From contig JAHDFQ010000027.1 of the NCBI GenBank assembly GCA_020628085.1, forward strand, positions 1 to 36,805: a DNA stretch of 36,805 bases. Reading direction: 5' to 3'. Shown here one piece after another: positions 1-36,805 of this stretch. How positions within the stretch are numbered: position 1 is the first letter of the stretch; every line of letters begins with the position of its first letter. Under the pieces are notes generated by a model. That model did not search any database, was not told the origin of the DNA, and saw only the letters and a list, made by a program, of their open reading frames with translations. The translations under genes and the position numbers were made by a program. Source of the stretch: Saprospiraceae bacterium. Its GTDB lineage: Bacteria > Bacteroidota > Bacteroidia > Chitinophagales > Saprospiraceae.

Positions 1-4
1 AGTA

Positions 5-130
5 AGGGGTACTAAAAAAACGGGCAGAAATTTCGAGATCAATAAAAATGCTGAAATAGCCGTAGAATAAGGCGTTTGAAGCATTATTTTGATCTCTTTC
101 AAAGAAATTTTCCTGCCCGTTTTTTCCCCT
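5..130. other. Long multi-helix inverted repeat (structured RNA or bidirectional terminator candidate)
   Basis: The two arms pair in five stacked helices: AGGGG 5-9 with CCCCT 126-130, an A-run plus ACGGGCAG (14-27) with CTGCCCGT plus a T-run (113-125), AAATTTC 28-34 with GAAATTT 104-110, GAGATCAA 35-42 with TTGATCTC 89-96, and AATGCT 47-52 with AGCATT 80-85. An apical GCC 59-61 can pair with GGC 71-73. The T-runs flanking the GC-rich helix are present on both strands, so it could terminate udk (which stops at 177 on the minus strand) and anything arriving from the left. It is longer and more branched than a simple terminator, so a small structured RNA or a MITE remnant is also possible. Confidence 0.6.
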
Positions 131-176
131 AGAACTACTTATAAATCGTCTAAATGAAAAGTCTGGTCAATACTTT

Positions 177-812
177 CTATTTCTTGGATGACATGTGAGT
201 TAAATGATGTTTTAAAAAACACATGATGACATTTAAACCAGCATCAAATTTTATATTGTTGTTGATTACAATATCACATTTTTCAATATATGGCCGTATG
301 TATTTTTCAAAGGTAGGCAAGACGTGATTTTCATAACGATAAAGCACATCATCTAAAGGATAATTACGCTCTACTCGATCTCTTTTGATTCGCCGAATGA
401 CTTTTAGGTTTTCTTTTGCATGTAAAAATATTTTAAGATCGAGTAATTCATTAATTTTTTTGTAGTGGAAGATAAAAAGTCCTTCTACTATAATGATGGG
501 TGCAGGTGAGAAGGTTAGTATTTTAGGTTTTTTCTGATCATTATTGAATGTATATTCTGTTCTTGTTACTTTTTTTCCTTCTGTTAACCTTTTTATGTCT
601 TTATAAAACGCTTTTTTATCAATTGATTTTGGAAGGTCAAAGTTGATGATACCCATTTCATCTTGTGTTTGTTCCTCTTTTGGACGATAGTAATCATCTT
701 GAGAAATGACGCATAATTCTTTTTTTGAAAAAGTCGATCGAATAGCTTCAATGAACGTCGTCTTACCTGACCCACTTCCACCAGTAATTCCGATAATAAA
801 AGGCTTTGACAT
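177..812 (-). CDS. udk: Uridine kinase
   Basis: A P-loop kinase of the uridine/cytidine kinase family, which phosphorylates uridine or cytidine to the monophosphate in pyrimidine salvage in the cytosol. The Walker A motif GITGGSGSGKTT lies at the N-terminus, followed by the family motifs DDYYRP, FDLP, VEGLFIF and the arginine-rich lid RRIKRDRVER. The length of about 211 residues is normal for bacterial Udk. A GTG start at 824 is open, but I prefer the ATG at 812. A promoter match at 840-870 would place the RNA start only about 10 nt before 824, and MSKPFIIGITGG is a typical Udk N-terminus. It diverges from the DUF721 gene. Confidence 0.93.
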   Translation of the reverse strand: MSKPFIIGITGGSGSGKTTFIEAIRSTFSKKELCVISQDDYYRPKEEQTQDEMGIINFDLPKSIDKKAFYKDIKRLTEGKKVTRTEYTFNNDQKKPKILTFSPAPIIIVEGLFIFHYKKINELLDLKIFLHAKENLKVIRRIKRDRVERNYPLDDVLYRYENHVLPTFEKYIRPYIEKCDIVINNNIKFDAGLNVIMCFLKHHLTHMSSKK

Positions 813-839
813 ATATAAATACACTTATTTTTTGAATAA

Positions 840-870
840 CAAATCTAGCGAATCTGGGTTGACTGTCAAA
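840..870 (-). promoter_or_regulatory. Bacteroidota-type promoter of udk
   Basis: Read on the minus strand this is TTTG (870-867), a 19-bp spacer, then TAGATTTG (847-840). That is an exact match to the Bacteroidota primary sigma-factor consensus TTTG/TAnnTTTG. The expected RNA start is near 834, about 22 nt before the ATG at 812. Confidence 0.75.
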
Positions 871-967
871 TAAAATTATAAAATAAATTAAAAACGAGTA
901 TTTAAAATAGCAGAAGTAATAATAATAACGGATATTGTGTTTCCGTTACACACCAAAACAACATAAC

Positions 968-1258
968 ATGAGAAGTAAAGATGACGAAAAAATAGGCGAT
1001 GTTTTAAAATCTATGGTTTCACAAATGAAACATAAAGGCCGTTTGCATCAAACTCAGATTCGCACTGCCTGGGAAAAACTTATGGGTGCTTCTATCATGT
1101 CTTATACCACTTCAATTAGTCTTAGAAAAACAACGGTATATATTCGGGTCTCCTCTGCCCCACTACGAAACGAATTGACCTATAGCAAAGACAAAATTAA
1201 GAATTTATTGAATGGCGAGTTAGGCCAAGAATTAATCGAAAAAGTTGTTATTCAATAA
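968..1258 (+). CDS. DUF721 (DciA-like) protein
   Basis: A small protein of about 96 residues with the DUF721 pattern: an N-terminal helix (KIGDVLKSMVSQM), the core TQIRTAWEKLMGASIMSYT, then TTVYIRVSSAPLRNELTYSKDKI, where the family places the conserved 'L.V...s..l..eL' segment. DciA, in the same family, helps load the replicative helicase in many bacteria. Short Bacteroidota members are not proven to do this, so the function is inferred. The open frame reaches back to 935, but the ATG at 968 starts where the homology begins. Its 3' end overlaps the convergent hydrolase gene by 11 bp. Confidence 0.8.
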   Translation: MRSKDDEKIGDVLKSMVSQMKHKGRLHQTQIRTAWEKLMGASIMSYTTSISLRKTTVYIRVSSAPLRNELTYSKDKIKNLLNGELGQELIEKVVIQ

Positions 1259-2114
1259 ACTCCAAATAATATTTTAAAACCAAATTAGGTGCTTCAATTA
1301 AAGGAAAATGTCCAATATTTTTCAACTCAATGACGTCAGGATTCGGTATAATTTCCTTGTAGCGATCTGCCATTTTTTGACCAGAAATCGGATCATACAC
1401 ACCATTAATTAAGCGGATTGGAATGGAGGTTTTTTGAATTGCGGATACCCATCGTTCTCGATGATCTTTACGCTCCTGCATATATCGAATCAAGCGATGA
1501 AAAATATACTTACCACCATTGTTGCTAATCAAATACCAAAAATCATCTAATTCCTTTTCACTTGGTTGAGTATTTGAACCAAATATCTTTTTGAAATTTT
1601 GACCTAATTTTTTTCTATTGAATAATCGTCCAACGATACTGCCAATTGGACTCATTAAAATTTTCTGAATGACCAGTGGTTGATGCGTTTCTGGAAATAA
1701 TCCACCGTTTAAAAAGCAAATTGATTCAATGATTAAACCATTTTTTTTAGAAATTTGACGTTCATTAAAACGAGCCAATAATTCTTGAGCAACCGTATCA
1801 CCATAATCATGACTCAATATTTTGACACGATCAATTTGTTTAGACAACAATAATTGTTCAATTAAATTCGCTTGATCTAAAATACTATAGTCGTAACCTC
1901 TAGGTTTATCCGAAAACCCAAAACCAAGCATATCCAATGTTAGTATTCGGTATGTTGAGTTTAATTGATCCCACATTTTCCACCAATCCCAAGAGGCCGT
2001 TGGAAAACCATGAATTAGTAAAATAATGGCTCCCTGTCCTTCATCAATAGTAAATATTTGATGAGAACCATACTTGAAGTAAGAGCCTTTACTTTTCCAT
2101 TCTGAAAGCGTCAT
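1248..2114 (-). CDS. Alpha/beta hydrolase resembling animal MEST/PEG1
   Basis: An alpha/beta-hydrolase fold enzyme of 288 residues. The oxyanion segment HGFP is at 35-38, the nucleophile elbow SHDYGD at 101-106 (Asp103 in the nucleophile position, as in epoxide hydrolases and haloalkane dehalogenases), the acid candidate Asp241 in VYDP, and the catalytic His269 in NIGHFP. From memory the whole chain follows vertebrate mesoderm-specific transcript protein closely: LGFGFSDKPR, LSHDYGD.VAQELL, NGG.FPETH.PL and RWV. No signal peptide is seen. The substrate is unknown. It is the last gene of a probable three-gene minus-strand operon, 19 bp after the aldolase. Confidence 0.85.
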   Translation of the reverse strand: MTLSEWKSKGSYFKYGSHQIFTIDEGQGAIILLIHGFPTASWDWWKMWDQLNSTYRILTLDMLGFGFSDKPRGYDYSILDQANLIEQLLLSKQIDRVKILSHDYGDTVAQELLARFNERQISKKNGLIIESICFLNGGLFPETHQPLVIQKILMSPIGSIVGRLFNRKKLGQNFKKIFGSNTQPSEKELDDFWYLISNNGGKYIFHRLIRYMQERKDHRERWVSAIQKTSIPIRLINGVYDPISGQKMADRYKEIIPNPDVIELKNIGHFPLIEAPNLVLKYYLEFIE

Positions 2115-2133
2115 TGATAGTTATTTTCAACAT

Positions 2134-2952
2134 TTATAATACCAAAGCTGGTTCAGGTGCTGAAATATCCATGAAATCGGGTTGTTCATGTACAATATCT
2201 TGCCACATTGGTTGAAAACTAAAATATCCTGCTAATGGAAATCCAACCTCATAATTTCTAGTCTTCAAGGCTATTTCATGACTAATCTTTATGGGTTTGA
2301 TACCCGTTGATTCCACTAATATTTGAGATTGACAAGTGCGTTCCATCGTCACAAACCAAAAAATACATTCTTCTATACTGTGTCCAACGGTCAATAAACC
2401 ATGATTTTGTAGTATTACAGCTTTTTTATCTTCAAGTGCCTGACCAATACGTTCACCTTCGCTTAAATCATCTACCACACCTGTGTAATCATTAAACAAG
2501 CCATGGTCTTCATAAAAGATACAAGCATCTTGTGTCAACGGATCTAATTTTCTTCCTATTGCAGACCATGTTTTTCCATAAACTGTATGCGAGTGTGCTG
2601 CCGCAATTACGTCAGGTCGAGCCTTATGAATGGCAGCATGAATAGCAAAAGCAGCTTTATTTAAAGCGGTATGTTTACCAGCGACTATTTTACCTTCTTC
2701 GTTTACTAAAATTAAGTCGGACATTTTTAAACGTCGAAATGATACGCCAAAAGGATTGACCCAAAAGCAATCTGGGTACTGTGGATCACGACAAGTAATG
2801 TGTCCAGCGACGCCTTCAGAAAATCCAAATTTTCCAAAAATTCGATACGCACCTGCTAACATTGTTTTTAGATAATGGCGTTGTTGTTCTACTGTTTCAA
2901 ATGTTGGATAGTTTATCAATTTTTCAATACCTGGTGGATTGGATACAGCCAT
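2134..2952 (-). CDS. Class II aldolase/adducin family protein
   Basis: A 272-residue protein with the class II aldolase/adducin head domain. GVAGHITCRDP (48-58), the VNPFGVSF segment, FAIHAAIHKARPDV (102-115), the metal-binding pair His120/His122 in AAAHSHT and a third histidine, His184, in LQNHGLLTVG are the family's zinc site. Such proteins cleave phosphorylated sugars or act on related small substrates; the real substrate cannot be read from sequence. The length is slightly above the usual 210-260 residues. The gene lies 27 bp after the YdeI-like gene and 19 bp before the hydrolase, which suggests co-transcription. Together the aldolase and hydrolase might act in one small catabolic or detoxification step, but this is speculative. 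Confidence 0.88.
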   Translation of the reverse strand: MAVSNPPGIEKLINYPTFETVEQQRHYLKTMLAGAYRIFGKFGFSEGVAGHITCRDPQYPDCFWVNPFGVSFRRLKMSDLILVNEEGKIVAGKHTALNKAAFAIHAAIHKARPDVIAAAHSHTVYGKTWSAIGRKLDPLTQDACIFYEDHGLFNDYTGVVDDLSEGERIGQALEDKKAVILQNHGLLTVGHSIEECIFWFVTMERTCQSQILVESTGIKPIKISHEIALKTRNYEVGFPLAGYFSFQPMWQDIVHEQPDFMDISAPEPALVL

Positions 2953-2979
2953 TTTTCTACTCGTTGTTTATCTGATGAT

Positions 2980-3585
2980 TTAATATTCCACTTTAGGCCC
3001 ACGATCTCTCCCCTTGGGATGATTGGCTTTAAGATTTTGAGCGGCTTTCAAAGCGGTTTCTTCTATTCTTTTTTGACGGGTTGTAACTTGTTTCGCATTT
3101 TTAATCCATTCCAAGATACCTCTTTTAGATGAATCTGGGAAACGATGATAAAAATAAGTGGCTTTTTCATATTTAGACAAAGCTTTGCTCAGATCATCTG
3201 GAACAATTAACTGCTCGACATCATCTAAGAAATTCCAACGACCATTTTCTTTAGCCGTTTGTACAAGTTGTAAGCCTGAGGCATGCATCTTTCCATTTTT
3301 TGTCAATCGTTTAACTCTTGTTTTATTTACTCCCGACCAGTTGCTTTTAGGACTTCTAGGAGAAATTCGAAGCATGGTTTTACGTTGATCTAATTTTCTA
3401 GGTAAACTATCTACCCATCCAAAACAGATTAGTTCATCAACAATTGCATCATAGTTAACATAGGATTTACCAGCTGACTTTTTCCATTTGACCAACCATA
3501 TACTTTCGGTAATAGTATGATTTTTTTGAAGCCAAGATCTGAGTTCTGAGGCAGATTCTATAAATAGTTGTTTTTGATCATTCAT
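2980..3585 (-). CDS. YdeI/OmpD-associated (OmdA) family protein
   Basis: A 201-residue protein of the YdeI/OmdA family. The N-terminal part has SIWLVKWKKSAG and the motif ELICFGWVDS, followed by ISPRSPKSNWSGVNKTRV. The C-terminal part ends with the characteristic KRGILEWIKNAKQVTTRQKRIEE-type helical region (about 150-180), which corresponds to the OmdA domain. The biochemical role is unclear; some relatives are named bacteriocin-protection proteins. It is the first gene of the three-gene minus-strand unit and starts 24 bp after a strong palindromic terminator, so its promoter should lie in that short gap or transcription must read through. I saw no clear TAnnTTTG there. Confidence 0.82.
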   Translation of the reverse strand: MNDQKQLFIESASELRSWLQKNHTITESIWLVKWKKSAGKSYVNYDAIVDELICFGWVDSLPRKLDQRKTMLRISPRSPKSNWSGVNKTRVKRLTKNGKMHASGLQLVQTAKENGRWNFLDDVEQLIVPDDLSKALSKYEKATYFYHRFPDSSKRGILEWIKNAKQVTTRQKRIEETALKAAQNLKANHPKGRDRGPKVEY

Positions 3586-3608
3586 TAGAGTCGATGTGTA
3601 TTAAATTA

Positions 3609-3652
3609 AAAAAAAAGGACTTGAAAATATATATTTTCAAGTCCTTTTTTTT
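3609..3652 (-). terminator. Perfect palindromic intrinsic terminator
   Basis: A 28-bp perfect palindrome (3617-3644, GGACTTGAAAATAT and its reverse complement) is flanked by an A9 run and a T8 run. It acts as a terminator in either direction. It lies just after the stop of the small secreted-protein gene (minus strand, stop at 3671) and before the YdeI-like gene start. Confidence 0.85.
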
Positions 3653-3670
3653 AATTATTGCATCTAAAAT

Positions 3671-4132
3671 TTATTGCTCCGTATCGTTTTCTTTTGTGGT
3701 TGCCACAGGGGTGTCTTCAGCACCTTCTAAACGCCAATGATTATCCGTTAGCTTAATATAATCTTCTGGAATAAAAATTCTGACTTTCACAAATTCATAA
3801 CATTCACCAGTTTTAGTACGAATGGGTTTTCGTTCCATATCAAGGGATTCGATGGTGACAGTTTTGTGGTCAGAAGCACTCGTTAGATTGTATCGCTCTT
3901 TTTCTAAATAATATTTAAAAATACTAGGCGAAGCATTGTGTAAACGGACCTTGGTTTCGGTTAAAATCACATTTCCAGCCCATGGTTCAATTACGTAATC
4001 ACCAGCAATATTAAACTTTAAATCAATAATTTCTTCGATTTCAAAACTTTGATGAATAATTTTTTCAAACTGCGCATTTACTCGGTCAACAACACCAAAT
4101 AGTAATATACATACAAATATAAATAGCCTCAT
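3671..4132 (-). CDS. Small secreted protein of unknown function
   Basis: I do not recognise the family. The reading frame is open back to 4222, but the ATG at 4132 gives a normal signal peptide (MRLFIFVCILLFGVVDRVNA, cleavage before QFEKI), so I choose that start and a precursor of 153 residues. The mature part is polar and predicted mainly beta, with FNIAGDYVIEPWAGNVILTETKVRL, then a segment rich in paired charged residues, and an acidic Thr-rich tail. The pattern (a beta-rich domain reading 'vIEPW.gN.I..E..V') resembles the adhesin-like or head domains found in many Bacteroidota envelope proteins, but this is weak. It probably forms its own transcript, ending at the palindromic terminator downstream. 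Confidence 0.65.
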   Translation of the reverse strand: MRLFIFVCILLFGVVDRVNAQFEKIIHQSFEIEEIIDLKFNIAGDYVIEPWAGNVILTETKVRLHNASPSIFKYYLEKERYNLTSASDHKTVTIESLDMERKPIRTKTGECYEFVKVRIFIPEDYIKLTDNHWRLEGAEDTPVATTKENDTEQ

Positions 4133-4335
4133 TTGTTCTGTTTTAAATTGTAAGATAATTCGTAGAATATTAAAAGTAATAAGAAAAATTGACGCAGCAA
4201 AACTTAATATTTGGCCTGTCATGGTATTAATATTTAATATATGCTACAACTAATAAAACAAATCATTCATATTCAAGTTTCAATAAATAATCAGTTTTAA
4301 GTATATTTAACAGAATACATATAGAATAAAGTATA

Positions 4336-5523
4336 CTATTTGGCAATTTTTTCAATGATACACTTCCCGTCTTTCATTTCCATTTTTAGATCACCGTCCA
4401 ATTTTAACCAATCCATTAAATCTTCACCTAAAAAATCTCGCCTCCAACCGTTCATCAATTTATGATCTTCAAAGTTGGCTTCCCATCTTAATTTTTTCAA
4501 ATTATTCTTACTTATCATCAATTCTGAAGCAATCTCACTATCCATACATCGCTTTTTAATAATCAGATATAACAATTCAGCACTTAATTCTTCAGCAGGT
4601 GTCAAATCCATATGTTTCCGAACTCGACCTAATATTTCTTTTTCTTCGTCTGTTATTGGAGCCTGATAAAGTCGGTTAAACGTATCCCAGTTTTTGTCAA
4701 TTAATTTGGAATTTATTGTTCGATTATCTTTTAAAGTTCCTTTTCCTGAACTGATATTCATAACGATAGTACCAACTATTTTTTTGGGTAATATCATCTC
4801 TTTGGAATAATTTAATTCCTTCGCACGTTCTCTTCTCCATTGAAACAAACGTAATAAAAAGACTTTTTCTCGTGTCCTTGCCTGATTCATTAAACGATTA
4901 TTTAAAGCTTCTGCATGTTCATCCTCTTCATAATATTCATCAGATTCCCATATTGACATTTCATTTTTCATCCACTCTACACGATCAAAATGCTCTAATT
5001 GATCTTTAATTTTTTGATATAATTCTTCTAAGTAAATGACATCATTTAATGCATATTTGACCTGTTTATTTTTGAGTGGCCGGGCTTTCCAATCTGTTAC
5101 GGTATATCCTTTGCTGATACGAACGCCCAATTCGCTGTCCAATAATTTTCCAAAAGATAAGGGGTAACGATAACCAATAAACCCTGCTCCAATTTGTGTA
5201 TCAAATACATTTTGAGGAATTACATCATATTGATTATTCAAGATTCGATAATCATTTTCACCTGCATGTGTGATTTTTAATATATCAGGATTTTCAATTA
5301 AATCGAAGAATGGATTTAAGTCTTTTATTTTGATAGAATCAATTAGATAATTTCCATGAACAGTAGCAACTTGAATAAGGCAAAGTAATGTGTAATAACG
5401 TTTTTCACCGATAAATTCGGTGTCAAATCCCATCCATTCTACATCTGCATTTTGATTAGCAAATTTGATTAAGTCAGTCTCATTGTCTATTAGTTGATAA
5501 TCTGGAATTTCGTTTTTTGTCAT
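4336..5523 (-). CDS. rnd: Ribonuclease D
   Basis: A 3'-5' exoribonuclease of the DEDDy superfamily, acting in stable-RNA maturation. The Exo I motif is GFDTEF (Asp34, Glu36), Exo II lies in KITHAGENDYRIL and Exo III in YALNDVIYLEELY, with the tyrosine of the DEDDy subclass. These are followed by an HRDC-like helical region (VFLLRLFQWRRERAKELN onward) and a basic/acidic C-terminus. The length of 395 residues is near the usual 370-400. It starts 18 bp after the stop of the upstream Omp85-like gene, so the two are probably one transcript, although no functional link is apparent. Confidence 0.9.
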   Translation of the reverse strand: MTKNEIPDYQLIDNETDLIKFANQNADVEWMGFDTEFIGEKRYYTLLCLIQVATVHGNYLIDSIKIKDLNPFFDLIENPDILKITHAGENDYRILNNQYDVIPQNVFDTQIGAGFIGYRYPLSFGKLLDSELGVRISKGYTVTDWKARPLKNKQVKYALNDVIYLEELYQKIKDQLEHFDRVEWMKNEMSIWESDEYYEEDEHAEALNNRLMNQARTREKVFLLRLFQWRRERAKELNYSKEMILPKKIVGTIVMNISSGKGTLKDNRTINSKLIDKNWDTFNRLYQAPITDEEKEILGRVRKHMDLTPAEELSAELLYLIIKKRCMDSEIASELMISKNNLKKLRWEANFEDHKLMNGWRRDFLGEDLMDWLKLDGDLKMEMKDGKCIIEKIAK

Positions 5524-5541
5524 GTTTGTTTATAATAATTT

Positions 5542-6759
5542 CTAAAATGCTTCTCCTAAAAAGAAGTACACGCCCCATGCTCTTCCATTGGCTGTTGCTC
5601 CTTTGTGTAGACCATAACCCACATCGAAACGGAGGTTGATTCGTTGATTGAAGTTGACAACATAACGCCCTCCAAAGCCAATAGTTGCACGAAAAGCAGT
5701 CAAATCAAAATCTTGCCAAGTATCCATCACTTGAGCGCCACTGGCAAAAAGATGAATAGCCAGACGTTTCCAAAACACCCAAAATTTAGCGGTTGGGTCT
5801 TGTTGTAGTGGTATTCTATATTCTGTTTCAAAGCCTAAAACGTGATTATTTCGATACGTTCCATTAAAGTAACCACGTACAAAATCGTTTCCACCAATCG
5901 AAGAAAGGCCGTATAAAGGTAAATCTTTTTTTGAAAACCGTTGATCGCTTAAAATCCTAAAGGCTGCACTCTGTTCTTTGTATATGCGTTTATAAAAACG
6001 ATGGTCGAGGTATAAATTATAAAAAGAATGGGTACTTCCAAAAACATCATCATAAAATAAATGCCGCATCTGGGTAAAATATCCACTTTTAGCGTTATTC
6101 AGATTATCTCTAGTATCATATGTGATTCCAAAACCAACTCCCGATAAACGAGCCTCAATTTGAGTTTCACTAATCAAAGCATTATTACCAACTACAATCC
6201 GATTTCCAAACGGTTCAACTTTACTCGCACTGTTAAGATGATACGCAGGCCCACCAAATAATCCATCTTTAAAGCGATACATGCCCGATAGTCGAAAATC
6301 AATTTGATTGGAGGTAAATTCTAAAAAATTAAATTCATCTTTAACCGCACCTGTTTCGGGATCAATTTTTTGAACAAGACCATTGGCATTATTTCCTCTA
6401 CCAAAATTTCGATCTACATTACGTTGATATTCCGCCCGTCCCTCAATTCTATATTTTTCTTTTGGTGTGAAAATGGTAAAGTCTGTGCCTACCGATATTT
6501 GACTTTTTGTCGTAATTACTCCCAACAATGCAATTTGCGACATACGCGTCAAGGTATCGCCTTTGGCTAAATCAAAAAACATAGCACTTAAAAAACCTGC
6601 CGTCACACCTGTTTCAGGACTATATGCGGTCGCAGGTAATAAAACATACTTGGTTTTTCGTTTAGTAATAACAACCTCAGGAACTTCCAAATCTTGCGAT
6701 TGTAGTCCAGAAACTATAAACATTAAAATATAAAAAAGTAGGCTTATTCTTTTAATCAT
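5542..6759 (-). CDS. BamA/TamA-type (Omp85) outer-membrane beta-barrel protein without POTRA domains
   Basis: A 405-residue outer-membrane protein with a signal peptide (MIKRISLLFYILMFIVSG, then LQSQ). After a short linker (EVPEVVITKRKTKYVLLPA) the rest is alternating hydrophobic/polar beta strands with many aromatic residues. It includes GVGFGITYDTRDNLNNAKSG, a common Omp85 barrel signature, a motif SSIGGNDFVRGY resembling the Omp85 strand/L6 region, and a C-terminal phenylalanine (FFLGEAF). This fits the bacterial surface antigen (Omp85 barrel) domain alone. There is no room for POTRA repeats, so it is not BamA itself. Its client or cargo is unknown. Confidence 0.85.
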   Translation of the reverse strand: MIKRISLLFYILMFIVSGLQSQDLEVPEVVITKRKTKYVLLPATAYSPETGVTAGFLSAMFFDLAKGDTLTRMSQIALLGVITTKSQISVGTDFTIFTPKEKYRIEGRAEYQRNVDRNFGRGNNANGLVQKIDPETGAVKDEFNFLEFTSNQIDFRLSGMYRFKDGLFGGPAYHLNSASKVEPFGNRIVVGNNALISETQIEARLSGVGFGITYDTRDNLNNAKSGYFTQMRHLFYDDVFGSTHSFYNLYLDHRFYKRIYKEQSAAFRILSDQRFSKKDLPLYGLSSIGGNDFVRGYFNGTYRNNHVLGFETEYRIPLQQDPTAKFWVFWKRLAIHLFASGAQVMDTWQDFDLTAFRATIGFGGRYVVNFNQRINLRFDVGYGLHKGATANGRAWGVYFFLGEAF

Positions 6760-7024
6760 GGGTGATTGAAAGCTACATCAAAAAAGTTTAAAAGTTGTAG
6801 ACTTTTGCTATTTGAAAACGTCAGTATTGGGTAATTGTTAATCTAGAATATTAAATTTACCTTACCTCATAAATATTACAACGTAAAACTACAATAATAG
6901 ATGATGATTTTGAGTAATATTGAGGGCTAATTAAAATCAAGTAAAACTTTATAGCTCGTATATACTTTAAGTTAGAGTATTTAGTACACAAAAAATAGAA
7001 TTTTCCTTCTCAAACACAAAAAAT
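6760..7024. other. Divergent intergenic region
   Basis: This 265-bp AT-rich gap separates the divergent Omp85-like and AsmA-like genes. It must hold both promoters, but I found no clean TTTG/TAnnTTTG match on either strand and no convincing hairpin or short gene. Confidence 0.4.
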
Positions 7025-10000
7025 ATGAAAATCGTAAAAAGATTATTATTCGCACTATTTGCTATTGTCATTTTGCTGCTCGTCGCAGCCGTAGCGATTC
7101 CTTATTTTTATAAAGATGAAATCATTGATTTTGCGAAAGTTGAAATTAACAAACAAGTCGATGCCGAAGTGGATTTTGGCGATGTGAGTTTGTCGCTGTT
7201 TCGTTCCTTCCCAGATTTTAGTTTTGGTTTAGCTGATGTAAGTGTGATTGGTAAAAATGAATTCAAAGGTGTTCCGTTGACGACCATTAAGAACTTTGAT
7301 ATGACGCTCGATTTTTGGTCGGTCATCAGTAGTTCTGATCCTATACAAGTGAAAGGGATCAATTTAGATGAACCCAATATTAATGTTCAAGTTTTACGAA
7401 ATGGAAAAGCAAATTATGATATTGTTGCCCCTTCCGATACCACCACAACAGAATCAAGTGGAGATTTTTTAATCAGCCTCGACCACTACTCTATCTCTGA
7501 TGGAAATTTGGTGTATAATGATAAAGCTGGTGATATTTTCCTAGAAATAAAAAACCTAAACCACTCAGGATCAGGTGATTTAACGGCGGCTGTTTATGAT
7601 TTAAATACGGAAACATCTATTGATAAATTGACGGCAGCAAGTGGCGGAGTTACCTATTTAAGTCGTGCCAAAGCACGTTTAGATGCAATTTTTAATATTG
7701 ACATGAATACATCAACTTATACGTTGAAAGATAATGATCTGCGTGTAAATGCGCTACAAGTCAAAGCTGACGGATATGTTCAAATGCCGAACGACGATAT
7801 TAATATGGATATTAAATTTTCTGCACCTAGCAACCAATTCAAAGACTTTTTGTCTATGATTCCTGGTGCTTATGTAGAAGGGTATGAAGATGTTAAAGCA
7901 GATGGCCAAGTTAAATTTAACGGTTTTGTAAAAGGTACTTTTAATAGCGAAAAAGAAGAAATGCCCGCTTTCAGAATTGACTTGAATGTAGCAAATGGTT
8001 CCGTTCAATATCCAGATTTACCTTTAGGTATCAATGGTATTCAAACCACTGCTTCGATTAATAGTCCGAGTAGTAATTTGGATAAAATGCAAATTGATGT
8101 CCCAACTTTTAAAATGTTATTAGCCAATAATCCATTAGAAGCATCGCTAAAACTACGCACTCCTATTTCTGATCCAGATATAGATACGAAAGTGAAAGGA
8201 CTTATTAATTTGGAAGACTTCTCAAAGACATTTCCAATGGAAGGTGTCAAAACCTTAAATGGATTAATTGACGCTGACTTTATGATGAAAGCCCGTTTAT
8301 CGCAATTGGACGGTGGCGATTATGAAAACGTTAATATGGCTGGTGATTTAAAGATCACAAACATGGATTATGTTGCAGAGGGGTTACCTGAAATTATCAT
8401 TAAACAAATGGCAATGGATTTTACACCTCAATTTGTCAATTTGAAAGGTTTTGATGCCTTGTTGGGTAAAAGTGATATTAAAGCGAGTGGAAAAATTGAT
8501 AATATTTTGGCTTATTTCTCACCCGAAAAAACAATGAAAGGGACATTCAGTATGCGTTCTGATCTGTTTGATGCCAATGAATGGCTCACCGAGGAGGAAA
8601 CAACCGAATCAACACCCACTACTAGTCCAGATTCTGAACTAACAAATGATGAAGAAATATTTGATCGCTTCGATTTCACAGCAGATGCCCGGATAGGAAA
8701 ATTGATTTACGATATCTACGAATTGGATAATAACATTGCCATTGGTCACTTTACCCCAAATAAAATGATGATCGACCAGTTTGAAACTAAAATCGGAAAA
8801 AGTGATCTAAAAGGAGACGGAACAATTACTAATGTGTTCAACTATTTGTTTGATAACGAAACCCTGGGAGGTGAAATTAATATTCGATCCAATTACTTTG
8901 ATTTAAATCCGTTTATGGTGGCCGAAGAAGAAGGGGAAGCCAAGGCCGTTCCAATTAAAAATGAAGAAGAAGCCCTAGAACCAATCATCATTCCAGAAAA
9001 TATCAATATGGTTATTCACTCTAATTTTAAAGAGTTGATTTATACCAACATGGATTTAAAAAATGTCAAAGGGGATTTAGTGGTAGCCAATCAAGAAGCT
9101 CGAATTGAAAATGGTACGATGCAAACGTTAGGTGGAAATTTCGATATTGCGGGTGGTTACAATACACAAAATACGGAGAAACCTCAGTTTGATATGGATT
9201 TTGCTCTAAGCAAATTAGACATTCAAAAAGCGTTTAACACCTTTAATTCATTTCAGGCATTGGCTCCAATTGGAAAATTTATTGAAGGAAAGTTCAATTC
9301 AACGCTCAAAATGAAAGGCGTTCTGGGTAAAGATATGATGCCCGATTTATCGACCTTATCCGCTGATGGATTTATGCACACTTTAGATGCGATTGTCAAA
9401 AATTTCAAGCCACTCGAAGCCATTGGTCAAAAGCTGAATATGGATGCTTTTAAAACCATGAAAATCAAAAATACGAAAAACTGGTTTGAGATTAAAGATG
9501 GTCAAGTTGAGGTCAAGGAATTTCCGTTTGAAGCTAAAGGCATTGATATGTTGGTTAAAGGAACACATGGCCTGAATCAAGATATGGACTACTCTATCAA
9601 AGCCAAAATCCCTAGAGATTTATTAAGCAAAACAGGTGTTGGAAATGCTGCCGATAAAGGCATTGGTTTCTTAAATAGTCAAGCCTCTAAATTGGGTGTC
9701 AATCTGGATGTTGGGAAATTCATTAATGTTTTAGTTAGTTTGGGTGGATCCATTACGAGTCCAAAAATTTCAGTGAAACCGCTAGGTGCTGATGGTGAAG
9801 AAACCTCCATTAAAAACGTGGTTGAAAATGTAAAGGAGACAGTTAAAGACACGATCAATAAGATAAAGGAAGAAAAAATTGCGGAAATAAAAGAAGATTT
9901 TAGTGCCAAGAAAAAAGAATTATCTGATGAAATGAATGTTAAGGTTGATAAAATTCTCGCCGATGCTAAAAAACAAGCTGACCGTGCAAAAGCAGAAGCT

Positions 10001-10255
10001 GTAAAACTAGCAGATCAAGCACGAGATAAAGCGTATCAAGAAGCAGACGCCGCAGCCGATAAAGTCAAAAATCCGTTAAAAAAACTAGCTGCAAAAGAAG
10101 CCGCCAAAATAGCCAAAAACCAAGCAGATAAAGTTCATGCTAAGGCAGTAGAAAAAGCAGAGAGTCAGCACGCCTCTATTATGAAAAATGCTGAGCAACG
10201 TGCTGATAAAACACGTAGTGAATATCAGGAAAAGATTGATAAGTTGGGTTCGTAA
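7025..10255 (+). CDS. AsmA-like inner-membrane protein with C-terminal coiled coil
   Basis: A 1076-residue AsmA-family protein. One membrane helix (about residues 5-28) anchors it in the inner membrane. The long periplasmic part has the AsmA/DUF3971 pattern of repeated amphipathic beta strands with recurring segments such as IKVSGKIDN, LKGDGTITNV and FDIAGG. Related proteins (AsmA, TamB, YhdP) form periplasmic bridges that carry lipids towards the outer membrane; a lipid-transport role here is inferred from the family. The last 130 residues (about 945-1076) are an Ala/Lys/Glu-rich coiled coil that the core family lacks. It lies 83 bp upstream of parB, which has its own promoter match. Confidence 0.85.
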   Translation: MKIVKRLLFALFAIVILLLVAAVAIPYFYKDEIIDFAKVEINKQVDAEVDFGDVSLSLFRSFPDFSFGLADVSVIGKNEFKGVPLTTIKNFDMTLDFWSVISSSDPIQVKGINLDEPNINVQVLRNGKANYDIVAPSDTTTTESSGDFLISLDHYSISDGNLVYNDKAGDIFLEIKNLNHSGSGDLTAAVYDLNTETSIDKLTAASGGVTYLSRAKARLDAIFNIDMNTSTYTLKDNDLRVNALQVKADGYVQMPNDDINMDIKFSAPSNQFKDFLSMIPGAYVEGYEDVKADGQVKFNGFVKGTFNSEKEEMPAFRIDLNVANGSVQYPDLPLGINGIQTTASINSPSSNLDKMQIDVPTFKMLLANNPLEASLKLRTPISDPDIDTKVKGLINLEDFSKTFPMEGVKTLNGLIDADFMMKARLSQLDGGDYENVNMAGDLKITNMDYVAEGLPEIIIKQMAMDFTPQFVNLKGFDALLGKSDIKASGKIDNILAYFSPEKTMKGTFSMRSDLFDANEWLTEEETTESTPTTSPDSELTNDEEIFDRFDFTADARIGKLIYDIYELDNNIAIGHFTPNKMMIDQFETKIGKSDLKGDGTITNVFNYLFDNETLGGEINIRSNYFDLNPFMVAEEEGEAKAVPIKNEEEALEPIIIPENINMVIHSNFKELIYTNMDLKNVKGDLVVANQEARIENGTMQTLGGNFDIAGGYNTQNTEKPQFDMDFALSKLDIQKAFNTFNSFQALAPIGKFIEGKFNSTLKMKGVLGKDMMPDLSTLSADGFMHTLDAIVKNFKPLEAIGQKLNMDAFKTMKIKNTKNWFEIKDGQVEVKEFPFEAKGIDMLVKGTHGLNQDMDYSIKAKIPRDLLSKTGVGNAADKGIGFLNSQASKLGVNLDVGKFINVLVSLGGSITSPKISVKPLGADGEETSIKNVVENVKETVKDTINKIKEEKIAEIKEDFSAKKKELSDEMNVKVDKILADAKKQADRAKAEAVKLADQARDKAYQEADAAADKVKNPLKKLAAKEAAKIAKNQADKVHAKAVEKAESQHASIMKNAEQRADKTRSEYQEKIDKLGS

Positions 10256-10293
10256 TTTGGCATTGATATTCGTTAGGTTGAATAGAAAATTGA

Positions 10294-10301
10294 TATATTT
10301 G
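10294..10301 (+). promoter_or_regulatory. Candidate -7 promoter element of the parB operon
   Basis: TATATTTG matches TAnnTTTG. The expected RNA start is near 10307, about 32 nt before the parB ATG. No good TTTG is found 19 bp upstream, so support comes from the -7 element and its position only. Confidence 0.45.
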
Positions 10302-10338
10302 TATGCTTTTAAGTTAACAAACATATTTATACAACAAC

Positions 10339-11241
10339 ATGGCTAAGAAAGTTAAGAAAAAAGAATTGGGTTTGGGTATTCGGGCGTTACTGTCCAATAT
10401 TGATACCCAAGTGGAAGATAATAAGGAGGAAGTTGTCAAAGAATTATCTAGTGCAGTAGCGATGATTCCGATTGACCAAGTGAATGCCAATCCTGAACAA
10501 CCTCGTAAAGATTTTGAAGCAGAACCTTTAGAGGAACTTTCTGAATCTATCAAAATACATGGATTAATTCAGCCGATTACGCTACGTCGAATGAACGACA
10601 AATCGTACCAGTTAATATCTGGAGAACGTCGTTTAAGAGCTTCAAAAATGGCAGGATTGAAAGAAGTGCCCGCCTATGTTCGTATAGCCAACGATCAAGA
10701 AATGCTCGAAATGGCACTGATCGAAAACATCCAACGAGAAGCACTGAATCCAATGGAAATTGCATTTACCTACAGTCGTCTGTTGAAAGAATTTGAGCTA
10801 ACACATGGCGTTTTAGCCGAACGTGTTGGTAAAAAACGAAGTACGGTGACGAATTTTATCAATCTATTGGATTTGCCACCTTCTGTACAAACGGCTTTAA
10901 AAAACAAACAAATTTCAACTGGTCATGCCAAGGCATTGAATGGTGTCAAAGATATTGGTTTACAACTGGCTTTATTAAAGAAAATTATAAACGAGCAGCT
11001 ATCGGTTCGAGCAACTGAAAACTTAATAAAAGCTCAAAAAGAAGCAGGAAATACCGTCAAAAAAACTACAAAAACCAACCTTCCGACGGAGTACCAACAC
11101 ATTCAAGATAATTTAAGTCATCATTATGGTGCAAAAGTAATCTTAAAATTAGACCCTAATAAAAAAGAAAAAGGTCAAATTACCATCAATTTTAGCGATA
11201 CCGAAGAACTCAATCGTTTGTTGGATATGATGGGACAATAA
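10339..11241 (+). CDS. parB: Chromosome-partitioning protein ParB
   Basis: A ParB/Spo0J-type CTP-dependent DNA clamp that loads at parS sites and organises the origin region. The N-terminus has a basic stretch followed by ELGLGIRALLSN, the conserved ParA-contacting segment. The ParB/N core includes NPEQPRKDF (51-59) and the CTP-binding motifs GERRLRA (95-101) and ENIQRE (129-134). A helix-turn-helix (about 155-178, TVTNFINLLDLP) and a C-terminal dimerisation region follow. The length of 300 residues is typical. ParA, usually directly upstream, is absent; an AsmA-like gene occupies that place. parB is followed after 8 bp by a zinc-finger gene, then a flavoprotein, then DUF5683. Confidence 0.93.
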   Translation: MAKKVKKKELGLGIRALLSNIDTQVEDNKEEVVKELSSAVAMIPIDQVNANPEQPRKDFEAEPLEELSESIKIHGLIQPITLRRMNDKSYQLISGERRLRASKMAGLKEVPAYVRIANDQEMLEMALIENIQREALNPMEIAFTYSRLLKEFELTHGVLAERVGKKRSTVTNFINLLDLPPSVQTALKNKQISTGHAKALNGVKDIGLQLALLKKIINEQLSVRATENLIKAQKEAGNTVKKTTKTNLPTEYQHIQDNLSHHYGAKVILKLDPNKKEKGQITINFSDTEELNRLLDMMGQ

Positions 11242-11249
11242 TTAACAAA

Positions 11250-11528
11250 ATGGCTAAGCTAAAACCCAAAAAGTGTTCACATTTATCTGAAATTACGGAT
11301 TTCAAACAGCCTCAATCGTATGAATGTGCAACCTGCATCAAAACTGGCGATACTTGGGTGCATCTCCGTACTTGTCAGTCTTGTGGTATCACACTTTGTT
11401 GCGATAGTTCACCTAACCAACACGCTACTAAACATGCTAAAACCCACCATCATCCAGTTATTATCTCTGCTGAACCTAACGAACGTTGGATGTGGTGTTA
11501 TGAAGACAAAATCATCTCCAAATATTAA
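11250..11528 (+). CDS. UBP-type zinc-finger protein
   Basis: A 92-residue protein that is essentially one ZnF-UBP domain. The metal-ligand pattern is CSH (Cys9, His11), CATC (26-29), CQSC (42-45), Cys50/51, then His58, His62 and the His-rich HHH at 66-68, followed by the family's WMWCYEDK end. In eukaryotes this fold binds the free C-terminus of ubiquitin. Bacteria lack ubiquitin, so the ligand here is unknown. The gene ends 2 bp before the flavoprotein start. From memory, this pair is recurrent in bacteria, with the zinc finger next to a thioredoxin-reductase-like enzyme, which suggests that the two proteins work together. It is presumably co-transcribed with parB. Confidence 0.87.
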   Translation: MAKLKPKKCSHLSEITDFKQPQSYECATCIKTGDTWVHLRTCQSCGITLCCDSSPNQHATKHAKTHHHPVIISAEPNERWMWCYEDKIISKY

Positions 11529-11530
11529 AC

Positions 11531-13159
11531 ATGAAAGATCCTCGTTTTCCTGAATTAACCAATGCTCAAGTTAAAAAACTAAAAGAATACGGAGAAGTAG
11601 AGCATTTCGATGAGCCAACCAAAGTGTTTGCGCTCGGCGATCATTTATATGACTTTTTTGTAATTCTAAAAGGTGCAATTGATATTGATGATCCGTATAA
11701 TAAAAGTAAAATTGTAACACATAACAAGTTTGAATTCACAGGAGATAGTGGTATGTTGTCCAACAGAGGCGCACAGTTTCATGCCATCACACACCCTGAT
11801 ACCAGCCTTTTGCGCATTAAACCTAATCGCTTAAAAGAAGCTATTGCCAAGCATAGTGATATTAGCGATTTGTTGCTCAACGCTTTTTTATTAAGACAAC
11901 AAACCGTTTTAAATGAAATTTCTGGCGGTATAAAACTCGTTGGTTCTGGAAACTCTAAAGCAACCTATGTGATTCGGGATTTCCTAGAAAAAAATCATGT
12001 TTGGCATACGTTCATTGATGTAGATTCGGATCAAGATGCAGGTGAATTATTAGAAAATTTTAATCTTAAACACGATGATCTACCCTTATTAATCAACAAC
12101 GATGCAACGGTTTGTAAAACGCCTTCGATTCCTCAATTGGCTCGTTATAGTGGCGTTTTGATGGATTTTGAAGAAAAAATCTTTGACGTTTTGGTCATCG
12201 GTGCAGGGCCGGCAGGCTTAGCTGCTAGTGTTTATGCTGCTTCTGAGGGATTGAGTGTGGTAACGATTGATAGTAGTGCGCCAGGTGGTCAAGCAGGTAA
12301 GAGCTCAAAAATTGAGAATTATCTCGGTTTTCCAACAGGTATTTCTGGAATGGATTTAGCCAATCGTGCTTATGTTCAAGCTCAAAAATTTGGTTGCAAT
12401 ATTTCGATTCCGCACCGTGCTAAATACTTAGAACGAAAAGAAAATCACTTTACTGTCTGTGCAACGAACGATCGAACTATTAAGTCCAAAGCGGTTATTG
12501 TAGCTACTGGAGCAGATTATCGTCAACTTCCATTAGATAATATTGGTGATTATGAAGGAAGCGGCGTTTATTATTCAGCTACAGGTATGGATGTGAGTAA
12601 TTGTAAAGATGAACCTGTTGTTATCGTTGGTGGTGGAAATTCAGCTGGTCAGGCCGCTATATTTTTGTCAAAATACGCCAAAACAGTATCCGTAATGATA
12701 CGTGGGAATGATCTGGGTAAAAGTATGAGTGATTATTTGGTTCAACGACTCGAAGCGACCAGCAATATTGAAATTCTACATAAAACACAGGTCACAAAAC
12801 TATCTGGAGATCATCATTTGGAATCTATTACGATCAACCAAGACGGCACTGAACGAGAAATGCAACTGTCTAATTTATTTTCATTTATTGGAGCGCAACC
12901 CAACACCAAATGGATGGGTGACCACGTTATAACAGATGACAAAGGGTTTATATGTACGGGCTTGTATTTGAAAGAATTAGAATATGAAAAATGCCAGATT
13001 TATGAACAACGTCAACCTCAATCATTAGAATCAAGTATTCCTGGCATTTTTGCAGTTGGAGATGCTCGCCATGGTTCTGTAAAGCGAGTGGCGTCGGCGG
13101 TTGGTGAAGGTTCAATGGCTGTCAGTCAAGTACACCAATATTTAGCAGAATTAAATTAG
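11531..13159 (+). CDS. cNMP-binding-like/thioredoxin-reductase-like flavoprotein lacking CxxC
   Basis: A 542-residue fusion with three parts. Residues 1-125 look like a cyclic-nucleotide-binding domain (KVFALGDHLYDFFVILKGAI). Residues 140-212 look glutaredoxin/thioredoxin-like (ATYVIRDFLEKN, then DLPLLI and TPSIPQLARYSG). The rest is a thioredoxin-reductase-type flavoprotein with FAD motif GAGPAG (224-229), PGGQAG (251-256), NADPH motif GGGNSA (367-372) and the final FAVGDAR (507-513). The redox CxxC of true TrxR is replaced by SATG at 349-352, so it cannot be an ordinary thioredoxin reductase. The electron acceptor is unknown. Cyclic-nucleotide control is possible, but the phosphate-binding residues are not clearly conserved. 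Confidence 0.85.
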   Translation: MKDPRFPELTNAQVKKLKEYGEVEHFDEPTKVFALGDHLYDFFVILKGAIDIDDPYNKSKIVTHNKFEFTGDSGMLSNRGAQFHAITHPDTSLLRIKPNRLKEAIAKHSDISDLLLNAFLLRQQTVLNEISGGIKLVGSGNSKATYVIRDFLEKNHVWHTFIDVDSDQDAGELLENFNLKHDDLPLLINNDATVCKTPSIPQLARYSGVLMDFEEKIFDVLVIGAGPAGLAASVYAASEGLSVVTIDSSAPGGQAGKSSKIENYLGFPTGISGMDLANRAYVQAQKFGCNISIPHRAKYLERKENHFTVCATNDRTIKSKAVIVATGADYRQLPLDNIGDYEGSGVYYSATGMDVSNCKDEPVVIVGGGNSAGQAAIFLSKYAKTVSVMIRGNDLGKSMSDYLVQRLEATSNIEILHKTQVTKLSGDHHLESITINQDGTEREMQLSNLFSFIGAQPNTKWMGDHVITDDKGFICTGLYLKELEYEKCQIYEQRQPQSLESSIPGIFAVGDARHGSVKRVASAVGEGSMAVSQVHQYLAELN

Positions 13160-13163
13160 ACTT

Positions 13164-13868
13164 TTGAAACATTTACTATCCATATTACTGATTTTTATTT
13201 CAATGAGTATCCATGCTCAAACGGATACGATTCAGATTGATTCTAGTTTAGTAAAAGTAGACAGTCTCAATATGGATTCTTTAATTTTGGATTCCTTAGC
13301 TATTGATTCTTTAAACATTAATGATAAAAAAGAGAAAAAAGAAAAGAAAAAAGGACTGATTTATCGCTTTAGAGATAAACGGTATCCGAATCCGACCCGC
13401 GCAGCTATTTTTTCGCTACTCATTCCTGGTGCAGGACAATTTTATAATAAGAAATACTGGAAAATGCCCATTGTTTATGGTGCTTTAGGTGGGTTGACCT
13501 ATTTAGCTATTGTTCAAAACGATGAGTATCAATTATATAGAAGAGAATATGCATTCATGGTGGATGATGATCCTTTGACTATTAGCCGATTTGAAGGTAG
13601 GGCAACTGCTCAGACGCTCAAATCAATTCGAGATGTAGCAGACAAACGCCGTCAAAATGCTGTGGTCGGAATTGTAGCTGTGTGGTTGCTCAATTCCGTG
13701 GATGCCTATGTAGATGCACACTTAAAAGACTTTGATGTGAGTGAAGATTTGACTTTAGATTTAACGCCCACTACACATTACGATGTGGTTTCTAGGCAAC
13801 CCTTATTTGGATTTTCTGTTGGTCTTGTAGCAAAAAAAGAAACACCAAAGTCCTTCTTATCTCAATAG
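13164..13868 (+). CDS. DUF5683 membrane protein
   Basis: A 234-residue DUF5683 protein. The start is a TTG 4 bp after the flavoprotein stop. Starting at the next ATG (13203) would remove the signal peptide MKHLLSILLIFISMSIHA, so I accept the TTG. After the signal comes a low-complexity D-S-L repeat segment (about 25-53) and a Lys-rich stretch. Then comes the DUF5683 core RYPNPTRAAIFSLLIPGAGQ with FYNKKYWKMP and two membrane segments, the second ending in LLNSVDAYVDAHL. The function is unknown. In many Bacteroidota, as I recall, this family directly follows parB (parA-parB-DUF5683-dapB-lepB); here two genes are interposed. Confidence 0.85.
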   Translation: MKHLLSILLIFISMSIHAQTDTIQIDSSLVKVDSLNMDSLILDSLAIDSLNINDKKEKKEKKKGLIYRFRDKRYPNPTRAAIFSLLIPGAGQFYNKKYWKMPIVYGALGGLTYLAIVQNDEYQLYRREYAFMVDDDPLTISRFEGRATAQTLKSIRDVADKRRQNAVVGIVAVWLLNSVDAYVDAHLKDFDVSEDLTLDLTPTTHYDVVSRQPLFGFSVGLVAKKETPKSFLSQ

Positions 13869-13872
13869 AAAA

Positions 13873-14925
13873 TCAGGTAGATTTTTCCAAAGTAAACCCA
13901 AAAGTTGAACCCAAATCTGGTGTTGAACGCACATTAATCGTTTGTTGATGTGCTTCTATAATATGTTTCACAATAGATAAACCAAGCCCCGAACCACCTG
14001 CAATTCGAGATCGACTTTTATCTACCCGATAAAAACGATCAAAAACATGTGGAATATCTTCTTCTTTAATTCCAATGCCGTTGTCTGCAATTTCTACTAA
14101 AATATGTCGATCCATATCATAAAAAGAGACTTTCGTAACGCCATTTTTTTTTCCATATTTTATTGAATTGGTAATCAGATTAACAAATACTTGACGTATA
14201 GATTCAATGTCAGCATTCACCAAATAATGACGGTCAGCACCTTCTTTGAAAATCAAATCAATATGGTTATCATTTGCCATGATTTCCAATTCTTCCATCG
14301 CAGATTGCGCTAATTCTCGAATATCAAACACCCCTTTTTCAAGCATCAATTTTCCTGATTCCAGCTTCGAAATAGTATCCAAATCTTCCACAATGACTTG
14401 TAATCGTTCGGTGTTTTTTGCGGCACGTTGTAAATAATTTTGATTGATATTTTCGTCATACAATCCACCATCCAACAGCGTATGTATATAGCCTTGTATA
14501 TTGAATATAGGTGTCTTCAATTCGTGAGAAACATTTCCTAAATAATCCCTTCGATATTCCTCCAATGACTTTAAATATTGAATTTCATTTTCTTGATTTT
14601 CTACCCATTCTGAAACCTCTTTTTCTACGTCATCAATAATTCGTTCATTAATATCTGTTAATGCTAGTTTATCTCCTTTGGCACGTTTAAAACGGTGGAT
14701 ATTTTTATAAATTAATTTGATCCGTCGATAAATAAAACGACGTACAAAGTACATAATGATGAGATAAGTTACACTAAAAAATAGCAAAGCAGCAGCAATA
14801 AAAACTCCAAGATTTGTAGCGATAAACGTATAATTCCAAAGCAAACTATTGCAAATCAAAAAGGCAATCAATACGAAAAGAGCAGTAATTAAAGCTACTT
14901 GGCGAGTTGTAGGATTTTTTAACAT
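13873..14925 (-). CDS. PhoR-like sensor histidine kinase
   Basis: A 350-residue transmembrane histidine kinase. Two N-terminal helices (about 10-30 and 37-60) are separated by only about six residues, so there is no extracellular sensor domain. A short linker follows, then the dimerisation/phosphoacceptor helix NVSHELKTP with His134. The ATPase domain shows the N box (NLITNSIKYGKKNG), G1 (DNGIGI), the F box (DRFYRVDKSRSR) and G2 (GGSGLGLSIVKHI). The partner is the regulator immediately upstream: the stop codon of the regulator overlaps the kinase start at 14925, which implies translational coupling. Its signal is unknown; such short kinases usually sense membrane state or other membrane proteins. 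Confidence 0.9.
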   Translation of the reverse strand: MLKNPTTRQVALITALFVLIAFLICNSLLWNYTFIATNLGVFIAAALLFFSVTYLIIMYFVRRFIYRRIKLIYKNIHRFKRAKGDKLALTDINERIIDDVEKEVSEWVENQENEIQYLKSLEEYRRDYLGNVSHELKTPIFNIQGYIHTLLDGGLYDENINQNYLQRAAKNTERLQVIVEDLDTISKLESGKLMLEKGVFDIRELAQSAMEELEIMANDNHIDLIFKEGADRHYLVNADIESIRQVFVNLITNSIKYGKKNGVTKVSFYDMDRHILVEIADNGIGIKEEDIPHVFDRFYRVDKSRSRIAGGSGLGLSIVKHIIEAHQQTINVRSTPDLGSTFGFTLEKST

Positions 14926-15620
14926 TAGAATTCAAATTTATAACCAATCCCTTTGATCGTTTTAATAAAATCCTGACCTATTTTTTCTCGTATTTTTCGT
15001 ATGTGAACGTCAATTGTACGGTTTCCAACAATGACATCATTACCCCAAATTTTTGAGAAGATTTCTTCTCGACCAAAAACTTTTCCTGGCCTTGAGGCCA
15101 ATAAACAAAGTAATTCAAATTCTTTTTTTGCTAAAATAATCAATTCATCCTCTTTCATGACGGTAATACGCTCTTTATCAATCACTAAATTACCTAATTT
15201 CATAATATGTTTAGTACTGACAGCTTCACTAGAAGATCGTTCAGAACGGCGAAGTAAGGCTTTCAAACGGCTCACTAAAACTTTAGGGCGAATCGGTTTA
15301 GTGATATAATCATCGCCTCCGACATCTAGTGCAGCAATTTGAGAATAGTCCTCCGAACGTGCTGTCAAAAAAGCAATATGGACGTGTTTGAAGTTCTCTT
15401 TTGCTCGAATAATTTGACACAATTCTACCCCATCCATTTCTGGCATCATAATATCTAGCAAAATCAAATCTGGTCGAAAAGTAGTTAAACAATCTATTGA
15501 TTCTTTTCCGTTTGAGGCAGTTTTGGTAATGGCCCCTTCTTTATTCAAATTATATTGAATGAACTCTTGAATGTCTTCTTCGTCGTCAACAATCAAAATT
15601 TTTATACCGTCTAAACTCAT
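14925..15620 (-). CDS. PhoB/OmpR-family response regulator
   Basis: A 231-residue two-domain regulator. The receiver domain has the acidic pocket DDEED (12-16), the phosphorylation site Asp56 in LLDIMMP, Thr in FLTARS and Lys in DDYITKPIRP. The C-terminal winged-helix DNA-binding domain (about 135-231) includes KKEFELLCLLASRPGKVF and the recognition-helix region RTIDVHIRKIREKIG. It is transcribed together with, and overlaps, the kinase gene. It closely resembles the orphan regulator at the far side of the window, especially in the DNA-binding half, so they may bind similar sites. No phosphate-related genes are near, so the name PhoB is not justified. Confidence 0.9.
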   Translation of the reverse strand: MSLDGIKILIVDDEEDIQEFIQYNLNKEGAITKTASNGKESIDCLTTFRPDLILLDIMMPEMDGVELCQIIRAKENFKHVHIAFLTARSEDYSQIAALDVGGDDYITKPIRPKVLVSRLKALLRRSERSSSEAVSTKHIMKLGNLVIDKERITVMKEDELIILAKKEFELLCLLASRPGKVFGREEIFSKIWGNDVIVGNRTIDVHIRKIREKIGQDFIKTIKGIGYKFEF

Positions 15621-15848
15621 AATATGATCTTATTGTGAATTAATTTTTAGTTCATTATATCATTTTCAAAAAAAATGTAATCACAAAATTCAAAAAAAGT
15701 ATATTATTAAAATATTTACTCAACGCATTTAATACTGCAAACCATACGTTGGTGGATTGATATTCGCCACTCAATAAATGTGCAAATATTTATAAACAAT
15801 TTAAGCTAATTTTGTGCAAGCCTTTTAATTATTCTCTCTTAAGTCAGG

Positions 15849-15869
15849 GTAAAGTCTATTGGACTTTAC
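15849..15869. other. Small hairpin at the 3' end of the DUF4296 gene
   Basis: GTAAAGTC (15849-15856) pairs perfectly with GACTTTAC (15862-15869) over a 5-nt loop. It overlaps the stop codon of the DUF4296 gene. The T-run lies on the plus-strand side, which is the wrong side for a terminator of that minus-strand gene, so its role is uncertain. Confidence 0.35.
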
Positions 15870-16207
15870 TCTTTTTTATTTTTAGGTGCATCCAATCTGT
15901 TAACTTCTGTCAGGACATCTTCATATAAATCCTTCATGTAAGCAGGATTTTTTCTTAAACGGGTGATCTGTTCTTGAAAAGTAGTAGAATCTATTCGATG
16001 AATATTATATATTTGATTATAATACACTTCAGCCAAACTGTCCCTTCCACTTCCGTAAACGTTGGCAATTGCTGCTTCTGCTATGTGAACATCTACTAAT
16101 ATATCAATCAGTTTTTCTCTTTGTAAAGTTGGTTCAGGTGCAACTCCTTGACACCCAATTAATATATTTATTAAGTATAACAAAGAAAAAAAATTAAACT
16201 TTTTCAT
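15866..16207 (-). CDS. DUF4296 lipoprotein
   Basis: A 113-residue lipoprotein. The signal sequence ends in a lipobox-like LIGC, with Cys19 as the lipidated residue. The mature part carries the DUF4296 pattern LIDILVDVHIAEAAIANVYG, then YYNQIYNIHRIDSTTFQEQI and the C-terminal MKDLYEDVL helix. The family is almost restricted to Bacteroidota and has no known function. It begins 13 bp after the SixA-like gene, so the two form one transcript. Confidence 0.82.
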   Translation of the reverse strand: MKKFNFFSLLYLINILIGCQGVAPEPTLQREKLIDILVDVHIAEAAIANVYGSGRDSLAEVYYNQIYNIHRIDSTTFQEQITRLRKNPAYMKDLYEDVLTEVNRLDAPKNKKE

Positions 16208-16220
16208 AAAGAAACTTTAA

Positions 16221-16718
16221 TTACTCAAAGTACTGTTTTGGATAGTAAAAAGCGGTCATTTTACTATTTTCTTCAGAAAATTCTGTCCAGTTATTGCACG
16301 AACATTCTACCTTGACAATTCCACAAGTGGGTACATTTGAAATGTATTCACTAGAGAAGTGATTGGCAAGACTTGTAAAGGTTGGATTGTGACCAAATAG
16401 ACAGATCGTTTGGTGTTTATCGTCTAGTTTGGTAATAAACTCTAGTACTTCAGGTGCATAAGTATGATATATAAACGGCTCGACTTGAATTTGATCTTTC
16501 GACAATCCATATTCTTCTGCAAAATAAGTTGCTGTGGTAAAAGCACGAACCGCATTGCTTGATATAAAAACATCTACTTTAGGAGCTTTTGCTCGAAGTA
16601 ATTTTGACATAAACGGTGCATCTCGTAAACCTCTTTTATTCAATGGACGTTTAATATCTGCTAGCGACATGTCAGCCCAACTAGATTTAGCATGTCGAAT
16701 AAAAAAAATAGTTTTCAT
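16221..16718 (-). CDS. SixA-like histidine phosphatase
   Basis: A 165-residue protein of the histidine phosphatase superfamily, SixA branch. The catalytic motif is FIRHAKSSW (Arg8, His9), with the second catalytic histidine at His110 in LFGHNPTF and a third conserved basic site around SSNAVRAFTTA. KRPLNKRGLRDAP matches the SixA-type phosphate-binding loop. SixA of E. coli removes phosphate from histidine-containing phosphotransfer domains or the nitrogen PTS; the substrate here is not known. It precedes the DUF4296 gene. A two-component pair sits about 0.6 kb downstream, but they are separate units. Confidence 0.88.
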   Translation of the reverse strand: MKTIFFIRHAKSSWADMSLADIKRPLNKRGLRDAPFMSKLLRAKAPKVDVFISSNAVRAFTTATYFAEEYGLSKDQIQVEPFIYHTYAPEVLEFITKLDDKHQTICLFGHNPTFTSLANHFSSEYISNVPTCGIVKVECSCNNWTEFSEENSKMTAFYYPKQYFE

Positions 16719-16840
16719 ATTTTCTTTTAGGTGAATTTATAAAGTACAAGTAGCTTTTATTTGTATATTCGGTCTTTGGTTTTCTAATTTAATTCATTTT
16801 CACCACAAAATAGTAAAAAATACGATTCTAATACTATACA

Positions 16841-18523
16841 ATGAACTTTCATATAGATCATATTGAGTTGCACATTGATGATAAATTTGTAGAACTGGGA
16901 GAGCAGCTATTACAAAAGCAAGCATTGACGACACTTTATGAATCTGAAAAAAATTTATGGATTGGAAATATTACAGATAGAAACGTTTTTGAGGTCGAAA
17001 TTCAAATGGTAGCGCAGCGGATAAAAGCCATTACTTGTGATTGTCAAACCTTCAAAGATCATCAAGTTTGTGCACACTCTACGGCTGTTCTATTAGAGTT
17101 GCGGAATCGAAAAAAAGAGGCGGTTGAAAAGAAAGCAGTTACAAATAAAAAGCCACGAAAATCTAATTCTAATTTAACCATCAATACCATTCTTCAAAAT
17201 ATCTCAAAAGAACAATTAGAACAATTTGTAAAAGCGTTTGCCCGTCAGAATCGAAATTTTTCGGTAGCTCTAAAGACTAAATTTGCGGCTAATGTTGAGG
17301 TTGAAGACAGTCAATTCAAATATTTACAGGTTCTGAAAGGAGCCATTAGCGTCAATTGCAATTCGAAAGGTGAGTTTTCGGCTAAAAATATGCAACAGAT
17401 TTTAAAGATCACCTACCAAATGATTGCGCAAGCGGAAGATATGATTGCCCTACGAAATTATACCGAAGGCTTTTCTATTTTGGAAGCATGTTTGATACGA
17501 ATTAGCCCCTTATTGAAATACAATCCTGAACAAGAAGAAAATGAGAATTTTGTTTTTCGGGTGTTACAAATAAGTTGGGATTTATACAATAAAGAAATCG
17601 CACCAACTTTAAAAGAACGAATTTGGTCTTTTTACAGTGAAGAATCCTTCAAATCTTTTTATTTTAATGAAGGACTAAATACACATTTTTTCCAGTTTTT
17701 GTTGACCATTACCGAAGAAATTGATAAAGTCAATCAACTAACGGCTTATGTTGATCGTCAAATTGGACGAACGGATTTAACAATCGAAAGTACCGTTAGT
17801 TTAGTAGCTTTCCAATTGGCTTTGTATGAAAAAATTGGTTTACAAAAAGAAGCGGAAGCATTGATTGAACGCTATATTGACCAAGATGCCGTTTTAGTAA
17901 TGGCGGTTAAGGATGCGGTAAAAAAACAAAAATATGATCGAGCCAGACAGCTAGCTGATTCTAAAAAATCAAGAATTTCAGATGTCGCATTAAAAGAAAA
18001 GTTAGATGATCTGAAGCTGCAAATCGCAGTTCATCAGGAAATAAAATCTGAAATTCAACAATATGGAGAAATTCGATTTTTTCAGACCTACGATTTTTCT
18101 TATTACCAATTATTGGTCGATCAGAGTGATCCAACAACGGTCTATACCTCTATTTTAGAAAAAATAAAACGACAACCGTATAGTATTGCTAAACGAGACA
18201 CAATAGCAAAACTACATTATGAAGCTGGAAATATTGATGCATTATTAACCTATTTTGAGACGATTCGATCTTTAGATTTACTCAAATCATACGACGGAAA
18301 ATTGGTAAAAAATCATAAAAAGAGAATGTATCATTTATATAAAGAACTCATAACAGAATACCTCAATAATCATCTTGGTCCAAAACCAGCGCAGCGTGTC
18401 CGCGCAATCATTCAACATTTAAAAACAATAGGTGCGCATGACCTAGTTGATGAATTGGTTTCGCTTTTTGAGAAAAAATATAAAAACAGACGTTCGTTAA
18501 TGGAAGAAATTCAATTCTTATAA
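16841..18523 (+). CDS. SWIM zinc-finger protein
   Basis: A 560-residue protein with an N-terminal SWIM finger. The pattern CxCx8CxH is exact: Cys66, Cys68, Cys77 and His79 in CDCQTFKDHQVCAH. The rest is a long helical region without an obvious enzyme motif, probably alpha-solenoid/TPR-like repeats. SWIM proteins bind DNA or proteins. In many bacteria, from memory, such a protein is encoded beside a SNF2-type helicase, but none is present here. The gene ends 11 bp before rlmH, suggesting co-transcription. The 123-bp region upstream holds no clear promoter match. Confidence 0.8.
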   Translation: MNFHIDHIELHIDDKFVELGEQLLQKQALTTLYESEKNLWIGNITDRNVFEVEIQMVAQRIKAITCDCQTFKDHQVCAHSTAVLLELRNRKKEAVEKKAVTNKKPRKSNSNLTINTILQNISKEQLEQFVKAFARQNRNFSVALKTKFAANVEVEDSQFKYLQVLKGAISVNCNSKGEFSAKNMQQILKITYQMIAQAEDMIALRNYTEGFSILEACLIRISPLLKYNPEQEENENFVFRVLQISWDLYNKEIAPTLKERIWSFYSEESFKSFYFNEGLNTHFFQFLLTITEEIDKVNQLTAYVDRQIGRTDLTIESTVSLVAFQLALYEKIGLQKEAEALIERYIDQDAVLVMAVKDAVKKQKYDRARQLADSKKSRISDVALKEKLDDLKLQIAVHQEIKSEIQQYGEIRFFQTYDFSYYQLLVDQSDPTTVYTSILEKIKRQPYSIAKRDTIAKLHYEAGNIDALLTYFETIRSLDLLKSYDGKLVKNHKKRMYHLYKELITEYLNNHLGPKPAQRVRAIIQHLKTIGAHDLVDELVSLFEKKYKNRRSLMEEIQFL

Positions 18524-18534
18524 ACACAAACAAT

Positions 18535-19008
18535 ATGAAAGTTGAATTATGGATGGTGGGCAAAACGAGTTTTTCGTATTTAAAAGAGGGAATTGATATT
18601 TATCAAAAACGTTTAAAACACTATTTGCCCTTTGCTTTGGAAGTTATTCCTGATTTAAAAAACACCAAAAACCTCAACGAAAAACAAATTAAATCTAAAG
18701 AATCGGATTTGATTTTAAAAAAACTCTCACCTCAAGACTTCCTTATCCTCTTAGATGAAAATGGGAAACAATATGACTCTGTTGCTTTTGCAAAATTTAT
18801 CGAACAAAAACGATCCCTTTCTCATAAAAAAATAGTCTTCCTCATCGGCGGTGCCTATGGCTTTTCTGAATCTGTTTATCAACGTAGTAATGGTAAAATC
18901 TCGCTTTCCAAAATGACTTTCTCCCATCAAATGGTTCGCTTGTTTGTGGTTGAACAAATTTATCGAGCCATGACGATCTTGAAAAATGAACCGTATCACC
19001 ATATCTAA
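18535..19008 (+). CDS. rlmH: 23S rRNA (pseudouridine1915-N3)-methyltransferase RlmH
   Basis: A SPOUT-class methyltransferase of 157 residues, the usual length, which methylates the N3 position of pseudouridine 1915 in helix 69 of 23S rRNA. The N-terminus (KVELWMVGKTS) and the trefoil-knot SAM site are typical. VFLIGGAYGFSESVY is followed by the family signature ISLSKMTFSHQMVRLFVVEQ, IYRA and the C-terminal EPYHH. It lies directly after the SWIM gene and converges on bioA. Confidence 0.95.
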   Translation: MKVELWMVGKTSFSYLKEGIDIYQKRLKHYLPFALEVIPDLKNTKNLNEKQIKSKESDLILKKLSPQDFLILLDENGKQYDSVAFAKFIEQKRSLSHKKIVFLIGGAYGFSESVYQRSNGKISLSKMTFSHQMVRLFVVEQIYRAMTILKNEPYHHI

Positions 19009-19009
19009 C

Positions 19010-19041
19010 GTGTTCGTGTGCTAACGTGCGCACATGAACAC
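19010..19041. terminator. Hairpin between convergent rlmH and bioA
   Basis: GTGTTCGTGTGC (19010-19021) pairs with GCACATGAACAC (19030-19041) with one G-T wobble. It sits exactly between the two stop codons (19008 and 19043-19045). There is no T-run, so it may be a barrier or 3'-end stabiliser rather than a classical terminator. Confidence 0.5.
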
Positions 19042-19042
19042 C

Positions 19043-20353
19043 TCAACACGTTTCCAAAAATTCCTCAATCAATCCATAAATTCGGTACAAATCATCTTGT
19101 GCAATACAATACGGCGGCATAATATAAATCACATTTCCGAGCGGACGTAACAAGACTTCTCGTTCCAAAAAGAAATAGTACAGTTTATCTCTCAGATTAT
19201 TAAAATATCCAGTTGATTCATCCGTTTTAAATTCAAGTGCAAGAACAGTTCCCTGTTGACGCACATCTTTAAATCTTGGATGTCCTTTCATTTTTTCTAA
19301 AAAAGTAGCGTGTGTCGCTTCGATCATCGCAATTTGAGCCTGACATTCCTCCGAAAGCAGTAAATCCATACTTGCATGTGCCGCTGCGCAACCTACTGGA
19401 TTAGCCGTGTAGGAGTGCCCGTGAAAGAATGTTTTGTATTTATCATCTGACAGAAAAGCATCAAAAATAATTTGGGTACACGAGGTCACTGCTAGTGGTA
19501 ATGTTCCTCCTGTCAACCCTTTTGACATACAAATAATATCAGGTTTATGTTTTAAATAATCAGACGCAAAGGTCTTACCTGTACGACCAAAACCCGTCAT
19601 CACCTCATCCGCAATACACAATATTCCGTTGGCTTGACAAAGTGCAATTAGCGCATCCAAGTTTTCAGGTGGATACATTATCATCCCGCCAGCTCCTTGA
19701 ATCAAGGGTTCAAAAAGAAAGGCATAGTTGTCTCCGTTCGCAATGATTCGCTCCAATGCTTTGATAGAATATTCCAAATTCCCTTCTGTAGGCACAGGAA
19801 TTCGTTTAACTTCAAACAAATGAGATTTAAAGGCATTGTTAAGCGATAAATCTGCACTTGCAGACATCGTGCCGAAGGTTTCTCCATGAAACGCATCATC
19901 AAATGCAATCAAATATTTTTTGGGTTGACCTAAATTATGGAAATATTGAATCGCCATTTTCATCCCGATTTCAACCGCCGTTGATCCGTTGTCCGAATAA
20001 AATATTTTAGCTTGTCCTTCGGGCAAAATTCCAATCAATCGTTCTGCCAATTCAACGGCAGGTGGATGGGTAAAACCAGCAAAAATAACATGCTCCAATT
20101 CCAATAATTGATCGTATATTTTTTTAGCAATATATGGATGTGCATGACCATGAATATTGACCCACCATGAAGCAACTGCATCCAGATATTTATTCCCTTT
20201 ATCATCATAAATATAAGCACCTTCTCCTCGAACGATAGGTAGAGGAAGAGCAGCCGTTTTTTGTTGTGTATATGGATGCCAAACGTATTGTTGGTCTTTT
20301 TCCAACAAAGACATTTCTGTTGCTACATTTGTTTGTTTTACATTATTCATCAT
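19043..20353 (-). CDS. bioA: Adenosylmethionine-8-amino-7-oxononanoate aminotransferase
   Basis: A class III aminotransferase of the biotin pathway, which converts 7-keto-8-aminopelargonate to 7,8-diaminopelargonate with SAM as amino donor. Diagnostic segments are VWHPYTQ near the N-terminus, ASWWVNIHGHAHP (61-73), YSDNGSTAVEIG (119-130) and the PLP-binding motif ADEVMTGFGRTG (248-259). Lys278 in MSKGLTGG is the Schiff-base lysine. The length of 436 residues is normal. The start overlaps the end of the ccmC-like gene (ATG at 20353 or 20350). No other bio genes are in the window, and linkage to cytochrome maturation genes looks coincidental. Confidence 0.93.
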   Translation of the reverse strand: MMNNVKQTNVATEMSLLEKDQQYVWHPYTQQKTAALPLPIVRGEGAYIYDDKGNKYLDAVASWWVNIHGHAHPYIAKKIYDQLLELEHVIFAGFTHPPAVELAERLIGILPEGQAKIFYSDNGSTAVEIGMKMAIQYFHNLGQPKKYLIAFDDAFHGETFGTMSASADLSLNNAFKSHLFEVKRIPVPTEGNLEYSIKALERIIANGDNYAFLFEPLIQGAGGMIMYPPENLDALIALCQANGILCIADEVMTGFGRTGKTFASDYLKHKPDIICMSKGLTGGTLPLAVTSCTQIIFDAFLSDDKYKTFFHGHSYTANPVGCAAAHASMDLLLSEECQAQIAMIEATHATFLEKMKGHPRFKDVRQQGTVLALEFKTDESTGYFNNLRDKLYYFFLEREVLLRPLGNVIYIMPPYCIAQDDLYRIYGLIEEFLETC

Positions 20354-21404
20354 CCATCAATTTAAAATTAAGACGCTCAATACGATACATCAACGTCGAT
20401 AACCACATACCTAATAAAGTCCAACCGATAATAGCTGGATAAAATACTTTACGCATATGATTATCTAAATCTTCGCCCCCAAAACCAGGATTTCCTCCGT
20501 TACCTGGGTGCAAACTACCGTCGACCATTCTTGGAATTACAAACAGCAACGGCACCATTGCGACAAAAGCAAATATATTGTAAACAGCACTTACTCTAGC
20601 TCGTTTTTCTTCATCTTCAAATGAGTTTCTTAATACAAAATATGCCAAATAGATCAGCATGGCTATAGCCGAAACATTCAGTTTTATTTCTGAAAAAGTC
20701 CACCATGTTCCCCATGTATTTTTTGCCCAAATTGCACCCGTAACACATCCTAATATTCCAAACAACACACCAACTCTTGTGAAAGATAATGCGTTCAAAT
20801 CGTGCATAGGATCACCCGTTCTAAGAAATTGTCCACTCTGAATCATAGAAGCCATAAATATAAATACCATCGCAAACCAAAGTGGTACATGAAAATAAGT
20901 ATTGCGAATCGTTTCATAAATCAAAGCTCGAAAGGGAAACGCCATTTTATCTTTAATATGCACTCCTTCTATATTTGTAAACGCTTCATCGTTGGCAGCA
21001 GCTTCAAGATTTACATTTTTTTGGGTAATAGAAAGCGCCGAAGGACGTACAAATGCCCCGTTTTCAGGATCACTGATAATCAACGAATACATATCCGTCA
21101 GATTTTCAGTTGGTAAATAAGTTGGAATATCAAAGGTTATTTTAAGTTGATTGTCACTCAACCATTTTGTTTCTTTAGCCTTGATTGCATTAACAGAATC
21201 AAGCCTTATCCAAGCATTAGTCGATTCAATGTTTTGTAAAGTATTATAGGTATTGACGACAAAAGTAGACTGCGTTCCTGATTCTATACTACGAGGTTCA
21301 ACCTCTAAAATCCCAGAACCTAATGGTGTAACCATTCCCATTACAAATACATATAAGAGTATAATCACTCCTAATGCTTTCCACCAACTTTGTTTTTCTA
21401 TCAT
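20343..21404 (-). CDS. ccmC: CcmC/CcsA-type haem-handling protein with periplasmic insertion
   Basis: A membrane protein of cytochrome c maturation, 353 residues from the ATG at 21404. The WWD-like segment is WGTWWTF (about 231-237), flanked by the likely haem-ligand histidines in TYFHVP (His172) and SLHPGNGG (His299), with five or six membrane helices from residue 170 on. Between the first helix (about 10-28) and the second lies about 130 residues of predicted beta-rich extracytoplasmic sequence, an insertion that makes it longer than usual CcmC. The motif lacks the usual Asp after WW. An upstream frame to 21449 begins before a promoter match at 21432-21439, so I reject that longer start. 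ccmB precedes it, bioA follows. Confidence 0.8.
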   Translation of the reverse strand: MIEKQSWWKALGVIILLYVFVMGMVTPLGSGILEVEPRSIESGTQSTFVVNTYNTLQNIESTNAWIRLDSVNAIKAKETKWLSDNQLKITFDIPTYLPTENLTDMYSLIISDPENGAFVRPSALSITQKNVNLEAAANDEAFTNIEGVHIKDKMAFPFRALIYETIRNTYFHVPLWFAMVFIFMASMIQSGQFLRTGDPMHDLNALSFTRVGVLFGILGCVTGAIWAKNTWGTWWTFSEIKLNVSAIAMLIYLAYFVLRNSFEDEEKRARVSAVYNIFAFVAMVPLLFVIPRMVDGSLHPGNGGNPGFGGEDLDNHMRKVFYPAIIGWTLLGMWLSTLMYRIERLNFKLMDDE

Positions 21405-21431
21405 AGTAAATTGTATTATTAAATAATTGAA

Positions 21432-21439
21432 CAAAACTA
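21432..21439 (-). promoter_or_regulatory. Candidate -7 promoter element of the ccmC-like gene
   Basis: On the minus strand this reads TAGTTTTG, a match to TAnnTTTG. The RNA would start near 21427, about 23 nt before the ATG at 21404. The -33 region is not a good match. Confidence 0.4.
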
Positions 21440-21464
21440 CAATTATCAATTTAGCTGTTGTCCC

Positions 21465-21570
21465 TACGGGGTCATACTTTTTCAGTCGAAAACCCGTCTG
21501 ACCCGTCGGGCAGGAAAGTATGCAAACCCGCCTGCGTCGGGCAGGATTCTTGATCCCGAGTACTCGGGAC
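21465..21570. repeat. GC-rich REP-like palindromic element
   Basis: This 100-bp stretch is far more GC-rich than its surroundings. It contains two related units, CCCGTCTGACCCGTCGGGCAGG (about 21493-21514) and CCCGCCTGCGTCGGGCAGG (about 21527-21545), each able to fold through CCCG/CGGG and CCTG/CAGG. It also contains a perfect 14-bp palindrome, CCCGAGTACTCGGG (21555-21568). Such palindromes resemble interspersed REP-type repeats common in Bacteroidota intergenic DNA. It separates ccmB from the ccmC-like gene. Confidence 0.6.
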
Positions 21571-21683
21571 TTAACTCACCGCCACTCTCCCGCTCCCACC
21601 TGTTTTATCCTTCCTTTCCCGCCAAATTATTATTTTATTGAGATGACAACAATTCATTTTTTTGCTTAATATTATGACTTATC

Positions 21684-22343
21684 CTAATCCCTCCACAAAT
21701 ACGGAAAAAGAATAAAAGACATTCCCATTAATATCAAATCAATGGCTACTAATATTTGAATATCTGTATCAATACTACTATCACGCATCAAACCGAGTGC
21801 ATCGGCAGATAGTTTGATGAGTGTCAATAAAATAGGAATGATTAATGGAAATCCAAGAATAGCTAATAAAGTTGCATTATTACTTGCCTTTGCTGCAACT
21901 GCTGAAATAAACGTAAACGTAATTGAAAAACCCAAGCTCCCTAAAAAAATTGCCAACAAAAACATACCCATATCACGAACAGGATTACCTACAAACAAAC
22001 TAAATGCAGCATACGATAATAAGCTCAAGCTCATGAGCAAAATCGTATTGTACAACATTTTAGAAAGAATAACCGACTGCGGGTTGACTAAAGTGTAATA
22101 ATAGAGCTGCCGATTGCTATTTTCTTGGACGAAACTTTTAGTAATGGCATTCACCGAAGCAAATAAAATAACCATCCAAAACAAGGAATTCCAAGCCTGT
22201 GTTTGAATATTTGGAATGGCAAAATATACGATAAAAACCGTCGAAAGAACATATAGAAAGATACCACTAATGGCGTACTTCTGACGCCATTCGAGCAAAA
22301 TTTCTTTTCTTAAAAGAAAAACCGTTTCTTTCAATATTTCCAT
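21684..22343 (-). CDS. ccmB: Haem exporter subunit CcmB
   Basis: A 219-residue integral membrane protein, the permease subunit of the CcmABCD haem/apocytochrome machinery. About six membrane helices are seen. Family landmarks are the N-terminal LLRKEILLEWRQKYA, then NSLFWMVILFASVNAITKSFVQE, the short cytosolic ENSNRQLYYYTLVNP, and GFPLIIPILLTLIK late in the chain. CcmA is not in the window. The ATG lies only 5 nt after a TAnnTTTG element, so the mRNA may be nearly leaderless. Confidence 0.88.
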   Translation of the reverse strand: MEILKETVFLLRKEILLEWRQKYAISGIFLYVLSTVFIVYFAIPNIQTQAWNSLFWMVILFASVNAITKSFVQENSNRQLYYYTLVNPQSVILSKMLYNTILLMSLSLLSYAAFSLFVGNPVRDMGMFLLAIFLGSLGFSITFTFISAVAAKASNNATLLAILGFPLIIPILLTLIKLSADALGLMRDSSIDTDIQILVAIDLILMGMSFILFPYLWRD

Positions 22344-22348
22344 ACGAG

Positions 22349-22356
22349 CAAATGTA
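22349..22356 (-). promoter_or_regulatory. Candidate -7 element giving a leaderless ccmB mRNA
   Basis: On the minus strand TACATTTG (22356-22349) matches TAnnTTTG and is followed by CTCGT and then the ccmB ATG. The RNA would begin at or next to the start codon. No TTTG is found at the -33 position, so confidence is moderate. Confidence 0.45.
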
Positions 22357-22417
22357 CGGAAAGAGAAATTATTTTATGCTATTCTTTTGTAAAAGAACAA
22401 AATTGTGAAGTCATGAT

Positions 22418-22855
22418 CTATAAACCTGCCGTGAGATTTTCAGGTTTGGTTGTATTTCGTTCAATATCAATCATTTTGATTCGATATTCCAAATGCTTAC
22501 CAGATTCATCAAAAGCATAATTGGTATAAAGGGTATCAATTCTTGAAAAAATAGTCAAACTATCATTGACAGACATCAAGCGTAACCCTTCTTCTAACGG
22601 AGAACTAACCTGCCCTTTGATACGTTTGCGTAACTTTAATTGAGCAAGTTTTTGCTGATTTCGACTTGTTTCAACTAATTCATTGGCATGAAAAATATCA
22701 ACATGAAACAAAACTTTATCACCATCTACTGGTGGTTCGGGATTGTTTTGTACATGATGGATAAATTCATAGCCAGATGGTGTAACATTTTTTTCGTTAC
22801 ATGCGACTAGACTGCACGCCATGATGGCTAGCAAGGTGTGTGATAGGTACTGCAT
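22418..22855 (-). CDS. FKBP-like lipoprotein
   Basis: A 145-residue lipoprotein with lipobox LVAC (Cys19). The mature chain SGYEFIHHV, then PVDGDKVLFHVDIFH, ELVETSR and PLEEGLRLMSVNDSLTIF follows the order of an FKBP-type peptidyl-prolyl isomerase: edge strand, 'GD.V..hv', and the 'eGl.lM..Gd' helix and strand. Active-site aromatic residues are mostly not evident, so catalysis is doubtful. In Flavobacterium the gliding-related FKBP lipoprotein GldI is, as I recall, similarly close to nrnA and ndk, so this could be its counterpart, but at 145 residues it is shorter. A TAGCTTTG promoter match (22885-22878) lies about 23 nt upstream. Confidence 0.65.
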   Translation of the reverse strand: MQYLSHTLLAIMACSLVACNEKNVTPSGYEFIHHVQNNPEPPVDGDKVLFHVDIFHANELVETSRNQQKLAQLKLRKRIKGQVSSPLEEGLRLMSVNDSLTIFSRIDTLYTNYAFDESGKHLEYRIKMIDIERNTTKPENLTAGL

Positions 22856-22877
22856 TGGGAGTCATTCTTGAAAGTAT

Positions 22878-22885
22878 CAAAGCTA
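22878..22885 (-). promoter_or_regulatory. Candidate -7 promoter element of the FKBP-like lipoprotein gene
   Basis: TAGCTTTG on the minus strand matches TAnnTTTG, with a predicted RNA start near 22872, 17 nt before the ATG at 22855. There is no clear -33 TTTG at 19-bp spacing. Confidence 0.4.
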
Positions 22886-23011
22886 CTAGTACTTATCTTT
22901 AAGCACCAGCAAACATCAATACTTTACGGTTTTTGATATGTTATTTTGGTTATAATTACTGAATTATTGTTTCAACAACAATTGTTATACTTACATATAC
23001 GCTCAAACCCC

Positions 23012-24040
23012 TTAATTTGTTGGCTGATACGCTAAAATTTGTTCTTTATAGTCTGGTAAAAGAGCTTTGAAACGTTTTAAAGTAGAGCTTAAAGAAGCGA
23101 AACTAGCACCACCAGCTGCATTCAAGTGTCCTCCCCCACGAAAGTGTTTTTTGGCAATTTCTTGTACCGATATTTTACCTTTACTACGCAATGACATTTT
23201 TACAATAGTCGGTTGTTCTGTGATAAAAGCAGCAATATGCACATCTTTCAACATCAACAAATAGTTCACAATACCTTCTGTATCACCACGTTGAATATCG
23301 AATTTTTCGTAATCGTCTTTTGTTAAGTGAATAATCCCCGTTTTATATTCCTCCAATATTTCCATCCGATTATTCAGACAATGCCCTAGTAATTGTAGAT
23401 TTTTTAATTGTAATGAGTTATTAATTAGATTCTGTAACTTCGTATCGTCAACACCTTTTTCCAATAAAAAAGCAACGGTTCTAAATAATTTGGCAGAAGT
23501 AGAATATTTGAACGATCCAGTGTCGGTAACGATACCCGTATACATACATTCACCAATTGTTTGATTGATTTCATGTTCCGCTCCCATCAATTTTAAAAAG
23601 TCATAAATCAACTCACACGTTGAGCTCGCAGTAGTATCCGACAACATAAAATCCACAAAATGATCTGGGTATAAATGATGGTCAATCATTACTTTAGTTG
23701 TCTTGGTTAATGCCCCAATCACTTCTCCCATTTTATCAATTCGATCTAAACCATTGTAATCTAAACTAAAAATAATATCCGCCATATTCAAAGCGGTATC
23801 TGTTTCTTCTGGTTCAATATCGTGTATCAAAATTTTATCAGAATCAGGCATCCAAGCAAAAATTCCTGGAAACTCAGAAGGAAACGCCACCCGCACCGTA
23901 TGTCCATTTTGCATCAAATAATGATACAAAGCTAAAGACGAACCGATGGCATCACCATCGGGATTTCTGTGCGATGTTATCACTATATATTTTGGTGATG
24001 ATAATAATTCCCTTAATTCTTGACTATTTTCCATATTCAT
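23012..24040 (-). CDS. nrnA: DHH-family oligoribonuclease/PAP phosphatase NrnA
   Basis: A DHH/DHHA1 phosphoesterase of about 342 residues that degrades very short RNAs and pAp. Motif I is SHRNPDGDAIGS, motif II lies in SLDYNGLDRI, motif III is MIDHHLYPDHF (the DHH triad), and motif IV is GIVTDTGSFKYS. The C-terminal DHHA1 domain ends with the substrate-binding RGGGHLNAAGG. The ATG at 24040 or 24034 is preferred over the TTG at 24055. It is divergent from ndk and a possible TAATTTTG element lies at 24113-24106. The FKBP-like gene follows on the same strand, 156 bp downstream. Confidence 0.92.
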   Translation of the reverse strand: MNMENSQELRELLSSPKYIVITSHRNPDGDAIGSSLALYHYLMQNGHTVRVAFPSEFPGIFAWMPDSDKILIHDIEPEETDTALNMADIIFSLDYNGLDRIDKMGEVIGALTKTTKVMIDHHLYPDHFVDFMLSDTTASSTCELIYDFLKLMGAEHEINQTIGECMYTGIVTDTGSFKYSTSAKLFRTVAFLLEKGVDDTKLQNLINNSLQLKNLQLLGHCLNNRMEILEEYKTGIIHLTKDDYEKFDIQRGDTEGIVNYLLMLKDVHIAAFITEQPTIVKMSLRSKGKISVQEIAKKHFRGGGHLNAAGGASFASLSSTLKRFKALLPDYKEQILAYQPTN

Positions 24041-24124
24041 TTTTTCCAAATACAAAATACTGCTCTGATAATAAAGTGCGAAGTTCGTATTTTTATTAAT
24101 TAAACCAAAATTAAACGACTGGTG

Positions 24125-24155
24125 TTTCCTTTTATCTTAAATATTCTTACTTTTG
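24125..24155 (+). promoter_or_regulatory. Bacteroidota-type promoter of ndk
   Basis: TTTC (24125-24128), a 19-bp spacer, then TACTTTTG (24148-24155) match the consensus TTTG/TAnnTTTG with one change. The RNA should start near 24161, giving a leader of about 76 nt. Confidence 0.65.
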
Positions 24156-24237
24156 CAGCGAATTTGGGATACATCTTATTTTTTATAATAAATGTAACCC
24201 CATTATTAAGAAATCATAACGTTTAAAATAAATAAAA

Positions 24238-24657
24238 ATGTCAGGTAATAAAACATTTACAATGATAAAGCCAGGTGCGGTTCGTAACGGACACATCGGA
24301 GCAATTTTAGCGCAAATTAATGCTGCTGGATTTCGAATCGTAGCACTTAAATACACTAAATTATCAAAGGAAAAAGCTGGAGAATTTTATGCTGTTCACA
24401 AAGAGCGTCCTTTCTATGGTGAATTGTGTGATTTTATGTCTTCTGGGCCTATCGTTGCAGCTATCTTAGAAAAAGATAATGCTGTTGAAGATTTCAGAAC
24501 ATTGATTGGTGCAACAAATCCTGCTGATGCAGCAGAAGGAACGATTCGTGCTAAATATGCGACTAGCATCGGAGAAAATGCCGTTCACGGTTCTGATTCT
24601 GACTTGAATGCCTCTATTGAAGGTAATTTTCACTTTGCCGGTACAGAAATGTTTTAA
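24238..24657 (+). CDS. ndk: Nucleoside diphosphate kinase
   Basis: A 139-residue NDP kinase, which transfers the gamma phosphate of ATP to other nucleoside diphosphates. [10 protein letters not shown] (Lys11) and the active-site His117 in ENAVHGSDS are exact family motifs, as are [10 protein letters not shown] and RAKYATSIG. The length is normal. It is monocistronic, with a clear promoter upstream and a strong hairpin with a T-run downstream. Confidence 0.96.
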
Positions 24658-24696
24658 GTATTTCTTACGCTAAACAATGGATAGCAATATCCGTTT

Positions 24697-24737
24697 AAAA
24701 CCTAGTTCTGAACTTGATTCGGAACTAGGTTTTTTTA
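24697..24737 (+). terminator. Intrinsic terminator of ndk
   Basis: CCTAGTTCTGAA (24701-24712) pairs with TTCGGAACTAGG (24718-24729), with one wobble and a 5-nt loop, followed by a run of T's. It lies 43 bp after the ndk stop. Confidence 0.85.
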
Positions 24738-24783
24738 TTTTTAGTCTACAAATATAAATCTCCTATCAAAAAATAGATTTACT

Positions 24784-24923
24784 TAAGTAGTTTGTCAGTA
24801 AAATTAGTACAAAACAAATCCATTAATCCGCCAAAAAATCACGCATAATTTTCTTAAAGTCAATTATTTGTTCTTTTTATGACGGCGGATTTTTTTGTAC
24901 AAGTAATTTTGACTGACTACTTA
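24784..24923. repeat. MITE-like 140-bp element with long terminal inverted repeats
   Basis: The ends are TAAGTAGT (24784-24791) and ACTACTTA (24916-24923). Pairing continues inward with gaps through GTCAG/CTGAC, AAAATTA/AATTTT, GTACAAAA/TTTTTGTAC and AATCC/GGATT, and a second block AATCCGCC (24825-24832) matches GGCGGATT (24884-24891). The interior is about 50 bp of AT-rich DNA with no frame. The layout fits a non-autonomous transposable element or a large cruciform. It lies immediately upstream of the pyc promoter candidate. Confidence 0.6.
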
Positions 24924-24954
24924 TTGAAATAATATCAAAATAATCTTACTTTTA
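24924..24954 (+). promoter_or_regulatory. Candidate promoter of pyc
   Basis: TACTTTTA (24947-24954) is one base off TAnnTTTG, and TTGA (24924-24927) stands at the -33 position with 19-bp spacing. It abuts the right end of the inverted-repeat element. Match quality is modest. Confidence 0.35.
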
Positions 24955-24998
24955 AAAATTCATTATCTGTTTCAAACTTTCTTTACAAAATCATCAAT

Positions 24999-27900
24999 AT
25001 GAAAGCTGTTTTAACCCCATTTAAGAAAATCATGGTCGCCAACCGAGGAGAAATTGCCATTCGAGTGTTTAGAGCTGCCTCGGAACTGCATTTGAAAACA
25101 GTTGCTATATATACATTTGAAGATCGCTATTCATTGCACCGTTATAAAGCCGACGAAGCCTACCAAGTGGGTGCAAATAATGATCCGTTAAAACCGTATT
25201 TGGATATTGAAGAAATTTTGCGGGTTGCCAAAGAAAATGAAGTTGAGGCCATTCATCCAGGGTATGGATTTCTGTCCGAAAACGTCAATTTTGCACGTCG
25301 CTGCCGAGAAGAAGGCATCATTTTTATAGGCCCACCTGCTGAAGTGATGGAAAGATTGGGCGATAAAATTGCAGCTAAGAAAATTGCCCGAAAGATTAAT
25401 GTTCCGATTATAGAAGATAGCCAAGTTGATATTGATACGGAAGAAATATTGATGCAAGAAGCGGCTAGAATTGGCTTACCAATTATGGTCAAGGCAGCAG
25501 CAGGTGGCGGTGGACGTGGAATGCGGGTGGTAAGAAAAGCAGAGGATTTAATTCCAGAATATCGAGAAGCAAAGGGTGAAGCATTAACTGCATTTGGAGA
25601 CGATACTATTTTTTTAGAAAAATTCATTGATAACCCTAAACACATCGAAGTCCAAATATTGGGTGATAAACACGGAAACCTTGTCCATTTATTTGAACGA
25701 GATTGTTCCGTACAACGACGTTTTCAAAAAGTGGTTGAAGTCGCTCCTTCTTTAACTTTGAGCCAAAAAACAAAAGATCAACTGTATCAACATGCCCTGA
25801 ATATTACTAGAGAAGTTGATTACACCCATGCAGGAACAGTTGAATTTTTGGTGGATACCGAAGAAAATATATATTTTATTGAGGTGAATCCTAGAATTCA
25901 AGTTGAACATACGATAACAGAGGAAATTACCAGTATCGACATCGTTCGTTCTCAAATTTTGATTGCTATGGGTTATCAATTATCTGACCCTATTATAAAT
26001 ATCAAAGCGCAAGAACACATTACTTTTTCTGGCTTTGCGATTCAATGTCGAGTGACAACCGAAAATCCTGCCGAAGATTTTAAACCCGATTATGGAACTC
26101 TGATTGCGTATCGTTCTGCCAATGGATTCGGTATTCGTTTGGATGCAGGTTCTGCCTATGCAGGTGCGGTCATTTCTCCATTTTTTGATAGTATGCTTGT
26201 CAAAGTCACAGCTTCTGGTCGAACAATGAGCGAAACTGCTGATCGTTTGCACCGAACTTTACGAGAATTTAGAGTGCGTGGATTGCATACCAATATCGGC
26301 TTCCTACTTAATGTATTGACCAACGAAACCTTTAAATCAGGAACAGCAACTGTCAATTTTATTGGTGAACATGCTGATTTATTGATGCCTCCGAATTGGA
26401 AAGATCGAGGTACCAAAATGTTGAAATATTTGGCAGAAGTTAATATCAATGGAAATAAAGATGTCAAATTTATTGATCCGAATCGAACATTCAGAGAAGC
26501 AATTGTACCTGATTTCGATAAAAACAATGCCTATCCAAAAGGAACAAAAGACAAACTGCGTTCATTGGGACGGGATAAATTCCTAAAATGGATCAAAAAG
26601 GAAAAACCGATTTTATACACCGATACTACTTTTAGAGATGCACATCAATCACTTTTAGCAACTCGAATGCGAAGTTATGACATGCTCAAAGTGGCGGAGA
26701 GTTATGCTAAAAACCATGCAGATAGTGTTTTTTCATTAGAAGTTTGGGGCGGAGCGACCTTTGATGTTTCACTTCGATTTTTGAAAGAATGCCCTTGGGA
26801 TCGACTCGATCAGTTGCGAAAAGCAATGCCCAATATTTTATTTCAAATGCTTTTCCGTGCCTCCAATGCAGTTGGCTATGCCGCTTATCCCGATAATTTG
26901 ATTGAGAAATTTATTGAAGAAGCATGGAATGACGGTAATGGAATTGATATTTTTAGAATATTTGATTCGCTGAATTGGGTAGAAGCCATGAAAACCAGTA
27001 TTCGTACGGTTCGAGAACGCACCGATGGTATTGCGGAGGCTTGTATCTGTTACACAGGCGATATTTCTGATCCATCCAAAACCAAATATACTCTTCAATA
27101 TTATTTGGATTTAGCCAAGCGTTTGGAAGACGAAGGAGCGCATATTTTAGCGATTAAAGATATGGCGGGTTTGCTGAAACCTTATGCGGCAGAAGAATTG
27201 ATAAAAGCTCTAAATAAATCAATCGACCTTCCAATTCACTTGCATACACACGATACATCTTCCATACAATCAGCGACTTACCTCAAGTCAATTGAAGCAA
27301 ATGTCGATATTATTGATGTGGCAATTAGTTCTCTTTCAGGATTGACGGCACAACCGAATTTCAATTCTTTAGTTGGGGTAATGCAAGGTCAAAAACGAGA
27401 ACGAAAAATCGATCTAGCATCGTTGAATAAATTTTCTAATTATTGGGAAACCGTCCGTACCTATTATTATCCATTTGAAACGGAATTAAGGGCAGGTTCT
27501 GCTGATGTATATTTACATGAAATTCCTGGTGGGCAATACTCTAATTTACGTCCGCAAGCACGAGGTTTAGGTTTAGAAGATCAGTTTGAAACCATTAAAA
27601 CCAATTATAAAATAGCCAATAATTTGTTTGGTGATTTGATTAAAGTAACGCCCTCATCCAAAGTAGTTGGTGATATGGCGATGTTTATGACCTCTAATAA
27701 TTTGACCGAAAAGGATATTCTCGAAAAAGGACATACCTTGTCATTTCCCGATAGCGTTAAAGCTTTAATGCGTGGAGATTTAGGCCAGATGGATGGCGGT
27801 TTTCCAAAAGACATTCAAAAAATTGTTCTAAAAGACGAGCAACCGTACACCAATCGACCAAATGCTCACCTCGCTCCTATTGATTTTGAAAATGAATTTG

Positions 27901-28457
27901 AGACGTTCAAACAAGAATTTGATGAACGATTGAGTTTCAGAGATTTCCTTTCTTACAAATTGTATCCAAAAGTTTTCGCTGATTATTTTGAGCATTTTAA
28001 AAAATATGGTTTTGTAAAATTGCTGCCTTCTCTACAGTTCTTTTATGGTTTACAACCCAATGAAGAAATCATTGTCGAACTGGATAAAGGGAAAAATATT
28101 TTAATCAAATACCTCAACAAGACGGAACCCAACGAAAAAGGATTTCGCATTGCATTTTTCAAACTAAATGGTCAATCCCGTGCAATTGAAGTTCGAGATC
28201 GTTCTTTTTTAAGTGAAGTTGCTGAAAACACCAAAGTGTCTAAGGATTCAGAAGTTGGTGCGCCTTTACAAGGAAGTTTATCTAAAATTTTAGTCAAAGA
28301 AGGGGATTCGGTTGAGGTGAATACACCTTTGTTTATCATCGAAGCCATGAAAATGGAAAGTACGGTTACTTCAAATTTGAAAGGTACCGTTCAAAAAATT
28401 TATTTAAAAGAACGAACGTTGGTCGAACAAAATGATTTAGTTTTAGAAATTCTTTGA
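24999..28457 (+). CDS. pyc: Pyruvate carboxylase
   Basis: A single-chain biotin enzyme of 1152 residues that carboxylates pyruvate to oxaloacetate, an anaplerotic step. The biotin carboxylase part (about 8-460) starts with KIMVANRGEIAIRVFRAA and has the ATP-grasp loop AAAGGGGRGMR, plus FIEVNPRIQVEHT. The carboxyltransferase part (about 540-820) starts with LYTDTTFRDAHQSLLATRMR. The C-terminal biotinyl domain holds the acceptor lysine Lys1118 in EAMKMES, 35th from the end, as usual. All parts are intact. It is followed after 48 bp, including a perfect palindrome, by mazG. Confidence 0.95.
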   Translation: MKAVLTPFKKIMVANRGEIAIRVFRAASELHLKTVAIYTFEDRYSLHRYKADEAYQVGANNDPLKPYLDIEEILRVAKENEVEAIHPGYGFLSENVNFARRCREEGIIFIGPPAEVMERLGDKIAAKKIARKINVPIIEDSQVDIDTEEILMQEAARIGLPIMVKAAAGGGGRGMRVVRKAEDLIPEYREAKGEALTAFGDDTIFLEKFIDNPKHIEVQILGDKHGNLVHLFERDCSVQRRFQKVVEVAPSLTLSQKTKDQLYQHALNITREVDYTHAGTVEFLVDTEENIYFIEVNPRIQVEHTITEEITSIDIVRSQILIAMGYQLSDPIINIKAQEHITFSGFAIQCRVTTENPAEDFKPDYGTLIAYRSANGFGIRLDAGSAYAGAVISPFFDSMLVKVTASGRTMSETADRLHRTLREFRVRGLHTNIGFLLNVLTNETFKSGTATVNFIGEHADLLMPPNWKDRGTKMLKYLAEVNINGNKDVKFIDPNRTFREAIVPDFDKNNAYPKGTKDKLRSLGRDKFLKWIKKEKPILYTDTTFRDAHQSLLATRMRSYDMLKVAESYAKNHADSVFSLEVWGGATFDVSLRFLKECPWDRLDQLRKAMPNILFQMLFRASNAVGYAAYPDNLIEKFIEEAWNDGNGIDIFRIFDSLNWVEAMKTSIRTVRERTDGIAEACICYTGDISDPSKTKYTLQYYLDLAKRLEDEGAHILAIKDMAGLLKPYAAEELIKALNKSIDLPIHLHTHDTSSIQSATYLKSIEANVDIIDVAISSLSGLTAQPNFNSLVGVMQGQKRERKIDLASLNKFSNYWETVRTYYYPFETELRAGSADVYLHEIPGGQYSNLRPQARGLGLEDQFETIKTNYKIANNLFGDLIKVTPSSKVVGDMAMFMTSNNLTEKDILEKGHTLSFPDSVKALMRGDLGQMDGGFPKDIQKIVLKDEQPYTNRPNAHLAPIDFENEFETFKQEFDERLSFRDFLSYKLYPKVFADYFEHFKKYGFVKLLPSLQFFYGLQPNEEIIVELDKGKNILIKYLNKTEPNEKGFRIAFFKLNGQSRAIEVRDRSFLSEVAENTKVSKDSEVGAPLQGSLSKILVKEGDSVEVNTPLFIIEAMKMESTVTSNLKGTVQKIYLKERTLVEQNDLVLEIL

Positions 28458-28458
28458 T

Positions 28459-28490
28459 AGTAAAGAGTTGACTCGAGTCAACTCTTTACT
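28459..28490. other. Perfect 32-bp palindrome between pyc and mazG
   Basis: AGTAAAGAGTTGACTC (28459-28474) is followed directly by its exact reverse complement. It begins 1 bp after the pyc stop and ends 15 bp before the mazG ATG. No T-run follows, so it is not a standard terminator. It could be a hairpin that trims or protects mRNA ends, or a binding site for a dimeric protein. Confidence 0.7.
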
Positions 28491-28505
28491 CCACAATAAT
28501 TAAAC

Positions 28506-29267
28506 ATGAAAGAAAAGTTAAAAGCATTTGAACGGCTGCTAATTATCATGGATGAACTACGGGAACAATGTCCTTGGGATCGTAAGCAGACCTTTCAGTC
28601 GCTCCGAAATTTGACCATTGAGGAAACCTACGAATTAGCGGATGCGATTTTAAATGAAGACATGAACGAGATCAAAGAAGAATTGGGTGATATTATGCTG
28701 CACTTGGTCTTTTATGCTAAAATAGCAGACGAAAAAGGAGCGTTCGATATTGCAGATTCTTTGAATGCTGTTTGTGACAAACTCATTAAACGTCATCCAC
28801 ATATTTATGGTGATTTGGATGTTAAAGACGAGGAAGAAGTCAAAAAAAATTGGGAGCAATTGAAGCTGAAAGAAGGCAAAAAGTCGGTACTTTCTGGTGT
28901 GCCAAACTCGCTTCCTGCGATGGTCAAAGCCTATCGAATGCAAGATAAAACGGCACAAGTTGGTTTTGAATGGGACAATGCGGAACAAGTTTGGGAGAAA
29001 GTCGAAGAAGAAATGGCAGAATTTAAGGAAACACTTTCTAATAACGAAAGTCAAGAACGCAAAGAAGAAGAATTTGGTGATGTATTGTTTTCCTTGATTA
29101 ACTATGCTCGTTTCAATAATATTGATCCTGAAACGGCACTTGAAAAAATCAACCGAAAATTTAAACAACGTTTTGAATACATTGAAGAAAAAGCAACGAA
29201 ACCACTGAATGACATGAACTTAGCAGAAATGGATCAGCTTTGGGATGAGGCTAAGGTTAAGTTATAG
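28506..29267 (+). CDS. mazG: Nucleoside triphosphate pyrophosphohydrolase MazG
   Basis: A 253-residue MazG, which hydrolyses nucleoside triphosphates to monophosphates and pyrophosphate, a house-cleaning role. It is a two-domain MazG. The first domain has the signature CPWDRKQTFQSL and the metal-binding EETYELADAI with EELGDIMLHLVFYAKIAD. The second has EEEMAEFKE with EEFGDVLFSLINYARF. It follows pyc in the same direction and may be co-transcribed if the palindrome between them does not stop transcription. Confidence 0.93.
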   Translation: MKEKLKAFERLLIIMDELREQCPWDRKQTFQSLRNLTIEETYELADAILNEDMNEIKEELGDIMLHLVFYAKIADEKGAFDIADSLNAVCDKLIKRHPHIYGDLDVKDEEEVKKNWEQLKLKEGKKSVLSGVPNSLPAMVKAYRMQDKTAQVGFEWDNAEQVWEKVEEEMAEFKETLSNNESQERKEEEFGDVLFSLINYARFNNIDPETALEKINRKFKQRFEYIEEKATKPLNDMNLAEMDQLWDEAKVKL

Positions 29268-29388
29268 TTATCAATTTTACAACACATTAGAATTTTTGTT
29301 ATTTTAATCATAATGATCGCTTAACCTTAAATTTACTTTAAAGGTGCAATTTGCAGTTGTATTTATACAATCAAATGAACCCATTTTT

Positions 29389-30222
29389 ATGTTAAAACGA
29401 TCCGTTGAAATTGCAGTGCTTTCAGACTTGCACTTAGGTTCTTATGCTTGCCACGCTAAGGAACTTTTAAACTATATTTCTTCTATCCAACCAGAAATTT
29501 TAATCTTAAATGGTGACGTATTTGATCGAAAATTCAAGAGTTTTGAGAAACTACCTGATTTGCATAAATCTATTTTCCAAAACATTGTAGCACTCTCTGA
29601 AACCGATACCAAAGTTTTCTACATCGTGGGCAATCACGATCAACATTTCCAACCCTACATTGATGAGTCGTATGGAAATATTAAAGTGCGAAAAAAACTA
29701 TCGTTTAATTATAAGCACAAAAAATATTGGTTTTTTCATGGTGATGTATTTGATACCAGTTTATCTATTTCTCCTTTTTTCAACCAATTAGGGACGAGAG
29801 GATATAACGCACTTATTGCACTAAATAAGTCAATCAATACCGTTCGTAAATGGGTAAATCTTGCTCCTATGTCGTTGGCGTCCAAAATCAAAAATACTCA
29901 AAAAGCAAAATATTACAGAACTGCTTTTGAAGAACAAGTGACCAAACTAGCATCTAAAAACGAATATGATTTTGTAGCTTGTGGACATACGCATATTCCT
30001 TGTGTGATGAGCAAAAATGGAGTTACGTATCTCAATTCTGGTGATTGGGTCGAAAATTTAACCGCACTTGAATTCAATTATAAAAAATGGTCGATTTATA
30101 GATACGATAATATTGATTTTGATTATCACAGCCCTAAACTTCAAGTTCCAACTAAAAAGCAAAAAAATAAAGCAACCTCTATTCCAGCATTTCAAACATT
30201 ATTCAAATTTAATTTCGACTGA
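29389..30222 (+). CDS. LpxH-like metallophosphoesterase (UDP-2,3-diacylglucosamine hydrolase family)
   Basis: A calcineurin-like phosphoesterase of 277 residues from the ATG at 29389. A GTG at 29344 is possible, but adds an atypical N-terminus. The metal-binding motifs are in order: LSDLHLG, NGDVFDRK, GNHDQH, FHGD and GHTHIP. The stretch HGDVFDTSLSISPFF followed by YNALIALNKSINTVRKW and LNSGDWVENLTALEF is the pattern of the LpxH family, which cleaves UDP-2,3-diacylglucosamine in lipid A synthesis. The sequence is about 30-40 residues longer than E. coli LpxH at the C-terminus, so the substrate should be regarded as likely rather than certain. Confidence 0.78.
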   Translation: MLKRSVEIAVLSDLHLGSYACHAKELLNYISSIQPEILILNGDVFDRKFKSFEKLPDLHKSIFQNIVALSETDTKVFYIVGNHDQHFQPYIDESYGNIKVRKKLSFNYKHKKYWFFHGDVFDTSLSISPFFNQLGTRGYNALIALNKSINTVRKWVNLAPMSLASKIKNTQKAKYYRTAFEEQVTKLASKNEYDFVACGHTHIPCVMSKNGVTYLNSGDWVENLTALEFNYKKWSIYRYDNIDFDYHSPKLQVPTKKQKNKATSIPAFQTLFKFNFD

Positions 30223-30259
30223 GGTTGGCTTCAAACTATTTCATGGGCTATGTTAAATG

Positions 30260-30289
30260 AGTTTAAATAAGCATGCTTCAATTTAAACT
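30260..30289. other. Nested inverted repeat upstream of the orphan regulator
   Basis: AGTTTAAAT (30260-30268) and ATTTAAACT (30281-30289) are exact reverse complements and flank a palindromic core AAGCATGCTT (30269-30278). It lies 38 bp after the phosphoesterase stop and 114 bp before the response-regulator ATG. It may be an AT-rich terminator or an operator; no T-run follows. Confidence 0.45.
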
Positions 30290-30402
30290 TATCATTAAAT
30301 TAAAATTAACTTTCACCACTACCTTATATAAAACAATTTTTGTTTCCTACATTAGCCCTCGATAAACTTCTGTATTGCTTATAAACATACGATCAACAAC
30401 TC

Positions 30403-31095
30403 ATGGATTTAATCAATAATGCAAAAATACTCTTAGTCGATGATGAGCCAGACATTTTAGAGTTTTTAACATACAATTTAAAAAAAGAAGGGTATCGTAT
30501 CGAAACGGCTAGTAATGGTCGAGAAGCCATTGAAAAAAATAAATCATTTGAACCCCATCTTATTTTATTAGATGTGATGATGCCCAACTTAGATGGAATT
30601 GAAACGTGTTATGAGATTCGACAACAAGAAGTTAATAAAGAGGTTCTAATAGCCATGTTGACTGCTAGGCACGAAGAATATTCTGAAATTGCTGGTTTAG
30701 AGGCTGGTGCGGATGACTACATTCATAAACCGATTCGTCCACGTCTTCTGATGAGTAGAATTCAAGCTATTTTAAAGCGTCACCACGCTATGGTTGCTCA
30801 TCAACAATCAACAGTTATTCATATAGATAACATAAAAATTGACCCTGAACGCATGGAAGTTCATGTCGGCGATCAATTGGTAAATCTGGCTAAAAAAGAA
30901 TTTGAGATTCTACAATTACTAGCCTCCAAACCTGGTCGTGTGTATGGACGTGACGAAATTTACATGAAAATTTGGGGTTCCAATGTAATAGTAGGAACTC
31001 GAACAATTGACGTCCACGTGAGCAAGTTACGTGAAAAAATTGGTGATTCTTTTATTAGAACCATCAAGGGAATTGGATATAAATTGGATATTTAG
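30403..31095 (+). CDS. Orphan PhoB/OmpR-family response regulator
   Basis: A 230-residue two-domain regulator with receiver (DDEPD at 13-17, phospho-acceptor Asp57 in LLDVMMP, Thr in MLTARH, Lys in DDYIHKPIRP) and a winged-helix C-terminus (KKEFEILQLLASKPGRVY, RTIDVHVSKLREKIG, TIKGIGYKLDI). No histidine kinase lies beside it in the window. It is strikingly similar to the regulator at 14925-15620, almost residue for residue in the DNA-binding end, so it is a paralogue that may respond to the same or another kinase. Its last 4 bases overlap the convergent surface-protein gene. Confidence 0.9.
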   Translation: MDLINNAKILLVDDEPDILEFLTYNLKKEGYRIETASNGREAIEKNKSFEPHLILLDVMMPNLDGIETCYEIRQQEVNKEVLIAMLTARHEEYSEIAGLEAGADDYIHKPIRPRLLMSRIQAILKRHHAMVAHQQSTVIHIDNIKIDPERMEVHVGDQLVNLAKKEFEILQLLASKPGRVYGRDEIYMKIWGSNVIVGTRTIDVHVSKLREKIGDSFIRTIKGIGYKLDI

Positions 31096-34000
31096 TATAA
31101 TACCGTTACGTCTCCCTTAAACAGTTCTTTTTTTCCGTCAATAAACTCAATTTCTGCCATATACACATATACACCTGGCTGCATTTTTTGGTTTCTAAAA
31201 TGACCATCCCAACCATGATTTAAATCGTTTGGTGAAAAATTATTTTGTGCAAACACATGGTTTCCCCAACGATCATAAACTTGAAATGTTGTCACCTGTT
31301 CAACATCTTGATTGGCATAAATTTGAAATAAATCATTGACACCATCACCATCAGGAGAAAAAGCATTTGGTATATAAACATTGCGATCTTTCTGAACTTG
31401 AATGGTTATAAAATCCGAATCTAAACATCCATTTTCGTCTTCAATATAAATTTCGTAGGTTGTTGTTTCGGTTGGTGTCACTTCAAAAACAGGAACTGTC
31501 GTCATTTCAATTTGTCCGTCACCACTCTCCCACTCAATCAGTTGAATATTACCTGTCGTTTGTGCTTCTAAAATGATACTTTCACCCAATTGAATCCGTT
31601 GATCTTCACCGAGTTCTACAGAAACTTCTGAAGGAGAAATTAATTGATACATCGTATCCCATTCACAACCAATGGCATCTTGAATCGTTAGCGAGTAAGT
31701 TCCTTCTGATAGATTATTAATGTTTGAATTAGTATTAAAATCCGTTTGCTCAAAGCTAAATAAATATGGTGCTGTTCCACCTATCACCTCTTCAATTTGA
31801 ATTATTCCATTGGCGTCTTCATGGCAAATTGGGTCGTTGATCTGTGCGATTGCACTGGTTGGACGTTCCGTATTTTCAATGACCAAAACACTTGTCTCGG
31901 AGGTACAACCATTTTCATTATTGGTCACTTGCAAACGGTATTCACCCGCCTCAGTAACTGCTGGATTCAAAGAAGTAGCTCCTGCTAAAATAGCATTTCC
32001 ATTCCATTCATATTCAAATTGATCTCCAGTAGAAGAATCAAATCCATCAATTTGTACAGATTCAGTCACACAATTTAATTCTTGATCGACGCGTGCTATC
32101 GCAGTTGGTGCTTCTACGTCAGCCTCTATCTGTATAGTTTGAATTTTGGTACAACCATTCACTTGATCGGTGATTTCTAATTCATATATACCAGTAGCAT
32201 TGGTTTCAAAAGCACCAGCTACGGCGTCTATGGCATCACCATTTTCGTTTTTCCACCGATACGAATAGGTATCTTGTCCTTCTACTTCTACTAAAGCCGT
32301 TTCGTTGATACAGTTGATTTCATTTGGGGTCAAAATAGTAGCAGTTGGAGATGTTTTATTTTCATTAATTTGGATAAAATTCGTTTGTGTACATCCATTT
32401 TCTACATTCGTTACCACCAGATCATACGTTCCAATAGTTGAAATTTCAATACTATTCTCAGTAGAAAGTGAGATTCCATTTTCATTTTTCCATTCAAAAT
32501 TATTAGTATCGTTATCCGTTCCTCCAACCAAGGTTAATTCAGGATGACTACAGGTCAAAACATTTGTTTCAGCGTTGATTTCAGCGGTTGGTTGTTGAGT
32601 ATTTTCTTCAATAACAATTTCATCCGTATTGCTGCAACCATTATCTAAATTGGTAATATTCAATGTATAAATACCAGAAATAGAAGTTTCTAACCCCTCA
32701 GAATTGGATTGAATCTCATTATTTTCGTTTTTCCATTCAAAAGCAATATTATTCGTAGAAGAACTTGAACCTGTCACCAAAACTTGCGGATTGGAGCAGG
32801 TAATTACCTCCGCTGAACCAATAATAACTTCTGGAAGTTCTTTATTTTCTTCAATTTGAATCGTTTTTTCTTCAACACATTTATTTGATTCATTAGTCAC
32901 TTTTAAGCTAAACGCTCCCGATTGTTCTACTTCAATATTTTGAGTTACCCCAATGATTTCATTTGCCGTATTCGTCCATTCATAGCTATACAATTGCTCC
33001 ATTTGTTCAAGAACAGTTTCTAATACAACTGGTGTTTCATAACAATTCAGTTCGTTCAGTTGTGTAATAGAAAAAGCTGGTTGTTCTATATTTTCAGTAA
33101 TGGTAACTTGATCTGAACTCGTACATCCATTGTCTGTATTGGTCGTAATTAATTGATAAACATCAGGTTCGTTAACAGATAAAGCAGCTGAATTACCAAC
33201 TACTTCGCCTTCATTATTAATCCATTGATGTGAAATATTGACAGCATTAAATGTTGTTGAACCTAAGGTCACTTCGTTGATATCACAAGTCAATATTTGG
33301 TCTTCGCCAGCTTTGGATTCTGGTGGATTAGTGTTTTCTTCAATATCGAAAAAAGCAACATCCGTACATCCATTTTCAACGTCTGTTACAATTAATTGAT
33401 ATGAACCGCTATTGTCAATTTCAATAGTCGCACTTTCAGATAAAGTAGTTTCATCCATATCTTTCCATTGATAAAGAATAGATGTTCCTTGTGTAGAATT
33501 TGCTACATCAAGCGATACCGTCTGATTGATACAAGTCAAGGTTGCTTGTAGCGTAGTATCCGCATAAGGTGCAATTTTGTTTTGTAAAACGGTATATAGT
33601 TCTGTGGAACTACAACCATTTTCTGTATTCGTTACTTCTAGAAAATAATCACCCGACTCTTCGGTAGTAAATGTTTGATTCGAGGATACGGGTATATTAT
33701 CTGTGTTTGACCATTGAATAGATAATGATTCGTTTGGAAGATCGGAATCAAAACTTAATTCAGATGTTGTATTGGAACAGGTTAATGTCGCAGGTGTGTT
33801 TGGTTCTAAAGTAGGTGCATGTTTGTTTTCTACAATTTCTATAGATTTTGAAGTTGTACAACCGTTAGAACGATCTGTAACGTTGATTTGATAAACGCCT
33901 TGTTCCGTAATCTCTGGGGTTTCATTTGAAGCGATGATATCGCCGTTTGTATTTTTCCAATCAAATTCCGTAGTTCCATTTATTGAAGTTGCTTGTTGTG

Positions 34001-36263
34001 TTGATTTTAATATCAAACTTGGTTCAGCGCAGGTCAATATGGAATCAGCCGTAATCTCGACGATTGGATTTTCTCTATTTTCCAAAACTTGAGTGTTTGT
34101 TGTTGAAGTACATCCATTTTCATTATTCGTAACTAATAATTCATACGTTTCTGGACTTCCAACTGTGATTATTTCATTATTTCCTACAATAATATTGTTC
34201 TGATTTCTCCATTCATAAGAGAAATTAGAACCAATACTTGATTCGGATCCGTCTAATGTAACCATTGATTGAGAACAGGTCAATGTATCTTGAACTGAGG
34301 CTACCGCTAGGGGTTGAATCGTGTCTATCTGCACTTCGATTGAAGATGTTGAAGAACAACCATTGTCTATATTGGTCGTAATGACTTTATACGTCCCTGC
34401 TTCGTTTTGGGTAATTTCTTTGGTCGCTCCAATAATATTATTACTAGCATCTTGCCATTGATAAGTATATGTAGTACTTCCGTTCAAAACGGTGTTATTC
34501 AAATTGACTTCTAGGTTTGTACAGGTCAATTTACCTGAAACAGACGGTTCGTTGATCGGTGAAATCGTATCTTGAACAACCGTTGTCAACACCGAATTGG
34601 TACAACCATTTGATCCCATAACAGTTAGATCGTAATTGCCTCCTTCATTTACAAATATATTTGGAGAATTAGTATTGGTACCATTTGGAAATGTCCAACT
34701 AAAATCAGAAATAGAGCTATCTTCATAAGTTGTTTCAACCAAAACAATTGAATTGGTACAAGTTAAGGTATCCGTTGGTAAAATTTCAATGTTAGGAACT
34801 TCGATGTCTTGAATGACTTCAGCAGTTTTGGTATTTTTACATCCATTTGAAGCGGTAATTTCAACTTCATAAATACCGGGTTCATTAACCGTTAAGTCGA
34901 AAGAATCATCAGAAAAACCATTAGGTCCTGACCAGTTGAAATCTACTGATGTGTTTGCATTTCCAATCACATTAACTTCTTCTGTAGTACAGTCCAATTC
35001 ATCCAAAACTAAAATTTCAATAGAAGGTTGAATGGTATCCACCGAAATATTTCTAGATAAAGAATTGGTACAACCGTTTGATGCCGTTGCAGTTACTGTA
35101 TACAACCCTGCATCTTCAATTAAAAAATTAGTATCCGTAGAACCTGATATATCACCTCCATCCCAAACGAAAGTCACATCATCTGAATTAGCAGCAACAC
35201 CAAGATTGACCTCTCTATTATTACAATCAATAATACCGTCTGTGCTTAAAGAAATTTGAGGTCGAACGGTGTCCAACTGAACAAGCACGTCTTCTCTAGA
35301 AGTACAACCAGTTTGGTTATTTGTCGCAATAAAACTATAGGTAGATTGGTTGTTAACAATTAAATCATATGGTTCGCCGAGCTTTTCAAATTCGGAATCA
35401 TTACCTACCCATTGGTAAGAAAAGTCACCTGATTCTTCACTTGAAGCAGTCAGGGTAACTTGCTCATTTTTACAATTTAAAACATCATTTGAAGTCGCCG
35501 CTATTTGAGGCAAATTGGTATCTTCGGATACGGTTATCATACGTTGGTCAATGCAACAAGAAATAGTGTCCGTTACGGTTAATGTATATTCACCAAGTGC
35601 ATCAATCGTTGGAGTCAAGGTGTTTTGACCATCTGTAATATTTCCACCATTTGAAGTTTCCCACGTATATACTACATGATCGCCTACTGAACTTTCGCTT
35701 GCATCAAGACTAATCGTTGTGCCTACACACATTTTGGTATCCTCTATTCGTGCCTCTACATCTGATTGAATACCACGAACCACTTCGACCGTATAATCAC
35801 AAATATCACCCAAAAACCCATCAATCATCAAATGATATTTTCTACCAATGATAACAACAGGAGCAGTAACTTCTATGGTACTTTCAAATCCTGTACTACC
35901 ACAATTAGAAACAGAAACAAGATTATTACACCCATTACTAGAATCATAAATCATGGCTTGTATTCCTCTAGCATTGGTACAACTAGCTGGTGTAATTCTA
36001 AAAATAACAGGACTTTCATCTGCTCGAAAGGAAAGGAATTGGTTGTTTTCAACCATTCCACAGAATCCACTAGGTAGAGCCGTTGAGGTAAAACCAGCAG
36101 TTGAGCCTGTATACCCATCGAGGTTACAGCTCAATTCAGGAGCATCTATACATACATCGCTTGCAGCAGGGGGAATAGCACATGTTTGTGCCATTGAAGA
36201 AGAGATATGTAAAAATAAAAAGCCCACTACTAGCGTAGTAACTGATATATTTTTTCGATTCAT
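31092..36263 (-). CDS. Giant T9SS type B surface protein with about 15 Ig-like repeats
   Basis: A 1723-residue exported protein. The order is: signal peptide (MNRKNISVTTLVVGFLFLHISSSMAQ), a Cys-rich N-terminal domain (about 27-165), a PKD-like domain, then about 15 tandem repeats of about 85 residues. Each repeat starts with a 'lTC' or 'LnC' strand and ends with 'tNGC', which suggests one disulphide per repeat. Next comes a SprB-like repeat (PICHEDANGIIQIEEVIGGT). The C-terminal sorting domain begins VYIPNAFSPDGDGVNDLF and contains YDRWGNHVF and QPGVYVYMAEI, the type B CTD recognised by the type IX secretion system. The role is probably adhesion, cell contact or gliding; the ligand is unknown. 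Confidence 0.88.
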   Translation of the reverse strand: MNRKNISVTTLVVGFLFLHISSSMAQTCAIPPAASDVCIDAPELSCNLDGYTGSTAGFTSTALPSGFCGMVENNQFLSFRADESPVIFRITPASCTNARGIQAMIYDSSNGCNNLVSVSNCGSTGFESTIEVTAPVVIIGRKYHLMIDGFLGDICDYTVEVVRGIQSDVEARIEDTKMCVGTTISLDASESSVGDHVVYTWETSNGGNITDGQNTLTPTIDALGEYTLTVTDTISCCIDQRMITVSEDTNLPQIAATSNDVLNCKNEQVTLTASSEESGDFSYQWVGNDSEFEKLGEPYDLIVNNQSTYSFIATNNQTGCTSREDVLVQLDTVRPQISLSTDGIIDCNNREVNLGVAANSDDVTFVWDGGDISGSTDTNFLIEDAGLYTVTATASNGCTNSLSRNISVDTIQPSIEILVLDELDCTTEEVNVIGNANTSVDFNWSGPNGFSDDSFDLTVNEPGIYEVEITASNGCKNTKTAEVIQDIEVPNIEILPTDTLTCTNSIVLVETTYEDSSISDFSWTFPNGTNTNSPNIFVNEGGNYDLTVMGSNGCTNSVLTTVVQDTISPINEPSVSGKLTCTNLEVNLNNTVLNGSTTYTYQWQDASNNIIGATKEITQNEAGTYKVITTNIDNGCSSTSSIEVQIDTIQPLAVASVQDTLTCSQSMVTLDGSESSIGSNFSYEWRNQNNIIVGNNEIITVGSPETYELLVTNNENGCTSTTNTQVLENRENPIVEITADSILTCAEPSLILKSTQQATSINGTTEFDWKNTNGDIIASNETPEITEQGVYQINVTDRSNGCTTSKSIEIVENKHAPTLEPNTPATLTCSNTTSELSFDSDLPNESLSIQWSNTDNIPVSSNQTFTTEESGDYFLEVTNTENGCSSTELYTVLQNKIAPYADTTLQATLTCINQTVSLDVANSTQGTSILYQWKDMDETTLSESATIEIDNSGSYQLIVTDVENGCTDVAFFDIEENTNPPESKAGEDQILTCDINEVTLGSTTFNAVNISHQWINNEGEVVGNSAALSVNEPDVYQLITTNTDNGCTSSDQVTITENIEQPAFSITQLNELNCYETPVVLETVLEQMEQLYSYEWTNTANEIIGVTQNIEVEQSGAFSLKVTNESNKCVEEKTIQIEENKELPEVIIGSAEVITCSNPQVLVTGSSSSTNNIAFEWKNENNEIQSNSEGLETSISGIYTLNITNLDNGCSNTDEIVIEENTQQPTAEINAETNVLTCSHPELTLVGGTDNDTNNFEWKNENGISLSTENSIEISTIGTYDLVVTNVENGCTQTNFIQINENKTSPTATILTPNEINCINETALVEVEGQDTYSYRWKNENGDAIDAVAGAFETNATGIYELEITDQVNGCTKIQTIQIEADVEAPTAIARVDQELNCVTESVQIDGFDSSTGDQFEYEWNGNAILAGATSLNPAVTEAGEYRLQVTNNENGCTSETSVLVIENTERPTSAIAQINDPICHEDANGIIQIEEVIGGTAPYLFSFEQTDFNTNSNINNLSEGTYSLTIQDAIGCEWDTMYQLISPSEVSVELGEDQRIQLGESIILEAQTTGNIQLIEWESGDGQIEMTTVPVFEVTPTETTTYEIYIEDENGCLDSDFITIQVQKDRNVYIPNAFSPDGDGVNDLFQIYANQDVEQVTTFQVYDRWGNHVFAQNNFSPNDLNHGWDGHFRNQKMQPGVYVYMAEIEFIDGKKELFKGDVTVLY

Positions 36264-36805
36264 GGATTAATAATTTACGGAAATTAGGCGTTGCTAAAAC
36301 TCTTGTTAATTATATATGTTCAAATATGCTATATACAAAATTTGCAATATCCTAATAGACGATATATATCCATATACGTCACTTATAGTGCTATTGGATT
36401 TACAAATTATTGTAGTATTAAAAAATTACTGAATGGTGTTTTTAGATAGAAAGTGTAACTACGTGTGCAATCACAAAGAGTTTTGGTAAGTAAGATTCGG
36501 TCGCAATATTATTGTTGAATGCAATATATGTATATTAGAAATCAGATGCTTGAACTCAAAAAAACTTTAACTTATTATAAATATTATTTATTTGTAATAA
36601 ACTGTATAACATAATTATAAGTAAATTTATTTTATGTATATGTAATAAAAAAATTACTAAATTTACTTAAATTCGATAAGATACATGTACTATGTCTTAA
36701 TACGAGGTTCAAAATTGATCTTATTTCGTAGGTTTCTATAGATTAATTAAGTAAGCCTTCAAAAATTTGTAGGATTAATTTTTCTAATATATATATATAA
36801 GTAGT
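36264..36805. other. AT-rich region without recognisable gene
   Basis: This 542-bp stretch upstream of the surface-protein gene is very AT-rich and holds only short frames. The longest noticed begins ATGGTGTTT near 36434 and encodes about 18 residues. An AT-only inverted repeat (AAGTAAATTTA at 36619-36629 and TAAATTTACTT at 36658-36668) and a terminal (TA)n tract are present. No clean promoter for the surface protein was identified. The window ends here. Confidence 0.5.

Follow-up and report, generated by a model that had tools for sequence, protein, structure and literature searches.

An apparently inserted zinc finger–flavoprotein gene pair in a bacterial parB operon and its probable relation to a predicted redox-signalling system

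Introduction

Why should a UBP-type zinc finger and a thioredoxin reductase (TrxR)-like flavoprotein be encoded side by side in the parB operon of a Saprospiraceae bacterium? The question arises from a 36,805-nucleotide stretch of contig JAHDFQ010000027.1, referred to here as the window. Two plus-strand ORFs are present as the initial annotation described them: one at 11250..11528 (92 aa), which matches the zinc finger family PF02148, and one at 11531..13159 (542 aa), which combines a cNMP-like, a cysteine-free glutaredoxin-like and a CxxC-less TrxR-like part. They lie between parB (10339..11241) and a gene for a DUF5683 protein (13164..13868), both also on the plus strand, and Pfam matched ParB domains and DUF5683 in these flanking ORFs. 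The finger ORF follows parB after 8 bp, the flavoprotein ORF follows the finger after 2 bp, and the DUF5683 ORF comes 4 bp further on; the motifs GAGPAG, GGGNSA and SATG stand at the annotated residues. The DUF5683 ORF starts at TTG, and this start is uncertain. We infer that a single transcript spans parB, the pair and DUF5683. parA does not adjoin parB, whose upstream neighbour is a 1,076-aa ORF with no Pfam match at E 1e-3, and Rfam gave no RNA element at gathering score within 10000-14500. A role in anti-phage defence was considered and set aside, as neither protein matches PADLOC at E 1e-3.

Results

The pair apparently interrupts a conserved parB-DUF5683 junction

The initial annotation described the pair as embedded in the parB operon, but comparison with relatives shows that this context is not a telling one. 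Of 19 relatives searched for DUF5683, 18 have parB no more than 301 nt away from it, with neither pair gene between them; in the remaining relative, G398, no DUF5683 was matched. Because this junction is uninterrupted in 18 of 19 relatives, the pair was apparently inserted, with parB and the DUF5683 gene, judged from Pfam and from their adjacency in relatives, as the host-operon genes upstream and downstream of the insertion. Neither pair gene was found in the two congeners, of which one is 86% complete; the ORFs that surround the nearest flavoproteins (L103, L104, L105 and L007) include no parB; and the nearest kin are flavobacterial. The pair was thus apparently acquired laterally from another lineage and placed in a chromosome-partition operon. 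One could suppose instead that co-transcription with parB is functional and that the pair couples redox state to chromosome partition, as the tight spacing would allow. The uninterrupted junctions in relatives disfavour any functional tie to parB, however, and, given also the congeners that lack the pair and the nearest flavoproteins that lack a parB, we consider such coupling very improbable. The site would rather be an insertion place that gives expression, with no clue to function.

Finger and flavoprotein families occur together

Among 392 Bacteroidota genomes, at least 38 contain a finger above the cut-off, at least 55 contain the flavoprotein (E 1e-60) and 34 contain both; at most 15 finger and 3 flavoprotein candidates were scored per genome, so both genome counts are lower bounds. 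These counts leave out two genomes that scored under the curated cut-off, G023 and G131, as well as a place on contig C70 of the source genome, where a second candidate zinc finger, a weak match with two internal stops, was discarded. That the two families go together, a claim set beforehand as a refutation test, is borne out by the 34 of 38 finger genomes that also have the flavoprotein. The flavoprotein is found in 19 of 23 genera with a finger, against 36 of 179 genera, and in 11 of 12 families with a finger, against 22 of 57 (the family total of 57 being taken from the group codes of the finger survey). Fisher P values, uncorrected for phylogeny, are 4e-30 by genome, 2.5e-12 by genus and 3.6e-5 by family. 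At 24 of 39 finger places a flavoprotein lies within 2.6 kb on the same strand, in nine families, with 15 of the 24 in family f24. Finger genes were found in four of 60 relatives and flavoprotein genes in 13, and all four finger genomes have both.

The association is looser in the other direction: 21 of the 55 flavoprotein genomes lack a finger. For the closest relatives of the flavoprotein, there is no finger match in G103 or G391 and none in the 13.6 kb at L007. A contig search with one query sequence returned two loci only, one of them a distant relative. In other phyla, finger and flavoprotein are near each other on eight of 16 finger-bearing plasmids examined (L052, L123, L124, L128, L130, L132, L133 and L137, each with an intact flavoprotein), the 16 loci having been chosen for spread from 87 records, some in the knowledge that a flavoprotein was nearby. 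At one further locus (L125) the flavoprotein is a broken remnant, at seven (L126, L127, L129, L131, L134, L135 and L136) none lies near the finger, and two plasmid flavoprotein loci (L053 and L054) have no finger.

Both redox cysteine sites are lost in the flavoprotein family

Residues 217-542 (12179..13156, plus strand, as are all features below) form a TrxR-like FAD/NAD(P)H domain, assigned with VIA and Foldseek. Pfam matched Pyr_redox_2 at E 6.6e-35, and the two-domain TrxR fold was recovered by VIA with Z 36.4 and an rmsd of 1.7 over 300 residues to 5mh4; the top Foldseek matches are AhpF and then TrxRs. The protein scores 227.6 bits against the low-Mr TrxR equivalog TIGR01292, below its cut-off of 343.45. 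Alignment places the FAD dinucleotide motif GAGPAG at residues 224-229 (12200..12217) and the NAD(P)H motif GGGNSA at 367-372 (12629..12646). At the position of the redox CxxC the protein reads SATG (349-352; 12575..12586), as annotated, yet this is no peculiarity of the window protein: cysteine occurs at 349 or 352 in none of 61 aligned flavoproteins, which makes the loss a family trait as sampled (rows that score more than 200 bits against the window protein, with duplicates removed on the basis of the final 80 residues and near-identical rows remaining). As a positive control, the source genome's own TrxR (L004) reads CAVC at this position. The commonest cysteine in the family, Cys358 (12602..12604), is C in 42 and F in 16 of the 61 rows; it is invariant in the 12 cNMP-type rows and lost in a third of all rows.

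The middle of the protein, about residues 133-210 (11927..12160), is assigned to a glutaredoxin/mycoredoxin-like domain from models, from a match in the relative L107 and from PF00462 in relatives. This part of the initial annotation holds as to the order of strands and helices, which is thioredoxin-like in the models, and as to L107, which matches mycoredoxin TIGR02200 at E 1e-8 (below cut-off); it finds no backing in the window protein's own sequence, which gave no glutaredoxin match at E 0.1. PF00462 is detected in five of 24 members of group A3 and one of 12 members of group A1. The glutaredoxin CPxC site reads S-K-A-T (142-145; 11954..11965) against a family consensus of S-P-x-S, with S142 in 55, P143 in 38 and S or T at 145 in 53 of the 61 rows, and no row has a cysteine anywhere in 142-145. 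Judged by these alignments, the cysteines required for thioredoxin reduction are absent from the flavoprotein. Taken together, alignments and models show two associated families, in which the FAD and NAD(P)H motifs of the flavoprotein are kept and both of its cysteine sites are lost.

AhpF and NTRC are fusions of TrxR with thioredoxin-fold domains. The window flavoprotein likewise joins a thioredoxin-fold domain to a TrxR domain, with AhpF as its top Foldseek match; unlike AhpF and NTRC, it has lost both relay cysteine pairs. A TrxR-glutaredoxin fusion in which the loss of both cysteine relays is conserved would amount to a redox-enzyme scaffold turned regulator, possibly, in some lineages, of ion transport under stress.

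A sensor domain that is exchanged among relatives

Residues 1-132 (11531..11926) are assigned to a cNMP-binding fold from the model and from PF00027 in homologues. The window protein alone scores 22.9 bits against PF00027, below the cut-off of 27.5, and each of the 12 cNMP-type homologues (group A1) gives a match with E no higher than 0.1, reaching 6e-20 in the strongest case. Since a sequence search of residues 1-214 against solved structures gave nothing better than E 0.076, we turned to fold comparison. The N-terminal model (m2c81fdd7f5de; the structure models were built from 12 and 5 sequences) aligned in VIA to 5h5o with Z 16.0 and an rmsd of 2.4 over 122 residues, and to CRPs with Z about 13; the VIA list is taken up by hits to the cNMP domain (residues 7-132) and says nothing on the glutaredoxin-like part. 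The match to 5h5o supports the annotated cyclic-nucleotide-binding fold, also set beforehand as a refutation test. At G71, D72 and R79, which we take to be phosphate-binding cassette positions, the cNMP-type alignment has Gly71 in 12 of 12 rows, an acid at 72 in 12 of 12 and Arg79 in 10 of 12, the exceptions being two near-identical Rhodococcus rows with Gln.

Other branches of the family are arranged differently. In 22 of 24 A3 members a Response_reg (receiver) domain occupies the cNMP position, and in a second clade a histidine kinase flanks 32 of 38 flavoprotein loci (L039-L051 and L059-L083; 1.5-kb flanks, in which the kinase is often partial). The three neighbour kinases that were scanned have the architecture cNMP+HisKA+HATPase, and the cNMP domain is confirmed in these three. 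Predicted domain arrangements thus show an exchange in many relatives, with the cNMP sensor on a separate histidine kinase and the receiver on the flavoprotein. Three short flavoproteins (L114, L119 and L124) have no sensor domain, and sensing is therefore not universal in the family.

These short members would suit an account in which the flavoprotein is just an ordinary TrxR-like oxidoreductase without the CxxC, of the ferredoxin/flavodoxin-NADP reductase or quinone/peroxide reductase type, with the finger as a small companion and no signalling. Passages of PMC10294844 describe TrxR-like FNRs that lack the CxxC, and these share with the window flavoprotein the low-Mr TrxR fold, the FAD and NAD(P)H sites and the missing CxxC; a TrxR fold without CxxC, one of the hallmarks of a TrxR-like FNR, is what we find here. 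There is also a structural match to FNR2 8c16 (Z 30.1, rmsd 2.6). By sequence, however, the window flavoprotein is closer to TrxR/AhpF than to FNR, and it adds the sensor and the cysteine-free glutaredoxin-like domain. The prevalence of cNMP domains in A1 and of receivers in A3, and the neighbouring kinases, point to regulation, and we regard a purely enzymatic role as unlikely.

The finger as a candidate peptide adaptor

The finger matches Pfam zf-UBP PF02148 at E 6.6e-11, with 42.7 bits against a curated cut-off of 22.7, and by sequence it has a bacterial homologue of solved structure, 2ida (E 1.1e-21). In an alignment of 49 bacterial homologues (those above 45 bits, many from one family), C26, C29, W36, H38, R40, C42, C45, C50, C51, D52, S54, H58, H62, H68, E78 and W80 are each present in all rows, the predicted zinc-ligand Cys/His positions of the PF02148 type are kept throughout, and positions 82 and 84 are always aromatic. 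In HDAC6, the arginine of the CGRY motif is a contact of the ubiquitin tail and serves to hold it. When the finger is aligned to HDAC6, weakly (E 0.02), this arginine falls on Ser53, a position with S in 40, Q in 5, N in 2 and D in 1 of the 49 rows (one row is undisplayed). So aligned, the finger lacks the CGRY arginine of HDAC6/USP5-type binders of ubiquitin C-termini.

The initial annotation suggested a redox-sensing or protein-targeting pair whose ligand may be the free C-terminus of some other bacterial protein. On such a model the finger would recognise this terminus on a protein, ubiquitin-like or not, that the flavoprotein would modify or reduce. The fold is indeed that of ubiquitin C-terminus binders, the tryptophans at 36 and 80 and the aromatic residues at 82 and 84 are invariant, and in Rhodococcus the pair comes after dnaK-grpE-clpB-trxA genes, a protein-quality-control setting. 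However, the arginine is replaced, if the weak alignment is right; no ubiquitin-like gene is named in the annotated neighbourhoods (annotations only, with no dedicated search); and, according to passages of PMC13376213, the fingers of USP20/USP33 bind internal peptides, not the ubiquitin tail. In our estimate recognition of a C-terminus, with modification of the target, is improbable. Because the arginine is replaced by Ser53 in that alignment, a role for the finger as a peptide adaptor, by analogy with USP20/USP33 (PMC13376213), is at least as likely as a C-terminal ligand. Such a proposal offers a concrete function for zinc fingers that occur both in bacteria and in the ubiquitin pathway, and hints that the fold could have acted as a peptide adaptor independently of ubiquitin.

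A Kef-type antiporter beside the finger in other classes

Of 30 finger loci (L009-L038, 30 of 42 places), 22 have an antiporter gene in their flanks of 1.5 kb; at four of the 22, and in a Deinococcus plasmid, antiporter and finger are fused. For the antiporters of L108, L111 and L126, the KefC match has E 5e-83 or better but stays under the equivalog cut-off. All 22 loci are outside the window's class (17 in f24, three in f30 and one each in f42 and f54). Within that class, an antiporter was found at none of the seven finger loci among the 30, nor at the window or G182 (L103), and Pfam detected no Kef antiporter in the 15 window ORFs scanned. The source genome has three PF00999 antiporters on other contigs, with no finger or flavoprotein in the stretches examined around them; the one that was scanned (L150) matches a family of K+/H+ antiporters distinct from Kef.

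KefC and KefB have the ancillary proteins KefF and KefG, and some relatives similarly have a Kef-type antiporter beside the flavoprotein. Unlike in Kef, the antiporter can be finger-tailed, the partner is TrxR-like rather than flavodoxin-like, and no antiporter adjoins the pair in the window or at the examined finger loci of its class. It is conceivable that a sensor-gated, cysteine-free glutaredoxin-TrxR NAD(P)H switch opens or closes Kef-type antiporters through a docking finger, with no ubiquitin and no thiols, but the absence of antiporters from the seven finger loci of the window's class makes this less likely, and we hold it to be doubtful. If true, it would mean that folds of the ubiquitin and thioredoxin pathways had been combined into a control resembling that by KefF.

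Discussion

The account that we favour, with modest confidence, is that the two genes are a redox-signalling module acquired by lateral transfer, in which an NAD(P)H flavoprotein under sensor control acts without thiols and together with a peptide-binding adaptor finger, the place beside parB being incidental. The sensor domain would switch the flavoprotein, by ligand in the window version and by phosphotransfer in the two-gene version. The flavoprotein would take hydride from NAD(P)H and work without thiols, its output being either electrons passed to a non-disulphide acceptor or a redox-dependent change of shape, and the finger would dock it on clients. The commonest visible client in other Bacteroidota classes would be the Kef-type cation/proton antiporter, which leads to a working model in which redox or electrophile stress controls stress survival and, in antiporter-linked lineages, ion transport as well.

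Bacterial ZF-UBP domains were reportedly placed by Burroughs, Iyer and Aravind, in 2011, in a cyclic-nucleotide-dependent redox-signalling system with a function unrelated to ubiquitin. A ZF-UBP gene adjoining a cNMP/TrxR-type redox gene, as in the window, is presumably that predicted system; the window copy differs by sitting in a parB operon. The pair is thus probably a stress-signalling module of an already predicted kind, not a new kind of system. Our literature search, of limited reach, found no paper that deals with a bacterial UBP finger together with this flavoprotein, an absence that is no evidence of novelty, and the passages found in PMC1779556, PMC4506424, PMC8945050, PMC4999995 and PMC11354881 do not describe the system. 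The terms 'zinc', 'FAD' and 'oxidoreductase' do not occur in the main text of PMC8290217, on the transmissible locus of stress tolerance. The pair on a Paraburkholderia dioscoreae plasmid is reminiscent of that locus in that its neighbours carry the annotations Clp ATPase, Hsp20 and PsiE.

A flavoprotein lacking both redox cysteine motifs

On the plus strand of the window, gaps of 8, 2 and 4 bp separate parB (10339-11241, +), a 92-aa UBP-type zinc finger assigned by Pfam (11250-11528, +), a 542-aa flavoprotein (11531-13159, +) and DUF5683 (13164-13868, +). In the stretch 7025-11241, no parA adjoins parB, and the 1,076-aa ORF upstream of parB has no Pfam match at E 1e-3. The flavoprotein sequence reads as the initial annotation gave it, with GAGPAG at residues 224-229, GGGNSA at 367-372 and SATG at 349-352, the position of the redox CxxC.

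An AlphaFold model of residues 1-213 (mean pLDDT 78, built on five sequences) bears out the suggested N-terminal cyclic nucleotide (cNMP)-like domain: residues 1-132 adopt a cyclic-nucleotide-binding fold, with 5h5o as best match (Z 16.0, rmsd 2.4) and CRP and channel domains next, near Z 13. The proposed glutaredoxin-like middle has some support: the strand and helix order of residues ∼133-210 is thioredoxin-like in the models and this region in some relatives weakly matches glutaredoxin or mycoredoxin models. Residues 217-542 form a thioredoxin-reductase (TrxR) domain (5mh4, Z 36.4, rmsd 1.7; top Foldseek hits AhpF).

The loss of CxxC is common to the family, the motif being missing from all 61 aligned homologues. 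The genome's own TrxR, a positive control, reads CAVC at the same place, and therefore the alignment method is able to detect CxxC. At the glutaredoxin CPxC site, most homologues read S-P-x-S/T (S142 in 55/61, P143 in 38/61, S/T145 in 53/61), and none of the 61 has Cys there. Cys358 is invariant in the 12 cNMP-type rows and present in 42/61 overall; because 16 rows have Phe, this residue is not essential to the family. The flavoprotein scores under the TrxR equivalog cut-off and, with CxxC missing throughout, is not strictly speaking a thioredoxin reductase, however it may be annotated elsewhere.

Probable lateral arrival of the pair between parB and DUF5683

The assignment of both genes to the parB operon stands as far as the spacing goes, but parB and DUF5683 adjoin without them in 18 of 19 relatives searched for DUF5683, lying ≤301 nt apart with neither gene between. 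The one exception, G398, has no DUF5683 match, and at a second DUF5683 locus in G416 no parB was seen in the stretch examined. In two congeners, the parB and DUF5683 ORFs overlap by 8 bp or sit 3 bp apart; finger and flavoprotein were found in neither, one of these assemblies being only 86% complete.

The window flavoprotein is 72-73% identical to the proteins of a Polaribacter locus (L007) and genome G103, with which it falls in a five-row clade (support 100) distant from the receiver-type flavoproteins of its own family. Another genome of this clade, G182, shows the window's finger–flavoprotein order, the two genes 3 bp apart, and the ORFs surrounding them include no parB. Lateral arrival as a unit is the simplest reading of these sequence comparisons.

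Co-occurrence of finger and flavoprotein

A single sample of 392 Bacteroidota genomes (flavoprotein at E 1e-60 or better, finger at its cut-off) contains at least 38 with the finger, at least 55 with the flavoprotein and at least 34 with both, supporting the proposed association of the two families. The flavoprotein occurs in 19/23 finger genera versus 36/179 overall, and in 11/12 finger families versus 22/57. At 24 of 39 places, spread over nine families (15 in family f24), the finger lies ≤2.6 kb from a flavoprotein on the same strand, in either gene order. Among 60 relatives, the flavoprotein is present in 13 and the finger in 4, all with the flavoprotein. Of 16 finger loci examined on plasmids from other phyla, 8 have the flavoprotein close by.

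No finger was found in 21 of the 55 flavoprotein genomes, including G103 and G391, nor within 13.6 kb at L007, and these three are among the nearest relatives of the window flavoprotein. On a Hymenobacter plasmid (L125:4489-5703), a finger gene is followed by a stretch that matches part of the flavoprotein (query residues 248-531) across ORFs annotated hypothetical, probably a broken copy.

Sensor domains and a proposed mechanism

A quick-method tree (SH-aLRT support only) splits the flavoproteins into two clades. In that of the window, all 12 proteins scanned have the cNMP domain. Among the 24 rows of flavoprotein alignment A3, 22 match a response-regulator receiver and two match cNMP_binding, the latter presumably L128 and L133, loci placed in the first clade. 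The second clade has a histidine kinase in the flank of 32/38 loci, and all three of its kinases scanned contain a cNMP domain. The sensor domain has thus moved between the kinase and the flavoprotein, an argument for its feeding the flavoprotein in the cNMP and receiver forms alike. Short flavoproteins at L114, L119 and L124 have neither domain. Because there are four guanylate-cyclase-domain places on three contigs of the genome, a cyclic nucleotide could be available.

The flavoprotein has the sensor fold and the FAD and NAD(P)H motifs and has lost both thiol relays; the genes associated with it are those for the finger, a kinase and, in classes other than the window's, an antiporter. In the mechanism we propose, NAD(P)H would pass hydride to FAD, and the hydride would then go on to a non-thiol acceptor or change the protein's shape. 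The sensor domain would tune this process, and the finger would dock partners.

The 2011 abstract of Burroughs, Iyer and Aravind reportedly places bacterial ZF-UBP domains in a novel cyclic-nucleotide-dependent redox signalling system. Given this prediction and existing names such as ('UBP-type zinc finger domain-containing protein', 'cyclic nucleotide-binding domain-containing thioredoxin-disulfide reductase'), the pair is a new member of an already predicted kind; it is a good experimental target rather than a new category of system. Possible novelties are the disappearance of both cysteine motifs across the family, the co-occurrence counts and how far the link to the antiporter reaches.

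Conserved residues and likely role of the finger

The finger exceeds its Pfam cut-off (42.7 versus 22.7 bits), and the solved structure nearest to it in sequence is 2ida (E 1.1e-21), a bacterial protein annotated as hypothetical. W36, R40 and W80 are kept in all 49 aligned rows. A weak alignment puts Ser at the position of the HDAC6 CGRY arginine, and the eukaryotic USP20/USP33 fingers recognise internal peptides and do not bind the tail of ubiquitin (PMC13376213). A peptide adaptor therefore seems the likelier role.

Of the 14 genomes used as controls, those of Methanosarcina acetivorans and Deinobacterium chartae exceed the zf-UBP cut-off; given the former, the finger may be present in archaea too. 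It may also be carried by phages: a UBP-type finger lies on a 54-kb IMG/VR viral contig (L149:4938-5324, +), and a second, weak match (E 8e-6) is in Tunturiibacter phage Tunturi_3.

Antiporter and stress-gene neighbours

A Kef-type antiporter sits beside the finger in 22 of 30 finger loci; four of the 22, and also a Deinococcus plasmid, have the finger fused to the antiporter's C-terminus. Three of the four finger genomes lacking the flavoprotein have the antiporter. Because all 22 loci (four families, 17 loci in f24) are outside the window's class, and none of the seven finger loci of that class among the 30 has the antiporter, this link may not hold for the window. One Kef-type antiporter (L111:4216-6594, −) combines TrkA_N and TrkA_C with a C-terminal mycoredoxin-like tail, which is of the same kind as the flavoproteins' cysteine-free domain and keeps a single cysteine in the active-site loop.

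Classical Kef systems are linked with electrophile stress, and the operon at L107, with an added glyoxalase and esterase, has a content that would fit such stress. On Rhodococcus plasmids (L130:1-6406, L052:1-7629), grpE, a J-domain protein, cbpM, clpB, trxA, finger and flavoprotein run in one direction, with dnaK preceding grpE in L052, where visible. In Paraburkholderia dioscoreae, the pair has a Clp ATPase and Hsp20 as neighbours. An annotated NhaA antiporter at L053:1-1850 has a DsbA-like match (locus positions 51-503) and lies ∼4 kb upstream of one of the family's flavoproteins.
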